Made by a program: the position numbers and the translations under genes. A DNA stretch of 64,000 bases from Candidatus Sulfotelmatobacter sp. (lineage in GTDB: Bacteria; Acidobacteriota; Terriglobia; Terriglobales; Acidobacteriaceae), in NCBI GenBank assembly GCA_036500765.1, contig DASYBM010000011.1, positions 1-64,000 on the forward strand, given 5' to 3'. Under the pieces are notes generated by a model. That model ran no database searches. It was not told the origin of the DNA and saw nothing but the letters and a program-made list of their open reading frames with translations. Of this stretch, positions 1 to 64,000 are shown piece after piece (the first letter of the stretch is position 1; each line of letters starts with the position of its first letter).

Positions 1-529
<529 letters not shown>

Positions 530-546
530 TCAAACTGAAGCAGGCC

Positions 547-573
547 TTGGGGGCGAATTTACTTCGCCCCCAA
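547..573 (+). terminator. Hairpin after rpoC
   Basis: An 11-bp perfect stem (547-557 with 563-573, TTGGGGGCGAA) has a 5-base loop and lies 18 bases after the rpoC stop. Only short T runs follow, so it resembles an intrinsic terminator without a strong U tract. It probably ends the rpoBC transcript or stabilises its 3' end. Confidence 0.6.
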
Positions 574-707
574 ACTTGCTTTAGGAGTGGTTTTAATACT
601 TACTACGAATGCACGCCAGTCCTCAGCGATTGCCGGGTATTAAAGAAGAACCCCACCAACTTGCCTCTTTGCGCCCAGTGCCTCCCGGCCCTAAGCTAGG
701 AGCAAGC

Positions 708-1577
708 ATGCTGCGCTTCTTCCGCCTTCTCAGGCTCGCCTTCTGGCGCGCCTTTGTCCACGACGCCTTTGCCACCGCGAAGGCCTCAGCGTATTCCTCC
801 ATCCTCACGTTCTTCCCCGTCCTGCTGATCATCGGATCAAGCCTGGCCAACTGGCGCAAAGGCGCACCCTATTTGCGGGAAATCTCCTACGCCCTTGGCA
901 GCATCCTCCCGGCGGGCACCAACACCGCGCTCAGCTACATGAAGGGAGCGGCACAGCATTCGGCGGGCTTGCTCACCACGACTTCCGTAGTCACATTGTG
1001 GACGGCATCCGGCGTCATGATCTCCTGGATGGATGGTTTCCGCCGCTGCTACGAGCTGCCGAAAACCTGGGGCCTGGTGCAGGAACGGCTGATCGCATTC
1101 CTGCTCGTCGTCTTCGCGCTGGTTCCCATGACTTTCGCGACGATTCTTATTGCGGTTGGCAGCAAGTTTGAAACTCGCCTTCTCTCCTACATCGATCCTG
1201 ATTTCAGCATTTACGTGCTCCTGCTCTGGGGTGGGATCCGGTGGCTGGTCGCCACTCTGACGAGCATCGCGGTGATTGCGTTGATCTATCATCACGCGGT
1301 CCCGCGCACGCAGCCCTGGCACAGCGTTATCCCAGGCGCCATGCTCGCGACCATCTTGTGGTTCTCCGTCACCGTTGGATTTCGCGCCTACCTCCAAAGT
1401 TTCGGCGACTTCGCCACCATCTACGGTTCGCTCGGCGCGGCCATGGCGCTGCTGGTGTGGATGTATCTGATTTCCCTGGTTGTTCTGGTGGGCGCGGAGT
1501 TCAATGCCTTGCTATTCCCTAGAGCCATGCTGGGAAAAGAACTCACGGCGATCAACGGCCCCAAAGCCACCAACTAA
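708..1577 (+). CDS. YihY/BrkB family inner membrane protein
   Basis: A multi-pass membrane protein of about 289 residues. The sequence shows the family pattern: an N-terminal amphipathic start, the motif SAYSSILTFFPVLLIIGS, several hydrophobic helices, and the C-terminal FRAYLQSFGDFATIYGSLGA segment followed by a helix ending VGAEFNAL. The family (once called ribonuclease BN, and BrkB in Bordetella) has no firmly established biochemical role. The start at 708 is preferred because AGGAG lies at 698-702. An in-frame ATG at 609 would add 33 low-complexity residues and has no ribosome binding site. Confidence 0.85.
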   Translation: MLRFFRLLRLAFWRAFVHDAFATAKASAYSSILTFFPVLLIIGSSLANWRKGAPYLREISYALGSILPAGTNTALSYMKGAAQHSAGLLTTTSVVTLWTASGVMISWMDGFRRCYELPKTWGLVQERLIAFLLVVFALVPMTFATILIAVGSKFETRLLSYIDPDFSIYVLLLWGGIRWLVATLTSIAVIALIYHHAVPRTQPWHSVIPGAMLATILWFSVTVGFRAYLQSFGDFATIYGSLGAAMALLVWMYLISLVVLVGAEFNALLFPRAMLGKELTAINGPKATN

Positions 1578-1593
1578 AGCGACGAATGAACGC

Positions 1594-1983
1594 ATGACGA
1601 TGGATCTCGAACACATGAGTGCCGAAGAATTCGTTGAGCACGGAATGAGTCGCATACTGCAACTGGTAAACGATGCCACAGAGGGAAGGATTAGACTTCT
1701 CCTGGCGGTTCGCCAGATCGTGCCGGTCCTCCACGGGTCGCAGAGCCTCGAGAAGAGAATTAGCCCGGAGGACTTTAGATTTTTGATCGGTGTTCGCAGC
1801 GAGTGCGACGAACTGCCTCTGGGCGACGAGCGGCAATACTGGGCCCCGGAATCCCTGCGAGAAAAAGATTTGCTGGCTGATAAGTACGAAGCGCAGATCG
1901 GGGATCGTGTGCGCTCAACATTTGCTCGCATTTCCACCTGCCTCCTGCAAACACATGTCCCACGCTCTCGATTCCCTCAGTAG
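1594..1983 (+). CDS. Hypothetical protein, 129 residues
   Basis: A short soluble protein with no family I recognise. It begins MTMDLEHMSAEEF, is rich in charged residues and looks mostly helical. It lies 16 bases after the brkB-like gene and 9 bases before the pyruvate kinase start, so it may share their transcript. The frame is also open upstream into the preceding gene, but the start at 1594 fits the gene boundaries. The C-terminus (CLLQTHVPRSRFPQ) is less protein-like, so the end may be degraded. Function unknown. Confidence 0.5.
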   Translation: MTMDLEHMSAEEFVEHGMSRILQLVNDATEGRIRLLLAVRQIVPVLHGSQSLEKRISPEDFRFLIGVRSECDELPLGDERQYWAPESLREKDLLADKYEAQIGDRVRSTFARISTCLLQTHVPRSRFPQ

Positions 1984-1992
1984 GATGAGCCA

Positions 1993-3558
1993 TTGAAAAA
2001 ACAGATCCTTAGAGAGTCCGCAGGCGAAGTAACTTCTTCGGTAGGCGGGCCGCCGCCCTCCCGCCGCGCCAAAATCATCTGCACTATCGGCCCCGCCTGC
2101 AACTCCGAAGCCGCCATGCGCGATCTGCTCCGCCTCGGAATGGATGTCGCGCGCCTGAATTTTTCTCACGGCACTCATAACGATCACGCCCAAAACATCC
2201 AGCGCCTGCGCCGCGCCGCCGAACGTGAAGGACGCACTGTTTGCATCCTGCAAGATCTGCAAGGCCCGAAGATCCGCACCGGGATCCTGGAACGTCACGA
2301 GCCTGTCTTACTGAAAACCGGCTCGGTCGTCACCATTACACCGCAGGATGTACCGGGCAGCGCGACGCGCATCTGCACTACGTTCCCCGACCTTGCGCGA
2401 GAACTCATCGCAGGCGCGCGCATCCTGCTGAGTGATGGCTTGATCGAACTCCGCGTGCGCGGTGTCCGCGGGGACGATGTGTTGTGCGACGTCATCAATG
2501 GCGGAATGCTGGGCGAACATAAGGGAATCAACCTTCCCGGCGTTGCGCTGTCGATTCCTGCGCTTACCGAAAAAGACCGCAAGGATCTCGAATTCGGCCT
2601 GCATCACGGAGTCGACGCCGTCGCGCTCTCTTTCGTGCGCACTGCGGCCGACGTCAGCATGGGGAAACAAATTATCGCCTCGCACCAGAGCGATATTCCC
2701 GTCATCGCCAAGCTCGAAAAGCCGCAAGCCATCGATCATCTGGAAGAAATTCTCGAAGCTGCCGACGGAGTCATGGTCGCCCGCGGCGATCTCGGCGTTG
2801 AGATGGCGCCGGAAAAAGTTCCGGTCATTCAAAAGCACGTAATTCGCCGCGCCGCGGCGTGGCGCAAGCCCGTGATCACCGCGACCCAGATGCTCGAATC
2901 CATGATAGAAAACCCGCGACCTACACGCGCCGAAGCCAGCGACGTAGCCAACGCAATTTTCGACGGCAGCGACGCCGTCATGCTCTCCGCCGAAACCGCC
3001 AGCGGCCAGTATCCCCGCGAATCGGTTGCGATTATGTCGCGCATCGCGATCGAAGCCGAGTGCAATATGGCGGACTTCCTACAGTTCCGCCGGCGCCGCG
3101 AGCACAGCGGACTCTCGGTCGCCGAAACCATCTGCGAGTCGATCGCCCACTCCGCCGAAGACCTCCCCATGGGCGCGATCGCAGTATTCACCGAGTCGGG
3201 CAACACCGTACGCATGATTTCGAAGTATCGCCCCAAAGTCGCGATCTATGGCTTTACTCACAGCCTCCCCGTGGTGCAGCGCATGAATCTGTATTGGGGA
3301 GTGCATCCGGTGCGCTGCCGCCAGGCCTATTCCGCGGAGCAGATGGTGACTATGGCCGAGCAGGACCTGGTCCGGCGCGGTGTGCTGAAACCCGGAGACG
3401 TTCTGGGAGTGGTCGCCGGCACGCGCCAGTCGTCGGGCTCAACCAATCTTATGCGCCTGCACGTGGTCACTGACGAAGAGGCCGAGAGTATCGCTCATCC
3501 GCAGAAGCATGCCAAAAAAGCTCCGAAGAAGGCGCACCCGAGGAAGAAAAAAACCTGA
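1993..3558 (+). CDS. pyk: Pyruvate kinase
   Basis: Converts phosphoenolpyruvate and ADP to pyruvate and ATP, the last step of glycolysis, in the cytoplasm. Visible signatures are RAKIICTIGPA near residue 25, DLQGPKIRTG, the catalytic segment VIAKLEKP with Lys240, ARGDLGVE, and the conserved ITATQMLESM and RAEASDVANAIFDGSDAVMLS blocks. The C-terminal regulatory domain is complete. At 521 residues it is longer than the usual ~470-480: there is an N-terminal extension of about 25 residues and a Lys-rich tail (HAKKAPKKAHPRKKKT) that could bind nucleic acid or simply be disordered. The start is TTG. Confidence 0.96.
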   Translation: MKKQILRESAGEVTSSVGGPPPSRRAKIICTIGPACNSEAAMRDLLRLGMDVARLNFSHGTHNDHAQNIQRLRRAAEREGRTVCILQDLQGPKIRTGILERHEPVLLKTGSVVTITPQDVPGSATRICTTFPDLARELIAGARILLSDGLIELRVRGVRGDDVLCDVINGGMLGEHKGINLPGVALSIPALTEKDRKDLEFGLHHGVDAVALSFVRTAADVSMGKQIIASHQSDIPVIAKLEKPQAIDHLEEILEAADGVMVARGDLGVEMAPEKVPVIQKHVIRRAAAWRKPVITATQMLESMIENPRPTRAEASDVANAIFDGSDAVMLSAETASGQYPRESVAIMSRIAIEAECNMADFLQFRRRREHSGLSVAETICESIAHSAEDLPMGAIAVFTESGNTVRMISKYRPKVAIYGFTHSLPVVQRMNLYWGVHPVRCRQAYSAEQMVTMAEQDLVRRGVLKPGDVLGVVAGTRQSSGSTNLMRLHVVTDEEAESIAHPQKHAKKAPKKAHPRKKKT

Positions 3559-3574
3559 ATCTTGGGTGCCCGGA

Positions 3575-3597
3575 CTTCTCGCCGATTTTGCGAGAAG
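3575..3597 (+). terminator. Hairpin after pyk
   Basis: Arms CTTCTCGC (3575-3582) and GCGAGAAG (3590-3597) pair perfectly around a 7-base loop, 17 bases after the pyk stop. There is no T run, so termination is likely but not certain. Confidence 0.45.
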
Positions 3598-3626
3598 TGG
3601 GAATTGTCGCCAGCTATAATTCCCAC
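3597..3626. promoter_or_regulatory. Inverted repeat with -10 box just before a start codon
   Basis: GTGGGAATT (3597-3605) and AATTCCCAC (3618-3626) are perfect inverted arms 12 bases apart. A TATAAT box lies at 3615-3620, only 8 bases before the ATG at 3629, so transcription from it would give a leaderless or nearly leaderless mRNA. The palindrome overlaps the box and could be an operator. Confidence 0.4.
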
Positions 3627-3628
3627 GT

Positions 3629-3931
3629 ATGCCGCAGGAAATACTCTCGGTGGCGATCTGGGAGCCGGCTCCTGACATGGAAGCCGCGTCGTTGGCCACG
3701 CTTCGCGAGCTCAGCTCCATCCTGACCGCGAAAGGCTACGGACGCGACCAGCTCTATCGTGACCACGAATCGCATTATGTTCTAGTCCGCCACTGGACCT
3801 CGGAAGCCGCCCGCCAATCCGCACTGGAAGACCCTGATATGCTCCGCTGCTGGGCAAGACTGGGCAATGAAATCCAAATTGTGAAAGTGTACGAGACCCT
3901 TACCGAAGTATCGTTGGATACGGCGAAGTAG
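3629..3931 (+). CDS. Small protein, possible dimeric alpha/beta-barrel (ABM-like) fold
   Basis: A 100-residue cytoplasmic protein. The alternation of strands and helices (ILSVAIWEPAPDME, then YVLVRHWTSEAARQSALEDPDMLRCWARLG, then IVKVYETL) resembles small ferredoxin-like dimeric barrels such as antibiotic-biosynthesis-monooxygenase or DUF1330-type proteins. That is a fold guess from the pattern, not a confident family match. It stands alone between pyk and a small membrane protein. No ribosome binding site is visible and the -10-like TATAAT is very close to the ATG. Confidence 0.6.
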   Translation: MPQEILSVAIWEPAPDMEAASLATLRELSSILTAKGYGRDQLYRDHESHYVLVRHWTSEAARQSALEDPDMLRCWARLGNEIQIVKVYETLTEVSLDTAK

Positions 3932-4015
3932 CCACCGCTAAGGGGATCGGTTGTGACTGCAATCGCCTGTTAACATCAACGAATCGTTACGTCGTATACT
4001 GGGCGGGGTGCTGAA

Positions 4016-4264
4016 ATGAAAATTGTGGCCTTGAGGATTCAGCCAATCGCCAAAATCGTGGCCGCAATTTATGCAATATTCGGGGCCTCATTTTGGATTA
4101 CGTACTGTCTTAGTAAAGCTCAGTATCTCACTTTGCCGGTCGGTCTAGTCGCGCCGATGGTCGATTTCAGTTTCAATTTCCATTTCCACCGCACTACTGA
4201 CGTGATGTACAACGTGCTCCTCTTCTTGGGCACCGTTGCCGCTTATGCGCTAACGGGATGGTGA
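4016..4264 (+). CDS. Small membrane protein, 82 residues
   Basis: Two hydrophobic segments (about residues 10-33 and 62-81) separated by a short loop containing FSFNFHFHRTTD. No family is recognised. A TATACT box at 3995-4000 could serve as its -10 element. The 212 bases after it up to the next gene contain nothing I can identify. Confidence 0.5.
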   Translation: MKIVALRIQPIAKIVAAIYAIFGASFWITYCLSKAQYLTLPVGLVAPMVDFSFNFHFHRTTDVMYNVLLFLGTVAAYALTGW

Positions 4265-4476
4265 CGGCGATGACACTGGTCATATGCTTTAACCTAGCAG
4301 CACGGATGCTTGGTGGCATCGACGCAGACTTTATCTCTTTCCGTGACAATCAACCCCCCGAAAGGACTTTGGGCCAATGAGGCGATAGCCCGTGTGAGCC
4401 AACCGGCGAAAATATCGCCATTTCACTCACTCGCCATCAGGCAGGGCCGAATCCCATGAGGGTTTAAAATAACGTT

Positions 4477-5160
4477 TTGCCTCAGTCCCTTATTCGCGCG
4501 TTCGTTGACAGCTCAGCTGATCCCAAAGTACAGGGCTACCTGCACTCGCCCGACGTATCGAACGGCAACGGCCTCGTCCTCACCCACGGTGCCGGCTCGA
4601 ACGCGCAAGCCCCGCTGCTGATCGCGCTCGCCGAGATTTTTTGCGCCGCGGGATTCACCGTGCTGCGCTGCGATCTTCCTTACCGCCAGTCGCGATCCTT
4701 CGGCCCGCCCGGACCCAGCGACGCAGCGCGCGACCGCGCCGGGCTGAAGAATGCCGTCCTCGCTCTCAACAAAATCGTCACGGGCTCAATCTTTCTCGGC
4801 GGTCATTCCTACGGTGGACGTCAGTCCAGCATGCTTTGCGCCGAGCTCTCAAAGGAAGACCTCGAGTTGGTGGCAGGATTGCTGCTGTGCTCCTATCCGC
4901 TGCACCCGCCCGGAAAGCCACAACAGCAGCGCACCCAGCATCTTCCGGAGCTGCGCACGCCCACGCTTTTCGTCTCGGGCACACGCGATCCCTTCGGCTC
5001 CATCGCAGAATTAGAACAGGCAATCAAGATGATTCCGGCCAAGACGAAACTGCTACCAGTAGAGAACGCCGGTCACGACCTGGGATTTAAAGGTAAGACA
5101 AAACAAGAAGAATTGCCCAAGCGGATATTCTCCGAGTTCACCGCCTTCTTCCCACGCTGA
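4477..5160 (+). CDS. Alpha/beta hydrolase (KANL3/Tex30-like, dienelactone-hydrolase fold)
   Basis: A 227-residue cytoplasmic alpha/beta hydrolase. It shows the oxyanion strand GLVLTHGAGSNAQAPL, the nucleophile elbow GGHSYGGRQ with Ser111, the acid in GTRDPFGS (Asp171) and the catalytic His in GHDLGF (His200), so the catalytic triad is complete. This family is found in many bacteria and usually lacks a known substrate; esterase or lipase-like activity is the expectation. The start is TTG at 4477 and no strong ribosome binding site is visible. It is a single gene, convergent with the rhomboid protease. Confidence 0.85.
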   Translation: MPQSLIRAFVDSSADPKVQGYLHSPDVSNGNGLVLTHGAGSNAQAPLLIALAEIFCAAGFTVLRCDLPYRQSRSFGPPGPSDAARDRAGLKNAVLALNKIVTGSIFLGGHSYGGRQSSMLCAELSKEDLELVAGLLLCSYPLHPPGKPQQQRTQHLPELRTPTLFVSGTRDPFGSIAELEQAIKMIPAKTKLLPVENAGHDLGFKGKTKQEELPKRIFSEFTAFFPR

Positions 5161-5170
5161 AGGAAACCAA

Positions 5171-5358
5171 TGTCATCCTGAACAGCGGCCGCGAGCGGAA
5201 GCCGCGGCGCTGTGAGGGACCTTACGACGGCCTGCGGTTTCGGTGCGTTTCAAAGAACTCGCGGGTGACGGCATTGCGGGAATCCTCGCTGCGTCCTTTT
5301 CTATCGATTCGGTCGTAAGGTCCTTCGGCCTGCGCTTCGCGCACGCCTCAGGATGACA
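5171..5358. repeat. MITE-like long inverted repeat
   Basis: A 188-base intergenic block is bounded by TGTCATCCTGA (5171-5181) and its exact complement TCAGGATGACA (5348-5358). An inner pair GGACCTTACGAC (5217-5228) and GTCGTAAGGTCC (5312-5323) is also perfect. There is no coding sequence inside. Nested terminal inverted repeats without genes are typical of miniature non-autonomous elements or extragenic palindromes. It lies between two convergent genes, where it may also stop transcription. Confidence 0.6.
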
Positions 5359-5406
5359 AGTATGCGAGGGCGTGAATAGTTCGTCGAACGCGGAAGCGAT
5401 CGAGCA

Positions 5407-6258
5407 TCAGTTCACCCACCCCGACTTGCCCCCGCCATTGCCTTTTCGGACGTCGTCATCGGGAGGAATGTAATTTCCGTGCTCGTCGAAGTGGACCTGG
5501 CGGTTCTCGGTCTTCTGCATATACACTTCAAACTTTTTCGCCGCGCGCCGCCTCTTCCAGCGGTAGTAGGAATTGCGCAGGCCGTAGTAACGCTCCGCGA
5601 ACCTGACATTCGCCATCGCCGGTTTCGGCCCACGCCGCACGTAAAGCCAGCCGAAGAGCAATCCGCCGAGGTGCGCGACATAAGCCACATTGCCGCCCCC
5701 GGCCATCGCGAAAGCCAGCGTTACTACGATCAGGATCCCCACAAAATATTTCGCTTTGATGAGGAAAGGAAACGGGATCATCATGATTTCCTGATCCCCA
5801 AACAGCATGCCGAATGCGATCAGAATCGCGAAGACGCCACCCGAGGCGCCCACCGTGGGCGTCCCTGGATTTCCCCCAAGCACGTGCGCGTAGGAAAAAC
5901 CAATTGTCGTTATCGCCGCTCCGACGACGCCGAAAAAATAAAGCTCCACGAACCGCCGCGTGCCCCATGCTCCTTCGAACGCTGAACCGAACATCCACAG
6001 GCCGAGCATGTTTCCGAACCAGTGCATGAATTCGAAGTGGATAAAGCTATAGGTCACCAGTTGCCAGATCCAACCGTGTCCGACAACCTGAAGCGGAATC
6101 AGAGAAAGATAAACAATGGCAAAGCCCCGAGCCGGCAGTCCCATCAGTTCCAACAGATATCGCAGCAGGAAAATGCCCGTGTTAATTCCCAGCAGCCACG
6201 TCACCGCTTTGGTGAACGGGGGCAGACTCAAAGTCATCGGTTCGCCGGTTCGCCGCAC
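5407..6258 (-). CDS. Rhomboid-family intramembrane serine protease
   Basis: An integral membrane protease that cleaves transmembrane substrates within the bilayer. The protein (283 residues) has six or so hydrophobic helices, the family HxxxN motif (His79, Asn83 in FMHWFGNML), the nucleophile in GASGG (Ser139) and the paired histidine in AHLGG (His196). A cytoplasmic basic tail (RWKRRRAAKKFEVYMQK) and a polar, Gly-rich end follow the last helix. The start may be Met8 (6237) rather than 6258. It is convergent with the hydrolase gene; no substrate can be inferred. Confidence 0.9.
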   Translation of the reverse strand: MRRTGEPMTLSLPPFTKAVTWLLGINTGIFLLRYLLELMGLPARGFAIVYLSLIPLQVVGHGWIWQLVTYSFIHFEFMHWFGNMLGLWMFGSAFEGAWGTRRFVELYFFGVVGAAITTIGFSYAHVLGGNPGTPTVGASGGVFAILIAFGMLFGDQEIMMIPFPFLIKAKYFVGILIVVTLAFAMAGGGNVAYVAHLGGLLFGWLYVRRGPKPAMANVRFAERYYGLRNSYYRWKRRRAAKKFEVYMQKTENRQVHFDEHGNYIPPDDDVRKGNGGGKSGWVN

Positions 6259-6488
6259 GAATATACCTTCTCTCTATCTCCCAACCAATTCTACTTGGAT
6301 GCCTCATTCCGTGGCGCGGCTTCTGCGCAAGAAGTGGGGATTTCCCCGAGGCTCCTCACCGCTCTGGCGCGATGCGTAGGATTCCGCCGAAATGGAGCAT
6401 GGCTTGATGGTTTCCGTCCAGACAAATCCCACACCCAGAAGGCGATTCCCGATTCCTTGAAAAATCTCCCGTCCCCGGCTTCTCCCCC

Positions 6489-6518
6489 TTGACCGAACGA
6501 CCGGGGAGACTCTAAATA
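6489..6518 (+). promoter_or_regulatory. Promoter upstream of the LysW-like gene
   Basis: TTGACC (6489-6494), an 18-base spacer and TAAATA (6513-6518) match a sigma-70 type promoter. A ribosome binding site GGGAGG (about 6542-6547) precedes the ATG at 6553. The rest of the 294-base gap back to the divergent rhomboid gene shows nothing recognisable. Confidence 0.5.
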
Positions 6519-6552
6519 TTAACAGGAGGCTCTAATCGGCGAGGGAGGCTTT

Positions 6553-6753
6553 ATGGTTCTATGTCCCGAATGCGAAACCAATCTTGATATCGAAGAGGAC
6601 GATGTGGACGAAGGGGAAGTGATTTCATGTCCCGAGTGTGGCACCGACTTTGAAGTGATCACTGCCAGTCCGCTGGAGTTGAAAGCTGTAGAAGCAGGCT
6701 ACGTAGAAGAAGAGGAAGAAGAGGTCGAGGAGAGCGAAGACGGTGAATTCTAG
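6553..6753 (+). CDS. LysW-like zinc-ribbon protein with acidic tail
   Basis: A 66-residue protein with two zinc-binding knuckles (CPEC at residues 4-7 and CPEC at 26-29), followed by PLELK and a very acidic tail. This is the layout of LysW/ArgW, the amino-group carrier protein of the LysW-dependent lysine/arginine pathway. Canonical LysW ends in EDWGE and its terminal Glu carries the substrate. Here the end is ESEDGEF, so the terminal Glu is replaced by Gly-Glu-Phe. No lysX, lysZ, lysY or lysJ genes are in the window. It may be a diverged carrier protein or a LysW-fold protein with another role. Its stop overlaps the next start. Confidence 0.7.
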   Translation: MVLCPECETNLDIEEDDVDEGEVISCPECGTDFEVITASPLELKAVEAGYVEEEEEEVEESEDGEF

Positions 6754-7186
6754 CTCCACGGGCTGGTTCGAAAACACGCACATCAAAAAAACGTTCGCGA
6801 AACGGTCCGCCATCGCTTTCTCTCTGCTCGCACTACTCTTGCCGAGCCTTAGCCCCGAGACTACTCTGCTCGCTGCCTCAAAGCCCAAAAGCAAACCCTA
6901 TGCTCTGATCGCGGGCACGGTCTGGGGGCCTGACGATCATCCCGTTTACGGCGTCCCGGTGAAAATCCGCCGCGCCAAAGATAAGAAGCCCAAGTGGCAA
7001 CTTTACTCCGACCACATGGGTGAATTCGCCCAGCGCGTTCCCGCCGGCGAGTCCGATTACATCCTCTCGGCCGATCTGAAAGGTCTCAAGACTGTCGAGG
7101 GCAAGCCGCTTCGCCTGGTCCAGGAAGTTACCGTCCACATCTACAACGACGAACGCGAAGACACCGGATTGCATCTAACTTTTTAA
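6743..7186 (+). CDS. Exported protein with carboxypeptidase-regulatory-like domain
   Basis: 147 residues with an N-terminal signal or anchor (hydrophobic stretch about 22-46), then one beta-sandwich domain: LIAGTVWGPDDHPVYGVPVKI ... DHMGEFAQRVPAGESDYILSA. This is the carboxypeptidase regulatory-like (CarbopepD_reg) pattern common in secreted Acidobacteriota proteins. The GTG start overlaps the end of the LysW-like gene by 11 bases, so the two are probably co-transcribed. The role is unknown. Confidence 0.7.
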   Translation: MNSSSTGWFENTHIKKTFAKRSAIAFSLLALLLPSLSPETTLLAASKPKSKPYALIAGTVWGPDDHPVYGVPVKIRRAKDKKPKWQLYSDHMGEFAQRVPAGESDYILSADLKGLKTVEGKPLRLVQEVTVHIYNDEREDTGLHLTF

Positions 7187-7273
7187 TGCTGGTCTGCTAA
7201 TGTCGATGTGCTCATGGTCTGGGCCGTTAGGCGCATGCTCCCCGGGCGCATGCCGTGAGACAATAGCTCCAGC

Positions 7274-7645
7274 ATGAATCGCGAACGCTTCGTCCTGAAC
7301 TTTTTGGTTATTGCCTGCACGTTGATACTGGCTTTGCCGGCCATCTCTGGTGCGCCACCGGACAAGAAGGACAAGGCTGTCGGGCGCTTGCTGTTCGGAA
7401 AAGTGCTCGATTCGCAGGATAACCCTCTTCCCGATGCCATCGTTTACGTGACCAACACGCGTACTCGTTCGGTAAAGACTTACATCGTGGGCGCCGACGG
7501 CACGTACCGATTTCCGGCCCTCTCCACTGCCGTCGACTACGAGGTTTACGCGCAGTACAAAGGCAAAAAGAGCGATGCCAAATCGGTCAGCCAGTTCGAC
7601 GATCGTCCCCAAGTGTACCTCGATCTTAAGGTCAATCTTAAGTAG
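7274..7645 (+). CDS. Exported protein with carboxypeptidase-regulatory-like domain
   Basis: 123 residues: a signal peptide (about 1-26, ending AISGA), a short Lys-rich linker, then a single beta-sandwich domain with the family pattern GKVLDSQDNPLPDAIVYVTN ... GADGTYRFPALSTAVDYEVYA. It resembles the preceding gene and probably belongs to the same set of small surface or periplasmic proteins. No enzymatic motif is seen. Confidence 0.7.
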   Translation: MNRERFVLNFLVIACTLILALPAISGAPPDKKDKAVGRLLFGKVLDSQDNPLPDAIVYVTNTRTRSVKTYIVGADGTYRFPALSTAVDYEVYAQYKGKKSDAKSVSQFDDRPQVYLDLKVNLK

Positions 7646-7720
7646 CGATCCCGGTTTTTCCCGCAACTTTTCGTCCCTGCGGTGTTGAATATAGGTAGGG
7701 ATATCTGTCTGGAGGAAATC

Positions 7721-8317
7721 GTGAACCGATCGCATTTGTTTTGCAAGGCCACTCGTGCCCCTAAGTCTGTAATTGCTGTGCTGGCCGGCCTGACGCTTTT
7801 TGCCGCTTCCGCTTTGGCTCAAAATGGCGCCATGAGCCCTTATCAGGGTGAAAATGACGGCGTGAGCGCCGGCGGCAATTGGATGGAGTTCAAATCGGAA
7901 GACAAGATGACGGGCGCCAAGAAAGTCCGCTTCGAATTGCTTTCGAACAACTACCTCAAGGAAGATCCCGACTACAAACCACGTGTGGAAATGATCTGTA
8001 CCGACGGCAAGTACTCCTACGCCGATTTCAACCCCGGCGCCCGTCTTGGACGCCCCGACTATCCTGGCTTCTGGGGCCAGCCAAAAATGGAAGTCCGGGT
8101 CCGCATCGACGGATACCATGAAAATAAGGGCTGGAACTGGGTTCGCGGCCGTTTCCTCTCCATGGATAAGGGCACAATCCGTGGCGCAATCGGCGCCCAG
8201 GTATTCAATGTGGAAATTAAAACCCGGACCGGTTACGCGATCGCAGAGTTCTCGCCCGCAGGCCTCAATCTGGATGAAGTGAAGCACGCCTGCGACCTGA
8301 CCCCGCACAAGCCCTGA
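7721..8317 (+). CDS. Exported hypothetical protein
   Basis: 198 residues with a cleavable signal peptide (hydrophobic region ending ALAQN around residue 34). The mature part is polar and probably beta-rich (WMEFKSEDKMTGAKKVRFELLS ... GYHENKGWNWVRGRFLSMDKGTIRG). No known family is recognised. GTG at 7721 is chosen because GGAGG (7711-7715) precedes it; the frame extends upstream to 7682 without a better start. It is third in a run of small exported proteins. Confidence 0.65.
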   Translation: MNRSHLFCKATRAPKSVIAVLAGLTLFAASALAQNGAMSPYQGENDGVSAGGNWMEFKSEDKMTGAKKVRFELLSNNYLKEDPDYKPRVEMICTDGKYSYADFNPGARLGRPDYPGFWGQPKMEVRVRIDGYHENKGWNWVRGRFLSMDKGTIRGAIGAQVFNVEIKTRTGYAIAEFSPAGLNLDEVKHACDLTPHKP

Positions 8318-8370
8318 GCCACTGTCCAGATCGCACAGTTCATGTGGAATGAGGGTCGCCGTCCCCCGAG

Positions 8371-8398
8371 AGTCTGCCTTGAGCAAAGTCGAAGGGCG
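8371..8398. repeat. Dispersed CTTGAGCnnnGTCGAAGG repeat
   Basis: One member of a dispersed intergenic family with core (C)CTGAGCnnnGTCGAAGG. Other copies here are at about 27598-27622, 28603-28627, 35257-35279 and 36956-36980. This copy has CTTGAGCAAAGTCGAAGG. Confidence 0.5.
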
Positions 8399-8498
8399 AA
8401 GCCGAGCGCCAGTATTCCAGACGGCCCCGCTTCGCCTCCGCTCCACCGCTTAGGCCGCTTTATACCCTTCCGAACTTGTTTCATATTCATTCGGCTGC

Positions 8499-9056
8499 TT
8501 GGCAGTTTTCTCAGAATTGGCGGACAATGAGTTGGTGAAGGAAACTCTGGAAGCGATCAACCGGATGCAGGCGGATGACATTATCGGAAGATATGCCATC
8601 GGAGGAGCTGTGGGAGCGACGTTTTATCTAGAGCCCGCCGCTACGGTTGACTTAGATATTTTCGTCACGCTCCCGACGGCGTCCGGCGGATTGCTGCTCA
8701 GCTTGGCTCCGATCTACGACTACCTCAAGTCGCACGGCGGCAAGGTTGAAGATGAATACATCGTGATCGGCGGCTGGCCAGTTCAGTTTCTTCCGCCTAG
8801 CAGCCAGTTGGAACAGGAAGCTATCGCAGAGGCTGTTAGGACGGAAGTCGAGGGCGTCCCTACTTGGGTGATGTCTGCCGAACACCTGATTGCCATCGCT
8901 CTGCGGACTGGCCGATCGAAGGATCACAACCGAATTCTGCAGTTCGTCGAACAGGGCGCAGTTAATCGAGAAGCACTGCACAGCATTCTTGAATGCTACG
9001 GGCTGAATTCGAAGTGGAGCCAGTTTGAACGCAAATATTTGGACGGGACAAAATGA
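8499..9056 (+). CDS. Nucleotidyltransferase-like protein (AbiEii/MNT type)
   Basis: 185 residues. The N-terminal half contains YAIGGAVGATFYLEPAATVDLDIFV, the pattern of small nucleotidyltransferase-fold proteins (a GG motif followed by an acidic D-x-D strand), as in AbiEii-type toxins and related proteins. The C-terminal part is helical. The next gene overlaps its stop (ATGA), which is typical of toxin-antitoxin pairs. A defence or addiction role is therefore possible, but it is inferred from fold and layout only. The start is TTG at 8499; no strong ribosome binding site is visible. Confidence 0.65.
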   Translation: MAVFSELADNELVKETLEAINRMQADDIIGRYAIGGAVGATFYLEPAATVDLDIFVTLPTASGGLLLSLAPIYDYLKSHGGKVEDEYIVIGGWPVQFLPPSSQLEQEAIAEAVRTEVEGVPTWVMSAEHLIAIALRTGRSKDHNRILQFVEQGAVNREALHSILECYGLNSKWSQFERKYLDGTK

Positions 9057-9232
9057 GTAAACCGAAGATGCGCGCCCGGATGGCCGCGCTCAGCTTCACC
9101 GAGAAGATAAAGATTCTCGAAAAGCTCCGTGACCGCAGCTTAGCGATTGCTGCCAGCGGACTAAGGCGCCAGGTAGAGATGGACGCCAGCACGAAAGATT
9201 CTTTCCGGAAAGAGCCGCCTGCAAATGATTAA
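9053..9232 (+). CDS. Small partner protein of the nucleotidyltransferase, 59 residues
   Basis: A 59-residue ORF that starts within the stop of the preceding gene (ATGA overlap). It reads MSKPKMRARMAALSF..., is basic and helical, and has a segment KIKILEKLRDRSLAIAA that could form an amphipathic helix. No family is recognised. The tight overlap suggests translational coupling and a complex with the nucleotidyltransferase. Confidence 0.55.
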   Translation: MSKPKMRARMAALSFTEKIKILEKLRDRSLAIAASGLRRQVEMDASTKDSFRKEPPAND

Positions 9233-9455
9233 GCTCTACAAAGACGGCCGCTACTTGGGAAGCATGGAGCGCCGCCAGCGAAGTCACGATTCATAGACAG
9301 CGTGGGCGAGAATGGCGAGACGCGCCACATTCCGATACGAAGCGGAGAAAATTCAAACAGCATCATTGAACGTGAAGCGAAAAAACCCAAAGCGGAAGGG
9401 TATTGGAAAGTCCCGGCCAGCAAGCTGCAGGGACTTGTCATCCAATATCCGATCG
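9233..9455. other. Gene-remnant region
   Basis: No intact gene is evident. Short open stretches in several frames (for example MIKLYKDGRYLGSMERRQ from 9225, and a segment around 9302-9502 with EGYWKVPASKLQGLVIQYP) look protein-like but do not join, suggesting decayed coding sequence. Confidence 0.3.
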
Positions 9456-9735
9456 ATGGAATGGGAGACGTTAACGATCTCGACAAAACGCGTCAAAGTT
9501 GAAGGACTCATGAACGAGTGCCTGGGTTGGAAGGGGCTCGGACATTGCGATGGTGGAGATATCGGGAGTGGAACGATGAACATCTTCTGCTTCGTCGTCG
9601 ATGCGAAGACTGCGGCGTCGCACGTAGTGGAGGAACTAAAGGCGAATGGAGTCATCAAAGGCGCCCTTTGTTGCGATCGGCGAGAAAACAAATGTTGTTT
9701 GGCCTGATGATTTCAAAGGAACGTTTTCGATTTGA
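9456..9735 (+). pseudogene. Frameshifted small gene
   Basis: From ATG 9456 the frame reads MEWETLTISTKRVKVEG ... HCDGGDIGSGTMNIFCFVV ... VEELKANGVIK, then shifts. After base 9660 the neighbouring frame continues smoothly as APFVAIGEKTNVVWPDDF and ends at a stop at 9733-9735. One extra G near 9660 explains both parts as one protein of ~92 residues. The family is unknown. As read, the gene is broken and ends at 9705-9707. Confidence 0.55.
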
Positions 9736-9775
9736 CACGCATCAGAAATCTAGCCGGCTATGATCGGGAGGTAAG

Positions 9776-12412
<2,637 letters not shown>

Positions 12413-12440
12413 AGGGTGTGGGAGGTGGGGGTTTTGATTG

Positions 12441-12489
12441 TGTGGGCCCGGGTCTCAGACCCGGACAGGTCGAGCAAAGCTCGACGGCC
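12441..12489. repeat. Double-hairpin intergenic palindrome
   Basis: Two perfect hairpins in tandem: CCGGGTCT/AGACCCGG (12448-12464) and GTCGAGC/GCTCGAC (12469-12485). A related element at 44571-44620 shares the leading GTGTGGG and the second GTCGAGC hairpin. It lies between convergent genes and could end transcription from both sides. Confidence 0.55.
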
Positions 12490-12956
12490 TATTTGCCTCC
12501 GAATCGGTCCGTCACCGCAGGTGCATGAGGAACGGCCGACGGAGCCACTCTCTTTGAAGCGAAGGCCTCAATTATAGATGGAGCCATCAGATAGCACGCC
12601 GCGACTGCTCGCAGCACAATCTCCAGGCAAACAGCCAGCGTTCGCCAGCCGAAGTGTACTTTGCTCAATACGAGCATTGGGAGCGCCCAAGCCATCCCAA
12701 CGGCTAGCAGAAGCGACGCGGAAAAGCGCGCCCAATCGCGAAGCCGAAAAAGCCCCCACCCGATTAAGGCCCAGAGGATTCCGATCGCAAGGGTCAGGTA
12801 AGGACTCGCGACCCTCAACCCGTATGCATAAGGCACGACCGTGAGCACTGCAAACCCTCCGGGCGCAATCAGCCTCATAACGCCGAACGAACAGAAATAG
12901 ACTCCGGACAAGAAGCACAAACTCCCGATTGCCGTAACGCCCAGAGGCCGCTGCAT
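12489..12956 (-). CDS. Hypothetical integral membrane protein
   Basis: About 155 residues with four hydrophobic helices (MQRPLGVTAIGSLCFLSGVYF, then segments near YLTLAIGILWALIGWGLF, ARFSASLLLAVGMAWALPML and TLAVCLEIVLRAVAACYL). No functional motif. Met at 12956 is preferred; an upstream ATG at 13007 adds 17 residues. Convergent with clpB. Confidence 0.6.
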   Translation of the reverse strand: MQRPLGVTAIGSLCFLSGVYFCSFGVMRLIAPGGFAVLTVVPYAYGLRVASPYLTLAIGILWALIGWGLFRLRDWARFSASLLLAVGMAWALPMLVLSKVHFGWRTLAVCLEIVLRAVAACYLMAPSIIEAFASKRVAPSAVPHAPAVTDRFGGK

Positions 12957-13045
12957 GACGAACAGATTATTCAGAAGACTGAGGAAACAGTAAAGCTTAA
13001 ACGGCACATCGGCGTATTATTGGTGCGCACTCACGAGGCTCGCCC

Positions 13046-13807
13046 ATGAACCGAAGATTTCTGCTGATTTCGCTCGCTCTGCTTTCACTCACTCATCTCT
13101 GCGCAGCCCAGGCTACGATGAAATGGAAAATCCACGACCCCAACCGCCCGCTCCCGCCCGTCATCGATCCGGGAACCGCTAGTACTCAAGAAACACCCGG
13201 TCGCCCTCCTTCCGATGCCGTCGTCCTTTTCGACGGCAAAGATCTGTCGCACTGGGTCGACGCCGACGGCAAGCCCGCGAAATGGAAGGTCGAGAACGGC
13301 TACATGGAAGTCGTCGCCAAGACCGGAAACATTTCCTCGCGCGAGGCTTTCGGCGATTGCCAGTTCCACGTCGAATTCGCCGAGCCCACACCGCCTGAGG
13401 GAGAAAGCCAGGAACGCGGCAACAGCGGAGTCTTCCTGATGAGCCAGTTCGAAATCCAGGTGCTCGATTCGTATGAGAATAAAACTTACGCCGACGGTCA
13501 GGCCTCGGCAGTCTACGGACAGTATCCGCCGTTAGTAAACGCGTCGCGTCCACCGGGGCAGTGGCAGACCTACGACATCATCTTTCACCGCCAGCATTTC
13601 AAAGACGGCAAACTCTCCCGCCCCGCGCGCGTCACCGTTCTGCACAACGGAGTTCTCGTGCAGGACAACGTGGAACTCACCGGCCCCACCGCCCACGGCG
13701 AGCGCCCTCCCTACAAATCGGGCCCCGACAAACTGCCGATACAACTGCAAGATCACGGCCATTCCGTGCGCTATCGCAACCTCTGGATTCGCGAACTGAA
13801 GGAATAA
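13046..13807 (+). CDS. Secreted DUF1080 (3-keto-disaccharide hydrolase-like) protein
   Basis: 253 residues with a signal peptide (ends LCAAQ about residue 22). The body carries the DUF1080 pattern: VVLFDGKDLSHWVDADGKPAKWKVENGYMEV, then FGDCQFHVEF, NSGVFLMSQFEIQVLDSYENKTYADGQASAVYGQYPP and the final strand VRYRNLWIREL. The domain is a concanavalin-like sandwich; characterised members act on 3-keto-glycosides. It is probably exported and active on sugars, but the substrate is unknown. It appears to be monocistronic. Confidence 0.88.
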   Translation: MNRRFLLISLALLSLTHLCAAQATMKWKIHDPNRPLPPVIDPGTASTQETPGRPPSDAVVLFDGKDLSHWVDADGKPAKWKVENGYMEVVAKTGNISSREAFGDCQFHVEFAEPTPPEGESQERGNSGVFLMSQFEIQVLDSYENKTYADGQASAVYGQYPPLVNASRPPGQWQTYDIIFHRQHFKDGKLSRPARVTVLHNGVLVQDNVELTGPTAHGERPPYKSGPDKLPIQLQDHGHSVRYRNLWIRELKE

Positions 13808-13814
13808 ACAAAAA

Positions 13815-13881
13815 CTTAACCACAGAGGTGACAGGGCAACAGAGGAATCCTCTGTGAGACTCTATGTCCTCTGTGGTTAAG
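13815..13881. repeat. Extragenic palindrome (TTAACCACAGAGG type)
   Basis: CTTAACCACAGAGG (13815-13828) pairs exactly with CCTCTGTGGTTAAG (13868-13881). A nested ACAGAGGA/TCCTCTGT pair lies between them. It directly follows the DUF1080 stop and could stop transcription. Confidence 0.6.
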
Positions 13882-13910
13882 CCTTTAGGTTTTTGTGGCA
13901 AACTGATCTC

Positions 13911-14750
13911 ATGCATCAGCTCACGCTCGGCGACTTCGAACTCAGCATATTTTCCGACGGCACTTATCCGCTCGACGGCGGCGCATTCTTCGGCGTGGTG
14001 CCCAAAATCATGTGGACGCGCAAACTCGCCTCCGACGACAAGAATTACGTCACTGCCGGATTGAACTCGCTCCTCATCCGCACCGGCAAACAAACCGTGC
14101 TGGTGGAAACCGGCATGGGCAACAAGCTCTCGGCCCGCATGGCCAAGTTTTACGGCCAGCCGGCGCAGCTGCTGACAAATCTCGCAGCCGGCGGGATCGC
14201 CCCCGAAGACATCGACATCGTCATCAACTCGCACCTGCACTTCGATCATTGCGGATGGAACACTGTCCGCGACTCGAACGGAAAGTTCGTCGCCACGTTC
14301 CCGCGCGCGCAATATTACGCGCCCGCAGGCGAATGGCAATACGCGCGCCATCCCAGCGAACGCGACGCCATTAGCTATATCTCCGAAAACTACGACCCGC
14401 TGGTCGAAAGCGGCCAGATGAAGTTGCTGCAAGGCGGAGAAGAAATCGTCCCCGGCGTTTCTGTCAAAACTTTCCCCGGCCACACGGCCCACATGCAAGC
14501 CGTGATTGTGCAGAGCCAGGGACGAACCGCCTGCTACATCTCCGATCTCATGCCCACTACTGCGCACATCGACCTGACCTGGGGCATGAGCTTCGACCTT
14601 TACCCTCTACAAACGATCGAGAGCAAAAAGCAATACTACGCGCAGGCGATCCCGGAGAAGTGGCTTACTGTCTTCACCCACGATGCCACTACCCCGTGGG
14701 CGTACGTCGAAAAAGACGACCTCGGCAAAATGGTTGCCAGAAAAGTCTGA
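13911..14750 (+). CDS. Metallo-beta-lactamase-fold hydrolase
   Basis: About 279 residues. The metal-binding signature HLHFDHCGW is present, together with GHTAHM and FTHDATTPWAY near the end, as in the AHL-lactonase/glyoxalase-like branch of the metallo-beta-lactamase superfamily. Two divalent metals are expected. There is no signal peptide, so it should be cytoplasmic. The substrate cannot be told from sequence; lactonase or esterase activity is possible. Met at 13911 is preferred over GTG 13893. Confidence 0.85.
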   Translation: MHQLTLGDFELSIFSDGTYPLDGGAFFGVVPKIMWTRKLASDDKNYVTAGLNSLLIRTGKQTVLVETGMGNKLSARMAKFYGQPAQLLTNLAAGGIAPEDIDIVINSHLHFDHCGWNTVRDSNGKFVATFPRAQYYAPAGEWQYARHPSERDAISYISENYDPLVESGQMKLLQGGEEIVPGVSVKTFPGHTAHMQAVIVQSQGRTACYISDLMPTTAHIDLTWGMSFDLYPLQTIESKKQYYAQAIPEKWLTVFTHDATTPWAYVEKDDLGKMVARKV

Positions 14751-14899
14751 CCGGCTCGTACCAATTCCCGCGGCTCGACGGCTCAATTCATTTTCCGGCA
14801 ACGCTATCTTGGCCATTCGCATCTGGAATAGGTCAGCTGATTCCGCGACCGCGGCGCAGATGCGCCGGCAACGAAAAATAATCTCTGCGAGGTTCAACA

Positions 14900-15292
14900 A
14901 TGAAACGATTGCCAATCATTGGCGCGATTTGTGCCGCCTTCCTGTTTGCAGGAATTCTGCCCGTCTTTGCCCAGGACGAACATCGGGATGATCGACGCGA
15001 CGAGAAAGAAGCACGGCAGGAAGAAAGGCACGACGAACATGCCCGTCGAATTTCAGACGAACATTTTCGGCAGCGCTTTGGCCGCGAACACCACTTTGCA
15101 GTTCGTCACGTCGAAGTGGTCGAGGGCAGGCCGCGCTTCAATTACGGCGGTTACCACTTTGAAATTGCGCAGCCTTGGCCAGGCGGATGGGCTTACAGCG
15201 ACGACTGCTACATCGACTATGTCGACGGCGGATACTATCTGTTCAATCTGCGGCACCCGGGAGTGCGAGTTGCCGTCACCGTGCTGCCCTAA
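14900..15292 (+). CDS. Exported His/Asp/Arg-rich small protein
   Basis: 130 residues with a clear signal peptide (MKRLPIIGAICAAFLFAGILPVFAQ). The mature N-terminal part is dense in charged residues (DEHRDDRRDEKEARQEERHDEHARR), followed by a compact aromatic domain (FNYGGYHFEIAQPWPGGWAYSDDCYIDYVDGGYYLF). Similar small exported proteins are common in soil Acidobacteriota, with no known role. The His/acidic segment could bind metal ions (inference). Confidence 0.65.
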   Translation: MKRLPIIGAICAAFLFAGILPVFAQDEHRDDRRDEKEARQEERHDEHARRISDEHFRQRFGREHHFAVRHVEVVEGRPRFNYGGYHFEIAQPWPGGWAYSDDCYIDYVDGGYYLFNLRHPGVRVAVTVLP

Positions 15293-15359
15293 GCTTGTTT
15301 CACGAATGTGTTGGACGACAAATGTTCGACAACAATGCGCGACTCAGCGCGGGTTGCTC

Positions 15360-16589
15360 TCAACCTTCACGGGCGAGAGTACCCGCGCAACATAATTTTC
15401 CTTCGAAGAATTCTTCGACGCGCGCCAGGATCTCGGGCGCATTCTTCGATTCATAAATAGCCTTGCGCAATCCCGCCCCGCCCGGCACCCCGTGCGTGAA
15501 CCACGACGCAAACTGCTTCATCTTCCCCACCGCGTCGGGCAACTCCTCTTCAATCAGCATCGAAAAATACGTACGGATCATCTGGTAACGATCGGCTTCG
15601 GAGGGCTGATCGTACATCTTCGTGCAGGCCGGCAAGTTCGTGGAGCCCCGGATGCCCCCATCCGGGGTGGCCGCACGCGATGCGTTCCCCGGCTCTTCGG
15701 AGCGGACGAGGGCGTCCGCCCTTCCATAAGTACTCCCTATCCCGGCACAGTACTGCTCGATCTGCCGAAAGATCCACGGATTCGACGGCGCACTTCGCCC
15801 AATCATCACCGCGTCACAGCCCGTCTGTGTCACCATCGCCCCGGCATCTTCGGGCGTTCGGATGTCGCCATTCCCGATCACGGGAATCTTCACCGCATCT
15901 TTGACGGCGGCAATCCACTCCCAGCGCGCGTTGCCGCTGTAGCCCATTTCGCGCGTGCGGGCATGTAGCGCCACCGCCGCCAGCCCGCAATCTTCCGCGA
16001 TCCGCGCCAGTTCGACGCAGACAATTTCCTCGTCATTCCATCCGGCGCGGAATTTCACGGTAAAGGGAATCTTCACCGCAGCCTGCACCGCTTCGAAGAT
16101 CCTGCCAATCGCCGGTAGGTCTCGAAGCAGCCCCGAGCCTCCGTTGCACTTCACAACTTTCTTCGCCGGACATCCCAGGTTCAAATCGACCAGATCGAAG
16201 CCCAGCCCCTCGACCATGCGCGCGGCTTCGGCCATCACATACGGATCGCTGCCAAAAAGCTGCGCCGAGATCGGATGCTCGTCTTCGTAAAAATGAAGAT
16301 AGCGCTTGGCCTTCTGGTCTTTCTTGCGCAGCACACCATCGGCCGAGGTGAACTCGGTCATAATCAGCCCGCATCCGCCCAGGTTGCGGATGAACCGGCG
16401 GAACACGGTGTCGGTAACGCCGGCCATCGGCGCGAGGACGGTAGCTGGCGCAATCGTGACACCCCCGATCGAAACCTCTGCGGGAACGAGCTTCTGTAGT
16501 GCGGTCTGGCGGACAAAAGTGTGCGCCTCACACGAACCCGAGTTGTCCCAAAACTTCTTCACGGATCTAATTCTAACCTGCCCATGCAA
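15360..16589 (-). CDS. dus: tRNA-dihydrouridine synthase (Dus family) with an internal repeat-derived insertion
   Basis: A flavin enzyme that reduces uridines to dihydrouridine in tRNA. The family signatures are visible: APMAGVTDTVFRR, ELFGSDP-like segment SAQLFGSDPY, the catalytic-Cys block DLNLGCPAKKV, VKFRAGWND, HARTREMGYSG, IGNGDI and GRSAPSNPWIF. At 409 residues it is about 60-80 longer than normal. Most of the excess is ~38 residues (about 15618-15732) read from palindromic repeat DNA. The 5' boundary is uncertain: the first ATG lies against the rpmE terminator and the first ~30 residues are unlike the family. Confidence 0.88.
   Translation of the reverse strand: MHGQVRIRSVKKFWDNSGSCEAHTFVRQTALQKLVPAEVSIGGVTIAPATVLAPMAGVTDTVFRRFIRNLGGCGLIMTEFTSADGVLRKKDQKAKRYLHFYEDEHPISAQLFGSDPYVMAEAARMVEGLGFDLVDLNLGCPAKKVVKCNGGSGLLRDLPAIGRIFEAVQAAVKIPFTVKFRAGWNDEEIVCVELARIAEDCGLAAVALHARTREMGYSGNARWEWIAAVKDAVKIPVIGNGDIRTPEDAGAMVTQTGCDAVMIGRSAPSNPWIFRQIEQYCAGIGSTYGRADALVRSEEPGNASRAATPDGGIRGSTNLPACTKMYDQPSEADRYQMIRTYFSMLIEEELPDAVGKMKQFASWFTHGVPGGAGLRKAIYESKNAPEILARVEEFFEGKLCCAGTLAREG
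15618..15732 (-). repeat. Palindromic repeat inserted in frame in dus
   Basis: Within dus, CCCCGGATGCCCCCATCCGGGG (about 15646-15667) forms a hairpin and GCGGACGAGGGCGTCCGC lies further along. These resemble the window's intergenic palindromes (gacggacgcattcgtccgtc at 27513-27532). Conserved Dus sequence resumes on both sides: the WIFRQIEQY segment before it and MYDQPSEADRY after it. It has no stop in the dus frame. Confidence 0.6.
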
Positions 16590-16616
16590 AACAAAGCCCC
16601 TGCCAAAGCAGGGGCT
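16589..16616 (-). terminator. Intrinsic terminator of rpmE
   Basis: On the minus strand a 9-bp stem AGCCCCTGC/GCAGGGGCT (16595-16616) with a 4-base loop is followed by TTTGTTTT, a classic rho-independent terminator about 50 bases after the rpmE stop. It separates rpmE from dus. Confidence 0.8.
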
Positions 16617-16664
16617 GAATTTCTTTGATCCGCAAGAATCCGTGCAAATCCGTGGCGAAGGGGT

Positions 16665-16883
16665 TTAGCTTTTCGCCGGAGTTGCCTTCGCGTACTTGCG
16701 GCGGAACCGCTCCACGCGTCCGGCCGTGTCCATCAGCTTCGACTTGCCCGTGAAGAAGGGATGGCAGTTCGAGCAGATTTCCACGCCGATATCGCCCTTA
16801 TGCGTCGACCGCGTCATAAATGTGTTGCCGCATGCGCAATGCACGCGCACTTCGTTGTAAGCGGGATGAATGGCTGCTTTCAT
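16665..16883 (-). CDS. rpmE: 50S ribosomal protein L31 (zinc-binding form)
   Basis: 72 residues, normal length. It begins [22 protein letters not shown] and contains [30 protein letters not shown]. The CxC and CxxC pairs are the zinc-binding form of L31, so this is not the zinc-independent YkgM-type paralogue. L31 sits at the central protuberance of the large ribosomal subunit. Confidence 0.97.
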
Positions 16884-16948
16884 GTTGATTCCAACCTCGA
16901 TTCAGACCATTAGATTCTACCGGATTGCGCTTGGATTCAGCAAACAAA

Positions 16949-17053
16949 AGCTCTCAGCCATCAGCTCTCAGCGAAACCCCTTTCGTTCTAGCTGAGAGCT
17001 GAAAGCTGACAGCTTTCTCGTTTTAGCTGAGAGCTGATAGCTGACAGCTTTCT
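16949..17053. repeat. Short direct repeats (AGCTGAGAGCTGAAAGCTGACAGC)
   Basis: A 30-base unit occurs twice (16989-17018 and 17024-17053), differing by one base, and a related inverted copy lies at 16949-16972. The second copy reaches the stop codon of the DUF5916 gene. There are only two spacer-less copies, so this is not a CRISPR array. Confidence 0.7.
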
Positions 17054-19617
17054 TAGAATCGAAACAAATAGCTCGCCTTCACGAAAAACTGTTTACTGTC
17101 GTTGAGGTAGCCAGTCCCGCGAGGAAACACGCCTATTCCCGGTTGTACATCCAGGTTTTGCAGGTCACTGTTATAGCCAATATAGATCGCAGTCCCCGGA
17201 TGCACTAGATATGTAATTAAAAAGTCGGCATTGAGCTCCTTCTGAGTGGGCAAATAGGTATACGGCGATCCCAAGGCCGGCGCCCCAGCCAGCAGCCCGT
17301 TGTATTGCAGAATCACGCGCACGGAAAGTTGTGGAGTGAACTGCCAGTTCACTTTGCTGCGCAAAATGTGGTCATTGAAGATTCCCCGCCCGGCGCCAGG
17401 AAATTGCGACTGGCTGAACAGGTAGGTAGCATTGTTCGCTCGCAGCCGTTCGAATAAATAGCTGTTCTCAATTTTCAGCGGCTTCATCGGACGAAATATC
17501 AGCGAAGCCGAGGCCGTGTCTTGCCGCGCCAGGAAGGGGTGATTGTAGGGCGTCGGAATCGCCGGGGGCACATTCGGTGACGCCTCAAAATTCGTACCAT
17601 CTCCCCAGTAGTAGTTGGCCGCCAGCGTCGCTTTCTTGAAATAGCCGGTTTGTACCGTGGCACCGCTGAGGTGCTCGTGGTAGTCCTGATTCGCCGTGTT
17701 TGCTGGACAAAGCAAACTGAAGCCCAAGAAGCAGAAATCCTGCGGGCGCAGCCGCTCCCGCGTTTCTTCGTACGGGGTCACATAGATAAACGTCTGCCCC
17801 CGCCCTTGAACCGACAGATATGGAGCGTAGTCGGTGTCGAGGCGCAGGCCGGTATGGTCAAAATCGTAACGAACGTTCAGGGATGGCCCCCAACTCAAAA
17901 CCCACCCTCGTTTCGGGCGGAAGCGGTAACGAGCCTCCTGCTTCGTTTCCCGAATGTCGACGCGATTCACGAATCCCGGAATCGTCACGAATCCCGTAGT
18001 GATGTCGTTGTACGTTCCTTCGTAGGCGAAGTGCAGACCCTCGCGCCGCAGTTGCAGTGTCTGCGCCGGTCCCGCGTAATAGTTGCCATGGCCCGCATTT
18101 CCCGAACTAAAGGGATAAAGGTTGGCTTCGCAGTTCAAGCTCAGCCTGCTCGAACTAACCACCGCCTGACCCTCCAGCGTCCAATTGGGATTCAGCTTCA
18201 AGTGCGTGTCGACGCCGCCGACGCGATTGAACTCGCCGGTCGTCGGACATTCCCAGTCGGTATAGATCGCGCCCACGCTGGACTGCCCGAAGATATCGCG
18301 GCTTACCCGTGCCACCGCGAAATATGAACGCATGCCGGAGAATGTGCTGAAGTCGGGCACGGCGAGCCCCGGACTGCGATCGTCTGCCGCGATCAGCCCA
18401 ACCGAATACGGCCCGTCTTTCCCCGTGAGGCGAATTCCCGCGGAAGGATCGCCGATGCTGCGTGTAAAAAACAAGTCCATCGGTGTGCGAAAAAAATCTT
18501 CATTCTCCAAAAAGAACGGCCGCTTTTCCGGAAAATACACCGCGTAGCGCTGGTTCACTGTGATCTGCGGATCTTCCGACTCGACCTGGCTGAAGTCCGG
18601 GTTCGCGGTCGCATCCACCACAAAGTGATCATGGATCACGAACTTCGCGTCCATCCCCGGCTGGCCCTGCACTTCGGCATTTTGAAAGTAGGGATTCGCA
18701 GGATCGCGCGTGTCGAGCGCCCGGTATCCGCGCAGCAGCCCGTAAGGGATCAGTTCAATGCTGTGTCCAGGCGAAATTCCCTCCAGCCCATACAGCGTCG
18801 CGGCCTGCCCCAGGCGACCCTGCTGCCGCCTCGAAATCTGCGGCCAGAACGAATCCTCATTCCTGCGCCGGATTCCGCGATACAGAATGATTCCCCACAC
18901 CTGCTCGTTCGTTGGCGGAAAGCGCAGGCTCTTGAACGGAATCGACATCTCCACCACATACCCGCGGCTGGTTGTCTTGCCGCGCGAGGTCCACACCGTA
19001 TCGAATGAAGTATCGAAATTTCCGTTGACTTCGGCCCGCGCCGCCTCCGTCCAGATCGCGTCCCACTGCACGCCCAGCGGCGTCGTCTGAAAGGCGTAGG
19101 CGCGGCGCCGGTCGTGGAACGTATCGAGCATGATTTCCACCTGATCGTCGTCATAAATGTCTTCTCGCGGAGACATGCGCGCCCGCACTCGCCGGGGGTC
19201 GTCGAAGCACACGAACACCACATACAAATTCTTCTGGTCATAGCCCAGATAAGCGTTAGTGGGCTCGGAAACCCGTTCGCCATCGTGCGGTGACCGCTGC
19301 GTGAACCCCGTGGCCTTCGCCATACTTTCGGCGATTTCCCCCTGCGGCTGCATGCTGAGGAAGTCCTCAAGGGCCGGAGCATGCGTCAGCCGCGGTATGG
19401 TCAACGCGAGAGACGCCACTGGCGTTGCATGTAATAAGTTCGGCTGCACCGATGCCGAGGGAACCGCCTGCACGTTATTTTGTAAGGCAGGATTTTGATT
19501 TTGTAAGGCCGGATTTTGCGAGGCCACACTTTGCGCTCGACTTGGCAAAGCTCCGCAGAAAGCTGCTGTCGCCGAAATCAGCAACCATGCCGCCGCTCGC
19601 AGAGCTTTTAGCCGCAT
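17053..19617 (-). CDS. Exported DUF5916 protein with CBM9-like N-terminal domain
   Basis: 854 residues: signal peptide (ends SRAQS, about residue 30), a Gln/Asn-rich linker with NPALQNQNPALQNN duplicated, then a carbohydrate-binding-family-9-like domain (NAYLGYDQKNLYVVFVCFD ... SPREDIYDDDQVEIMLDT ... YVVEMSIPFKSLRF), and a long C-terminal half typical of DUF5916 (NPDFSQVESEDPQITVNQRYAVYFPEKRPFFLEN). The end, FVKASYLFRF, has the aromatic C-terminus of outer-membrane beta-barrels. It is probably an outer-membrane protein of unknown ligand. Single gene. Confidence 0.85.
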   Translation of the reverse strand: MRLKALRAAAWLLISATAAFCGALPSRAQSVASQNPALQNQNPALQNNVQAVPSASVQPNLLHATPVASLALTIPRLTHAPALEDFLSMQPQGEIAESMAKATGFTQRSPHDGERVSEPTNAYLGYDQKNLYVVFVCFDDPRRVRARMSPREDIYDDDQVEIMLDTFHDRRRAYAFQTTPLGVQWDAIWTEAARAEVNGNFDTSFDTVWTSRGKTTSRGYVVEMSIPFKSLRFPPTNEQVWGIILYRGIRRRNEDSFWPQISRRQQGRLGQAATLYGLEGISPGHSIELIPYGLLRGYRALDTRDPANPYFQNAEVQGQPGMDAKFVIHDHFVVDATANPDFSQVESEDPQITVNQRYAVYFPEKRPFFLENEDFFRTPMDLFFTRSIGDPSAGIRLTGKDGPYSVGLIAADDRSPGLAVPDFSTFSGMRSYFAVARVSRDIFGQSSVGAIYTDWECPTTGEFNRVGGVDTHLKLNPNWTLEGQAVVSSSRLSLNCEANLYPFSSGNAGHGNYYAGPAQTLQLRREGLHFAYEGTYNDITTGFVTIPGFVNRVDIRETKQEARYRFRPKRGWVLSWGPSLNVRYDFDHTGLRLDTDYAPYLSVQGRGQTFIYVTPYEETRERLRPQDFCFLGFSLLCPANTANQDYHEHLSGATVQTGYFKKATLAANYYWGDGTNFEASPNVPPAIPTPYNHPFLARQDTASASLIFRPMKPLKIENSYLFERLRANNATYLFSQSQFPGAGRGIFNDHILRSKVNWQFTPQLSVRVILQYNGLLAGAPALGSPYTYLPTQKELNADFLITYLVHPGTAIYIGYNSDLQNLDVQPGIGVFPRGTGYLNDSKQFFVKASYLFRF

Positions 19618-19848
19618 CGTGAGTATCAGATCCAGTCCCCGCTCGATCTGGAAACACTTTTGCCTCTGCTTCCAATCTTTTTTCTACCCTGCTCCTCACC
19701 CTGACCGGGCCGGAATCGAGCAAGATACACCATGGGGGCGCAGACAAAACAAGAAAATGATGTTTGTGAGGTTTGCCGAACAGGATACCACGGGCTTAAT
19801 CCCGCGACCGGGGGTGATTTTGTGAGCCGCAGGTATGTCTTGCACCCT

Positions 19849-20069
19849 TTAGTTCTCGAAAAGGAAGCGAGGCAATTGAGATTGCCTGATAATGGACATT
19901 AGCGTTCCGGTCTTCAACTCCGAATGATTAGGAACCGGAACCGTGATGGTCGTCCCTTCGGCTCGCCTCTGCATCACAACGCACTGCCCCGTTGACGCAC
20001 TTCAAGAAAGCCATGCTTTGCGAGGATAGCGCAAACCTCGCGTCCGGAAAGAACGCGAAGTCTACCCAA
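19849..20069 (-). pseudogene. hicA: HicA toxin, frameshifted
   Basis: Directly downstream of hicB (4-8 base overlap) lies a HicA reading frame. TTG at 20069 gives GRLRVLSGREVCAILAKHGF and LEVRQRGS. A one-base loss near 19981-19984 then shifts the frame; the neighbouring frame continues VVMQRRAEGTTITVPVPNH, LKTGTLMSIIRQSQLPRFLF and a stop at 19849-19851. The catalytic His normally follows RQRGS (RxGSH) and falls at the lesion. HicA is an mRNA-cleaving toxin; this copy should be inactive unless the base loss is a sequencing error. Confidence 0.7.
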
Positions 20070-20289
20070 CCTCGACCTCGAGCCGCGTCACGAACACCTC
20101 AGAGTGCCGGCGCCGTTCTATTTCGGTGGGATCCGCCGTCTCAAAAAACAGTTCGGCGGCTTCCTGTAAGTTTGCCCGCGTGGTCTCGATGGTGTCGCCC
20201 TGGCTCGCGATATCAAGCTCCGGACAAAGTCCTACATACCCATCGCCTTCGCGCTCAATGATCGCGGTTAGTTGCTGCGTTCGTTTCAT
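20062..20289 (-). CDS. hicB: HicB-family antitoxin
   Basis: 75 residues with the HicB pattern: LTAIIEREGDGYVGLCPELDIASQGDTIETTRANLQEAAELFFE. HicB has a degraded RNase-H-like fold and binds HicA. There is no extra DNA-binding domain in this short form. Gene order is hicB then hicA, with overlap. It is intact although its partner is not, so it may be a leftover or may act as an immunity protein. Confidence 0.85.
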   Translation of the reverse strand: MKRTQQLTAIIEREGDGYVGLCPELDIASQGDTIETTRANLQEAAELFFETADPTEIERRRHSEVFVTRLEVEVG

Positions 20290-20309
20290 TCGGGCACGCT
20301 CGTCTCATC

Positions 20310-21362
20310 TTAGAACAGCGAAGCCTGCCTCCGCGTTGGCACGATCTTGAAATACTCATAGGCCAACTGGGTCGCGACCCGCCCGCGGGGAGTGCGGTTC
20401 AAAAATCCAATCTGCATCAAAAAAGGTTCATAGATTTCTTCAATCGCGTCCGGTTCCTCCGCCAGCACCGCCGCCAGCGTATTCACTCCCACCGGCCCGC
20501 CTTGATATTTTTCGATGATCGTCCGCAGCAGCCGCCGGTCCACTTCATCGAAACCATACTGGTCCACTTCCAGCATTTCGAGCGCGGCCTTCGCGGTAGG
20601 CTCATCAATCTTGCCCCCGCCGCGGACTTGTGCATAATCGCGCACCCGGCGCAAAAGCCGGTTCGCAATTCTCGGCGTTCCGCGCGATCGCCCGGCTATT
20701 TCTTTCGCGCCCGCATCGTCGACCGCAACTCCCAGAATCTCCGCCGATCGCTCCACAATAATCTGCAAATCTTCCGGCGTATAAAATTCCAGTCGCAGCA
20801 CAATTCCGAAGCGCGCCCGCAGCGGCGCAGAAATCAGCCCCGCGCGCGTGGTAGCGCCTACAAACGTAAACGGCTTCACCTCCAGAGTGTGCGTCCGCGC
20901 CGACGGCCCCTGCCCAATAATGATGTCGAGCTTGTAATCTTCGAGCGCCGAATAAAGCAATTCTTCCAGCACCGGTTGCAGGCGATGAATTTCGTCGATG
21001 AACAGCACCTGCTTGTCCTGCATGTTGGTAATGATCGCCGTCAGATCGCCCTTAATCTGCAGCAGCGGCGCCGCCGTCGGCTGAAAATGCACACCGAGTT
21101 CGTTGGCAATAATATTTGCCAGCGTCGTCTTGCCCAATCCCGGAGGCCCGTAAAGCAGCACGTGGTCCATGGCCTCGCGCCGCGAGCGCGCAGCCTCGAT
21201 CGCCACCGCCAGATTTTCTTTGACTTTCTTTTGCCCTATGAACTCCGCCAGCCGCTGCGGCCGCAGCTTTAATTCAAACGACGAATCGTCCTCGACCGGC
21301 GCCGCCGAAACCAGCCGCTCGCGGTTCGCGTCCAGATTGGGATTATTCTTCGCAGTATCCAC
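20310..21362 (-). CDS. ruvB: Holliday junction branch migration helicase RuvB
   Basis: The AAA+ motor of the RuvAB complex, which migrates Holliday junctions during recombination repair. It shows [12 protein letters not shown], Walker [10 protein letters not shown], Walker [10 protein letters not shown], sensor GATTRAGL and the C-terminal winged-helix block ([17 protein letters not shown]-like [17 protein letters not shown]). From GTG 21362 the length is about 350, close to the usual 335-350; a start at 21440 would run into the operator of the divergent gene and is unlikely. ruvA and ruvC are not in the window. Confidence 0.95.
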
Positions 21363-21431
21363 TGTTTCGGATGGTAGAACGAAATGCGAACCCACGCAAT
21401 CGTCCTGGGCGCGTGGCCTCGCAAATTTCCC

Positions 21432-21485
21432 TTGACACAAATGTCAAGTGTGCTTTACATTCTCCACTGTCAAGCATGCTTGACA
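21432..21485 (+). promoter_or_regulatory. Promoter with two palindromic operators
   Basis: TTGACA (21432-21437), a 17-base spacer and TTACAT (21455-21460) make a promoter for the membrane/XRE pair. TTGACACAAATGTCAA (21432-21447) is a palindrome over the -35 box, and TGTCAAGCATGCTTGACA (21468-21485) is a perfect 18-base palindrome just downstream. Both share the half-site TTGACA/TGTCAA. The likely binder is the XRE regulator encoded in the same operon, giving autoregulation (inference). Confidence 0.65.
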
Positions 21486-21496
21486 CGGAGAACACA

Positions 21497-21877
21497 ATGG
21501 ACGCCAACCACAAGCGTTACCTCAAAGAATTCCTTCCCGCGATGGCCGCCTATGCTGTAGTCACCCTGATCTCGGTATGGGTGCTCAAGCAGCACGGCCA
21601 CTCCCCGCTACGCTATCTGATCGCCATCACCCCGGTCGTTCCGTCGGGCTTCGCGATGTGGGCTGCAATCCGGTATTTTCGCGGGCTCGACGAGCTCCAA
21701 CGCCGTATCCAGTTTGAAGGCTTGGCTTTCAGTTTTCTCGCCACCTGCCTGCTCACCCTTACCTGGGCATTGCTGCAAAACGCCGGCCTTCCGCCCGCCG
21801 ACATAATCTGGGTGCCCCCACTGCTTATCTTCCTCTGGGGAATCGGCGGTTGCGTGGCCTCACGGAGGTACCGGTGA
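21497..21877 (+). CDS. Small four-helix membrane protein
   Basis: 126 residues with four hydrophobic helices (AMAAYAVVTLISVWVL, YLIAITPVVPSGFAMWAAI, FSFLATCLLTLTWALL, IIWVPPLLIFLWGIGGCV) and a cytosolic segment FRGLDELQRRIQFEG. The pairing with an XRE regulator through a GTGA overlap is a common arrangement. GGAG precedes the ATG at 21497. The function of the family is unknown; a sensor or partner of the regulator is possible. Confidence 0.7.
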   Translation: MDANHKRYLKEFLPAMAAYAVVTLISVWVLKQHGHSPLRYLIAITPVVPSGFAMWAAIRYFRGLDELQRRIQFEGLAFSFLATCLLTLTWALLQNAGLPPADIIWVPPLLIFLWGIGGCVASRRYR

Positions 21878-22062
21878 AAAACTCGGTGCGCGATCTCCGA
21901 GGCCAGCTCAGCTGGACCCAGGCCGACCTCGCCGGCAAACTCGGCGTCTCGCGCCAAACCGTCAACGCCATCGAAACGGAGAAGTATGATCCCAGCCTGC
22001 CCCTGGCCTTCAAGATCGCCAAAATTTTCCGGAGGCCGGTGGAGGAGATTTTCCGAGCGTAA
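21874..22062 (+). CDS. XRE-family (YozG-like) transcriptional regulator
   Basis: 62 residues, essentially one helix-turn-helix domain: WTQADLAGKLGVSRQTVNAIETEKYDPSLPLAFKIAKIFRRPVEEIF. It resembles small YozG/Cro-type regulators that often sit beside a membrane protein. The GTG start overlaps the preceding TGA stop by four bases. The two TGTCAA palindromes at the operon promoter are its probable operators. Confidence 0.88.
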   Translation: MKNSVRDLRGQLSWTQADLAGKLGVSRQTVNAIETEKYDPSLPLAFKIAKIFRRPVEEIFRA

Positions 22063-22090
22063 ATATACTTATATAGTAAATGCAGTAATG

Positions 22091-22105
22091 GTATAATCGC
22101 TATAC
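22091..22105 (+). promoter_or_regulatory. Operator and -10 box at the vapB start
   Basis: GTATAATCGCTATAC (22091-22105) is an inverted repeat GTATA-N5-TATAC ending one base before the ATG at 22107. TATAAT (22092-22097) lies inside it, so the transcript would be leaderless, and repressor binding would block the promoter. A second palindrome TACTTATATAGTA lies at 22066-22078. Antitoxin-mediated autorepression is usual for such operons. Confidence 0.6.
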
Positions 22106-22106
22106 T

Positions 22107-22361
22107 ATGGCACTTAGTATCAAGAGTGTGGAGACAGAACGCTTGGCGCGCGAGGTGGCAGCTAAGACCGGAGAATCCTTAACGGCGGCCATTCAAAAGT
22201 CCCTCGAAGAGCGCCTTGAGCGGCTGAAGCAGCAGCGCCGCCATCAAATCCTGGTGGGGCAGCTGGAGGAAATCCTTCATCGCGTAGACCGGTTGCCTAT
22301 CTTGGACTCTCGCCGCGCAGATGAAATCCTTGGCTACGACGAGCACGGGCTTCCGCGCTGA
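22107..22361 (+). CDS. VapB-type antitoxin (Rv0623/PSK family)
   Basis: 84 residues, basic and helical, with MALSIKSVETERLAREVAAKTGESLTAAIQKSLEERL typical of the ribbon-helix-helix N-terminus of VapB antitoxins of the PSK/Rv0623 type, and an acidic C-terminus (LDSRRADEILGYDEHGLPR) that binds the PIN toxin. It should neutralise VapC and repress the operon. No ribosome binding site is visible, in line with a leaderless transcript. Confidence 0.82.
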   Translation: MALSIKSVETERLAREVAAKTGESLTAAIQKSLEERLERLKQQRRHQILVGQLEEILHRVDRLPILDSRRADEILGYDEHGLPR

Positions 22362-22370
22362 CTTGAAAGA

Positions 22371-22760
22371 ATGGTGATAGATACCTCAGCTCTCGCAGCC
22401 ATCTTCTTTGCCGAACCAGAGCGCCGAACATTTCTCGATATCATCGCCGCTAGCGGTAGCCGGCTGATCTCTGCCGCTACTATGCTCGAAGCCGGAATCG
22501 TCATCGAAGCCAGACAAGGCGAAGCCGCCGGTCGTGAATTTGATCTTTGGGTGGTTCGCGCAAATCTACAAGTCGTGCCCGTAGACGCCGAACAAGCCGA
22601 CTTGGCTCGCTCGGCTTGGCGCAAATACGGTAAGGGCCGGCATCCGGCTTCACTGAATTTCGGCGACTGTTTCTCTTACGCTCTCGCCAAGGTTTCTGGC
22701 GAACCACTATTGGCGAAAGGAGCTGACTTCAGTCTCACCGATATCCCGATTCAAAAGTGA
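22371..22760 (+). CDS. VapC-type PIN-domain ribonuclease toxin
   Basis: 129 residues with the PIN-domain acidic residues: Asp4 in MVIDTSALAAI, Glu41 in SAATMLEAGIV, and NFGDCFSYALAK plus GADFSLTDI near the end. PIN toxins are Mg-dependent endoribonucleases that cleave tRNA or rRNA. It starts 10 bases after vapB, so the pair is an operon. All four acidic positions appear present, so it should be active. Confidence 0.88.
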   Translation: MVIDTSALAAIFFAEPERRTFLDIIAASGSRLISAATMLEAGIVIEARQGEAAGREFDLWVVRANLQVVPVDAEQADLARSAWRKYGKGRHPASLNFGDCFSYALAKVSGEPLLAKGADFSLTDIPIQK

Positions 22761-22778
22761 CATATCGAGGACGCGTCT

Positions 22779-23504
22779 CTATTTCGGGTACCACTCCAGC
22801 AGCCGCACCTCAATCCCAGTCCCTTCCAACCCTTTCTTGAACACCGCCAGATCCGATCCCCGATAGTGATACGGAATCACAATCCTCGGATGGAACGCCT
22901 TCACCGCGTCCGCCGCCTCTTCGGGAGGCATCGTGTAAGGCAGATTCATGCACACGAACGCCACATCGATATTCTTCAGCGCGCGCATCTCCGGAATGTT
23001 TTCCGTGTCGGCCGAGAAATAAAAGCGCTTGCCGCCATAAGTCAGAACGTAGCCATTGTCGCGCCCCCGGGGATGAAAGAGTTGTCCCGGAGATGGCCCG
23101 CGCTTCAGGTTGTAGGCCGGCACTGCCTCAATCGTCCACCCCTCCCACTGCTTGGTTTCTCCATTCGAAATCGGCTTTGCGGTGGTGACGGTTGCGACCA
23201 CAGACGGCGGCGCCAGAATCTCCGTGCCGGCCTTGCTGACTTCCTTAATCAATTCGGGGTCCATGTGGTCTGCGTGGATGTGGGTAATTATAACGAGATC
23301 CGCTTTCGGCAGCCCTGACACCTTCGCTGGCTTCGCCGGATCGAGATAAATCGTCTTTCCTCCCGCCTCAATTAGAGTGCTGGCGTGATAGATCGGAGTA
23401 ATCTTCACCGGACCGGCCGAGGTGGAAAAAGTTTGCGTGTCGGCCACGCCGGCAGACAACGCCGTGGCGAAGAAAACGCAGATAAGAATTAACAGGAACT
23501 TCAT
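22779..23504 (-). CDS. Exported metallo-beta-lactamase-fold hydrolase (UlaG/YtnP-like)
   Basis: About 241 residues with a signal peptide (MKFLLILICVFFATALSAGVAD) and the metal-binding signature HIHADHMD, then DLVIITH, ADTENIPEM and the C-terminal PYHYRGSD. This is the UlaG-like branch of the superfamily, usually acting on small lactones or esters, here in the periplasm. The start at 23504 is supported by GGAGG upstream (CGGAGGTCCGAAA before ATG). An ORF start at 23570 would precede the signal peptide. Confidence 0.85.
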   Translation of the reverse strand: MKFLLILICVFFATALSAGVADTQTFSTSAGPVKITPIYHASTLIEAGGKTIYLDPAKPAKVSGLPKADLVIITHIHADHMDPELIKEVSKAGTEILAPPSVVATVTTAKPISNGETKQWEGWTIEAVPAYNLKRGPSPGQLFHPRGRDNGYVLTYGGKRFYFSADTENIPEMRALKNIDVAFVCMNLPYTMPPEEAADAVKAFHPRIVIPYHYRGSDLAVFKKGLEGTGIEVRLLEWYPK

Positions 23505-23575
23505 TTTCGGACCTCCGCGTCGATATTCTTTCGGCAAACGCTGTCTTCGCCGGATGGTACCACGACTCACGTGGC

Positions 23576-23594
23576 GACAGCCGCCTCGGCTGTC
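23576..23594. repeat. Short GC-rich hairpin (GACAGCCGCC type)
   Basis: GACAGCC/GGCTGTC with a 5-base loop, preceded by GTGGC. A related element at 44581-44598 has ACAGCCGCCCCCGGCTGT. These are members of the window's small extragenic palindrome set. Confidence 0.5.
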
Positions 23595-23614
23595 CTCTCA
23601 AGGCAATCGCTCTC

Positions 23615-23642
23615 TTGACATGTGACACATGATGTGTCACAT
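23615..23642 (+). promoter_or_regulatory. Perfect 23-base palindrome over an antitoxin promoter
   Basis: ATGTGACACAT-G-ATGTGTCACAT (23620-23642) is a perfect palindrome with one central base. TTGACA (23615-23620) overlaps its left end and serves as the -35. It lies 8 bases before the ATG at 23650. The antitoxin of the next pair is the likely binder (inference). Confidence 0.6.
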
Positions 23643-23649
23643 TGTCTTT

Positions 23650-23883
23650 ATGCCCTCGGTAAATATGCGTCAACTCCGCGATACCCGCCGCCTGAAAGCG
23701 TGGCTCCGCGCTGGAAAGACTGTCGAACTCCGCGACCGCGACAAACTCGTCGCAAGAATCGTGCCGGAAAATGAGACTCCAAAGAAGCCGGTGGAGTGGC
23801 CGGATTTCGCAGCGCGTCGCAAAGCCATGTTTGGCGATCGAGTTTTCCCGAACATCATCCTCGAAGATCGGGGACGGTATTGA
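23650..23883 (+). CDS. Antitoxin, Phd/YefM-like
   Basis: About 77 residues with MPSVNMRQLRDTRRLKAWLRAGKTVELRDRDKLVARIVPE, the N-terminal pattern of Phd/YefM-type antitoxins (VN.R.L...... L..G..V.L..R....A.....). A C-terminal region follows that should wrap the PIN toxin. An upstream in-frame ATG at 23629 lies inside the operator palindrome, so 23650 is preferred. It overlaps the next gene by four bases. Confidence 0.75.
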   Translation: MPSVNMRQLRDTRRLKAWLRAGKTVELRDRDKLVARIVPENETPKKPVEWPDFAARRKAMFGDRVFPNIILEDRGRY

Positions 23884-24305
23884 CGACTTACGCCGACACC
23901 AGCTTTTTGGCGTCGCTCTACCTGAAGGACGGCCACTCCAGAGTCGCTGATGATCTACTGCTGAACTTGACCGAGTGTTTTCTGACTCCGCTTCATCGAG
24001 CCGAGTGGTTCCACGCGATCGCTCAACACGTATTTCGGAGTGTCATCACAGAACTCAAGGCCGCAGAGCTGCACAGGATTTTTGAGCAGGACATGAAAAC
24101 CGGCCCATGGCGAGAAGCGGCCGTGCCCGATCTTGCCTTTGATCTCTGCGCCGATCTGGGTAGCCGCTACGGTCCCAAACTCGGCATCCGAACTCTCGAT
24201 ACTCTCCACGTGGCCTGCGCTCTCGAGCTCAAAGCCGATCGCTTTTGGACTTTCGACGAGCGGCAGTTGAAGTTGGCCAAGGCTGTGGGACTGAAAACCG
24301 CCTGA
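23880..24305 (+). CDS. PIN-domain toxin (VapC-like)
   Basis: 141 residues starting at TTG 23880, which overlaps the antitoxin stop (TTGA). Key PIN motifs: MTTYADTSFLASLYL with the first Asp, TPLHRAEWFHAIA (Glu), and GIRTLDTLHVACALELKADRFWTFDERQLKLAKAVGL with later acidic residues. This is the PIN subtype typical of Phd-linked VapC pairs. It should be an Mg-dependent RNase, probably active. Confidence 0.85.
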   Translation: MTTYADTSFLASLYLKDGHSRVADDLLLNLTECFLTPLHRAEWFHAIAQHVFRSVITELKAAELHRIFEQDMKTGPWREAAVPDLAFDLCADLGSRYGPKLGIRTLDTLHVACALELKADRFWTFDERQLKLAKAVGLKTA

Positions 24306-24348
24306 CTTTCGGCACAACCAAGGAACTCTTATAATCGCGAGAGTGAGT

Positions 24349-25263
24349 ATGAGCGGAGAGGACCTCAGCACGACCATTTGCATGGATTTCTTTACCGATG
24401 CCACGCAGCAGGCGCGGGAGCGCCTGATGAGCGCAGGCTATTTCCTCGATGTGTCCGAAACCCCCGAACAGATATGCATCAAGTATTTCAACGTCGCCAA
24501 GCGTCGAATCAGTGCGCGGCCGCGCGCAATCCTACTCTCGAGGGAATTTCTCTGCCCTCCTGCATTTCAGACCGGTTTAGAGTGAGGTCCTGAGAAAGGC
24601 CGCCACCGGGGAAGATCTGAGGCCTCATCAGAGCCGAAACTTGTTAGCCGCAGACACGGACGATCCGCTCCTGAACGATTGGGACATTCAGCACCTTCAT
24701 TTGGGAACCTCGCTCGATCCAGATGGTTTCGTGAACCGTAGCCGTCTTCCGGGTCGCGAAGAACCTCTGCTCTTCGCACGAGTTACCGACGCAACTGTTT
24801 ATTGCATAAATGTCCTCGAACATGGCGCGTGGACGAGGCAGCAGATGGTAGATATTATTCATCGAAACTGGCCTGAATCGGTGCACGCCCCGGTCACGGG
24901 AGTCGCGCCTGAAAAAGTCACCGACGACAACATCCGGGCTCTGCGGAAGAGCGGTGTCAACGTAATACTGGCTGTAAGTGATGGAACTGGCTATTTCCCT
25001 TTTGGTGGGGGCTTCGCGGCGTCGGGAAAAAGCCTCGAAGTCGTTCGCGCGTGCCACCATGTCAAAAGGGGTTGCCGGAAAATCTTGAAGAGGCCGTCCG
25101 CAGGGTATTTCTCGTCCATCTAGGGAATACACACGAGAAAGGGACGCCGGTTACACGGCGATACGAATTCAGGTTGCTCATACGAAATGGTAGGAGCGTG
25201 GCGAAAGAAAGTCAGACGGGGATGTCAATCGATCTAGGGGATGGAGGGTTCAAGCCCCTATAG
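24349..25263 (+). pseudogene. Frameshifted gene of unknown family
   Basis: Three reading frames join into one plausible protein of about 300 residues. The start (MSMSGEDLSTTICMDFF ... FQTGLE) stops at 24583-24585. Another frame continues with EVLRKAATGEDLRPHQSRN, NLLAADTDDPLLNDWDIQHL, ARVTDATVYCINVLEHGAW and ends early near 25121. The third resumes with KGLPENLEEAVRRVFLV and ends at 25263. The breaks are near 24582 and 25060, each explained by a single-base change. The family is unknown; a second candidate is two adjacent genes, but the flow of sequence favours one. Confidence 0.5.
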
Positions 25264-25273
25264 CCGACCGGTG

Positions 25274-27376
25274 CTACTCTTCCTCTTCCTTCACCTCACC
25301 CCGCTCCGCTTTCGCCTTCTCAATGATCTTTTCCTGCAACTGCCCCGGCACCACATCATAGTGATGCATTTCCATGTTGAAGCTGCCGCGGCCCTGCGTC
25401 ATCGAGGTCAGTTCCACGCCGTAGGTCAGCATCTCCGACATTGGCACCTCGGCCTTCACCACTGTATTGCCGCCTTTATTATCCATGCCCTGAATGCGTC
25501 CGCGCCTGCTGTTCAGATCGCCCATGATCGATCCGGCAAAATCGTCCGGCACGGTTATTTCGACTGCCATCACCGGTTCCAGCAGTGTCGGCTTTGCCGT
25601 CTCCATCGCCTTGCGAAACGCGATGCGCCCCGCCATCTGAAATGACATGTCGTTCGAATCCACGTCGTGATACGAGCCGTCATACAGAATCACGCGAAAA
25701 TCGACCACCGGATACCCCGCCAGATGTCCGCGCGCCGCGGCATCCTTAATTCCTTTTTCAATCGCCGGAATATAGTTCTTCGGAATCGCCCCGCCAAAAA
25801 TATCGTTCACAAATTCAAATTGCCCGCCCCGCGGCAGCGGCTCCATCTTGATCTTGCAATCGCCATACTGCCCGTGCCCGCCAGTCTGCTTCTTATGCCG
25901 CCCCTGAACGTCGGCCTTACCGCGAATCGTTTCGCGATACGGCACCTTCGGCGCCTTCAGCACCACTTCGGTGTGATAGCGCTTCTTCAGTTTCGCCACC
26001 ACGACTTCAATGTGCTGCTGCCCGGTCCCCGCAATCAAAAACTCCTGCGTCTGCGGATCGCGGAAGAACCGCAGCATGGCATCCTCTTCCATCTGCCGGT
26101 GCAGCCCCGGCCCCAACTTATCTTCATCCGCCCGGCTCTTGGGCTCAATCGCAAAAGTGATCGCCGGCTCCGGCAGCTTCACCCTCGGATACTGAATCGG
26201 TGCCGCCTTATCGCCAAGCGTATCGCCGGTCAGTGTGTCCTTCAATTTCGCGACCGCGCCAATATCCCCCGCGTGCAACTCGTTCACCGGAATCGCCATC
26301 TTGCCCTGCATGCTGGAAATGTGCGCGAACTTCTCCTGCCCGCCGCGGCTATAGTTCATCAGCGTGGCATCGTTCTTCAGTACTCCGGAAAATACTTTGA
26401 AGTACGAAATGCGGCCTGCGAACGCATCGGAAACCGTCTTGAACACATACAACGACACCGGCTCTTCATCCGACTCATGCCGCTTGGGCGCGTCGCCGTT
26501 CCCGCCGGCCTCGCCCTGTACCCACTCATGCTCGGAAGGCGCAGGCGTGTAGTCGACAATAAAATCCATCACCCGGTCGGCCCCTAAGTTGCCCAGGCCG
26601 GAACTAAAAATCACAGGGAAAATTCGGTCTTCGCGGATCGCATTGTGCAGCGCCGGCACCAGGTCTTCCTCGCCCAAAGTTCCGGCGTCGAAGAATTTCT
26701 CCATCAACTTGTCGTCGCCTTCGGCCACCAACTCCACCAGCATTTCGTGCGCTTCCTGAACCTGCGCCCGCATGTTCGCTGGTATCTCCGTCTCTTTCCC
26801 CTTGCCATTCCCGCCCAACTCGTAGGTATAGGCCTTCATGCGGACAAGGTCGACCACGCCGCTCAAACTCTTCTCGCTGCCAATCGGCAGTTCAATCGGA
26901 ATCACGTCGCGGCCAAATGCATTGGTGAGCGATTCCAGCACACGCTCAGCATTCGCCCGATCGCGATCCATGCGGTTCACCACGATCAGCCGGGGCGTCT
27001 TGTATTCCTCGCAATAATTCCAAACGCGCTGCGTCACCACTTCCACTCCTGCCACGCCGTCGACCACCACGATCGCCGCGTCCACCACCGGCAGCACCAT
27101 CTTGGCCTCGTGCACGAACATGCTGAAGCCCGGCGTGTCGAGGATATTGATCTTCGTATTGCCCCACTCGACCACCGCCGCACCGATCGAAATGGACATC
27201 TTCCGCGCGATCTCTTCCTCGTCGTAGTCGGTTGTAGCCGATCCATCGTCCACGCGCCCTAGCCGCTGAGTTGCTCCCGCCGTATACAGCATGGCCGCCA
27301 CGAGCGAGGTTTTGCCCGCGTGGCCATGTCCCACCATTGCGACATTCCTGATGTTTGCTCCCGAATAGACTTTCAA
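25274..27376 (-). CDS. EF-G-like translational GTPase (FusA2 type)
   Basis: About 700 residues with domain order G, II, III, IV, V as in elongation factor G. The G1 motif reads GHGHAGKTSL rather than the usual AHIDAGKTT, G3 is LDTPGFSMFVHEAK, and G4 is NRMD. Such variant GTP-binding loops are typical of the second EF-G class (FusA2, group II), whose role is less clear than that of canonical EF-G. The C-terminus is acidic. The TTG start at 27376 has AAGGAG upstream; a longer frame to 27451 has no support. A canonical fusA is not in the window. Confidence 0.85.
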   Translation of the reverse strand: MKVYSGANIRNVAMVGHGHAGKTSLVAAMLYTAGATQRLGRVDDGSATTDYDEEEIARKMSISIGAAVVEWGNTKINILDTPGFSMFVHEAKMVLPVVDAAIVVVDGVAGVEVVTQRVWNYCEEYKTPRLIVVNRMDRDRANAERVLESLTNAFGRDVIPIELPIGSEKSLSGVVDLVRMKAYTYELGGNGKGKETEIPANMRAQVQEAHEMLVELVAEGDDKLMEKFFDAGTLGEEDLVPALHNAIREDRIFPVIFSSGLGNLGADRVMDFIVDYTPAPSEHEWVQGEAGGNGDAPKRHESDEEPVSLYVFKTVSDAFAGRISYFKVFSGVLKNDATLMNYSRGGQEKFAHISSMQGKMAIPVNELHAGDIGAVAKLKDTLTGDTLGDKAAPIQYPRVKLPEPAITFAIEPKSRADEDKLGPGLHRQMEEDAMLRFFRDPQTQEFLIAGTGQQHIEVVVAKLKKRYHTEVVLKAPKVPYRETIRGKADVQGRHKKQTGGHGQYGDCKIKMEPLPRGGQFEFVNDIFGGAIPKNYIPAIEKGIKDAAARGHLAGYPVVDFRVILYDGSYHDVDSNDMSFQMAGRIAFRKAMETAKPTLLEPVMAVEITVPDDFAGSIMGDLNSRRGRIQGMDNKGGNTVVKAEVPMSEMLTYGVELTSMTQGRGSFNMEMHHYDVVPGQLQEKIIEKAKAERGEVKEEEE

Positions 27377-27506
27377 GTTGGGCTCCTTCAGGCAGGCGTG
27401 GGAAGGAAACGGCCGCGAGGAAAATAAGTGCAGGCACAGCCCACCCAGCATCCCCTGCCAAAACCTAGGATGCTACCACGCAGGCCGCGGAAGCCTCAAC
27501 CGCCCA

Positions 27507-27532
27507 CGTAGCGACGGACGCATTCGTCCGTC
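27507..27532. repeat. 26-base palindromic repeat, copy 1
   Basis: CGTAGCGACGGACGCATTCGTCCGTC contains the hairpin GACGGACG/CGTCCGTC. The same 26 bases occur exactly at 34185-34210. Confidence 0.8.
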
Positions 27533-27565
27533 CCCAAGTGCAGCTGGATAGCGCGTTCACCGGCG

Positions 27566-27631
27566 CCCCATTTCTCGCGCGTACTTTTGCGCGAGAAAGC
27601 CTGCCCTGAGCTTGTCGAAGGTGGGGATTTT
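27566..27631. repeat. 66-base repeat with hairpin, copy A
   Basis: Begins CCCCATT, contains the hairpin TCTCGCGC...GCGCGAGA, then CCTGAGCTTGTCGAAGG and ends near GGGGATTTT. A close copy lies at 28571-28636. The two flank the Mpo1-like and DoxX genes in the same orientation. Confidence 0.7.
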
Positions 27632-27730
27632 GACCTCTATGCCGCGCGCGGAGACGCGCGCGAACTCCACACCCCAGATTTGTTGACAATCAGTTCCTTC
27701 ATGCTCCGAGCGGTGTATGATCTTTCCGGA

Positions 27731-28033
27731 ATGCTAGGCAACCGCACCAGCGAGCAGTGGATCGCTCAATACTCCACCAGCCACCAGCACCCGATCAACC
27801 GCGTCTGCCACACCCTCGGCATCCCGACAATTCTGGTTTCGATCGCAATTTTCGTCGTCGGATTTTTCTTCCATCGCTTGTGGTTCTACGCGCTGGCGCT
27901 GTTCGTGATCGGCTGGATTCTCCAATTCATCGGCCACGCCTTCGAAGGCAAGGCCCCGGAATTCTTTAGCGATTGGCGATTCCTATTCGTCGGGGTCCGC
28001 TGGTGGTGGGCCAAAATCCGCGGTCGCGCTTGA
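27731..28033 (+). CDS. Mpo1-like/DUF962 membrane protein
   Basis: About 100 residues with EQWIAQYSTSHQHPINRVCHTLGIPTILVS near the N-terminus and hydrophobic helices after it. The HxxPxNxxxHxxGxP pattern matches the DUF962/Mpo1 (YGL010w-like) family; yeast Mpo1 is an Fe-dependent dioxygenase in phytosphingosine alpha-oxidation. Bacterial members are mostly uncharacterised. A TATGAT box at 27716-27721 lies just before the ATG. Starts at 27701 are possible but less family-like. Confidence 0.75.
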   Translation: MLGNRTSEQWIAQYSTSHQHPINRVCHTLGIPTILVSIAIFVVGFFFHRLWFYALALFVIGWILQFIGHAFEGKAPEFFSDWRFLFVGVRWWWAKIRGRA

Positions 28034-28060
28034 GAAGTAGTACAAAGTAAGACTAAGAAG

Positions 28061-28107
28061 TGTGGCGCGGACACTCCTGTCCGCGGCTTGCAAGCGGCCT
28101 TCGGAGG
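28061..28107. repeat. GC-rich hairpin that carries the doxX ribosome binding site
   Basis: GTGGCGCGGACACTCCTGTCCGCGGC holds the hairpin GCGGACA/TGTCCGC (28067-28084), followed by CGGCCTTCGGAGGGC. The GGAGG at 28103-28107 is the ribosome binding site of the following gene, so the repeat may affect its translation. Confidence 0.5.
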
Positions 28108-28113
28108 GCATAT

Positions 28114-28500
28114 ATGTTTCCCCAACTCGCCCGCTTCACCGATCTCGGCCTTCTTCTCCTTCGCCTCATGGTTGGCCTGGTGTTCGCCAGCAGCGGCTAT
28201 AGCCACCTCAAAGATCCCGAAGCCCGCGCCAAGAGCATTGGGATGTCGAAAGGCTTCACCATCTTCCTCGGGATCGCCGAGGTCGCAGGAGCCCTCGGCG
28301 TGGCCGCCGGCGTCCTGACGCAACTCGCAGCCGCCGGCCTGATCCTGATTATGCTGGGAGCCATCCAGAAGAAAATTTTCGCCTGGCACACCGGATTCTG
28401 GGGAGAAAAGTCCTCCGGCTGGCACTATGATCTAATCTTCGTACTTATAAATTTGCTCATCGCTTTCACCAACGGCGGCGCCTACGTCCTGCTGAAGTAA
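28114..28500 (+). CDS. DoxX-family membrane protein
   Basis: About 128 residues with four transmembrane helices and the family pattern LLLRLMVGLVFASSGYSHLKDPEARAKSIGM near the N-terminus, GFTIFLGIAEVAGALGVAAG and a C-terminal DLIFVLINLLIAF. DoxX proteins are small quinone- or redox-linked membrane proteins with roles in thiosulfate oxidation or oxidative stress. The start at 28114 follows GGAGG and is preferred over the longer GTG frame at 28060. Confidence 0.85.
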   Translation: MFPQLARFTDLGLLLLRLMVGLVFASSGYSHLKDPEARAKSIGMSKGFTIFLGIAEVAGALGVAAGVLTQLAAAGLILIMLGAIQKKIFAWHTGFWGEKSSGWHYDLIFVLINLLIAFTNGGAYVLLK

Positions 28501-28570
28501 CCAGCCCAAAATCTGTTACCGTTCTGAGTACGTGCATCGAATCGAGAAGATTTTAGAGACAAGCCGGGAG

Positions 28571-28636
28571 CCCCATTCCTCGCGCCCCCTTTGCGCGAAA
28601 AAGCTTGTCCTGAGCCTGTCGAAGGGCGGGAATTTT
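28571..28636. repeat. 66-base repeat with hairpin, copy B
   Basis: Matches 27566-27631 at most positions: CCCCATT, CGCGCCCCCTTTGCGCG hairpin, TCCTGAGCCTGTCGAAGG, then GGGAATTTT. The remaining intergenic DNA (28501-28722) shows no gene. Confidence 0.7.
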
Positions 28637-28722
28637 GGGAGGATACAGGCCCTTCCGCTTGCGCCGATCCGCGATTCTGTTCTATGCTTGCCCCACGTTG
28701 CAGTACGGATTCGCATAACACC

Positions 28723-29076
28723 ATGCAGCGCCTGACCGCCAGACTTCTGCTGCTCTTCGCTCTCGGCGGAACCTTCGTTCCGCTCGCGCTAGCGGTAAGC
28801 GCTGTTCCCCCGCACGCCTGCTGCCTCCGCAAAGGGCTCCATCAGTGCCACGACTCGACATTCGATCAGCGCGGTATCCACAGCACCGCTTGCTGTAATC
28901 AGCGCTCCTACCGCCCGGCAACCACAAAGCAGTCAGCTCACCTGCATTCGTCGTCGATCTCATATTTCGCGCCATACGTAGACACGAGCGTATCCGAACC
29001 GAGCGTCGAAATCCCTTCTGCCAGACTCTTCTCTTCGAATGCCACCCGCGCCCCGCCGTGCTCGACCATCGCCTGA
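28723..29076 (+). CDS. Small exported Cys/His-rich protein
   Basis: About 117 residues with a signal peptide (MQRLTARLLLLFALGGTFVPLALAVSA). The mature start PPHACCLRKGLHQCHDS and later STACCNQRSYRP carry paired Cys and His residues that could bind a metal or form disulfides. It lies directly upstream of a TonB-dependent receptor in the same direction, separated by about 175 bases, so the two may act together in metal or small-molecule uptake (inference). No family is recognised. Confidence 0.55.
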   Translation: MQRLTARLLLLFALGGTFVPLALAVSAVPPHACCLRKGLHQCHDSTFDQRGIHSTACCNQRSYRPATTKQSAHLHSSSISYFAPYVDTSVSEPSVEIPSARLFSSNATRAPPCSTIA

Positions 29077-29250
29077 CACTCAATCCCTGACATAAACCCT
29101 CTGCACGCAGCAGCACGCCTTCGCGGGGCGCTCCTGTGTGATGTGCTGATCGGGAATGTGCACGCGTGGGACCGGGGCTCACTGACCCGGTCGCCGGCCG
29201 CAGCCCGGCTGGGTTTTAGCGGTAAGCACCCATTATTCGCAGGAGACTCT
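29077..29250. other. Intergenic leader before TonB receptor
   Basis: About 175 bases, GC-rich with short self-complementary stretches (CCGGGGCTCACTGACCCGG at about 29172). No riboswitch consensus could be identified; AGGAG for the receptor is near 29239. Confidence 0.3.
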
Positions 29251-31563
29251 ATGCGTTCGATCCGCCTCGCCGTATTCGCAGCCTGCCTTGCCCTAACCCT
29301 GTCCGCCATCGCCAACGTTTTCGGCTCCCTCCGCGGCGTCGTTCATGACCCCCAGCACCGTCCCATCCAGGGTGCCATGGTCATGCTGAAGGCAAAATAC
29401 TCGGACTGGGGAAAAACCGCGACCACCGACGCCAGCGGCGAATTTCAATTCAACGCCATCCCCCTCGGGGATTACTCCGTCACCGTAGCCGAGCCCGGCT
29501 TCGAACAGGTCGCGCAACAAGTCACCATTATTTCGGGCACCGTCCCGGTCGTCCACTTCCAGCTAAAGGTTGCCGCGGAAAATACGAAGGTCACGGTCTC
29601 CGCCGCAACCGACGTGGTCGCCACCGATTCCGCCACGCCCATCACGCTGGTCGATCGCACCGATATCGAGCGCACGCCCGGCGCCGACCGATCCAACAGC
29701 CTGGCCATGATCACCGATTACGTTCCCGGTTCCTACGTCACTCACGACATGCTGCACATGCGCGGCGGTCACCAAACCCAGTGGCTGCTCGACGGGGTGC
29801 CCGTCATCAACACCGCCATCGCGCAGAACGTCGGCCCCCAATTCGATCCCAAGGACTTGGAATATGTAGAAGTGAATCGCGGCAGTTATGGCGCCGAATT
29901 CGGCGACCGCACCTACGGCGTTTTCAACGTCGTTCCCCGCACTGGTTTCGAACGTAACAATCAGGCCGAACTCGTCCTCAGCGCCGGCAACTTCTACCAG
30001 TCCAATGCCGCCCTCAGCTTCGGCAGCCATACCGAGCGCTTCGCCTACTACGCCAGCGTCAATGGCAACCGCAGCAATCTTGGCCTGCAAACCCCCGTCC
30101 CGCAAGTGGTACACGACGCCGTGAACGGCGTCGGCGGATTCGGTTCATTCATCTTCAACGTCGATCCCTCGAACCAGCTACGCCTCATGACTTCGGCCCG
30201 CCGCGATTATTTCCAGATTCCTTACGACCCCAATCCCAACGACCTCGAAAACGGATCAATCCCGGGCAATGACTTCACGCCGCAATATCCCAGCATCGGC
30301 TTGCGCGATAGCCAGCGTGAAATTGACGCCGGCGCATTGTTCACCTGGTTGCATACTTTTAATTCCCATCTCATGACGACGGTGTCGCCCTTCTACCACT
30401 ACAACAGCGGCGACTACAACAGCCTTCCGACCGACACTCCGGTCGCCACCACCGAGAACCGCAGCTCCGGTTATGCTGGGGCGCAGGCCAGCTTCGCCGC
30501 CAACTACAAGAAAAACAACCTCCAGACCGGATTCCTCGCCTTCTACCAGCAAGACAGCCAGATCTTCGGCGCGATGTTCAACGACGGCAGCGGCAACCTA
30601 CCCTTTACCGATGTCGAGCACCCCACCGCCAACCTCGAAGCCTTCTACATCGACGATAAGTTTCAACCGTTCTCCTGGCTAAGTCTGTCGGCTGGCATGC
30701 GCCCGACTCGATTTTCCGAAGGAAACTTTCCTACCACCGCCGCCGCGCCGCCCGTCTCCGAATCCGCCATCAGCCCGCGCTTCGGCGCAACCGTCACCAT
30801 TCCCCGCCTGCGCTGGACTTTTCGCGCCTTCTACGGCCACTACTATCAAGCGCCGCCCATCGAAACCGTTTCCGGCCCCGCTCTCATCGACTACACCGGC
30901 CAGCAGGGCCTGGGATTTGCCACGCTCCACGGCGAGCGCGATGAAGAACATCAATTCGGCGTCACCATCCCCTACCGCGGATGGGTGCTCGACGCCGACA
31001 ATTTCAAAACCAACGTCCAGAATTTTCTCGACCACAACAATATCGGCGCCTCCAGCATCTTTTTCCCTTTGACTGTATCGCAGGCTGTAATTCGCGGTTG
31101 GGAACTCACGCTGCGCTCACCGCGATTCGCTCACCGTGGTCAGCTGCATCTCGCCTACTCGAACCAGATTGCCGAAGGCAGCGGCACCATCACCGGTGGG
31201 TTGACCGACTTTCAGCTCTCTCCCGGCCTAAGCCCACTCGATCATGATCAGCGCAATACGCTCAACGTCGGCGGTGATTACACCTTGCCCCGGCGTACCT
31301 ACATCTCCACGAATGTTTACTACGGCTCCGGTTTCAGCAATGCCTTTCCCGGTCAACCCTATCCGGGAAATTACCTGCCCCAGCACACTACTTTCGACCT
31401 TACTCTGGGAAAAGATTTCGGCGAAAATTTCTCCGCTTCGCTGACCGCCCTGAACGTGGCCAACCGCCGCGTCGAGTTCGATAACAGCCTAACCTTCGGC
31501 GGATTCCACTGGAACAACCCTCGCGAAATTTACCTGGAACTCCGCTACCGCTTTCATTATTAA
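29251..31563 (+). CDS. TonB-dependent receptor with carboxypeptidase-regulatory N-terminal domain
   Basis: About 770 residues with a signal peptide (about 1-25). The first domain is carboxypeptidase regulatory-like (GSLRGVVHDPQHRPIQGAMVML ... GEFQFNAIPLGDYSVTVAEPG). A plug domain follows (DIERTPGAD ... LDGVPVINTAIAQNVGP, YVEVNRGSYGAEFGDR), then a beta-barrel that ends ELRYRFHY with a terminal aromatic residue. This is the SusC/Oar-like layout typical of Acidobacteriota. It should import a nutrient or ligand across the outer membrane using TonB energy; the ligand is unknown. Confidence 0.9.
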   Translation: MRSIRLAVFAACLALTLSAIANVFGSLRGVVHDPQHRPIQGAMVMLKAKYSDWGKTATTDASGEFQFNAIPLGDYSVTVAEPGFEQVAQQVTIISGTVPVVHFQLKVAAENTKVTVSAATDVVATDSATPITLVDRTDIERTPGADRSNSLAMITDYVPGSYVTHDMLHMRGGHQTQWLLDGVPVINTAIAQNVGPQFDPKDLEYVEVNRGSYGAEFGDRTYGVFNVVPRTGFERNNQAELVLSAGNFYQSNAALSFGSHTERFAYYASVNGNRSNLGLQTPVPQVVHDAVNGVGGFGSFIFNVDPSNQLRLMTSARRDYFQIPYDPNPNDLENGSIPGNDFTPQYPSIGLRDSQREIDAGALFTWLHTFNSHLMTTVSPFYHYNSGDYNSLPTDTPVATTENRSSGYAGAQASFAANYKKNNLQTGFLAFYQQDSQIFGAMFNDGSGNLPFTDVEHPTANLEAFYIDDKFQPFSWLSLSAGMRPTRFSEGNFPTTAAAPPVSESAISPRFGATVTIPRLRWTFRAFYGHYYQAPPIETVSGPALIDYTGQQGLGFATLHGERDEEHQFGVTIPYRGWVLDADNFKTNVQNFLDHNNIGASSIFFPLTVSQAVIRGWELTLRSPRFAHRGQLHLAYSNQIAEGSGTITGGLTDFQLSPGLSPLDHDQRNTLNVGGDYTLPRRTYISTNVYYGSGFSNAFPGQPYPGNYLPQHTTFDLTLGKDFGENFSASLTALNVANRRVEFDNSLTFGGFHWNNPREIYLELRYRFHY

Positions 31564-31620
31564 GAATCCCGTAATTTCATCCGGCGAAATCCGCTAATTT
31601 GCTGAGGGACGAATAGGGTC

Positions 31621-31675
31621 TTCTTTGCGTGCTTTGCGGCATTTCTTAGCGCTCTTTGCGGTCCAGGATTTTCAG
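31621..31675. repeat. TTTGCGTCCTTTGCGG dispersed repeat, copy 1
   Basis: TTCTTTGCGTGCTTTGCGGC followed by ATTTCTTAGCGCTCTTTGCGG. A close copy is at 38629-38683. Confidence 0.7.
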
Positions 31676-31759
31676 CCGCCAGTGAAAGCATTTCGGCACA
31701 ACCCCTCCTCCCGCACCCGAATCCAACACGCAATTAAAATTTCATCACCAGGGAGGCGC

Positions 31760-32326
31760 ATGGACCAGCATCAACTAGCAATCATAATTGGCGTAATCGC
31801 GGCAGTGGCCGTCGTCGGCGTCATCAGCTATTTCCTGTCGAAAAAGCATCGCAGTCAGCGGCTTCGGGAGAAATTCGGCCCGGAGTACGACCGGGTGCTC
31901 AAGAAAGAAGGCGAAGTCCGCCGCGCGGAAGGTGTGCTCGAGATTCGCGCCAAACGCCGCGAGAAATTTTCTCTCCGCCCGCTCTCCGGAGAAACTCGCG
32001 CCGATTTTGCGGAGCGCTGGCGGCTGGTACAGTCGAAATTCGTCGACGACCCCAGGGGCTCGGTTTCCGACGCCGATCAACTCGTCAATCAATTAATGGA
32101 AACTCGCGGATATCCCATGGCCGACTTCGAGCAGCGCGCCGCCGACATTTCCGTCGACCACCCCGTGGTCGTCGAAAACTATCGCGCCGCCCATAGCATC
32201 GCCCTGCGCCACAGCCGTGGCCAGGCTAACACCGAAGACTTGCGGAAAGCGATGGTCCACTATCGCTCTCTGTTTGAAGAATTGCTCGGAGATGCATATC
32301 CCGAACGAAAGGAGGCACGAGCATGA
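31760..32326 (+). CDS. Membrane-anchored protein, first of a paralogous pair
   Basis: 188 residues. One N-terminal transmembrane helix (LAIIIGVIAAVAVVGVISYFL), a basic linker and a helical domain with FAERWRLVQSKFVDDPRGSVSDADQLVNQLMETRG, then AHSIALRHSRGQANTEDLRKAMVHYRSLFEELL. The core motif (RWxxVQ.xFVDxPRxxVxxAD.LV) is shared with the next gene. The family is widespread but uncharacterised. GGAGG near 31752 supports the start. It overlaps the next gene by four bases (ATGA). Confidence 0.7.
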   Translation: MDQHQLAIIIGVIAAVAVVGVISYFLSKKHRSQRLREKFGPEYDRVLKKEGEVRRAEGVLEIRAKRREKFSLRPLSGETRADFAERWRLVQSKFVDDPRGSVSDADQLVNQLMETRGYPMADFEQRAADISVDHPVVVENYRAAHSIALRHSRGQANTEDLRKAMVHYRSLFEELLGDAYPERKEARA

Positions 32327-32874
32327 GCGTGCCATTGCGGAAGGAAGAACCGGAGTTTGACGAAGAAATAACCACAGGCGATCTGGCCCATGGTAAACAG
32401 TCTGACGACGATGCCCCAAGGCCAGTTCTCAGCCGACGCCCCGCCAACGAGATTGCACCGGACGTCGAGAACTCTCCCAAGAACGTCCGAACTGGCATTC
32501 GGAAGATGGACATTCCGGATAACGATCGTGGCATCGATATTCGTGACGACGCTCGTAACGAAATCTCCGCCGAAACGAACAACACAATAAATGGTGATGC
32601 GTCCGCCCCCACCCCGCTCTTCGCCAACAACGAACTAGAGCAACTGCGGACGCGCTGGAGCACCGTTCAGACTGCTTTCGTCGACGAACCTCGCCGCGCT
32701 GTCGAAGAGGCAGACGGCCTCGTCGCTTCCGCGATGAAACGTCTGGCGGAAGTGTTCGCCGAAGAACGTTCCAAGCTCGAGCAGCAGTGGGATAAAGGCG
32801 ATGTCTCGACCGAAGACCTTCGCATCGCCCTACAGCGTTATCGTTCCTTCTTCCAACGTTTACTAGCCGTATAA
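32323..32874 (+). CDS. Cytosolic paralogue of the preceding protein
   Basis: 183 residues without a membrane segment. A long disordered, polar N-terminal part (Asp/Glu/Asn/Arg-rich, about residues 1-100) precedes the conserved helical domain LEQLRTRWSTVQTAFVDEPRRAVEEADGLVASAMKRL ... STEDLRIALQRYRSFFQRLL. The domain repeats that of the upstream gene, and the ATGA overlap indicates co-translation, so the two may form a complex at the membrane. Confidence 0.7.
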   Translation: MSVPLRKEEPEFDEEITTGDLAHGKQSDDDAPRPVLSRRPANEIAPDVENSPKNVRTGIRKMDIPDNDRGIDIRDDARNEISAETNNTINGDASAPTPLFANNELEQLRTRWSTVQTAFVDEPRRAVEEADGLVASAMKRLAEVFAEERSKLEQQWDKGDVSTEDLRIALQRYRSFFQRLLAV

Positions 32875-32880
32875 GGCAGC

Positions 32881-32909
32881 CTCGGCGGACCGAATTTCGG
32901 TCCGCCGAG
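32881..32909 (+). terminator. Strong hairpin after the paralogue pair
   Basis: CTCGGCGGACCGAA (32881-32894) and TTCGGTCCGCCGAG (32896-32909) form a perfect 14-bp stem immediately after the stop at 32874. There is no T run after it. Confidence 0.55.
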
Positions 32910-33083
32910 CCAATCTCCCGCCGCCCTGAAACGTTCCCGCCGCCTCCCGCACTATTCAGAGCAGGACCTTGCACGCAGGTGTAAAATCAGCCCGTTCTCC
33001 CATGTCGCGCACGAAACCCTGCTAATCGGTAGTCCCGTTCGCTCCTCGGCTGCGGGGAGAATCGCCAGGGTTCAGGAGTCCAC

Positions 33084-34157
33084 ATGGACGACATTTATCT
33101 ATTCGATTTTTTCGATTTTCCCCAGCCCCCGGCTTTTTCGCTGACCTATCCCTCCGGCCCCTCGCTCACCGCCATGGCCGAACCGAATTCGCGGAAGATG
33201 CACCTGTTCCGGCGCGGCGACAATCATTCTCGAGGTTTACCGCGCCCAACGCCTGCTGAATTGTTACATCCGCGGTAACGTCGGAGGAAACCCCTGGATC
33301 AAATCCAACGGCTCACGCTGGTCTTTGTTGCCCGAGAGCGGAATGTTGGACCTCGATACCGAACTGGCGCTCAGCCAGTTCCAGGCCGCATGGGGACTAC
33401 AGAGCACAGGCTGCCTCTGCCCGAGAACCAGAATGCTCCTGCCTCCATGCATGCGGCTGACCGGCTCCTTATTGCTGCGTAAGCCGGGCCGGCGTATAAA
33501 TCTCAACTTGCCTCGCAACTACGGCCAGTCCGCAACCCCTCCGCCAAACAGATCGGCGACTCCGCCTCCGGCCCCTCCAAGCCCGCGCCCGCCGCCTCGA
33601 AGTCCGGGGACGACGATGACGATGACAAGCCCTGGACGGTCCACATCACGGGCAGCGCTGGCGTCGGCGCATCCGGCCCAGTCTGGACCGGCAAGTCTGG
33701 CACCGGCGCTACCGTCAAAGCTGACACTCTCGAAGTCGACCAGAAAACCGAGATCGACATAACTGTTCCCACTCCCGTGGTCATCGGCCAGGGCAAGCTG
33801 AAACTGACTCTCGCCGGCGAGTGGGACAAACCTCTCGACGCCGCCCATTCCGGCAAACCGACCGTGCAAGGCACCTTCCAACTCCAGGCCGATGACATGC
33901 TCAAGTTCGGCCAGTGGGGAACGCTCGCCCCATTCGCCCAGGTTTCCAGCCAGTGGACCAGCGACGACAACAAAATGAAACAGTCCACCGTACTCAAAGG
34001 CGGCCTTGAAATGGACGTTAATCTGATGAAGGGCTTAAAGCTCGCCGCCGACGTCAACTCCGGAGTCCAGATCGCAGGCCCCGGCAACGACAACGCCACC
34101 ACCGCGAAGGTTGTAGTTCCCTTCGAGGGCAACCTCAAGCTCCAGTGGGATTTCTAA
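33084..34157 (+). pseudogene. Frameshifted gene with peptidoglycan-binding-like segment
   Basis: AGGAG precedes ATG 33084, whose frame reads MDDIYLFDFFDFPQPPAF and stops at 33278. The next frame carries ILEVYRAQRLLNCYIRG, SRWSLLPESGMLDLDTELAL and SQFQAAWGLQSTGC, which resembles a peptidoglycan_binding_1 motif. The original frame then resumes from about 33483 with AKQIGDSASG, DDDDDDKPWTVHITGS and a beta-rich end to 34157 (QGKLKLTLAGEWDKP ... LKLQWDF). Two opposite, compensating shifts (near 33215 and 33485) join the parts. The downstream part might be expressed alone. Confidence 0.5.
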
Positions 34158-34184
34158 GCGGACCACTCCATTCGATAAAAAACG

Positions 34185-34210
34185 CGTAGCGACGGACGCA
34201 TTCGTCCGTC
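34185..34210. repeat. 26-base palindromic repeat, copy 2
   Basis: Identical to 27507-27532. Confidence 0.8.
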
Positions 34211-34268
34211 GCGCCACCGCGAAGGGCGGCAGCGTGCAGAACTCTCCCCTCCGAGTTAAAGTGAAAAC

Positions 34269-35174
34269 GTGAACACTCATATCCGCCTCATCCCGCTGGC
34301 TCTAATTCTGGCCGGCACATTCCTTATTTCTTCCTGCCATCGCACCAACACCCCGGCCACGAAGCGCTATCCCTTCACTGGCCGCATCATCTCCATGGAT
34401 TACCAGACCTCGACCGCCCTTATTGCCGGCGACAACATCCCCGGTTTCATGGACGCCATGACCATGTCCTACAAAATCAAGCAGCCTGGGCTCGCCTCGA
34501 AGATTGCGCTTTCGCCCGGCGACTCTATTTCCGCCGAAGCGGTCGTCGAGTCCGACTCCAATAACGAAGGCTCGGTTGGCGACTACTGGCTTGAGAACGT
34601 CAAAGTCACCGCCCACGCCTCATCCCCGCCCGCCGCAGCCGCCGGCACATTGCACATCCCCGCCCCAGGGGAAAGCGTCCCGGACTTTTCCTTCACCAAT
34701 CAGAGCGGACAAAAACATTCGCTCAACCAATATCGCGGCCAAGTCTTACTGCTCACCTTCATTTACACGCGCTGCCCCTTCCCCGATTTCTGTCCGCGCA
34801 TAAGCAGCAACTTCGCCGAAATTTACAAACAGATCGAGACCAATCCATCTCTCGGCGGCCTCCATCTATTAAGCATCAGCTTCGATCCCGGACACGACAC
34901 GCCCAAGGTTCTCCGTGACTACGCTTTCTCGGTCGCGCACTCTCACGATCCTGCGCTTTTCACGCGCTGGGAATTCGCCGCTCCCAAATCCGCGGACTTG
35001 CCCAAGCTCGCCGACTTCTTCGCGCTAACCGTCAAACCGGAAGGCGGCCTCATCACCCACAATCTCAGCACCGTCGTCATCTCACCCGACGGCAAAATCG
35101 TGAAGTGGTATCACGGCAGCGACTGGCAGGTTTCTGATCTAATGAAAGACGCATCCGCCGCGACCAAGCCGTAG
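34269..35174 (+). CDS. Lipoprotein with CusF-like and SCO1/SenC domains
   Basis: 301 residues. The lipobox LISSC (Cys about residue 23) predicts lipid attachment. The first domain (YPFTGRIISMDYQT, DAMTMSYKI) is CusF-like and should bind copper through Met/His. The second is SCO1/SenC, a thioredoxin fold that delivers copper to cytochrome c oxidase: it has TFIYTRCPFPDFCP with Cys169 and Cys175 (spacing five rather than the usual CxxxC) and the conserved His264 in ITHNLSTV. It is probably a periplasmic copper chaperone. A VKOR-like gene follows in the same direction. Confidence 0.88.
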   Translation: MNTHIRLIPLALILAGTFLISSCHRTNTPATKRYPFTGRIISMDYQTSTALIAGDNIPGFMDAMTMSYKIKQPGLASKIALSPGDSISAEAVVESDSNNEGSVGDYWLENVKVTAHASSPPAAAAGTLHIPAPGESVPDFSFTNQSGQKHSLNQYRGQVLLLTFIYTRCPFPDFCPRISSNFAEIYKQIETNPSLGGLHLLSISFDPGHDTPKVLRDYAFSVAHSHDPALFTRWEFAAPKSADLPKLADFFALTVKPEGGLITHNLSTVVISPDGKIVKWYHGSDWQVSDLMKDASAATKP

Positions 35175-35196
35175 TCCCGAAGCGACGGCACGGGAA

Positions 35197-35221
35197 AGCC
35201 CGGCACGGAAGTGCCCGGGCT
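35197..35221. repeat. GC-rich hairpin AGCCCGGCACGGAAGTGCCCGGGCT
   Basis: Forms an imperfect 10-bp stem about 20 bases after the SCO1 gene stop. The repeat core CTGAGCGAAGTCGAAGG follows at about 35260-35276. Confidence 0.5.
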
Positions 35222-35330
35222 GTCGTCACGATTTTGAACCGAGTCCCGGAGAGCCCGTTCTGAGCGAAGTCGAAGGGGGACGGCACAACGATGGAGCCTT
35301 ACCGCGTTCGTCTAACCAAAAGGAAACTGT

Positions 35331-35744
35331 ATGAAATATCTACTGCTCATCCTCGCCATCTGCGGCGCTATCGTCTCGTCTCTCGCTCTCCGCGAGCACT
35401 ATCGCGAATACGGCGACTCTCCCTGTAGCATCAACGAACACTGGGATTGTGGCGTCGTCAATCACAGCCCCTACGCCATGCTCGGGCCCGTTCCCGTAGC
35501 CGCCGTCGGCATCGCCGGCTACATCCTTATGGCCGCGCTAGCACTCCTGGGTTCCTTCCGGCTTCTGCTGGTCCCTACTTTCGCCGGACTTGGGTTTTCT
35601 CTTTACCTGGCGAACATCGAAGCTCACGTTCTCGGCGTGTGGTGCATTTACTGTGTCATTTCTCTGGGAATTATTGCGCTGATGTCACTGCTCACGCTGG
35701 GAACGGTGCTCGCGAAAATCTTCCGCAAACCGTCTCCCGCCTAA
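35331..35744 (+). CDS. Vitamin K epoxide reductase (VKOR) family protein
   Basis: 137 residues, four transmembrane helices. It has Cys32 and Cys40 (SPCSINEHWDCGVVNHS), the conserved Ser/Tyr loop SPYAMLGPVPVA, and the redox CxxC in VWCIYC. Bacterial VKOR takes electrons from DsbA-like thiol oxidases to quinones and so drives disulfide formation in the envelope. An AAGGAAA-type ribosome binding site precedes the ATG. Its position after a copper chaperone suggests a shared envelope redox role. Confidence 0.9.
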   Translation: MKYLLLILAICGAIVSSLALREHYREYGDSPCSINEHWDCGVVNHSPYAMLGPVPVAAVGIAGYILMAALALLGSFRLLLVPTFAGLGFSLYLANIEAHVLGVWCIYCVISLGIIALMSLLTLGTVLAKIFRKPSPA

Positions 35745-35911
35745 ACAAAATGGGCAGATAGGGAGCGCACCACAGCCGAGGGGGCGATCCCCAGCCTGGT
35801 GAGCTCGCAAACCTGCCCGCTCTTATTTCGCATAAACTCCGGATTTTTAGCCATCGGGAAGCAACTAACTTTGAAATCGGGGGAAGTCCCGATGCGACCG
35901 GGGAAGAAGCC

Positions 35912-36880
35912 TTACTTCTTTCGTGCGCCGATCTTGCGGTTGATGTCGGTAGAAAACTCGATGAAGAAGTTCAGCAGCGAGCCATAACCAGCCTGCCCCA
36001 ACATCGCCCGGCCACCTTCGGCAAACCCATTTCTTGGATGCGGCTTCCACGATGTCGAAATCAATCCGCCGCCAAACGATCCGCCATACAAACCCCACTG
36101 CGGACGCAGCTCTTGTTCACTTTCGTTGTAAGTAAGAAAATTGCGCAGGATCGCATGCCGCGTCCTGGGCCAGAAACCCTCGCAGCGGCATTGATCGTAG
36201 CGTGGTTCGTATTTCAGTTTTGCATTGCCCAGCGCCGCCAGACTATTGGCCGCAATGAACTGCCCTTCGCGCGATGCGAACCGCTCGCCATACCCGCCCC
36301 AGCCATCGTCCCACTGCTGCGGCGCGCCCCGTGCCTGATCGATTCCGGCCGCGAACATCCGCTTCATATACGCTCCTGGCTTCGTAAGCGTCTGCTCCAG
36401 ATAAATCTGCCGCCGCTGTTGCTCCGTCACGGCCACCAGCGGCCGCCCTTTTTCCACGTATACTCCGGTCAGCCAGCCACTCTCCCAATCCCGCGCTTTG
36501 TTCAGCGCCTGATTCCCCAACTGCTTGGTGGCTTCCGCCACCTGCGTGGTCACATCCACCGTTTTATTTGCCATCCCCTGCACCGGATTCGCATTGTCAT
36601 TATTCTTTTCGTCCTGCGATTGTGACTTCTGCGGCTCCGTATTTGCAGGCTCATTTTGCGACGGTTCCTTCTTGGATGGCTCGCCAGGCTCAGTTTGCGG
36701 GCTTGGTTGCGAATCAGGTTGAGGAACAGGCTGCGTGGTGGGCTGCGAAGGAGGAGCAGCCGGCTGCCCCGGTTGCGACCCCGTCTGCTCTTGCGCGAAG
36801 GCTCTGGCCGACATCACCGCCAACGAACCGCTCAACAGAACAATGCGGCAGATTTCGCCCCACTCCCTATTCGCCCCCAA
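35912..36880 (-). CDS. Exported hypothetical protein with Pro/Gln-rich linker
   Basis: 322 residues: signal peptide (hydrophobic region ending ARAFAQE about residue 30), a Pro/Gln/Ser/Glu-rich linker to ~100, then a helical region (VQGMANKTVDVTTQVAEATKQLG) and a globular domain with YDQCRCEGFWPRTRHAILRNF and QWGLYGGSFGGGLISTSW. No family is recognised. It is convergent with the VKOR gene. Confidence 0.7.
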   Translation of the reverse strand: MGANREWGEICRIVLLSGSLAVMSARAFAQEQTGSQPGQPAAPPSQPTTQPVPQPDSQPSPQTEPGEPSKKEPSQNEPANTEPQKSQSQDEKNNDNANPVQGMANKTVDVTTQVAEATKQLGNQALNKARDWESGWLTGVYVEKGRPLVAVTEQQRRQIYLEQTLTKPGAYMKRMFAAGIDQARGAPQQWDDGWGGYGERFASREGQFIAANSLAALGNAKLKYEPRYDQCRCEGFWPRTRHAILRNFLTYNESEQELRPQWGLYGGSFGGGLISTSWKPHPRNGFAEGGRAMLGQAGYGSLLNFFIEFSTDINRKIGARKK

Positions 36881-36955
36881 AGTTCCCCCTGTCTGGTCGT
36901 ACCCTGAGCTCCTGTCATCCCGACCGGATCGAGCAAAAGCGAGCGCACCAGAGAA

Positions 36956-36980
36956 CCTGCCCTGAGCGAAGTCGAAGGGG
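36956..36980. repeat. CCTGAGCGAAGTCGAAGG dispersed repeat
   Basis: Another copy of the (C)CTGAGCnnnGTCGAAGG core, at the start of the TMEM175 leader. Confidence 0.5.
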
Positions 36981-37026
36981 ACCTGCTTTTTGCCAGCACC
37001 CAGCCGACCTCGTTAAACTCCTTTCG

Positions 37027-37671
37027 ATGCACTCCCTCTACAACCGCGTTGCCGGACAAAGCGTCGAGCGCCTCGCCGCCCTCAGCGACGGCATCTTTGC
37101 CGTCGCCATGACCCTGCTCGTGCTCGATCTGCGCGTCCCCACTCGAGAAGCCGTTCACAGCGAACACGATCTTTGGCACGCTTTGATCGAGCTCTCACCC
37201 CGCTTGGTCATTTTTCTGATGAGCGTGATGACCATCGGCATCTTCTGGGTCGGTCAGCAAACCCAACTCAACCACTTTGCACGCGCCGACCGCAACCTCG
37301 CATGGATTCACATCGCCTTCCTCTGCGCCGTCTCGCTCACCCCATTCTCGACGTCGCTGCTCGCCGAGTTCATCCACTATCGCATTGCGCTGGTGGTCTA
37401 TTGGTTCAACATCGTGCTGCTCGGGAGTTTTCTTTACTGGAGCTGGAGTTATGCCACTCGCGCCCAACTTCTCGCCGACGATGTCCCCAAAGAAATACAC
37501 CCTGCCGTAGTCCGCCGCATCGTGATCGCCCAATCCCTCTACGCCGCCGGCGCTGCCCTCTGCTTCATCGACACCTACTGGAGCATCGCCGCCATCGTCT
37601 TGGTGCAAGTAAACTACGCGATCGCCCCCAAATTCTGCTGGGGACTGTTCTCTCGGAAGTCCAGTGATTAG
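37027..37671 (+). CDS. TMEM175-family potassium channel
   Basis: 214 residues. It carries LAALSDGIFAVAMTLLVLDLRVP near the N-terminus, the RxxxFSDG-like signature (here LSDGIFA), and six hydrophobic helices. Bacterial TMEM175 proteins are tetrameric, weakly selective K+ channels. ATG 37027 is preferred because upstream frames overlap the divergent gene. It is a single gene. Confidence 0.9.
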   Translation: MHSLYNRVAGQSVERLAALSDGIFAVAMTLLVLDLRVPTREAVHSEHDLWHALIELSPRLVIFLMSVMTIGIFWVGQQTQLNHFARADRNLAWIHIAFLCAVSLTPFSTSLLAEFIHYRIALVVYWFNIVLLGSFLYWSWSYATRAQLLADDVPKEIHPAVVRRIVIAQSLYAAGAALCFIDTYWSIAAIVLVQVNYAIAPKFCWGLFSRKSSD

Positions 37672-37857
37672 CCGATTCGATGTCCTGGAAATCGGGAGAA
37701 GGCGAAGCGTTCGAGAAGATGTCCGAAAATAGCTTGGCGTTTCGACGCTGGGTGGCCTTATATAAGATGAAAACGGCATCCCGATGGGACGCCTGAGATC
37801 TAAGCTTGATGAACGAGAACACTTGCTCGGTACTCGCAACTCACAACTCGGTACTGC

Positions 37858-38550
37858 CTATCCGCGCTCAAACGCGTGCTTCTTCTCCAATTCCTCCATC
37901 GCCGCGCGCCGCGCACTCTCGAATCGCTCTTCATGATTCAGCAGCGCTGAAGTCGCCTCCACCCATTCCCCCTCCATGCGCAGCAAACCTTGCGCCGCCA
38001 CCAGCCGCGCCGCAATCTCCACCACATGCGCCGGGGTTGTCTGCAAATATTGCGCTTCCGTCGGGTCGCCAATCCAAACCCGCTTCTCTCCACTCAACTT
38101 CGTCTGCCAATAAACTTTCTTTTCAATAAACTCTGCCATCTGATCGTCCGTGGCTTTCCCGAAAACCCACTGCTGTCGCTTGAAATCGTAGTGCCGGCTG
38201 GAAAACGGCACAGGCAGCAATTTCCCCGATTTCGCAAACTCGATCTGCCGCCGGTCCACTTCCTTGCGCAGCGCGTTGATCACCGGAGCCTCCGCATCCT
38301 TCGGCTCCAGCGATGGCATCACCTCACGCACCGTCTGCGAAAGATTCACCGCCACCGGCGCATGCAGCCCCTCGGAGCCCTCCAGCCGAATATCCCCATG
38401 CAACACAAAAAAATCCGCCCCCGACGTCGACGGATGAAACGGCCACTCCAAATTGATAGATAGCGGCAGCCCCTTCAGCGTGACCCAAATCTTTTTGCCG
38501 CCCGCGCCCGCATCATCAGCCATCCCGTCGCTCTCCCCCATCTTCGTCAT
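37858..38550 (-). CDS. Hypothetical protein, 230 residues
   Basis: A cytosolic protein with a beta-rich N-terminal half (IWVTLKGLPLSINLEWPFHPS ... HGDIRLEGSEGLHAPVAVNLSQTVREVMPSLE) and a helical C-terminal half. No motif is recognised. It is probably monocistronic between convergent genes. Confidence 0.55.
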   Translation of the reverse strand: MTKMGESDGMADDAGAGGKKIWVTLKGLPLSINLEWPFHPSTSGADFFVLHGDIRLEGSEGLHAPVAVNLSQTVREVMPSLEPKDAEAPVINALRKEVDRRQIEFAKSGKLLPVPFSSRHYDFKRQQWVFGKATDDQMAEFIEKKVYWQTKLSGEKRVWIGDPTEAQYLQTTPAHVVEIAARLVAAQGLLRMEGEWVEATSALLNHEERFESARRAAMEELEKKHAFERG

Positions 38551-38628
38551 AAGCCCGTTTCCCTTTTCGATTGCAGCTCGCGTACCGCCCGCCGCTATTG
38601 TCTCAGCGCTCTCTATTCCTCTTTATTA

Positions 38629-38683
38629 TTCTTTGCGTCCTTTGCGGCCTTTCTTAGCGAACTTTGCGTTAAGGTTTTTGAAC
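38629..38683. repeat. TTTGCGTCCTTTGCGG dispersed repeat, copy 2
   Basis: TTCTTTGCGTCCTTTGCGGC, then CTTTCTTAGCGAACTTTGCG, similar to 31621-31675. It lies between the minus-strand hypothetical gene and the kinase. Confidence 0.7.
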
Positions 38684-38698
38684 TAAAACCTTCTCTCT

Positions 38699-41446
38699 CT
38701 ACTTCCCATCCAGCGTCGACCGCACCTTCAGCGCCAGGTCGACCTTGCCGAAAGGTTTCTGCAGCAGATTCACCCCCGGCTCCAGCACTTTGTGCTGCAC
38801 GACCATATCGTCGGTATACCCGGTCATGTAGACAATTTTGGTTTGCGGACGCTTGCTCAGAATCCTCTCCGCCAACTGCCGCCCGCTCATTCCCGGCATG
38901 ATCACGTCGGTCAGGAGCAGATCGATGCTGCCGTTCAAAGAATCCGCTATTTCGATCGCTTGCTCCGCGCTCGCCGCCACCAGCACCTTGTATCCATATC
39001 CTTCCAAAAAGATGCGCGCCAGGTCGCGCAAGTCGGGCTCATCCTCGGTGATCAGAATCGTCTCCATGCCACCCTCAACCCGCGTCCCCACGACTGTCTC
39101 CCGTCGCTTGCCCGCCGCTCCCTCCGCGACCGGCAAGTAAATTCGAAATGATGTACCAAGTCCGACTCCGCTCTCCACCTGGATGCTGCCTCCGCTCTGC
39201 TTCACGATTCCATACACTGTTGACAACCCAAGTCCCGTGCCCTTGCCCATGGGCTTCGTAGTAAAGAAAGGCTCGAACACATGCGCGAGTGTCGCCGCCT
39301 CCATCCCGTGTCCGGTATCCGTCACCTTCAACATGGCGTACGGTCCCGGTGTCAGATCCAGATCGCGCGCCAATTCTGTACCCGCATCTACATTCAAAGT
39401 TTCCATCAGCAGCTTGCCGCCTTGCGGCATTGCATCGCGGGCATTGATCGCCAGATTCATCAACACCTGTTCAATCTGTCCCGGATCCGCCTTCACCGTC
39501 GCGAGCGACGGATGCAGGCTCGCGATCAACTCAATGTCTTCCCCAATCACCCGCGCCAACATTTTTTGCACATCCGCCACCGCTTCATTCAAGTCTAAAA
39601 CTTTCGGCTGCAACACCTGCTTCCGGCTGAAGGCCAACAACTGCTGGGTCAAAGACGCCGCCCGCTCCGCCGCCCGCCGGATCTGCTCCAACCCATTGCG
39701 CGCATATTCGTTCGCTCCCACCGCCGCCAGCAGCAACTCGCCGTGCCCCATAATGATGCTCAAAATGTTGTTGAAGTCATGCGCCACTCCGCCCGCCAGC
39801 CGTCCAATCGCTTCCATCTGTTGCGCATTCCTGAGTTGCTCTTCCAGTTGCATGCGCTCGGTTACATCTCGCGCAATGCCCCAGGTGCGGACCCAGTGTC
39901 CATCGATCACCGTACCCATCATCGTGTTGCGAAAGATCTTTTTCTGGCCCTGCGCGTCCATCTCGCGCGATTCCTGGTCGGTAATCCGGTAGCCCGCCCG
40001 CACAAAATTCTCCATAAACTGCTGCGTCATCGGGTCACGCAGCACCAGGAAATCGGTGAGGGGCTTGCCGATCAATTCTTGCGCGGTCGCCCGCCCGTAC
40101 ATTTTCGCCATGGCCTCATTGCACTCCGCCAGAAACCCATTCTTCAACCCCCATTCCAGCTGTTGGTCGACTGACAAATGGCATGGAACCGGCGGAACGT
40201 ATTCCATACGGAAGATTCCTTCCGAGCTCTGCGTCACAAAAGTCCGATAACGCTCTTCACTCTCTCGCAGCGCATCTTCAGCCCGCTTGCGCTCGGTTAT
40301 GTCGATCAACATTCCGCGCGTCAGCCGCTGTCCCGTCATCGGATCGCGTACAATCACGGCTTCGTCCCGTAACCACACTTCGCGCCCATCCTGCGCGCGC
40401 AGACGGTATTCCACCTGGAAGGGCCGCCCTTCCGACCAGGTGTCTTCCAGCAGCGCGGTGGCATGGTCCTCCGGATTCAGATGGTTCCACCAGAAATGCG
40501 GATCCGCCAGACACTCCTTCGGACCATATCCCAGAATTGTTTTCACTTGCGGGCTGAGATAGCGAAATGCGCCGTGCGCCCCAGTCTCCGCCACATAGGA
40601 AATCGCCGGCACTTGCTCTACCAGTTGCCGGTATTTCGCCTCCGCCTCTTGCAGTGCCGCAGTCGCTCGCCTTCCTTCCTCCTGCGAACGAATCGCCGTA
40701 ATCCCATAGGCCAGATTGTTCGCCATCTCGGTCAGCAGTTCCACCTCCGAGCTTTCGAACGATCCCACCTGCTGCGAATAAATCGCCAGCACACCGAAAG
40801 CCGATCCAGCCACCCGCAAGGGCAGCGCGATTACCGACGCGTATCCCCGCTGCACCGCGGCATCGCGCCAGGGTCTAAACATCGGATCGTTCGCCGTGTC
40901 CGCGATCACACAAATCCGATTCTCCCGGATCGCTGTCCCCGCCGGTCCGCGCCCCGCTGGTGTATCCGACCAACGCAACTGAATGTCTTCAAGATATCCG
41001 CTGCCGTGTCCCGCATGCGCCATCGGTCGCACCCGCTTCTCTTCGTCCTGCTCCGCGTACGCGATACCAGCCATTCGATACCCACCGAGTCGCACAATAA
41101 TGTCGCAAATATGCTGCAACAATTCCTGTTCGCTTCCCGCCTGCGCCAACCCCTGATTGCACGCACTGAGTGCCCGCAGCGCGCGATTCAGCCGACGCAA
41201 TTCCTTATTGATCGCACTCTCGTCGATCACCCTCTCATTGGGAAATTCCGCGGAAAAAGGGCCGGAGGACCCGGCTGGGTTCGGACTCGCAGAAGAAGAA
41301 TTCGAAGATGAAGAAGATGATGACAATACCGATGAAGATAACGGCGTCGGAGATGAAGATTCCGGTTCGGAGTCTTGCGCAGCCGGGATGGTCTTCCGCG
41401 ACAAATTCGATTCACCGGGTTGGAGTTGCGTCTTTTCCTGCGTCAT
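38699..41446 (-). CDS. Hybrid sensor histidine kinase with GAF, PAS and receiver domains
   Basis: 915 residues. A low-complexity Ser-rich N-terminus (~20-70) precedes a GAF domain (~95-260), two PAS/PAC units (~270-400 and ~405-530, each with PAC-like DITERKRAE or DVTERMQLE), HisKA with the phospho-His in GGVAHDFNNIL, an HATPase_c domain with NLAINARDAM and GTGLGLSTVYG, and a C-terminal receiver domain with the phosphoacceptor Asp in LLLTDVIMPGMSG. The set has no membrane helix, so it is a soluble, intracellular sensor. The input signal is unknown and no response regulator is adjacent. Confidence 0.93.
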   Translation of the reverse strand: MTQEKTQLQPGESNLSRKTIPAAQDSEPESSSPTPLSSSVLSSSSSSSNSSSASPNPAGSSGPFSAEFPNERVIDESAINKELRRLNRALRALSACNQGLAQAGSEQELLQHICDIIVRLGGYRMAGIAYAEQDEEKRVRPMAHAGHGSGYLEDIQLRWSDTPAGRGPAGTAIRENRICVIADTANDPMFRPWRDAAVQRGYASVIALPLRVAGSAFGVLAIYSQQVGSFESSEVELLTEMANNLAYGITAIRSQEEGRRATAALQEAEAKYRQLVEQVPAISYVAETGAHGAFRYLSPQVKTILGYGPKECLADPHFWWNHLNPEDHATALLEDTWSEGRPFQVEYRLRAQDGREVWLRDEAVIVRDPMTGQRLTRGMLIDITERKRAEDALRESEERYRTFVTQSSEGIFRMEYVPPVPCHLSVDQQLEWGLKNGFLAECNEAMAKMYGRATAQELIGKPLTDFLVLRDPMTQQFMENFVRAGYRITDQESREMDAQGQKKIFRNTMMGTVIDGHWVRTWGIARDVTERMQLEEQLRNAQQMEAIGRLAGGVAHDFNNILSIIMGHGELLLAAVGANEYARNGLEQIRRAAERAASLTQQLLAFSRKQVLQPKVLDLNEAVADVQKMLARVIGEDIELIASLHPSLATVKADPGQIEQVLMNLAINARDAMPQGGKLLMETLNVDAGTELARDLDLTPGPYAMLKVTDTGHGMEAATLAHVFEPFFTTKPMGKGTGLGLSTVYGIVKQSGGSIQVESGVGLGTSFRIYLPVAEGAAGKRRETVVGTRVEGGMETILITEDEPDLRDLARIFLEGYGYKVLVAASAEQAIEIADSLNGSIDLLLTDVIMPGMSGRQLAERILSKRPQTKIVYMTGYTDDMVVQHKVLEPGVNLLQKPFGKVDLALKVRSTLDGK

Positions 41447-41659
41447 CGTCGCCCGCCCCGGATTGCCCGCCGGAATTTTCCTGATTGTTTCAGCTAGTGT
41501 ACAGGTTACCGCCCCACCTCCGTCTGAAAACTAACTCTGAAACGATGTTATCTCACCGAAAGTAACTATTTTGGTTAAGCAGTTTGTCTTCGCAAGGTCC
41601 GGACCCATGACTATTAAGTCAGGGAATTCTGTGCGAACAGAATCAGGCGCCCGAAAACG

Positions 41660-42184
41660 TCACCCGGCCTTCTTCTTAACCTTCGCCCCCATACGCAAAA
41701 GCTTCCTCACCGTCCCCGTCGGCAGCCGCTTCATCTGGTCGTACAGCTCTGTCACCGCTTCGAAAAATCCCGCCATCGCCGTCAGCCGCTCCCGCGTATA
41801 TTCCGCTCCCGCCTCTTTGGGATCCAGATTCGCCAGGCACGTCCGCAAAATCTCCCGCGTCGGATCGATCTCCCTCCGCTTCCGCTGTTCGATCACCAGC
41901 CGGAACATCTCCCAAACATCCTTCATCGACTCATAATGTTCCCGCCGGTCGCCCAGCACATGCACCGCGCGCACAATCCCCCACGTCTCCAACTCCCGGA
42001 TCGACGTGCTCACATTCGAACGCGCCACGCTTAGCGTCTCCGCAATCTCCTCCGCAGGCAGCGCCTTCGGAGACAAATACAATAACGCATGGATCTGCGC
42101 CACGGTTCGGTTGATCCCCCACCGCGTTCCCATTTCGCCCCAGTGAAGGATGTACTGCTTCTGCACTCCTGTCAGTTCAGCCAT
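41660..42184 (-). CDS. GbsR/MarR-family transcriptional regulator
   Basis: 174 residues with a winged helix-turn-helix (ALPAEEIAETLSVARSNVSTSIRELETWGIVRAVHV) and a helical C-terminus, as in GbsR/OpcR/MarR-like regulators. Two palindromes lie directly upstream of its start and probably bind it. Known relatives sense choline or osmolytes, but no such target genes are adjacent here. Confidence 0.88.
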   Translation of the reverse strand: MAELTGVQKQYILHWGEMGTRWGINRTVAQIHALLYLSPKALPAEEIAETLSVARSNVSTSIRELETWGIVRAVHVLGDRREHYESMKDVWEMFRLVIEQRKRREIDPTREILRTCLANLDPKEAGAEYTRERLTAMAGFFEAVTELYDQMKRLPTGTVRKLLRMGAKVKKKAG

Positions 42185-42193
42185 ATCGTTTCG

Positions 42194-42223
42194 TTCAGTA
42201 ACAACTGAATATACAGAATATTC
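42194..42223 (-). promoter_or_regulatory. Two overlapping palindromic operators
   Basis: TTCAGT-AACA-ACTGAA (42194-42209) and GAATAT-ACAGA-ATATTC (42207-42223) overlap by three bases, 10 bases upstream of the GbsR-like start on the minus strand. They fit a dimeric winged-helix repressor with autoregulation. Confidence 0.6.
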
Positions 42224-42313
42224 GATTAGATGTCAAGGCGAATGCCCCCGCCCTTTCCCGCGATGGCGGATTTCATGAGTCCCGTTCGGCGCCCCCGCAT
42301 CACTTCCTGATGT

Positions 42314-42832
42314 ATGAGCCACGTGCCCCCTTGGTTTGACCGCAAATTCGACTTCTCGTTCCCGGCAGAACTACATCCGAATGTGCTCGCGCGCCTGCGC
42401 GGCACTCCGGCCCGACTCGACGAAACCCTCCGCGGCCAATCGCACGACATCCTGATCGCGAAGATGGAGGGAAAATGGTCCGCCCAGGAACATGCTGGGC
42501 ATTTGGTTGACCTGGAGTCGCTGTGGCTGGCGCGAGTCGGCGATTATGTCGCTGCCAGCGATCAACTCACGCTTGCAGACTTGAGAAATCGCAAGACCGA
42601 CGAGGCGAACCATAATGATCGCCCTCTGGAGCAGACTCTCACCGACTTCCGAAACGCGAGGGAGAAACTGTTGAATCGAGTCTCCGCCATGGATACATCC
42701 TTACTGGCCCGCGCCATCCCGCATCCGCGGCTGAAGACGCCGATGCGACTGGTCGATCATTTGTATTTCGTCGCCGAACACGACGATCATCATCTGGCCC
42801 GGGTGTGGGAACTGCTCAACGCCAACCATTAG
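42314..42832 (+). CDS. DinB-like metal-dependent protein
   Basis: 172 residues with the DinB/YfiT four-helix-bundle pattern: KWSAQEHAGHLVDLESLWLARV with one metal His and HDDHHLARVWELL with further His residues near the C-terminus. Family members are thiol-linked transferases or damage-inducible proteins of mixed function. It is intact and probably expressed alone. Confidence 0.8.
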   Translation: MSHVPPWFDRKFDFSFPAELHPNVLARLRGTPARLDETLRGQSHDILIAKMEGKWSAQEHAGHLVDLESLWLARVGDYVAASDQLTLADLRNRKTDEANHNDRPLEQTLTDFRNAREKLLNRVSAMDTSLLARAIPHPRLKTPMRLVDHLYFVAEHDDHHLARVWELLNANH

Positions 42833-42840
42833 CATAAATC

Positions 42841-43914
42841 TCAGCGGCCGACTCGGATCAAAGGCTTCGTGCGCGCGGCTTCTCCGATCTTGGCTTCTCC
42901 GATCTTGGCTTCTCCGATCTCGGTAACCGAAACCCCGGCGTCATTGAGCGCGCGCGTCATTACCGCCGAGTCTGGCGTTGATATCAACAAACCTCCCGCG
43001 GTCTGCGGATCAAACAGCAATGCCCGGACATCTTCGGGCACTTCATCGTCATACTTCACCAGGCATTCCGCGAACTCGCGATTGTTCCGCAGTCCCACCG
43101 GAATGTATCCCGCTCGTACGCATTCCAACGCCCCCGCCAGCAGCGGAACCCGTCCCGCATAGATACGGAACGACACATCCGACGCCAACACCATTTCGCG
43201 CGCGTGACCAATCAATCCGAATCCAGTCACGTCGGTCATCGCATGAACGCGAAAATCTCCGCCCGCAACCACCTCGGCCGCCCGCTTGTTCAGCGTAGTC
43301 ATCGAGCGCACCGCGGCATCAATCCACGCTGGTTCCGCTTCGCCTTTTTTGATCGCAGTCGAGATCACGCCCGTGCCGATCGCCTTGGTAAACAGCAGCG
43401 CGTCCCCGGGCTTGGCCCCGCCATTGGCTAGAATTTTTTTCGGATGCACCATCCCGGTGACGGAATATCCAAATTTTGTTTCTTCGTCGCGAATGCTGTG
43501 CCCGCCGATGACCGTGCATCCCGCTTCGATCATCTTCGACAAGCCGCCAGCCAGAATGCGCTCCAGAATTTCCAGATCAGCTTTCTCCGGAAAACATACC
43601 AGCGCCAGCGAGGTGAGCGGCTTGCCGCCCATGGCGTAAACATCGCTCAACGCATTCGTCGCCGCAATCTGCCCGAACGTGTAAGGATCGTCGACAATCG
43701 GGGTAAAAAAATCGACCGTCTGCACCAGCGCTTGCTCGGGCCCGATCAGATACACTCCGGCATCGTCGGCATGATCGAAGCCGACCAGAACGTTGGGGTC
43801 GTGTTGCCGGGCTAATTTCCCAAGCACCGTGTCCAGCGCCGCCGGACTCAGCTTGGACGCTCAACCCGCCGCTTTCACCGACTCCGTCAACCGAAATGGT
43901 TTGGTTTCCGCCAC
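42841..43914 (-). CDS. selD: Selenide, water dikinase with selenocysteine at the catalytic position
   Basis: Makes selenophosphate from selenide and ATP, the selenium donor for Sec-tRNA and other uses. The main body has DHADDAGVY, VQTVDFFTPIVDDPYTFGQIAATNALSDVYAMGG and GGHSIRDEE. The frame continues upstream from the first usual start (GTG 43827) through a UGA at 43861-43863 to GTG 43914, giving KPFRLTESVKAAG-U-ASKLSPAAL. The conserved G-C/U-x-x-K catalytic motif therefore carries UGA, with Lys21 after it. Length becomes 357, the normal size. A three-copy IGEAK repeat lies at the C-terminus. Confidence 0.93.
42877..42921 (-). repeat. 15-base tandem repeat in selD
   Basis: GGCTTCTCCGATCTT occurs three times in a row (42877-42891, 42892-42906, 42907-42921, the last with one change). 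It encodes IGEAK three times near the SelD C-terminus, probably by replication slippage. Confidence 0.85.
43820..43863 (-). promoter_or_regulatory. UGA codon and bacterial SECIS-like hairpin in selD
   Basis: After UGA (43861-43863) the transcript reads GCGU, then stem CCAAGC/GCUUGG (43851-43856 with 43820-43825) and an inner stem GUCC/GGAC (43844-43847 with 43831-43834) closing a 9-base loop GGCGGCGCU. The apical loop begins with G and starts 17 bases after the UGA, within the range known for bacterial SECIS elements. Confidence 0.75.
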
Positions 43915-44001
43915 GAGGTCATTGTAGCGGGATTGCAGATTTCAGACTGCAGATTTGAGATCGCAGATTGTTTGAATTGCGATCAAGGTCATCCAGCGTC
44001 G

Positions 44002-44505
44002 CTATTTCACTGCCACATCCGTAACCCGAATCTCCGGATACTCGTGGTTCCACTGCGCGGAAATGCTGTCGAACGTTAGCCGAAACGGAAGCGCCTGCCC
44101 CGGCCCCAGCGGCAAGACATTCAGATCCACCGGCTCAAGATAAGCGCCATTGGTCCGAACCACCCTCAGCGGCACCTCTTCGCGCTGGGCCAACTGTCCC
44201 AGCGAATCTTTGAATGTCACTTCCACCACGACATGCGTCACCGTCTTGTCGCCGGCGTTAGTAATGGTGCCGTCGATGTAGCTGACCGTCGCGCCAATGA
44301 AATTCTCCGCCGCGCTCATCTTGAAATCGGAAAGCTTCAGGTTCGCGATATAAGGCGAGGCCTGCTTCGCGGCCTTCGGCGGCTCGCGCAGCAGAAAGGC
44401 AACTGTCAGCGCGCCCCCAATCACCGCGACCATCGCTATCGCAATAATCAAACGGCTGGAGTCGCGTTCCTCAGCGACCGGAGTTGGCTGTCCCAAGCTG
44501 CCCAT
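44002..44505 (-). CDS. DUF2393-type membrane-anchored protein
   Basis: About 167 residues. One transmembrane helix (LIIAIAMVAVIGGALTVAFLL) follows a short cytoplasmic part; the C-terminal domain is periplasmic and beta-rich (YIDGTITNAGDKTVTHVVVEVTFKDSLGQLAQREEVPL). The pattern matches DUF2393 proteins found in Acidobacteriota, with no known function. Met 44505 is preferred; a longer frame to 44631 runs into a palindromic repeat. Confidence 0.7.
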   Translation of the reverse strand: MGSLGQPTPVAEERDSSRLIIAIAMVAVIGGALTVAFLLREPPKAAKQASPYIANLKLSDFKMSAAENFIGATVSYIDGTITNAGDKTVTHVVVEVTFKDSLGQLAQREEVPLRVVRTNGAYLEPVDLNVLPLGPGQALPFRLTFDSISAQWNHEYPEIRVTDVAVK

Positions 44506-44570
44506 GGCGGAAATTGTAGGCCGTTGCTTTTCGATTGTCGATTTATCCCTGGTTATGCAGGAGACGATGA

Positions 44571-44620
44571 TCGTGTGGGGACAGCCGCCCCCGGCTGTTT
44601 GGTCGAGCGTAGCTCGACTC
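44571..44620. repeat. Double-hairpin intergenic palindrome
   Basis: ACAGCCG...CGGCTGT (44581-44598) and GTCGAGC/GCTCGAC (44602-44618), preceded by GTGTGGGG. Same architecture as 12441-12489. Confidence 0.55.
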
Positions 44621-44649
44621 GCCCTGGCCACGACAGCGAGCCAAACCCT

Positions 44650-45801
44650 CTACCCTGGCGCCTTCCCAGCCAGCAACTTCGACGCATTCTCGTGATACAC
44701 ATTCTGAAGAACCGCCTCACTCAACCCAAACCCATTCAATGCCCAGTGATAAGAAAACTGATCGACCTCATAAAAATGCTCATCCGTCGACTCCAGAATT
44801 CGAAACGTAACCCGGTACATCGCCTTATCGAAGCCCATGTCGGTTCCGTACAAAAGCCGGTCGGAATACTTCATATAAAATTGCGCCGCAAAGCGCGGAA
44901 TAGGCCCAGTCTCTGCATACCGCGCAGAAATGTCAGCATACAGATTCGGGTTTCGTTCCAGCACCTGCCCCAGCCGCGCCAGATCATAGTCCAGATTCGC
45001 AAAGTGGCATGCGATAAAAGTTGTGTTGCGATGCCGCGCCGCCGTTCGCTCAAGGATGTCGACCATCCCAGACAGCCCGACAATCCCCGGTTGATTGTCC
45101 AATCGCCATTCGTAAGCGTTCATCAGGCCGTCGTTATGCCGATCCATTTTCTGGTACATCCAGATCGGATCGGCCACATGCAAACTGACCGGCATGCCCA
45201 ACTCGCCGCACTTGTCCCACAACAAATCCATGCGTGCGTCATCGGGATGCATCCGCGGAGCGTTCGACTTTCCTGAGCGCAGCCCCTTCCCCTTGTCGTG
45301 GATTTCCCCCACGCCGCGCGCTCCGGCCCGCCGGCAGCGCTCTAACTCTTTAATAGCCGTAGGCCCGAAACCCGCCTTGTCATATCCGCTGAAATCCAAC
45401 CCGCACCACATTTCAAACCGCTCCGGATGCTTCGCATACTGCCGGTAAATCTCGTCAAACGCCGCGCCCGTCGCCATGGTGAGGATGATCGTCTTCTCGA
45501 CTCCAACTTCGTCCATGTTCCGCACCCAGTCATCGATCTCCCGCGCAGTCTTCGCGTACGGATGCGAGTGCATATCGATGATCGGGAATTTCGCCTTGGC
45601 GATCTCGGTAACCGGAATCTTGTAGATCGACTGCGGCCGGTAGTCCTTCAGCAAAATGTGCTCGGGCGAATCGGCGTGCGTTGCTGAAGGAGCTTTTTTC
45701 TCGGCCTTCTCGGCACCAGAAACGACCGCCAGCGCAGACGCAGGTATTCCCGCCGCCAGCCCCGCCAGATTGGCCCACCTCAAAAACGATCTTCGATTCA
45801 C
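44650..45801 (-). CDS. Exported amidohydrolase-family protein
   Basis: About 383 residues. The N-terminus MNRRSFLRWANLAGLAAG has a twin-arginine motif (RRSFLR), so it should be exported folded. The body is an amidohydrolase TIM barrel (FPIIDMHSHPYAKT with the first metal His pair, GLDFSGYDKAG, VSLHVADP, ACHFANLDYDLARLG, LYGTDMGFDKAMY with the late Asp). Relatives act on aromatic carboxylates or lactones; the substrate is not evident. GTG 45801 follows GGGAGA; earlier frames to 46047 are not supported. Confidence 0.85.
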   Translation of the reverse strand: MNRRSFLRWANLAGLAAGIPASALAVVSGAEKAEKKAPSATHADSPEHILLKDYRPQSIYKIPVTEIAKAKFPIIDMHSHPYAKTAREIDDWVRNMDEVGVEKTIILTMATGAAFDEIYRQYAKHPERFEMWCGLDFSGYDKAGFGPTAIKELERCRRAGARGVGEIHDKGKGLRSGKSNAPRMHPDDARMDLLWDKCGELGMPVSLHVADPIWMYQKMDRHNDGLMNAYEWRLDNQPGIVGLSGMVDILERTAARHRNTTFIACHFANLDYDLARLGQVLERNPNLYADISARYAETGPIPRFAAQFYMKYSDRLLYGTDMGFDKAMYRVTFRILESTDEHFYEVDQFSYHWALNGFGLSEAVLQNVYHENASKLLAGKAPG

Positions 45802-45922
45802 AGAATCTCCCTTACCTTTGTCATTTCGAGCGGAGCAACTTGGCGCGTAAAAACGCGCCATGTTGTGAAGTCGAGAAACCTGCTTTATGCCGGGAAGAGC
45901 ACTCGAAGTGACTGAAGAATGT

Positions 45923-46288
45923 TTAAGCGGAAGTTCGGAAGAACGCAAGCAGAAACAGCACGCCGAACACCAGATCGACTCCGCCCAACACCAAATCCGA
46001 CGCATGAATCCGCTGCTGCAAATAAAGCACGAGGAAGGTAGCCGCATACCCGAACTTCTCGAGCATCGCGGGAATCATCATCATCCGCAAGCGCACCGGA
46101 TCGCGCGCAATCACGAAAAACGCCACCTGCCACGCCAGCCCCACGCTGACAAATCCATAATAAAATCCCGGATGCGTGATCGCCGGAGGATCCTGCCGCC
46201 CAATCACATCAAACATGAAGTAGAGAGGAGTGAGAATCAGCACGCCCCAAATGCCAGCAATATAGAAAACTATTTTGGCGAATTTCAT
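45923..46288 (-). CDS. Small four-helix membrane protein
   Basis: About 121 residues with four hydrophobic segments (FYIAGIWGVLILTPLYFMF, YYGFVSVGLAWQVAFFVIA, MIPAMLEKFGYAATFLVLYL, VLGGVDLVFGVLFLLAFF). No motif is recognised. The start at 46288 follows AGAGGT. Confidence 0.6.
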   Translation of the reverse strand: MKFAKIVFYIAGIWGVLILTPLYFMFDVIGRQDPPAITHPGFYYGFVSVGLAWQVAFFVIARDPVRLRMMMIPAMLEKFGYAATFLVLYLQQRIHASDLVLGGVDLVFGVLFLLAFFRTSA

Positions 46289-46328
46289 GGTGCGACCTCT
46301 CGACACAGCGCCGACCCTCGGATGACTA

Positions 46329-47075
46329 TCACTGAGTGACAACTTGCGTCTCCCATCCCTCGTAGTCGCCATCAAAGTTACGGCACAATTTCAGTAGTTC
46401 AATGACAGTTTGATCGATCAATTTCTGCTGAATGGACTGCGTTCGGGTGACGGATACCCCAAAAGGAAATTCTCCCTCGGAGAGACTCTCCCCCACAATG
46501 CTGTAACCAGCCCCGGCTGCAGCTTCACGAAATAAAGCGCGAGACTGCTCCGAGCGAAATGACATCCAATGCTGGACCTCTCTGGGTACCGTCAAAACAT
46601 CACCCCTCTTGACCAACTCATCCAATAAGTCCATGTTGGCGATACGTTCTAAGCCCTCCGGTGACGGATATAAAACGTCGAGGTATTGACGCCAGGAGGA
46701 GTCTTCCTGCTCGCCCAAGCTGAACTTATACCCTTCAAATCCTGTTAGCGCGTCTTTGACGGCTTTGCGAAATCCGTTTCTAGTTTCCCCGTAGAAGTAG
46801 AACTCGCGCCGGCCTTCAGTAGTTATCCTTCCGCAGAGAATCGCCTGACACACACGGGCAATCGAGGGAGTTAGTGCGTCTTCGATTTTGTACAGCACGG
46901 GAGCTTCCTTTCCATCGGATAAGCCATCGGCTCGGGGCGATTGAAAATACACCCACACCCAGAGAAGCCAAGGCTTGGATGTGATTGGAACCGAATCCCG
47001 AAGTCCGAGATTTACAAGGATGGACGCCAGCTTGTCATTTACATTGCACAGGTACGGCTTCCAGTTGTCGGTCAT
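46329..47075 (-). CDS. DUF695 and RraB-like domain protein
   Basis: 248 residues. The first half (WKPYLCNVNDKLASILVNLGL ... GRREFYFYGETRNGFRKAVKDALTGF) matches DUF695, and the second half (DELVKRGDVLTVPREVQHWMSFRSEQSRALFREAAAGAGY) resembles RraB, the protein regulator of RNase E. The two domains are known to occur together. A role in RNA turnover control is possible but unproven. Confidence 0.75.
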   Translation of the reverse strand: MTDNWKPYLCNVNDKLASILVNLGLRDSVPITSKPWLLWVWVYFQSPRADGLSDGKEAPVLYKIEDALTPSIARVCQAILCGRITTEGRREFYFYGETRNGFRKAVKDALTGFEGYKFSLGEQEDSSWRQYLDVLYPSPEGLERIANMDLLDELVKRGDVLTVPREVQHWMSFRSEQSRALFREAAAGAGYSIVGESLSEGEFPFGVSVTRTQSIQQKLIDQTVIELLKLCRNFDGDYEGWETQVVTQ

Positions 47076-47122
47076 CTTGGTCTGACATGATAACTGTTGT
47101 TAGTAAAGCCGCCCTGCTTTCC

Positions 47123-48511
47123 CTACTCCCCGCCCACCGTCAATCCGTCCACGCGAATCGTCGGCGCGGCCACTGACCCGCGAAACTCCAGATCATTCGC
47201 GATCTCTGAAATATTGAAAAACAACTCTTTCAAATTCCCCGCCACCGTGATCTCTTCCACCGGATACGCGAACTCTCCGCCAGAAATCCACATGCCCGAA
47301 GCGCCTCGCGAATAGTCGCCAGTCACCAGGTTCACGCCCTGGCCGAGAAATTCCGTGACGTAGAGGCCTTCCTTCACGTCCGCGATCAATTCCTTCGCCG
47401 ACCGCGCACCCGCCTGCAGAAAATAATTCCCCGGCCCAATCCCCGGAGTCCCCGCCAGCCCACGGGCCGCGTTCCCCGTAGTCTGCAAGCCCAGCTTCTT
47501 GGCGGTGTAGGTATTGAGTAAGTAAGACTTGAGCACGCCGTTCTCGATCACGACCGTGCGCCGCGTGGGCACGCCCTCGCCATCGAACGGGCTCGTGCCA
47601 AAACCGCCGCGGATCGTGCCATCGTCGATGATGTTGACGTTGTCCCCCGCAATTTTCTGTCCCAGCTTGCCTGCCAGAAAAGACGCGCCGCGATAGACCG
47701 AATCCCCATTCACCCCTTCGAAAATATGTTCGAGGATCGAGGTCGAAACCATGGGATCGAAAATAATCGGCACCTGCGCCGTCTTGGCCTTGCGCGCGCC
47801 CAACCGCCGCAGGGTGCGCTCGGCGGCGATCTTGCCGACTTTTTCGGGCGCGTCGAGTTTCGACAAAGTCCGAGCCACCGAGTACCAGTAATCGCGCTGC
47901 ATGGCGCCGTCGTCGCTCTGCGCAATCGGAATCGCCGCCACCGAACAATACGACCGCCGATACTCGCCCACAAACCCATGCGAGTTCGCCAGAACTTTGT
48001 GGCCCGTGGCCGCGTCGAACGATCCGCCTTCAGAATTCTTGATTCGCGAATCCAAATCGAGCGCCGCTTTTTCCGCACGCCGCGCGTAGTCGATGCGATC
48101 CGCACCGGGCAGGGAATAAACGTCTTCATGATAAAGATCGAGATCGCCGGTGATCGAACCGAGTTGCGAGGCATCCGGAATTCCGCCGAATGGATCTTCC
48201 GAGGTGATCTTCGCCAGGGCCAAAGCCGACGCGACCATGCGGTCAAGCCCGGCGCTAGAAAAATCGCTTGAATAAGTGCTGGCCGCGCGCTGCCCAAAAA
48301 ACACACGCACGCCGATCGACTTCGAGCCCGACTCCTTCAGAGTCTCGACTTGACCAAGGCGCACAAGCGTGGAAAATTCATCGCCCTCGCGGACGACGCA
48401 TTCAGCGGCGCTGGCGCCGCCTGCCATAGCGCGCGCCACAATATCCTGCGCGATGTTGCGCAAGTCGGTTTCGATTTTCGGATTTCGCGTTTGGACTTCA
48501 GTTGACGGCAT
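47123..48511 (-). CDS. pmbA: Metalloprotease-like protein PmbA/TldE
   Basis: About 462 residues of the TldD/PmbA family. It has the conserved blocks GVRVFFGQRAASTYSSD, PIIFDPMVSTSILEHIFEG, FLAGKLGQKIAGDNVNIIDDGT, GFGTSPFDGEGVPTRRTVVIENGVLKSYLLN and the C-terminal FRGSVAAPTIRVDGLTVGG. PmbA (TldE) lacks the HExxH of TldD and forms a heteromer with it that trims small peptides and natural-product precursors. tldD lies directly upstream on the same strand, with a gap of about 100 bases. Confidence 0.92.
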   Translation of the reverse strand: MPSTEVQTRNPKIETDLRNIAQDIVARAMAGGASAAECVVREGDEFSTLVRLGQVETLKESGSKSIGVRVFFGQRAASTYSSDFSSAGLDRMVASALALAKITSEDPFGGIPDASQLGSITGDLDLYHEDVYSLPGADRIDYARRAEKAALDLDSRIKNSEGGSFDAATGHKVLANSHGFVGEYRRSYCSVAAIPIAQSDDGAMQRDYWYSVARTLSKLDAPEKVGKIAAERTLRRLGARKAKTAQVPIIFDPMVSTSILEHIFEGVNGDSVYRGASFLAGKLGQKIAGDNVNIIDDGTIRGGFGTSPFDGEGVPTRRTVVIENGVLKSYLLNTYTAKKLGLQTTGNAARGLAGTPGIGPGNYFLQAGARSAKELIADVKEGLYVTEFLGQGVNLVTGDYSRGASGMWISGGEFAYPVEEITVAGNLKELFFNISEIANDLEFRGSVAAPTIRVDGLTVGGE

Positions 48512-48577
48512 GGCTCCTATTTCTCGCAAGCGCAAAAGCAGATTCCTCGCTCCGCTCGGAATGACAAAATGTCTGTG

Positions 48578-48612
48578 GTATCCGTGAAAATCCGTGCAGA
48601 TCCGTGGCCAAG
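48578..48612. repeat. ATCCGTG dispersed repeat
   Basis: GTATCCGTGAAAATCCGTGC then AGATCCGTGGCCAAG. A similar run lies at 16627-16661 (GATCCGCAAGAATCCGTGCA then AATCCGTGGCG). It overlaps the start of the tldD-pmbA gap. Confidence 0.45.
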
Positions 48613-48615
48613 ATT

Positions 48616-50097
48616 CTACTGCATGAAGCCACCGGGGTCTTTCCGCGCGGTCCCGCCGACGGTCATGCGGTCAATCTTCAGTGTAGGAATGCCCACGCCC
48701 ACGGGCACGGCCTGCCCATCCTTGCCGCAGGTGCCCACGCCCTCGTCAAGTTTCAAATCGTTTCCGACCATTGAAACGCGCGTCAGCACATCGGGACCAT
48801 TGCCGATCAGCGTCGCACCCTTGATCGGCGCGGTGACTTGGCCATCCTCGATCATGTACGCTTCCGACGCCGAGAAGACAAATTTTCCGTTGGTGATGTC
48901 CACCTGCCCGCCGCCAAAGTTCACCGCATAAATTCCGCGCTTCACCGAGCGAATAATGTCTCCCGGATCGTCCTGGCCAGCCAGCATGTAAGTGTTGGTC
49001 ATGCGCGGCATGGGAATGTGCTCATAGCTCTCGCGCCGTCCGTTTCCCGTGTCGGAGATGCCCATCAGTCGCGACGAAAGTTTGTCGCTCAAATATCCTT
49101 TGAGAATTCCGTTCTCGATGAGCACGGTCTCCTGCGTAGGTTCGCCTTCGTCATCGACGTTCAAAGACCCGCGCCGCCATGGCATAGTGCCGTTATCGAC
49201 CACAGTGCACTTTTCGCTGGCCACGCGCTTGCCCACTAGACCGGCGAAGGCCGAAGTTTTCTTGCGGTTGAAATCCGCTTCCAGCCCGTGCCCTACAGCT
49301 TCGTGCAGCAAAACTCCCGGCCATCCCGGACCGAGCACAACTTCCATCTCGCCCGCCGGAGCTTCGCGCGCGTCGAGTTGCAGAATTGCCTGCCGCGCCG
49401 ATTCCCTCGCGAAAAATTCCGGCGTCTTCTCGCCGAAGAAAAAGTCAAGCGCGACGCGCCCGCCGCCGCCCGAACTACCGCGCGCAGAGTTGCCTTCCGT
49501 TTTCGCGATGCACGATACGTTCATGCGCGCCAGCGGCTGCGAATCTTCGGCAAACGTTCCGTCGGAACCGACCACCAGAATGTTGCGCAACTCATCCGCA
49601 TAGCTCGCCCGCACTTCCTGAATGCGTGGATCATACGCACGTGCGGCCTTATCGGCGCGCATCGCCAATTCAACCTTCGCGCTGATGTCCGCATCCACCG
49701 ACGGCAACGTCACCGGATACAGGCTGCGCGCCGCCGCCTTCTGAAAACCCGCGACCGTGGCCTTCGCCGGAGCGCTGGCAATCAGTGCCGCCGTGCGCGC
49801 CGCGTGCAGAATGCGCTCGGAAGAAAGATCGTCGGTATAGGCATACCCCGTCCGTTCGCCGGAGACGACCCGCACTCCGCATCCCGCCGATATCCCCTGC
49901 GACGCCGACTTCACCATCGACTCATCCACCATCAGTGAAGTCGACGAAAGATACTCGAAGTACAGGTCGGCATAATCGCCTCCCGCCGACAGCGCGGCGG
50001 CAAGATAGCGCTCCAGATCATGCTCGGTCAATCCGTAATGTTCGAAGAAAAACCGCTGTCGGTTAAGAACCTGCTTATCGGAAATTTGTTGGTCCAC
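48616..50097 (-). CDS. tldD: Metalloprotease TldD
   Basis: 493 residues with the metal motif HEAVGH within GPGWPGVLLHEAVGHGLEAD, and the family blocks GEPTQETVLIENGILKGYLSDKLSSRLMG, YEHIPMPRMTNTYM and VKRGIYAVNFGGGQVDITNGKFVFSASEAYMIEDGQVTAPIKGATLIGNGPD. TldD is the catalytic partner of PmbA. It is the first gene of the two-gene run. Confidence 0.94.
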   Translation of the reverse strand: MDQQISDKQVLNRQRFFFEHYGLTEHDLERYLAAALSAGGDYADLYFEYLSSTSLMVDESMVKSASQGISAGCGVRVVSGERTGYAYTDDLSSERILHAARTAALIASAPAKATVAGFQKAAARSLYPVTLPSVDADISAKVELAMRADKAARAYDPRIQEVRASYADELRNILVVGSDGTFAEDSQPLARMNVSCIAKTEGNSARGSSGGGGRVALDFFFGEKTPEFFARESARQAILQLDAREAPAGEMEVVLGPGWPGVLLHEAVGHGLEADFNRKKTSAFAGLVGKRVASEKCTVVDNGTMPWRRGSLNVDDEGEPTQETVLIENGILKGYLSDKLSSRLMGISDTGNGRRESYEHIPMPRMTNTYMLAGQDDPGDIIRSVKRGIYAVNFGGGQVDITNGKFVFSASEAYMIEDGQVTAPIKGATLIGNGPDVLTRVSMVGNDLKLDEGVGTCGKDGQAVPVGVGIPTLKIDRMTVGGTARKDPGGFMQ

Positions 50098-50430
50098 GTT
50101 GATTTAGATGCCCCCAAGTTCAGCCGCGACTCCAAAGCCGGGCTGTTCCATTGTCAGATCTGTTCGCTGCCGGTGTGGGACTAGTCGGTCTAGGACTAGT
50201 TGGTCCCGTGGGGCGCCCGAAAACTTTCAAAGGGCGCGCGGCTTTAAGACGCGCCATTAGCGCCCATGAAACCTACGAGCTTAACCCTCCGGACACAAAT
50301 ATTCTCAGAACATTCCTGACCGTTTCCACATTATCCCACACCCCACCCCACGCTAACCCGCCCGGACTGCCCTTTCCACAGCCCGGTGCGATAACGATGG
50401 TCACTCGTCACAGACTGCACCCAGCTCAAT
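50098..50430. other. Intergenic region upstream of the EDIK-motif gene
   Basis: 333 bases. A near-duplicate GGGACTAGTCGGTCTA / GGACTAGTTGGTCCC lies around 50176-50206. An ORF running through from 50151 is in a different frame and looks like non-coding shadow. I see no gene or RNA here. Confidence 0.3.
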
Positions 50431-52035
50431 GTGGACAATTCCCACGTGACCCCCGACGCCCTCACCAATACCCTCCAGGACTTTCTAGCCGATGCCTCAG
50501 GAGCCGTCGTCCTGGAAAACGGCGCCGTATCTTTCGACCTGAGCCAGTCCAAGTATTCGATTTCCGGCGAATACGACAAATGCCTGCTGCATCTGTGGTC
50601 GGCCGAGCGCAACACTGTACGGCGCGTCCTCGATGCCGAGGTAAAGAACGGCACATTGAAGCTGTTCGTACAGCGGCTCGGGCAGGCGCGGCCGACGAGG
50701 CTCGAAATTTGCCGCGAACACGACCGCCGCTCACCCACGGCTCGCAAAGCCGCGCGCTCCGCGTACGAGATAAAGCTCCGCCGCGCTCTCGAACGCCACT
50801 TTCCCGGCTTCGCCATCGTCCGGCTCACTTCGGCCGTTGATCTCGAGAAATCTTTCGGCCCCATTTATGCCCGGGGACTTCTGCGTCAGGGACAGTCCGC
50901 ATTTGCCGTCCTTGGCGTTAACGCATCCGAAACTCAATCCTCGATCGACGCATCGCTCACGTTCGCCATCCTGTGGCTTGAGGCCTGCCGAAATTCCTCC
51001 GCAGGAAAATTTCTAGTTGAAGGACTGCGTTTATTTGTGCCCACCGGCTGCTCCGCCCTTGTCCGCGAACGGATGGCCAACCTCAATCGCAGCGCCGCCA
51101 AGTGGAGCTTGTTTGAATTGGACGAACGTCACGACGCACTCGTGGAAATCGACTGCGAAGACCGCGGCAATGTCTCCACGCATCTGGCTCATTCGAAATT
51201 GGTTCATGCGGCTGACCGCTCCGCCGCGCTCGAAAGGTTTTCCAACTCGATCGCGAAAATCAACGAGATCCTGCCGAACTGCGAAATCGCAGTTCTCTCG
51301 CCTGCGGAACTTGCCTTCCGCTGGCGCGGCCTAGAGTTCGCCCGCGCCCGCATCGGCGCCGAAGCCGCAACTTTTCGGAGCCGCCAGGAAATTGTTTTCG
51401 GCGTCGGCGCTGAAGAGTGCATTCTCGAAGATCGTAACTTTTCCTTCTTTCTGCAACTTCTCACCGCCGTCCGCGATACCCGCCATCCCTATGGCCCCCG
51501 CCAGCATCCTCTGTTCCGCCTGCGCCCCGAACGCTGGCTGGAATCTCTCGTCGTCGCCGATGTCAGCGTCATCGACGGGCGTCTCGAGTCCGGCTCGCTC
51601 TATTCGCAGGTCCCCGCATTCTCAGCCGCGGATCGCGCGATGCTCGACGTGCTGACCGTTACCCGCGAAGGCCGCCTCGCCGTCGTTGAACTCAAAGCTG
51701 ACGAAGATATTCACCTGCCGCTGCAAGGCCTCGATTACTGGTCGAGAGTTCACTGGCACCACAGTCGCGAAGAATTTCCCCGCTTCGGATATTTCTCTGA
51801 TCGGGAGTTGTCGCCGGAACGGCCTCTGCTTTACCTGGTCGCGCCAGCCCTTCACGTGCATCCGGCAACTGACGTGCTGCTGCGCTATTTGTCGCCAGAA
51901 ATCGAATGGGAATTCGTCGGCATTGACGAGCGCTGGCGCGAGGGAGTAAAAGTCGTTTTCCGGAAGCGCCGTGAGGCGCGTAGGTCCCCGAGAGCGGGCT
52001 CTGCTACCACATTAGGCTTGCCAATCGCGATCTGA
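50431..52035 (+). CDS. Hypothetical protein with possible PD-(D/E)XK nuclease core
   Basis: 534 residues, soluble. Around residue 410 it reads TREGRLAVVELKADEDIHLPLQGLDYWSRV, close to the PD-(D/E)XK pattern (Glu-x-Lys in a strand followed by a conserved Gln and Tyr-Trp). An Asp earlier in the same region could complete the site. The long N-terminal half is helical and unrecognised. The start GTG 50431 follows no strong ribosome binding site. This is a pattern-based guess; the gene could also be a regulator of unknown fold. Confidence 0.6.
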   Translation: MDNSHVTPDALTNTLQDFLADASGAVVLENGAVSFDLSQSKYSISGEYDKCLLHLWSAERNTVRRVLDAEVKNGTLKLFVQRLGQARPTRLEICREHDRRSPTARKAARSAYEIKLRRALERHFPGFAIVRLTSAVDLEKSFGPIYARGLLRQGQSAFAVLGVNASETQSSIDASLTFAILWLEACRNSSAGKFLVEGLRLFVPTGCSALVRERMANLNRSAAKWSLFELDERHDALVEIDCEDRGNVSTHLAHSKLVHAADRSAALERFSNSIAKINEILPNCEIAVLSPAELAFRWRGLEFARARIGAEAATFRSRQEIVFGVGAEECILEDRNFSFFLQLLTAVRDTRHPYGPRQHPLFRLRPERWLESLVVADVSVIDGRLESGSLYSQVPAFSAADRAMLDVLTVTREGRLAVVELKADEDIHLPLQGLDYWSRVHWHHSREEFPRFGYFSDRELSPERPLLYLVAPALHVHPATDVLLRYLSPEIEWEFVGIDERWREGVKVVFRKRREARRSPRAGSATTLGLPIAI

Positions 52036-52974
52036 CGACGCTGCGCTCGAAGCGTGAGAAGTCGAGCGGAGCAGCAGATTTACAGGCGGCGACGATGGAC
52101 AGAGGAAGCGGACCCAAAGGTGAGAGCCGCAGGTCGCCAGGCGGATTTCAGAGGCGTCGAGACGGACCGAATAGCTGCACACGATCCGCGAAAGCTCGCC
52201 GGCGTCCGCAACGCTATCCATGACAACTTCGCTGGCTCTGTATTCTTTCCGATGGCGGGAACGCGCCTGTAAAGTCTGGCGGACGAAGCTGGCCGACGCC
52301 ATGCAAGACTCGGTGCGGCAGTCGAGCATCTGCTCGATGGCATACAGCGCGCTGTAATCGATGCCCTCGCCAAACGCAACATGGAGGGTTCGCGTGCGTT
52401 CGACATAATCGAGCGGGATCATGACGAAAAACTCGAGCAGCGTGAGCGGAATTTGTGAAACCGGTCGGACACGGTGAGTGGAGGAATTGCTCTGCGGAAA
52501 ACCAGTCGGCAGAATGTTGGCTTGGAGAACCGGGCAGGACCACTGCCGGGCCAGCGCGGCGGTTAGTTGGGACTCGCTGACAAAGCCGAAGGCCAGAAGC
52601 CATTGCCCGATTTTGCCGTGGCCGGCCGTGAGTTGCGCCTGCCGCGCGGCCCGCAACTGTTCGACCGTGAGTTGATCGCGGGAGAGCAGGAGCAGGCCGA
52701 GCGGAATGCGGTGCGCGGCCTGGATACGGGGAGCTGCGGAACGGAGGCGTTCGAGGGCCTCGGCCACAGCACGTTCCACACACTCGTCGTCACAGTAGCG
52801 TATCCCCTGGACCACAACTCCGCGTCGCTGGCCGCGCAGCCGCCACCACCGTTTTTGCGCATGCGGGCAATCGCGATCTCCGCAAGCCGGCTGCCGGCTC
52901 TGCCAGAATTGCCGCCAGGCGAGAATCGAACGACCGAAGCGACCATGATCGAGATGAAGACGTACGCTTGCCAT
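52012..52974 (-). CDS. Cys-rich zinc and MshEN (T2SSE N-terminal) domain protein of the flagellar operon
   Basis: About 320 residues, downstream of the FliY-like gene with a 20-base gap. The N-terminus has a CxxxxC...CxxxC cluster (ACGDRDCPHAQ, RYCDDECVERA) that may bind zinc. The middle has two tandem MshEN-like half-motifs: PLGLLLLSRDQLTVEQLRAARQAQ and KIGQWLLAFGFVSESQLTAALARQW, the pattern that binds cyclic di-GMP in MshE-type proteins. There is no ATPase domain, so it is not a secretion ATPase. A c-di-GMP-responsive switch or export factor is an inference. Confidence 0.65.
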   Translation of the reverse strand: MASVRLHLDHGRFGRSILAWRQFWQSRQPACGDRDCPHAQKRWWRLRGQRRGVVVQGIRYCDDECVERAVAEALERLRSAAPRIQAAHRIPLGLLLLSRDQLTVEQLRAARQAQLTAGHGKIGQWLLAFGFVSESQLTAALARQWSCPVLQANILPTGFPQSNSSTHRVRPVSQIPLTLLEFFVMIPLDYVERTRTLHVAFGEGIDYSALYAIEQMLDCRTESCMASASFVRQTLQARSRHRKEYRASEVVMDSVADAGELSRIVCSYSVRLDASEIRLATCGSHLWVRFLCPSSPPVNLLLRSTSHASSAASSDRDWQA

Positions 52975-52993
52975 GAGGGCCGGTTGCAAATGG

Positions 52994-53878
52994 TTAAGAG
53001 TTGGCGGGCGCAACTTCGGTGACGCGCACTCCGTAGTTTCCATCCACCACAACAACTTCTCCGCGCGCCAGCAGGCGACCGTCGAGCAATACATCGACTG
53101 GCTCATGGACCTGACGATCCAAATCGACGACCGCGCCGGGAATGAGATCGAGCACCTCGCGCAAGAGCAGACGCCGGCTGCCGAAGCGCAGGGTCACGGC
53201 CAGTTCGACATCCATCAGAAGATCGAGTTTGACTTTCCCCGGTTCCGGGCGCGGCTCCCCCGCCGCTGGAACGGAGGCGGAAGAAAGCATGGCGGATTTT
53301 GCCGATTCCGTTCTCTCCACGCGCAACGCCGCCACCAGCGCGGCGCTGAGTTGTACTTCGATCAGGGCCGCCGCCGGGTCGCCTCCGGCGCGCAGCCAAC
53401 TCGTGGATGAAGCCGGCCAGGAGGGAGCGCTGGCGGATGGTTCCAGATGGAGCTGAACTTCTCCCCAACTGGCCTTGAGAGCGGAAGCGACCAGCCCGGC
53501 CACCTGACGCAGGAGTTCGAGTACGGCTTCGCGGTCGCCGGCGGTAATTCCAGCAGCGGCTTCGCCGGAAATTGCAGCCTCCGCCGTTGCCGCTTCGCTC
53601 AAGTCTCTGGTCCCGCCCATGATGGTCCTCGCCAGTTGGAGGATCGAGGAGGGCGGAAGGCGCAGGCTCATCTCGCCGCGTAAACTTCCGGTGAAAGTGC
53701 CCGCAATCCAAGAATCGCCATCGCTGTACGGCGCGATGCCCGCGGGCGCTTCTCGAACGACAATGCAGGGAGACGGAGAACCGGCGATCTGTCCGAGAAC
53801 CCGGGCCACGCTTTCGGTCCAGGCTTGCAGGAAGGGCGCTGCTTGCGGCGAAGGGGCAGGCGAGGTGGAATCGGTCAC
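52994..53878 (-). CDS. FliY/FliN-like protein: CheC/CheX-like domain plus SpoA domain
   Basis: 294 residues. The first part (FTGSLRGEMSLRLPPSSILQLARTIMGG ... LELLRQVAGLVASALKASWGEVQLHLEP) resembles a CheC/CheX phosphatase-type domain, and the last ~75 residues are a SpoA (FliN C-terminal) domain: LLMDVELAVTLRFGSRRLLLREVLDLIPGAVVDLDRQVHEPVDVLLDGRLLARGEVVVVDGNYGVRV. It should join the flagellar switch complex. GTG start overlaps the fliM stop by four bases. Confidence 0.85.
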   Translation of the reverse strand: MTDSTSPAPSPQAAPFLQAWTESVARVLGQIAGSPSPCIVVREAPAGIAPYSDGDSWIAGTFTGSLRGEMSLRLPPSSILQLARTIMGGTRDLSEAATAEAAISGEAAAGITAGDREAVLELLRQVAGLVASALKASWGEVQLHLEPSASAPSWPASSTSWLRAGGDPAAALIEVQLSAALVAALRVERTESAKSAMLSSASVPAAGEPRPEPGKVKLDLLMDVELAVTLRFGSRRLLLREVLDLIPGAVVDLDRQVHEPVDVLLDGRLLARGEVVVVDGNYGVRVTEVAPANS

Positions 53879-54960
53879 TTCGATTTCTCCGGAGTTGATT
53901 TGGCTGCGCTCGATCTCATTTCGCTCGATCTCAGTCCGGTGGATTTCTCCTGGCCGGTCTTCGCACCGGACTTTTCTGCGGACGCAGGGGGAGGCCCGGT
54001 AGTTTCAACGGCGCTCAGCACCCGGGCCGCGCGATTGGCGCCCCGGCGGGCGGGCAGGGCCCGAAACATTTCCTGCCCGGCAATCAGCAGCGAAGCCGGT
54101 TCGGCCGCGCTGCGCGCGAACGAGAGCAGGCGGCCGGGTGCGAGCTCGGCCAGCGCGCTGACGGCGACGCGTACCTCCTTGGCTCCCAGTTCGGCTTGAA
54201 ACGGGCAATCCAGCAGACGGCGCATCAGCCGCTGGCGGGAATCGGCGGCGCGCCGCGGGGGGCGTGGGCTCCAATCCGCGGAGATCTTGCGCAACAGGGC
54301 ATTCGACACGACCGCCGGCATTGCGATCCGTAAACCTCCGCGCACGTCCGGCATGGTGATTTCAAAACTCAAAGCCAGAGTTTTTTCTTCCGCAGGCATC
54401 AGCCGGGCAGCGGCGTCCACTTTCAGCCGCTCCTCGAAGGTCACTTCAACTGCCAGCGCCTGCCAGGCCAAACCCAGTTGCCGGCAGACGATGCGGGCCA
54501 CGCTGTCGAGCACCTGTTCCTCGATCTCGGTGATTTCCCGGGTCGCGGCCATCCCTTTGCCTTCGCCGCCCAGCAGCAGGTCGATGATGGGGAAAGCGAC
54601 CTTCAAATCGAGTTGCAAGGCTCCGTTCACCCCGGGGGGGTCGAGCCGGCAGGAGGCCAGATAGGTGATCTCCGGAATACTCTGGAGGAATTCGCGATAG
54701 GTCAGATGTTCCGCGGAATCAAGCGAGGCGCTGAAGGCCACACGCAGATAGGCGCCCAAAGCATGGGTGAGGTTACGCGCAAAACCCTCATGCAGGGTGG
54801 TGATGGCCTGCAATTGTTCCCGTCCGATCTGCCCGGCGCGGCGTATATCCCAAGTCTCTACCTGGGGCGTCGAAGGCAGAAGCATTTCGGCAGCGCCGCC
54901 GCTGCGGGCCCGGCGCACCATGGCGTCGATTTCTTCCTGGTTGAGAACTTTTTCCATCAT
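53875..54960 (-). CDS. fliM: Flagellar motor switch protein FliM
   Basis: 361 residues, a little long. It begins MEKVLNQEEIDAMV, the CheY-binding start of FliM, has the CheC-like middle domain with the GGEGKG loop (DLLLGGEGKGMA), and a SpoA domain. A charged tail (TGQEKSTGLRSSEMRSSAAK) follows. FliM is the CheY-P docking subunit of the C ring. It is placed downstream of fliA, away from the usual fliLMN position. Confidence 0.93.
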   Translation of the reverse strand: MMEKVLNQEEIDAMVRRARSGGAAEMLLPSTPQVETWDIRRAGQIGREQLQAITTLHEGFARNLTHALGAYLRVAFSASLDSAEHLTYREFLQSIPEITYLASCRLDPPGVNGALQLDLKVAFPIIDLLLGGEGKGMAATREITEIEEQVLDSVARIVCRQLGLAWQALAVEVTFEERLKVDAAARLMPAEEKTLALSFEITMPDVRGGLRIAMPAVVSNALLRKISADWSPRPPRRAADSRQRLMRRLLDCPFQAELGAKEVRVAVSALAELAPGRLLSFARSAAEPASLLIAGQEMFRALPARRGANRAARVLSAVETTGPPPASAEKSGAKTGQEKSTGLRSSEMRSSAAKSTPEKSK

Positions 54961-55000
54961 TTGATTTCGCCCTCATCTTTTCCGGATCGGATTTTGGAGA

Positions 55001-55789
55001 TCAGTCTCCCGAGGCGGAAGCCGATCGCCCCCGGCGCCCTCCGGCGGTCATCACATCTTCCAGACGCGAACGCAGCCGAACCACAGCCAGCGAATGAATC
55101 TGGGAGACGCGAGACTCCCCGATGCCGAGCACCGATCCCACTTCTTTCATGGTGAGCTCTTCGAAGTAATACAGCGACAACACCTGCTGCTCTTTTTCCG
55201 GCAGTTCCGCGATCACGCGGGCCAGCAGCGTCTTCATCTCCGAGCGCTGGCAGCGGAAAAATGGCGTGTCCTCGGGCGCACTGGGGAGGTAGTCGCACAA
55301 GTCTTCTTCTTTACCGTCCCAGGGCGATTCGATGCGCAGGCTGCCGACTTCGAGGCTGTCGAGTTCGCCGAGCAGGTGCTGGAGTTCCTGTAAGGTCATG
55401 CCGACCTCGGCCGCGACTTCGTTCTCGGTGGGAGCGCGGTTCAACTCCAGGCTGAGCTTGCGGTGCGCTTCTTCGAGTTTGCGCGCCTTGCGCCGCAACT
55501 CGCGCGGCCCCCAGTCCATTTCCCGCAGGCTGTCGAGGATGGCGCCGCGGATGCGGAACTTGGCGTAGGAGCCGAACTGCACCTGCTTGGAGTGGTCGAA
55601 TTTGTTGAAGGCATCGATCAGCCCGACCACGCCGGCATGCACGAGGTCTTCGAAAGGAACGTGGCGGGGCAGCCGCTCATGGATGCGGCGCGCCAGGTAG
55701 CGAACCTGCGGCAACTGCTCCAGCAGGATGCGGTCGCGTTCTTCGCTGCCCTGCCAGGCGGTGTAGGCTGCGGCGGTGTTCTTGGTCAT
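55001..55789 (-). CDS. fliA: Flagellar sigma factor FliA (sigma-28)
   Basis: About 262 residues with region 2 (YLARRIHERLPRHVPFEDLVHAGVVGLIDAFNKFDHSKQVQFGSYAKFRIRGAILDSLREMDWGPR), region 3 and region 4 (LPEKEQQVLSLYYFEELTMKEVGSVLGIGESRVSQIHS). FliA directs transcription of late flagellar and chemotaxis genes. Met 55789 is preferred over 55813. A basic, Arg-rich tail follows region 4. A 15-base tandem repeat lies between it and flhA. Confidence 0.93.
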   Translation of the reverse strand: MTKNTAAAYTAWQGSEERDRILLEQLPQVRYLARRIHERLPRHVPFEDLVHAGVVGLIDAFNKFDHSKQVQFGSYAKFRIRGAILDSLREMDWGPRELRRKARKLEEAHRKLSLELNRAPTENEVAAEVGMTLQELQHLLGELDSLEVGSLRIESPWDGKEEDLCDYLPSAPEDTPFFRCQRSEMKTLLARVIAELPEKEQQVLSLYYFEELTMKEVGSVLGIGESRVSQIHSLAVVRLRSRLEDVMTAGGRRGRSASASGD

Positions 55790-55811
55790 GACATTCTCAC
55801 TTCCTGATCCC

Positions 55812-55886
55812 ACATTTCGTGGCCGACATTTCGTGGTTCAGCATTTCGTGGTTCAGCATTTCCCGGTTCAGCATTTCCTGATCCAA
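55812..55886. repeat. 15-base tandem repeat between flhA and fliA
   Basis: Five near-copies of CATTTCGTGGTTCAG (starting 55813, 55827, 55842, 55857 and 55872) lie just upstream of fliA. Copies two and three are identical; the fourth and fifth diverge. It sits in the leader of fliA. Confidence 0.85.
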
Positions 55887-55924
55887 CCTTTCCGCTCGAC
55901 CCGCTCATCACGACGCTCCCCTGT

Positions 55925-58009
55925 TCAGCGCAAAACTCCGATCGACTGCACCTCGACCACCGGCGGAACTTCTAGCGGCGAAAGCACTACTACCTTCGGC
56001 AGAAAGGGCTCCAGCAAGCGTTTCAGGTGATAGCGGGCCGGGGTCGAGCAGAGCAGGACGGGGCTGGCGACCGCGACCTGTTCTCCTGCCAGCCGCCGCA
56101 ACCCATCGAGAATGCGGCGGGCGAATGGCGGTTGTAGTGCGGACGAGCCGGCGGGCGATGTCGGCGCGGCGAAGGCCCGTCCCAATTCGTCTTCGAGCGC
56201 GTGATCCAGCGTGACTACGCGCAGCCCTCCGCTGTCCGATAAGAGCGGGCGGACTAAAGCCCGGCCGAGACCCTGGCGGACGGATTCGACCAGAGCTACG
56301 GGATTCTTCGTCGTCGCTGCGGTGTCGAGCAGGGTTTCGAGAATTGCCGGCAGATCGCGAACCGATACCTGTTCGCGCAGCAGTTGCTGCAACACTTTCT
56401 GCACTTCGCCGAGGCTGAGGACTTTAGGAACGAGTTCTTCGACCAGTTTGGGATGGCTTTCGGCGAGGCGGTCGAGCAGACGTTTGACCTCCTGGCGGGC
56501 CAGCAGTTCGTGCGCGTGCTGCTTGACTACTTCCGCCAGATGCGTGGCCAGCACCGAAGTCTGGTCGACGACGGCATACCCGGAAGCTAGCGCCTGATTC
56601 TGCAGCGCGGCTGGAATCCAGACGGCGGCCACGCCGAAGGCGGGTTCTTTGGTGGGAGTTCCCGCCAGCGGGCGAGGAGAGCCTTCCGAGCTGATGGCCA
56701 TCATGTGATCCTGAAACATCTCCCAGCGCGCGACTTCCACTCCGCGCAACGACACCACATACTCGCGCGGCTTGAGGCGCACGTTGTCGGTGATGTGCAC
56801 CGGCGGGACGATGAATCCCAATTGTTGCGCGAGATTCTGGCGCAGAGCTTTGACTCGGGCCAGAAGCTGACCGCCCTGGTTGACGTCGACCAGAGGGACA
56901 AGGCTGTAACCGACTTCGAGGCTGAGTTCGTCGAGTTTGAGGAGATCTTCGACCGAGTCTTTATCTTTGTCCTTATCTTTATCCTTGGCCAGTTTTTTGT
57001 CGCCAGTGGCCATTGCAGGAGACTCGGCAGTGAGCTTGGGCGCGCGCCAGGCCAAAAATGCGGTGCCCGCGGCCAGCAGGAAGAATGAAAACTTAGGCAG
57101 TCCGGGAATCGCCGCTAGGGAAAGCATTACCCCGGAAGCAATCAGCAGAGGCCGGCGCGAGAGCACTTGCCGTCCGACATCGACCGACAGCGTGGCATCG
57201 GAGGTGGCGCGGGTGACCACCATTCCTCCAGCCATCGAAACCAGCAGCGAGGGGATCATGGTGACCAGACCGTCGCCGACAGTGAGTACGGTGTAGGTTT
57301 TGAGAGCCTCGCGAAAGGGGATGTCCAGCTGGAAGACGCCGATCAGAAATCCGGCAATGATGTTGATGGCGGTAATCAGAATGGTGGCAATGGCGTCGCG
57401 CTGATTGAAGCGGGCCGCGCCGTCCATTGCGCCATAAAATTCGGCGTCGTGCGCGACCTGCTCGCGTCGGGCGCGAGCCTGCACTTCGTTGATGAGACCG
57501 GCGTTCAGGTCGGCGTCGATCGCCATCTGTTTGCCGGGCATGGCGTCGAGAGTGAAGCGCGCCGTGACCTCGGCGGTGCGCACCGCGCCGTGGGCCACCA
57601 CGATGTACTGGATGGCGATCAGGGCGATGAAGATCACGAATCCGACGACATAGTTGCCGCCGACTACAAACGAGCCAAACGCTTCGATGACATGACCTGC
57701 TGCGGACACGCCTTCATTGCCGTGCAGTAGAATGCGGCGGCTGGAGGCCAGATTCAACGAGAGGCGAAACAGCGTCAGCAGCAGAAGCAGGCTGGGGAAG
57801 ACGGAAAACTGCGACGGGCGCAGAATCTGGATCGCGGACAAAAGCACCAGCACCGCTGCCGTGATGCTCAAGGCGAGAAGTATGTCGAGCAGGAAACTGG
57901 GCAGAGGAACCAGCATCACGAAGATCAGGCCCACGGCGGCGATGGGCATGATCCATTCGGAAGCCGCGTTGGGCTTGAGCGTAGAGACGGCGGAAGTTGG
58001 GGCTGCCAT
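55925..58009 (-). CDS. flhA: Flagellar export apparatus protein FlhA
   Basis: 694 residues: eight transmembrane helices in the first half, with the FHIPEP-family signature RFTLDAMPGKQMAIDADLNAGLI, a cytoplasmic C-terminal domain with the ring-forming part, and an unusual Lys-Asp repeat (KDKDKDKDKD) in the linker. FlhA forms the nonameric export ring and receives chaperone-substrate complexes. Overlaps nothing; flhB lies 3 bases upstream. Confidence 0.95.
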   Translation of the reverse strand: MAAPTSAVSTLKPNAASEWIMPIAAVGLIFVMLVPLPSFLLDILLALSITAAVLVLLSAIQILRPSQFSVFPSLLLLLTLFRLSLNLASSRRILLHGNEGVSAAGHVIEAFGSFVVGGNYVVGFVIFIALIAIQYIVVAHGAVRTAEVTARFTLDAMPGKQMAIDADLNAGLINEVQARARREQVAHDAEFYGAMDGAARFNQRDAIATILITAINIIAGFLIGVFQLDIPFREALKTYTVLTVGDGLVTMIPSLLVSMAGGMVVTRATSDATLSVDVGRQVLSRRPLLIASGVMLSLAAIPGLPKFSFFLLAAGTAFLAWRAPKLTAESPAMATGDKKLAKDKDKDKDKDSVEDLLKLDELSLEVGYSLVPLVDVNQGGQLLARVKALRQNLAQQLGFIVPPVHITDNVRLKPREYVVSLRGVEVARWEMFQDHMMAISSEGSPRPLAGTPTKEPAFGVAAVWIPAALQNQALASGYAVVDQTSVLATHLAEVVKQHAHELLARQEVKRLLDRLAESHPKLVEELVPKVLSLGEVQKVLQQLLREQVSVRDLPAILETLLDTAATTKNPVALVESVRQGLGRALVRPLLSDSGGLRVVTLDHALEDELGRAFAAPTSPAGSSALQPPFARRILDGLRRLAGEQVAVASPVLLCSTPARYHLKRLLEPFLPKVVVLSPLEVPPVVEVQSIGVLR

Positions 58010-58012
58010 CGC

Positions 58013-59095
58013 TTAGTTCCTCCCCCCCGCCGCTCCGGCGGCTTGCGCAACATGCGCCGCCCGCGCCTGCGCCCGCCAGATCGCCGCCAGAATCTCGGCA
58101 ACCACGGCGTAGAGCTTGGGTGGAATGGCCTGTCCGATTTCGACCACGCGGTAGAGGGCGTGGGCCAGCGGAGGGTTTTCAACCAGAGGAATGCCATGCC
58201 AAAGCGCGATCTCGCGAATCTGTGCCGCCAGCAGGTTGCGTCCTTTTGCGATAACGACGGGAGCTTCCATCTCCATGCGGAATTCGAGCGCGATGGCGAA
58301 CTCGGTGGGGTTGGTAATGACCACGGCGGCGCGTTCGACGTCTTTCAGCATGCGGCGGCGGCGCGCCTGGCGCTGCAGGCGTCGCACGCGCATCTTGACC
58401 GCCGGATTGCCTTCGGTCTCTTTGAATTCGTCGCGCATCTCCTGCTTGCTCATCTTGAGCTGGTTCTCGTGCCGCCAGCGCTCGAGAAAGTAATCGGCGG
58501 CCGACCACACCAGAAGAATCAGCGCGCCTTTCCACGCTAGTTCGAACATGCGGCTCAGGGTGAAAGCGAGGAGGCCGCTGGGGCTGCCATGTAAAAGCGC
58601 GGGCAGGCGAGTCCAATCGCGCGCCAGCAGGCTGACGGCAACATAGACGATGACACCAGCGGGCAGCAGCGCCTTCAGAAGATGGCTGACCGCGCTCAGG
58701 GAAAATAGTTGCCCGAGACGGGAGGCGGGACTGAGACGACTGAGATTGGGAGCGAGCGCCTTCGGAGCAAATACGAGGCCACCCTGCGCTACTCCCCCAA
58801 GAGTTGCGATCATCCAGCTGATGCTGGCAGCCAGAGCGACGCCGGCGAAGATCGAGAAATGGTTGCGCCAGACCGGCAGCAGTTGATCGGGATGCGTGGC
58901 GGCCGAGTCCAACTCCTGACGCAGCAGTCCGCGCCAGTCGGTGGCGAAGGTGGGTAGCTGCCAGGCCAGGAGCACCACTGCGGTCATGGTCCCGAGGCCT
59001 GCGACCAGATCGCGGCTGCGGGCAACTTGCCCTTCCTCGCGGGCTTTCTGCCGCCGCCGCGGTGTGGCTTTCTCGGTTTTGTTCTGGTCGGGCAT
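58013..59095 (-). CDS. flhB: Flagellar export switch protein FlhB, with NPTE site
   Basis: 360 residues: four transmembrane helices (~30-220) and a cytoplasmic C-terminal domain. The autocleavage motif normally NPTH reads NPTE here (Asn262-Glu265, in VVITNPTEFAIALEF). The Asn and Pro that take part in cleavage are kept. FlhB sets the order of export from hook to filament. The surrounding residues otherwise match the family (PVVIAKGRNLLAAQIREIALWHGIP). Confidence 0.93.
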   Translation of the reverse strand: MPDQNKTEKATPRRRQKAREEGQVARSRDLVAGLGTMTAVVLLAWQLPTFATDWRGLLRQELDSAATHPDQLLPVWRNHFSIFAGVALAASISWMIATLGGVAQGGLVFAPKALAPNLSRLSPASRLGQLFSLSAVSHLLKALLPAGVIVYVAVSLLARDWTRLPALLHGSPSGLLAFTLSRMFELAWKGALILLVWSAADYFLERWRHENQLKMSKQEMRDEFKETEGNPAVKMRVRRLQRQARRRRMLKDVERAAVVITNPTEFAIALEFRMEMEAPVVIAKGRNLLAAQIREIALWHGIPLVENPPLAHALYRVVEIGQAIPPKLYAVVAEILAAIWRAQARAAHVAQAAGAAGGRN

Positions 59096-59123
59096 GAATT
59101 TCGTTTCTGCGGGTGGTGCTGGT

Positions 59124-59894
59124 TTATCGAATTAAGTGCAGCAGCCTTTCTCCAGCGGCGATCGATTCGGCGAAACGCTCGGAAAAACTCTGCGGCCAGT
59201 AGGCGATCACGCCGATCAGCAGGGTTAGGCCGAGCAGGTTCTTCACCGCCAGTCCGATGAACAGGACCGGGAGTTGCGGAGAAGCTTTCCCGAGAAATCC
59301 CAGGCCGACATCGGCCACCAGCGTGGCGGCGAGCACGGGCGCGGCGATCTGCACTCCCACCAGAAAAATTCCTGCGGCAGCATGCAGCAGGCCGGTAGCC
59401 GCGGCGAAGGTGGCGGGAGCGGCACCTGCGGGGAGATAAGCGAAGCTGTTCACCACTCCGCGCAGCAGCCAGTGGTGCACATTCAACTGGAGAAAGATCA
59501 GCAGCGCGGCCAGGCGATGGAACTCGGCCAGCACCGGCGTGTCGGCGTTGGTCTGCGGATCGAAGAGTGTGGCCAGCGAATATCCCATTTGAACGCCGAG
59601 GATCTGGCCGGCCATCAGCGGCGCTTCCATCATGAAGTTCGCAGTCATGCCGAGGACCAGTCCGATCAGGACTTCGCTCAATGCAATCCCAACCCACTGC
59701 CAGGAAGCCAGATCGAGCTGCACAGGCCCGTGTAGCGGGTAGAGTAGCGCGGTCACGAGCAGTGTGAGCGAGGCCTTCAGCGGCACAGGAATGGCGTTGC
59801 TGCCGAGAAACGGGCAGTACACCATCAGCCCGGAAACCCGCGCCCCAATGAACACCGCGGCGGCCAGCAACCGATCGAGATGCAAAGCGTCCAT
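59124..59894 (-). CDS. fliR: Flagellar export apparatus protein FliR
   Basis: 256 residues, six hydrophobic helices, with the family stretches FIGARVSGLMVYCPFLGSNAIP near the N-terminus and LALAVKNLL-like FIGLAVKNLLGLTLLIGVIAYW near the end. FliR forms part of the FliPQR export gate. It follows fliQ by about 97 bases and precedes flhB by 28. Confidence 0.92.
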   Translation of the reverse strand: MDALHLDRLLAAAVFIGARVSGLMVYCPFLGSNAIPVPLKASLTLLVTALLYPLHGPVQLDLASWQWVGIALSEVLIGLVLGMTANFMMEAPLMAGQILGVQMGYSLATLFDPQTNADTPVLAEFHRLAALLIFLQLNVHHWLLRGVVNSFAYLPAGAAPATFAAATGLLHAAAGIFLVGVQIAAPVLAATLVADVGLGFLGKASPQLPVLFIGLAVKNLLGLTLLIGVIAYWPQSFSERFAESIAAGERLLHLIR

Positions 59895-59991
59895 AAACCT
59901 TCCTGGTCTTCCTACTGTTGACCTGGTCTTACTTTGTTCGGTTGACGAAGTTGGGAGCCGGAAACAATCCGTTTTTGAGTCATCGGGCCCC

Positions 59992-60276
59992 TCACTGCAA
60001 AAATGGCCGGAAATCGGAAAACATGTGCAGAGTGAATGCCGTAAGGCGATGCGCCATCCACGGCATCAGAAAAATAGTGGCGATGGCCACGGCAAACAGC
60101 CGGGGCACGGTCGAGACCGTGGTCTCCTGGAGAGAGGTCAGGACCTGCACAACGTTGATCGTTAATCCCACGGCCGTCGCCACCAGCAGCAGAGGCGCGC
60201 CCATCCACATTGCCGTCTCCAGGGTCTGCCGCATTACGGCGATTACGCTTTCCGAACCCATTGCCATCCTCCTCAT
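59992..60276 (-). CDS. fliQ: Flagellar export apparatus protein FliQ
   Basis: 94 residues, two transmembrane helices, with the family pattern MGSESVIAVMRQTLETAMWMGAPLLLVATAVGLTINVVQVLTSLQE and TIFLMPWMAHRLTAFTLHMF. It is part of the FliPQR export gate. Confidence 0.93.
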   Translation of the reverse strand: MRRMAMGSESVIAVMRQTLETAMWMGAPLLLVATAVGLTINVVQVLTSLQETTVSTVPRLFAVAIATIFLMPWMAHRLTAFTLHMFSDFRPFLQ

Positions 60277-60336
60277 AGAAATCCGCAGATCGGAATCCGC
60301 AAATTAACGAATCCGACATCCCGTACCCCGCGAGCC

Positions 60337-61116
60337 TCAGGCAAAACTCTTCATCAGCGAACCCACCAGCAGGTTCCAACCATCGACCATGACGAACAGC
60401 ATGATCTTCAGCGGAGTCGAAATCACCACCGGAGGCAACTGCAGCATGCCGATCGAGGTCGTTACCGCCGCCACCACCAGATCGATCACCAGGAAGGGCA
60501 GAAACAATGCCGCGCCAATCTGAAAGCCGGTCTTTAGCTCGGAAAGAATGTAAGCCGGCACCACGACGCGCATGGGGACATCTTCCGGCCGCGCCGGGCG
60601 CGGCGCCTGGGCCAGTTCGAGAAACAGCGCCAGATCTTTTTCGCGGGCGTACTTCAACATGAAATGGCGCAGCGGAGGCGCGCCTTGTTCAATGGCCGCC
60701 CAGACATCGATCTGGCCGCGCTCGAAGGGCACCACCGCCTCCTGGTAAATGGCCGCGCCGACGGGCTGCATCAGAAAGTAAGTCAGCACCAGCGACAGTC
60801 CAATCAGGGTCTGGTTGCTCGGCGCGGTCTGCGTGCCCAGAGCCTGGCGCAGGAAGTGAAAGACCACGAGCAGCCGGGCAAATGGAGTCAAGGCCACCAC
60901 CAGCGCAGGCAGCAAAGTCAGCAGCGTCAGCAGAACGACGATGTTCCAGGGAACCGACCCGCCCGCTCCCGCGGGCCCGCTCCAGTTGAGCCCCGCCGCA
61001 TGCTGCGGTCGCGCCCCGGCCCATGCCAGGGCGGTGGGCAGACATAGCAGTGCGATGGCAAGAGACCAGCTTCGGCGTAAGCGAAGTCGGCTTGGGAAAA
61101 ACCGGAACCGATTCAA
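60337..61116 (-). CDS. fliP: Flagellar export apparatus protein FliP
   Basis: 259 residues. It has an N-terminal signal/anchor region, then the family blocks VLLTLLTLLPALVVALTPFARLLVVFHFLRQALGTQTAPSNQ, LTYFLMQPVG and PAYILSELKTGFQIGAALFLPFLVIDLVVAAVTTSIGM. FliP forms the pentameric core of the export gate. Four-base overlap with the fliO-like gene. Confidence 0.95.
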   Translation of the reverse strand: MNRFRFFPSRLRLRRSWSLAIALLCLPTALAWAGARPQHAAGLNWSGPAGAGGSVPWNIVVLLTLLTLLPALVVALTPFARLLVVFHFLRQALGTQTAPSNQTLIGLSLVLTYFLMQPVGAAIYQEAVVPFERGQIDVWAAIEQGAPPLRHFMLKYAREKDLALFLELAQAPRPARPEDVPMRVVVPAYILSELKTGFQIGAALFLPFLVIDLVVAAVTTSIGMLQLPPVVISTPLKIMLFVMVDGWNLLVGSLMKSFA

Positions 61117-61442
61117 TGCTGTTCCTCCTGGGGGATTTCGGCTGCGCTCGCGGGAGCGGTATGATTGTCTTCAGCGCTGCCCAGCCTCGCGAGCAGTACC
61201 AGCGAAGCCGCGGTCCCTCCCACCAGGAAGCGCAAGCGCTCGAACTCGACGACCGCCACGAAACGACGTTCGCCGAGCGGCAGGCTTTCGCACAGACGCA
61301 GCCGACGCGGCCGTCGGCGCCCGACGTGTAGAATGCGCGCCCAAAAACTGCGCAGCGGCCGCCACCGATCCCCCGGTTGTCTCCTTACTTCTTCGACTTC
61401 TTCGGGCAAGGGAACTTCTCGCAAGATGGTTTTGCTGGTCAT
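61113..61442 (-). CDS. fliO: FliO-like protein lacking a clear membrane helix
   Basis: 109 residues. The C-terminal domain has the FliO pattern LRLCESLPLGERRFVAVVEFERLRFLVGGTAASLVLLARLG. The N-terminal helix usual in FliO is absent or polar here (MTSKTILREVPLPEEVEEVRR). FliO helps assemble FliP. Context (between fliN and fliP) supports the name. Overlaps both neighbours by four bases. Confidence 0.75.
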   Translation of the reverse strand: MTSKTILREVPLPEEVEEVRRQPGDRWRPLRSFWARILHVGRRRPRRLRLCESLPLGERRFVAVVEFERLRFLVGGTAASLVLLARLGSAEDNHTAPASAAEIPQEEQH

Positions 61443-61744
61443 ACCAGTTCCGTGAGCCGCACCGCCAATTTGCCGCCGGCGCCTTCGAACTCCGCCCAGG
61501 CGATGAGAGTTCCATTGACCCGCAGCGGAACGTCATGCGCCAGCCGCCAGTTCGTCCCCACCACCGAGTCCACGCGCAGAGCCAGAAAATCTGCCACCTT
61601 GAAATTGGGCAAGGGCAGATCGACCGTAAGCAGGCACTCTAAGCCGAGCACCGGACGCCAGCAAAGTTCATCGATTTCAGCGACGGCCACCCGGATCGGG
61701 GACGGTGCGGATGGGGACAGAGCCTGGGCGGCAGCGGTCGACAT
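61439..61744 (-). CDS. fliN: Flagellar motor switch protein FliN (SpoA domain)
   Basis: About 101 residues, mainly a SpoA domain: WRPVLGLECLLTVDLPLPNFKVADFLALRVDSVVGTNWRLAHDVPLRVNGTLIAWAEFEGAGGKLAVRLTEL. It lies between fliL and fliO, the usual fliN position. It is separate from the FliY-like gene at the end of the cluster. The start may be 61744 or 61780. Confidence 0.82.
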   Translation of the reverse strand: MSTAAAQALSPSAPSPIRVAVAEIDELCWRPVLGLECLLTVDLPLPNFKVADFLALRVDSVVGTNWRLAHDVPLRVNGTLIAWAEFEGAGGKLAVRLTELV

Positions 61745-61784
61745 GGTTTCCTTCCTGGTTTCGTTGTTCTGGGTTTCCAAGACT

Positions 61785-62237
61785 TCAACGCTGGATCAGA
61801 AATTCGGTGAAATAGATTTCTTCCACTCCGAGTTGCGGAACTCTTTCCTGCACGGCGTGCAGCAGATCTTCCTTCAATTTCTTCTTGCCTTCGACGGTCA
61901 TCAGATCGCTGAGCTTGGCCTGGCCGAGCACGCTGAGGATGACGTCGCGGACCTGAGCCACCGGCGCTTGCGCTTCATGCTTTGCATCCTGATTCAGCCC
62001 GAGATCGATGCCGACCCGCAGATAGGAGCGCTGGTCGGGATCGGCGAGATTCAGGACGAACGTCTCCAAATGAAGCGTCGACCGAATTCGCGACGCTTCG
62101 CCGGTTGCCGCGTCGCTTCCACGGTTACCCCAAAACCAGATGACGACTCCGGCCACGATCACGATGGGGATAACCGCGACCACCCAGCGGCTTCCGCCCG
62201 AGCGTGAATTCTTAGATTTCTTTTCTCCCTCCGGCAT
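61785..62237 (-). CDS. fliL: Flagellar basal body protein FliL
   Basis: About 150 residues: one transmembrane helix (WVVAVIPIVIVAGVVIWFW) and a periplasmic domain (LHLETFVLNLADPDQRSYLRVGIDLGL ... VRDVILSVLGQAKLSDLMTVEGKKKLKEDLLHAVQERVPQLGVEEIYFTEFLIQ). FliL stabilises the stator and supports torque. The start at 62237 follows a Met with a basic segment (MPEGEKKSKNSR). Confidence 0.9.
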   Translation of the reverse strand: MPEGEKKSKNSRSGGSRWVVAVIPIVIVAGVVIWFWGNRGSDAATGEASRIRSTLHLETFVLNLADPDQRSYLRVGIDLGLNQDAKHEAQAPVAQVRDVILSVLGQAKLSDLMTVEGKKKLKEDLLHAVQERVPQLGVEEIYFTEFLIQR

Positions 62238-62276
62238 GAACTTTGGAAAAGCAATCGAGAGTCCGTAAGGGAGCAC

Positions 62277-62573
62277 GAAAGGGAGCGCTTGTGAATTTTC
62301 GTTCGCAGGCGGCCTAACGTCGTGGAATCAACATCTGCGCGAACTCAGCGACGGTGTCGATGGCAACAGGGCCTAACGTCGGCTCAGGCATGAGCGCCAA
62401 TCCTCTCGATTCTCATGTGTCGGCGATAAGAAATGGCCGCGGGCCCCGCGAGTGACGGAATTCCGGAAACCGCGGCTGAGGACTTCTTCATCTTTGTTGT
62501 TTAATTTTTATTTAATTTTCCAGTCTTTAGTTTTTAGTCTTCATCTTTCAGTCTTCGGGGTACAGGCGGCGAC
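62277..62573. other. Intergenic region between flgE and fliL
   Basis: About 300 bases. It contains two copies of GGCCTAACGTCG (about 62311 and 62369) and an AT-rich stretch with repeated AGTCTTTAG/AGTCTTCA motifs near 62520-62560. No gene or clear promoter is recognised; a fliL-operon promoter may lie here. Confidence 0.35.
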
Positions 62574-63812
62574 TTATTGTTTCAGCGCAATCGTATCCTG
62601 AGTGATCTGATCGAAGGTGGTCACGGCTTTGGCATCCGCTTCAAAGCCGCGCTGCGCGACGATCAGGTTGGCGAACTCGGTGGCAATATCGACATTCGAC
62701 AACTCGAGAGCGCCGCCCGAAATGGTTCCCAAGCCGCCGGTGCCGGGCACACCGTTCACCGCCGCTCCGGAGGCCAGCGTGGGACTGTAATCGGTGCTGC
62801 CGTCAAGTTGTAGGCCGTCGGGATTGGCGAAGTTTGCCAGTGCCAGTTCGCCCAGAGCCTCCGTCTTGCCATTGCTGAATGAACCGCTGATGGTGCCATC
62901 GGGGCCAATGCTGAAACTTACCAGCGAACCGCTGCTGGCCCCGTCCTGACTGATCGCGGAGGTGCTGCTGGGAGCGGCGACCTGAGTTAACAGGGGAGTT
63001 CCGCCGTTGTATAAGTCCCAGGTAAAGTTGAGATTCGCCGCGCCATCCGCCAAGCCGGTAGCGGTAATTCCCGTTACATTGGCGGCGGGCAGGGTCAAGT
63101 TGCCATTGCTGTCGAAGGTCAGGTTCCCGGAGCTGAGCACGACCGGGTTCCCGGTTTGCCCTACGTCCGCTGCAGGAATGCTGATGTTATAGCTCCAAGT
63201 TCCCGGTCCTGTGTTGGTGTAGGTAAAGGTAAGAGTATGGCTGGCTCCGAGAGAGTCATATACGTTGACCGGCGTCGAGAAGGTATCGCCCACATTGGCG
63301 GCGCCGTTCAAGTTGGTCGTCAACTGAACGTTGGCCGTGGCAGCCGGCGGACTGATGGTGCCGGTGCCCAACTGGAGGGGGCCGATCCCGGCACCGGTAT
63401 TGACGACTCCATTCACGGCGGGATAACCCAATACCTGCTGTCCGCTCGAAGTCACCAGGTTGTTGCTGGCGTCGAGCGAGAAATCGCCGGCGCGGGTGTA
63501 GCTGAGAGCGCCGCTGCTGTTCTGGACCACGAAAAAGCCCGAGCCTTGAATGGCTACATCGGTCGGCACGCCGGTGCTTTCGACGCTGCCTTGGGTGAAC
63601 AACCCAGGCATCGCCGCTACCTGGGTGCCAGCCCCCACCTGGATGGGATCTCCCGATCCGGTCGTGCCCAGGTTTTGATAAAACAAGTCGCTGAACTGTA
63701 CGGTCGTGTCTTTGTAGCCGGTCGTGTTCTGGTTGGAAAGGTTATTGGCAATGGCCGACAGGGCGGTGGATTCCGCCGTCAGGCCGGAGAGGGGAATGGA
63801 AAAATTTGGCAT
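62574..63812 (-). CDS. flgE: Flagellar hook protein FlgE
   Basis: 412 residues. It begins MPNFSIPLSGLTAESTALSAIANNLSNQNTTGYKDTTVQFSDLFYQ, the flagellar rod/hook N-terminal domain, contains ALSYTRAGDFSLDASNNLV, and ends VDIATEFANLIVAQRGFEADAKAVTTFDQITQDTIALKQ, the C-terminal D0 domain. The middle is Ser/Thr/Gly-rich, a hook D1-D2 domain. Its upstream neighbour stops one base before it starts. Confidence 0.94.
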   Translation of the reverse strand: MPNFSIPLSGLTAESTALSAIANNLSNQNTTGYKDTTVQFSDLFYQNLGTTGSGDPIQVGAGTQVAAMPGLFTQGSVESTGVPTDVAIQGSGFFVVQNSSGALSYTRAGDFSLDASNNLVTSSGQQVLGYPAVNGVVNTGAGIGPLQLGTGTISPPAATANVQLTTNLNGAANVGDTFSTPVNVYDSLGASHTLTFTYTNTGPGTWSYNISIPAADVGQTGNPVVLSSGNLTFDSNGNLTLPAANVTGITATGLADGAANLNFTWDLYNGGTPLLTQVAAPSSTSAISQDGASSGSLVSFSIGPDGTISGSFSNGKTEALGELALANFANPDGLQLDGSTDYSPTLASGAAVNGVPGTGGLGTISGGALELSNVDIATEFANLIVAQRGFEADAKAVTTFDQITQDTIALKQ

Positions 63813-64000
63813 TTAGAACACTCCTTGAATCTGGCGATTTAGAAATGAAGCCGGGGATGTCATGTTCTGTAGCGCAGCCTGAGCCGCCGCTGCGGCCGAC
63901 GAAACCGCGGCCGGGACCGCTGCGGAAGTGGGAGTCGCCGGTGGCGCCGTGCTCCCGGTTGGGGGAGTCGTTGTTCCTGATGTACCCGAGCCAAGATACT
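63813..64000 (-). CDS. C-terminal end of an upstream flagellar gene, possibly flgD
   Basis: The frame ends with TAA at 63813-63815, next to the flgE start, and reads SGTTTPPTGSTAPPATPTSAAVPAA ... AALQNMTSPASFLNRQIQGVF before it. It is a Thr/Pro/Ala-rich tail of a protein that starts beyond the window. In many clusters flgD lies here, but the tail alone does not prove that. Confidence 0.4.
   Translation of the reverse strand, partial: YLGSGTSGTTTPPTGSTAPPATPTSAAVPAAVSSAAAAAQAALQNMTSPASFLNRQIQGVF

Follow-up and report, generated by a model that had tools for sequence, protein, structure and literature searches.

What is the extra segment in the middle of the tRNA-dihydrouridine synthase (Dus) encoded in the window, and how did it come to be there? 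The window is the whole stretch of 64,000 nucleotides analysed, taken from contig C11 of a 5.04 Mb Candidatus Sulfotelmatobacter genome (G000). A first, sequence-only reading of this DNA had noted about 38 extra residues between the motifs WIFRQIEQY and MYDQPSEADRY and attributed them to a palindromic repeat inserted in frame. The gene and its linker, the genomic copies of the repeat and the corresponding site in related genomes were analysed.

The dus gene and the palindromic element in its linker

The gene has the Dus fold and a conserved core. The product matches PF01207 at residues 52-281 (Pfam, E 3.6e-78). E. coli DusB (6ei9_A) is both the best PDB sequence match (E 1.1e-55) and the top Foldseek match of the model (TM 0.89 by target length), and many columns are invariant across 69 aligned Dus sequences. 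The extra residues are present where they had been placed, and comparison with relatives sets their number at about 40: 44 residues lie between WIFRQIEQYC and YDQPSEADRY, as against approximately 4-5 in insert-free relatives, and the linker up to DRY has 52 aa, as against 12 aa in most insert-free Dus. The linker is open in the dus frame and contains no stop codon, as had been claimed.

The mean pLDDT of the AlphaFold model is 82.3. In three blocks covering most of the insert it falls to 42-53, whereas the neighbouring blocks have 84-95. In the model, helix 273-294 continues into the beginning of the insert, and residue 331 is the start of the following helix. Most of the insert is thus predicted as a low-confidence stretch joining two domains, the barrel and the C-terminal helices. 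The latter touch tRNA in known Dus structures.

Table 1. Features of the window, and genes carrying repeats among the fetched F2 and F4 loci
Feature	Position or locus	Strand	Remarks
dus, tRNA-dihydrouridine synthase	15363..16589	-	ORF listed as 409 aa, TTG start; stop codon 15360-15362
Enlarged linker of dus	15615..15746	-	Residues 282-325, ~40 more than insert-free Dus; pLDDT <50 at residues 296-318
Extra codons, Dus core to element	15728..15746	-	AGIGST and one base; absent from insert-free Dus; species-variable
Palindromic repeat element, 88 bp	15640..15727		GTGG tag, hairpin B, spacer, hairpin A, inverted ATGG-type end
Hairpin A	15701..15720		GCGGACG-AGGG-CGTCCGC; 1 mismatch to typed F1c consensus
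Hairpin B	15646..15667		CCCCGGATG-CCCC-CATCCGGGG; 3 mismatches to typed F1d consensus
Extra codons, element to Dus C-terminal part	15615..15639	-	NLPACTKM and last base of preceding codon; from linker comparison
Related F1-type hairpin	27513..27532		Outside ORFs >=120 aa; 2 mismatches
Related F1-type hairpin	34191..34210		Outside ORFs >=120 aa; 2 mismatches
PF04371 gene with repeat	L190, L214, L239		Pfam; L214 and L239 named by eye
MetH gene with in-frame repeat	L211		Pfam
PheT gene with in-frame repeat	L216		Pfam
dus with repeat	L217		dus of G041
MBL-fold gene with in-frame repeat	L218		Pfam
Amine-oxidase-family genes with in-frame repeat	L224, L227		Pfam; F4 at the same place in both, by eye
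LipB gene with in-frame repeat	L235		Pfam
MoaA gene with in-frame repeat	L241		Pfam

The window insert is a dispersed repeat of its own genome inserted in frame. The ends of the element were placed by eye from genomic copies, namely G000:C17:40943-41036 (which matches window positions 15634-15730), L002 and L047. Both hairpins have short perfect stems, of 7 and 9 bp; an inverted repeat search over the stretch with a minimum of 12 nt reported none. The genome search proposed with the original claim found dispersed copies. The 18-mer of hairpin A has 108 matches with at most three mismatches in its own genome, as against 19 for the reversed control, a few sites being counted on both strands because the pattern is palindromic; many among the matches listed are GGCGGACGCATTCGTCCG. 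Three other places in this genome match the dus stretch with E from 4e-13 to 1.3e-9, the best of them, at C17:40943, being 78% identical over approximately 95 bp. Judged by eye, many but not all copies of this family (F1) have the structure CACGTRG-palindrome-spacer-palindrome-CYACGTG, with the tagged palindromes in inverted order. Of the 20 F1 copies with the exact 18-mer in this genome, 17 show the GTRG tag at the palindrome foot. The hairpins had also been likened to palindromes between genes of the window, and at 27513 and 34191 related ones indeed lie outside ORFs of 120 aa or more. Taken together, the hairpin patterns give 10 listings at 7 places of the window, as against none in one mononucleotide-shuffled window.

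Two further matches in the window concern repeats of other families described below. An F2-like hairpin with 3 mismatches (44579-44600) lies inside a 398-aa plus-strand frame (44080-45273) without a Pfam match. An F3-like motif with 3 mismatches (48548-48565) lies near the 5' end of a stop-to-stop frame of the TldD/PmbA family (47126-48670, minus strand), perhaps upstream of the true start of the gene.

Dus linkers and genomic repeats in related species

A Dus match was observed in 41 of the 45 genomes of the genus, some of the matches being fragments; in G046 the gene (L266) runs off the end of contig C66. Eighty named Dus loci were fetched, and of 135 loci in all the junction was read in 131, leaving out L083, L084 and L085 at contig ends and the diverged outgroup locus L089. 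These yielded 101 distinct rows: 87 from the ingroup, which includes genera beyond that of the window, and 14 from outgroups in other families. Linker length ranges from 10 to 128 aa. All 14 outgroup linkers have 10-12 residues and no insert. In the ingroup, 69 rows have an enlarged linker, of up to 128 residues, and 18 are empty (at most 14 residues). The alignment with related dus genes, proposed earlier as a check, thus finds the segment missing from every outgroup row and from 18 of the 87 ingroup rows.

Genomic repeat copies are matched by 47 of the 69 enlarged linkers above the 99% shuffle cut, that is, the score reached by 1% of 1,380 dinucleotide shuffles, where about 0.7 would be expected from shuffles; the other 22 have no match above this cut to the repeat families tested. 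The ingroup consists of 34 F1/F2 rows, 10 F4 rows (two with F2 as well; some of the F4 references also carry F2-like DNA), 2 F3 rows, 23 others (among them L154, with an F4 match of 36.5 bits) and the 18 empty rows. The kinds were assigned by DNA, and an earlier classification by protein motifs was set aside. All-against-all clustering of the inserts was uninformative because nearly all of them were linked through their common flanks. The insert of the window supplied the F1 pattern, and a single genome supplied the F1 references; for F3, the query used to collect the references was the dus insert of L016, which is one record with L127, and dus loci were then removed. The encoded peptides differ by kind: GADALVRP...PDEGVRG or VGTAALGCPVERSST... 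in F1/F2 inserts, GHDFSRA...GAKA...GTAEAVPFP in F4 inserts and CHPEE... in F3 inserts. In L076 and L148, F2 and F4 stand in series in one linker. L130, L124 and L133 look by eye like remnants, with short F2-like ends below the repeat-match cut. Several repeat kinds thus occupy one Dus site and are absent from it in the outgroups. Approximately half of the species examined in this group of Acidobacteria have palindromic repeat DNA in frame at this one loop.

The other families are likewise dispersed. The F2 hairpin was found in all 45 genomes of the genus, with up to 176 matches (G054), and the F4 hairpin also in all 45, with up to 80 (G019), the F4 sites being partly counted on both strands; reversed controls gave 0-1 matches per strand. 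For F3, at least 39 matches were found in G016, dus included, when 40 of 101 candidates were scored. G019, whose dus carries F2, has eight near-full-length F2 copies, spanning query positions 20-25 to 148-156, near the ends of the dus element; the best is 88% identical to that element over about 130 bp. Many F2 copies are single halves. The F4 insert of G044 matches 42 places including itself, the others partially. In 25 of 30 F2 copies GTRG directly adjoins the palindrome foot (22 GTGG, 3 GTAG); F4, by eye, has no such tag. Two palindromes in inverted orientation form one unit in many F1 copies of G000 (by eye) and in the eight F2 copies of G019.

The reading frame is preserved and the Dus core is under selection. 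No stop codons were found in the 131 junctions. The dus frame is open in each of the 69 enlarged linkers, as against 47 of 138 shifted frames, and all 69 inserts have a length that is a multiple of three. In the core before the insert, the window gene and seven relatives differ by dN 0.035-0.066 and dS 1.04-1.48, the latter near saturation, so that dN/dS is about 0.03-0.05. With in-frame repeats at this loop, the segment would be translated, and therefore the enzyme is probably made with a repeat-derived piece that varies between species.

Origin of the inserts

It is probable, in our judgement, that a REPIN-like element inserted in frame into a flexible loop of Dus that tolerated it, and that it was later rewritten by repeats of other kinds. 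A dispersed element with a GTRG tag and a palindrome at each end, in inverted orientation, would have inserted between the TIM barrel and the C-terminal helices; it would be read as part of dus and tolerated as a flexible loop. In the lineage of the window there would have been one old F1/F2 insertion, whose hairpins shifted between the F1 and F2 types while frame and position were kept. F4 and F3 would later have entered or rewritten the same loop in other species, alone or in series, and in some species inserts would have been trimmed. As several repeat families spread, most copies landing in genes would be lost, and the few stop-free, in-frame copies in loops would be harmless and persist. 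Selection would retain only open, in-frame outcomes in a permissive loop, and the hot spot would be a product of this selection rather than of target preference.

One possibility is that the elements were moved by RAYT-type transposition, which is suggested by the GTRG tag and the inverted palindromes. Y1-type transposase genes are present in 43 of the 45 genomes of the genus. No F1, F2 or F4 hairpins convincingly flank RAYT-type genes at 15 distinct loci (six of seven in G000, where L098 and L100 are one gene counted once, and nine elsewhere). The six loci of G000 yielded one doubtful match with 4 mismatches, and the nine others one match with 3 mismatches more than 1 kb away. By eye, no F2 place was seen within 2 kb of 5 of the 11 RAYT-type places in G001, among the F2 matches listed, or of 7 of the 14 in G041. 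At the 15 loci, RAYT genes as the movers of F1, F2 or F4 thus find no support from neighbouring hairpins. Five of the six RAYT-type genes examined in G000 (L100, L101, L102, L103, L105) are surrounded by inverted repeats of other families, for example GGATGCCCCACCCGTC in L105. These recall the TIRYT class reported for Acidobacteria in the available part of PMC3733652.

The F1/F2 inserts, that of the window included, probably descend from one old insertion whose hairpins changed later, because most of them have their reading frame and position in common. Of the 34 F1/F2 rows, 27 were found to have the middle motif GTCGAGCGAAGCTCGAC, in one phase in all 27 and at the same base in 11, and this common phase makes many independent F1/F2 arrivals less likely. 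Among F1 rows the left hairpin has a single phase in 14 of 14; in F2 it is in one phase in 15 rows and in another in L165, and three more rows were found with the right hairpin alone. In the linkers L113 and L112 (F1) and L110, L107 and L119 (F2) the hairpins lie at the same bases and both arms have changed together, so that one hairpin type appears to have been exchanged for the other inside a coding gene. L111 resembles a chimera of F2 and F1. Perhaps such rewriting proceeded by conversion from genomic copies. The sequence-only reading had named as its contrary case an insert conserved at the protein level in closely related species without genomic copies of the repeat. This was not seen: sequence and length vary between the inserts, many of which match genomic repeats. 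The part of that case which holds is that F1/F2 inserts share their frame and often their position between species and are probably inherited.

The uniform phases, the chimera-like L111 and the coincident hairpins of L113 and L110 would also fit one ancient insertion inherited vertically, in which decay and conversion or recombination with genomic copies produced the differences between all present inserts, F4 and F3 included, without further transposition into the loop. However, the hairpins of F4 and F3 are different ones, their rows are interspersed with F1/F2 and empty rows, and the linkers of L076 and L148 each contain both F2 and F4, in series. Conversion would need homology, and none is obvious between the F4 and F1/F2 copies. 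A single clade of F4 carriers is rejected: forcing the ten of them together costs 212 log-likelihood units (p-AU 2.5e-6), the group being defined by the inserts, though the tree had been seen beforehand. The Dus core tree requires at least 10 changes for the presence of F4, 12 for filled against empty and 37 for five states; it is a weak tree, in which 11 of 98 inner branches are starred, 50 are open and the outgroup branches are long, and therefore these counts are rough. We consider a single insertion for all kinds unlikely, and read F4 and F3 as having arrived separately from the old F1/F2 insertion.

The frame kept in all 69 enlarged rows, and the predicted position of the stretch between the catalytic barrel and the C-terminal, tRNA-contacting helices, could also point to a selected function of the insert, for example as a module of the protein, as an extension that binds tRNA or as a hairpin in the mRNA tuning translation. 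However, linkers from 10 to 128 aa, 18 empty ingroup rows out of 87 and unrelated repeats at the same site argue against this. The RNA fold of the 151-nt stretch is no more stable than that of dinucleotide shuffles (z -0.23), and a special RNA fold of the insert is thus rejected. A selected function is accordingly improbable.

Some hairpin-forming elements are absent from the finished product: the palindromic byp elements of yeast mitochondria are skipped by the ribosome. If the dus element were likewise skipped, or removed from the message as introns are, the protein would be made without the insert. This is very improbable, as all 69 inserts are stop-free and multiples of three while only 47 of 138 shifted frames are open, and no Rfam family reaches the gathering score at 15300-16700, so that no known RNA family is recognised there at that score. 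Least probable of all is ordinary variation of loop length that resembles repeats merely through G+C-rich DNA, which would suit the 22 unmatched linkers but not the 47 matched ones, the genomic copies of the dus elements or, for the window's insert, its matches in its own genome and the count of 108 against 19.

Repeats in other genes and in other bacteria

In-frame repeats were also found in other genes. Sixty F2 and F4 loci were fetched, 30 of each, one per genome from 30 of the 45 genomes; in this non-random sample, 11 loci lie inside a conserved gene (Table 1). The window itself contains an ORF similar to the MBL-fold gene L218 (13893-14750) without the insert, an empty-site comparison made by eye. 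Besides dus, one of 29 F1 loci in the window's genome falls within a protein domain: L058 (C9:284850), in the GTPase domain of SelB. In the selB region of this genome (L267, G000:C9:283500-287500, at approximately 1290-1385), an F1-type repeat is accompanied by short GTGGAGCCC-like units.

In the PF04371 agmatine-deiminase-like enzyme, the loop that separates RDSGCIF from KFRFNAWAK matches genomic repeats in 26 of 36 cases; three of the loci were known beforehand to carry a repeat, because the gene had been picked for its insert. The loops come from 38 loci (L268-L305), L272 and L301 not being extracted, and that of the window's genome (L270, G000:C4:574447-575547) is among those with a match. 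The repeats are read in at least two frames, by eye. A reading in both orientations was dropped because the hairpins are palindromic. This loop, whose pattern is like that of dus, is a second hot spot of repeat insertion.

In-frame palindromic repeats are best known from Rickettsia, and the dus insert had been likened to them. The likeness holds for a dispersed palindrome read in frame within a gene, but not for the build, which is GTRG-tagged and REPIN-like. By analogy, then, the elements appear to work like Rickettsia palindromic elements (RPEs) and intragenic REPs and to be built like REPINs. In the available part of Di Nocera et al. 2013, RPE-1 is reported in the tRNA pseudouridine synthase B gene of R. 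conorii, and RPEs are described as ending in CGTC (PMC3733652). In both cases, as far as that text goes, short dispersed palindromes are read in frame in conserved proteins, tRNA-modifying enzymes included. However, that description sets RPEs apart by their CGTC tag, whereas the tag here is mostly GTRG (GTGG in the window). The present elements also belong to another phylum, with genus genomes of 3.5-8.2 Mb, and include several repeat kinds at one site over many species.

The same part of that paper reports ORFs in several species that contain GTAG/CGTC REPs as monomers or dimers; many of these ORFs encode enzymes related to DNA repair or RNA. It also reports that the recB genes of X. campestris and X. 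oryzae have different REPs at nearly the same site (PMC3733652). For Acidobacteria it mentions transposase genes with terminal repeats, and intragenic repeats are not mentioned there (PMC3733652). Thus the closest case in that text concerns one gene in two Xanthomonas species, whereas the present set has 69 enlarged sites out of 87, three kinds of element, two composites, probable remnants and a second gene that behaves alike. Like GTAG REPs and REPINs, the F1 and F2 elements have GTRG at the palindrome foot (25/30 in F2, 17/20 in F1), though GTAG itself stands in only 3 of the 30 F2 copies.

REPINs are described in the portion of Bertels and Rainey 2011 at hand as many-copy units of two palindromes in inverted order (PMC3116915), as observed here, where Y1-type genes also occur in 43/45 genomes of the genus; on the other hand, no RAYT lies beside the repeats at the 15 loci. 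In the same portion, 14 of 1,067 REP 16-mers of strain SBW25 overlap genes (PMC3116915), against 11 of 60 F2/F4 loci in conserved genes here, in the non-random sample of one locus per genome. According to the abstract of Delihas 2007, enterobacterial RU elements, which are small MITE-like repeats, are also read as part of annotated genes (PMC2759123). However, the description there sets them apart as another repeat set in other bacteria, and the abstract does not include the use of one site by several families. In PMC10888264, Dus is mentioned in a reference.

In-frame palindromic repeats in genes are therefore already known, but one loop with several kinds across a clade, with composites and a second gene behaving alike, was not found in the literature searched, from which most subscription journals are missing. 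Nor did that literature contain a report of palindromes in Sulfotelmatobacter, which does not show the finding to be unpublished.

That several repeat kinds occur in the same loop, over many species of an Acidobacteriota genus whose genomes are of normal size, sets the phenomenon apart from genome decay. For annotators it means that many of the segments that vary among the Dus and agmatine-deiminase-like proteins described here are probably translated repeats rather than conserved domains. The inserts form a large comparative series for asking how much foreign sequence is tolerated by a folded enzyme, whether such segments become functional, and by what means the repeats are moved or converted. 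More generally, and here we would give slightly less than even chances, flexible enzyme loops may serve as standing landing pads, where repeat families arrive, swap hairpins, replace or join one another and are pared down with the frame unbroken. If this is true, repeat DNA rewrites a piece of protein from one species to the next, which amounts to a natural experiment, still under way, in making new protein segments.
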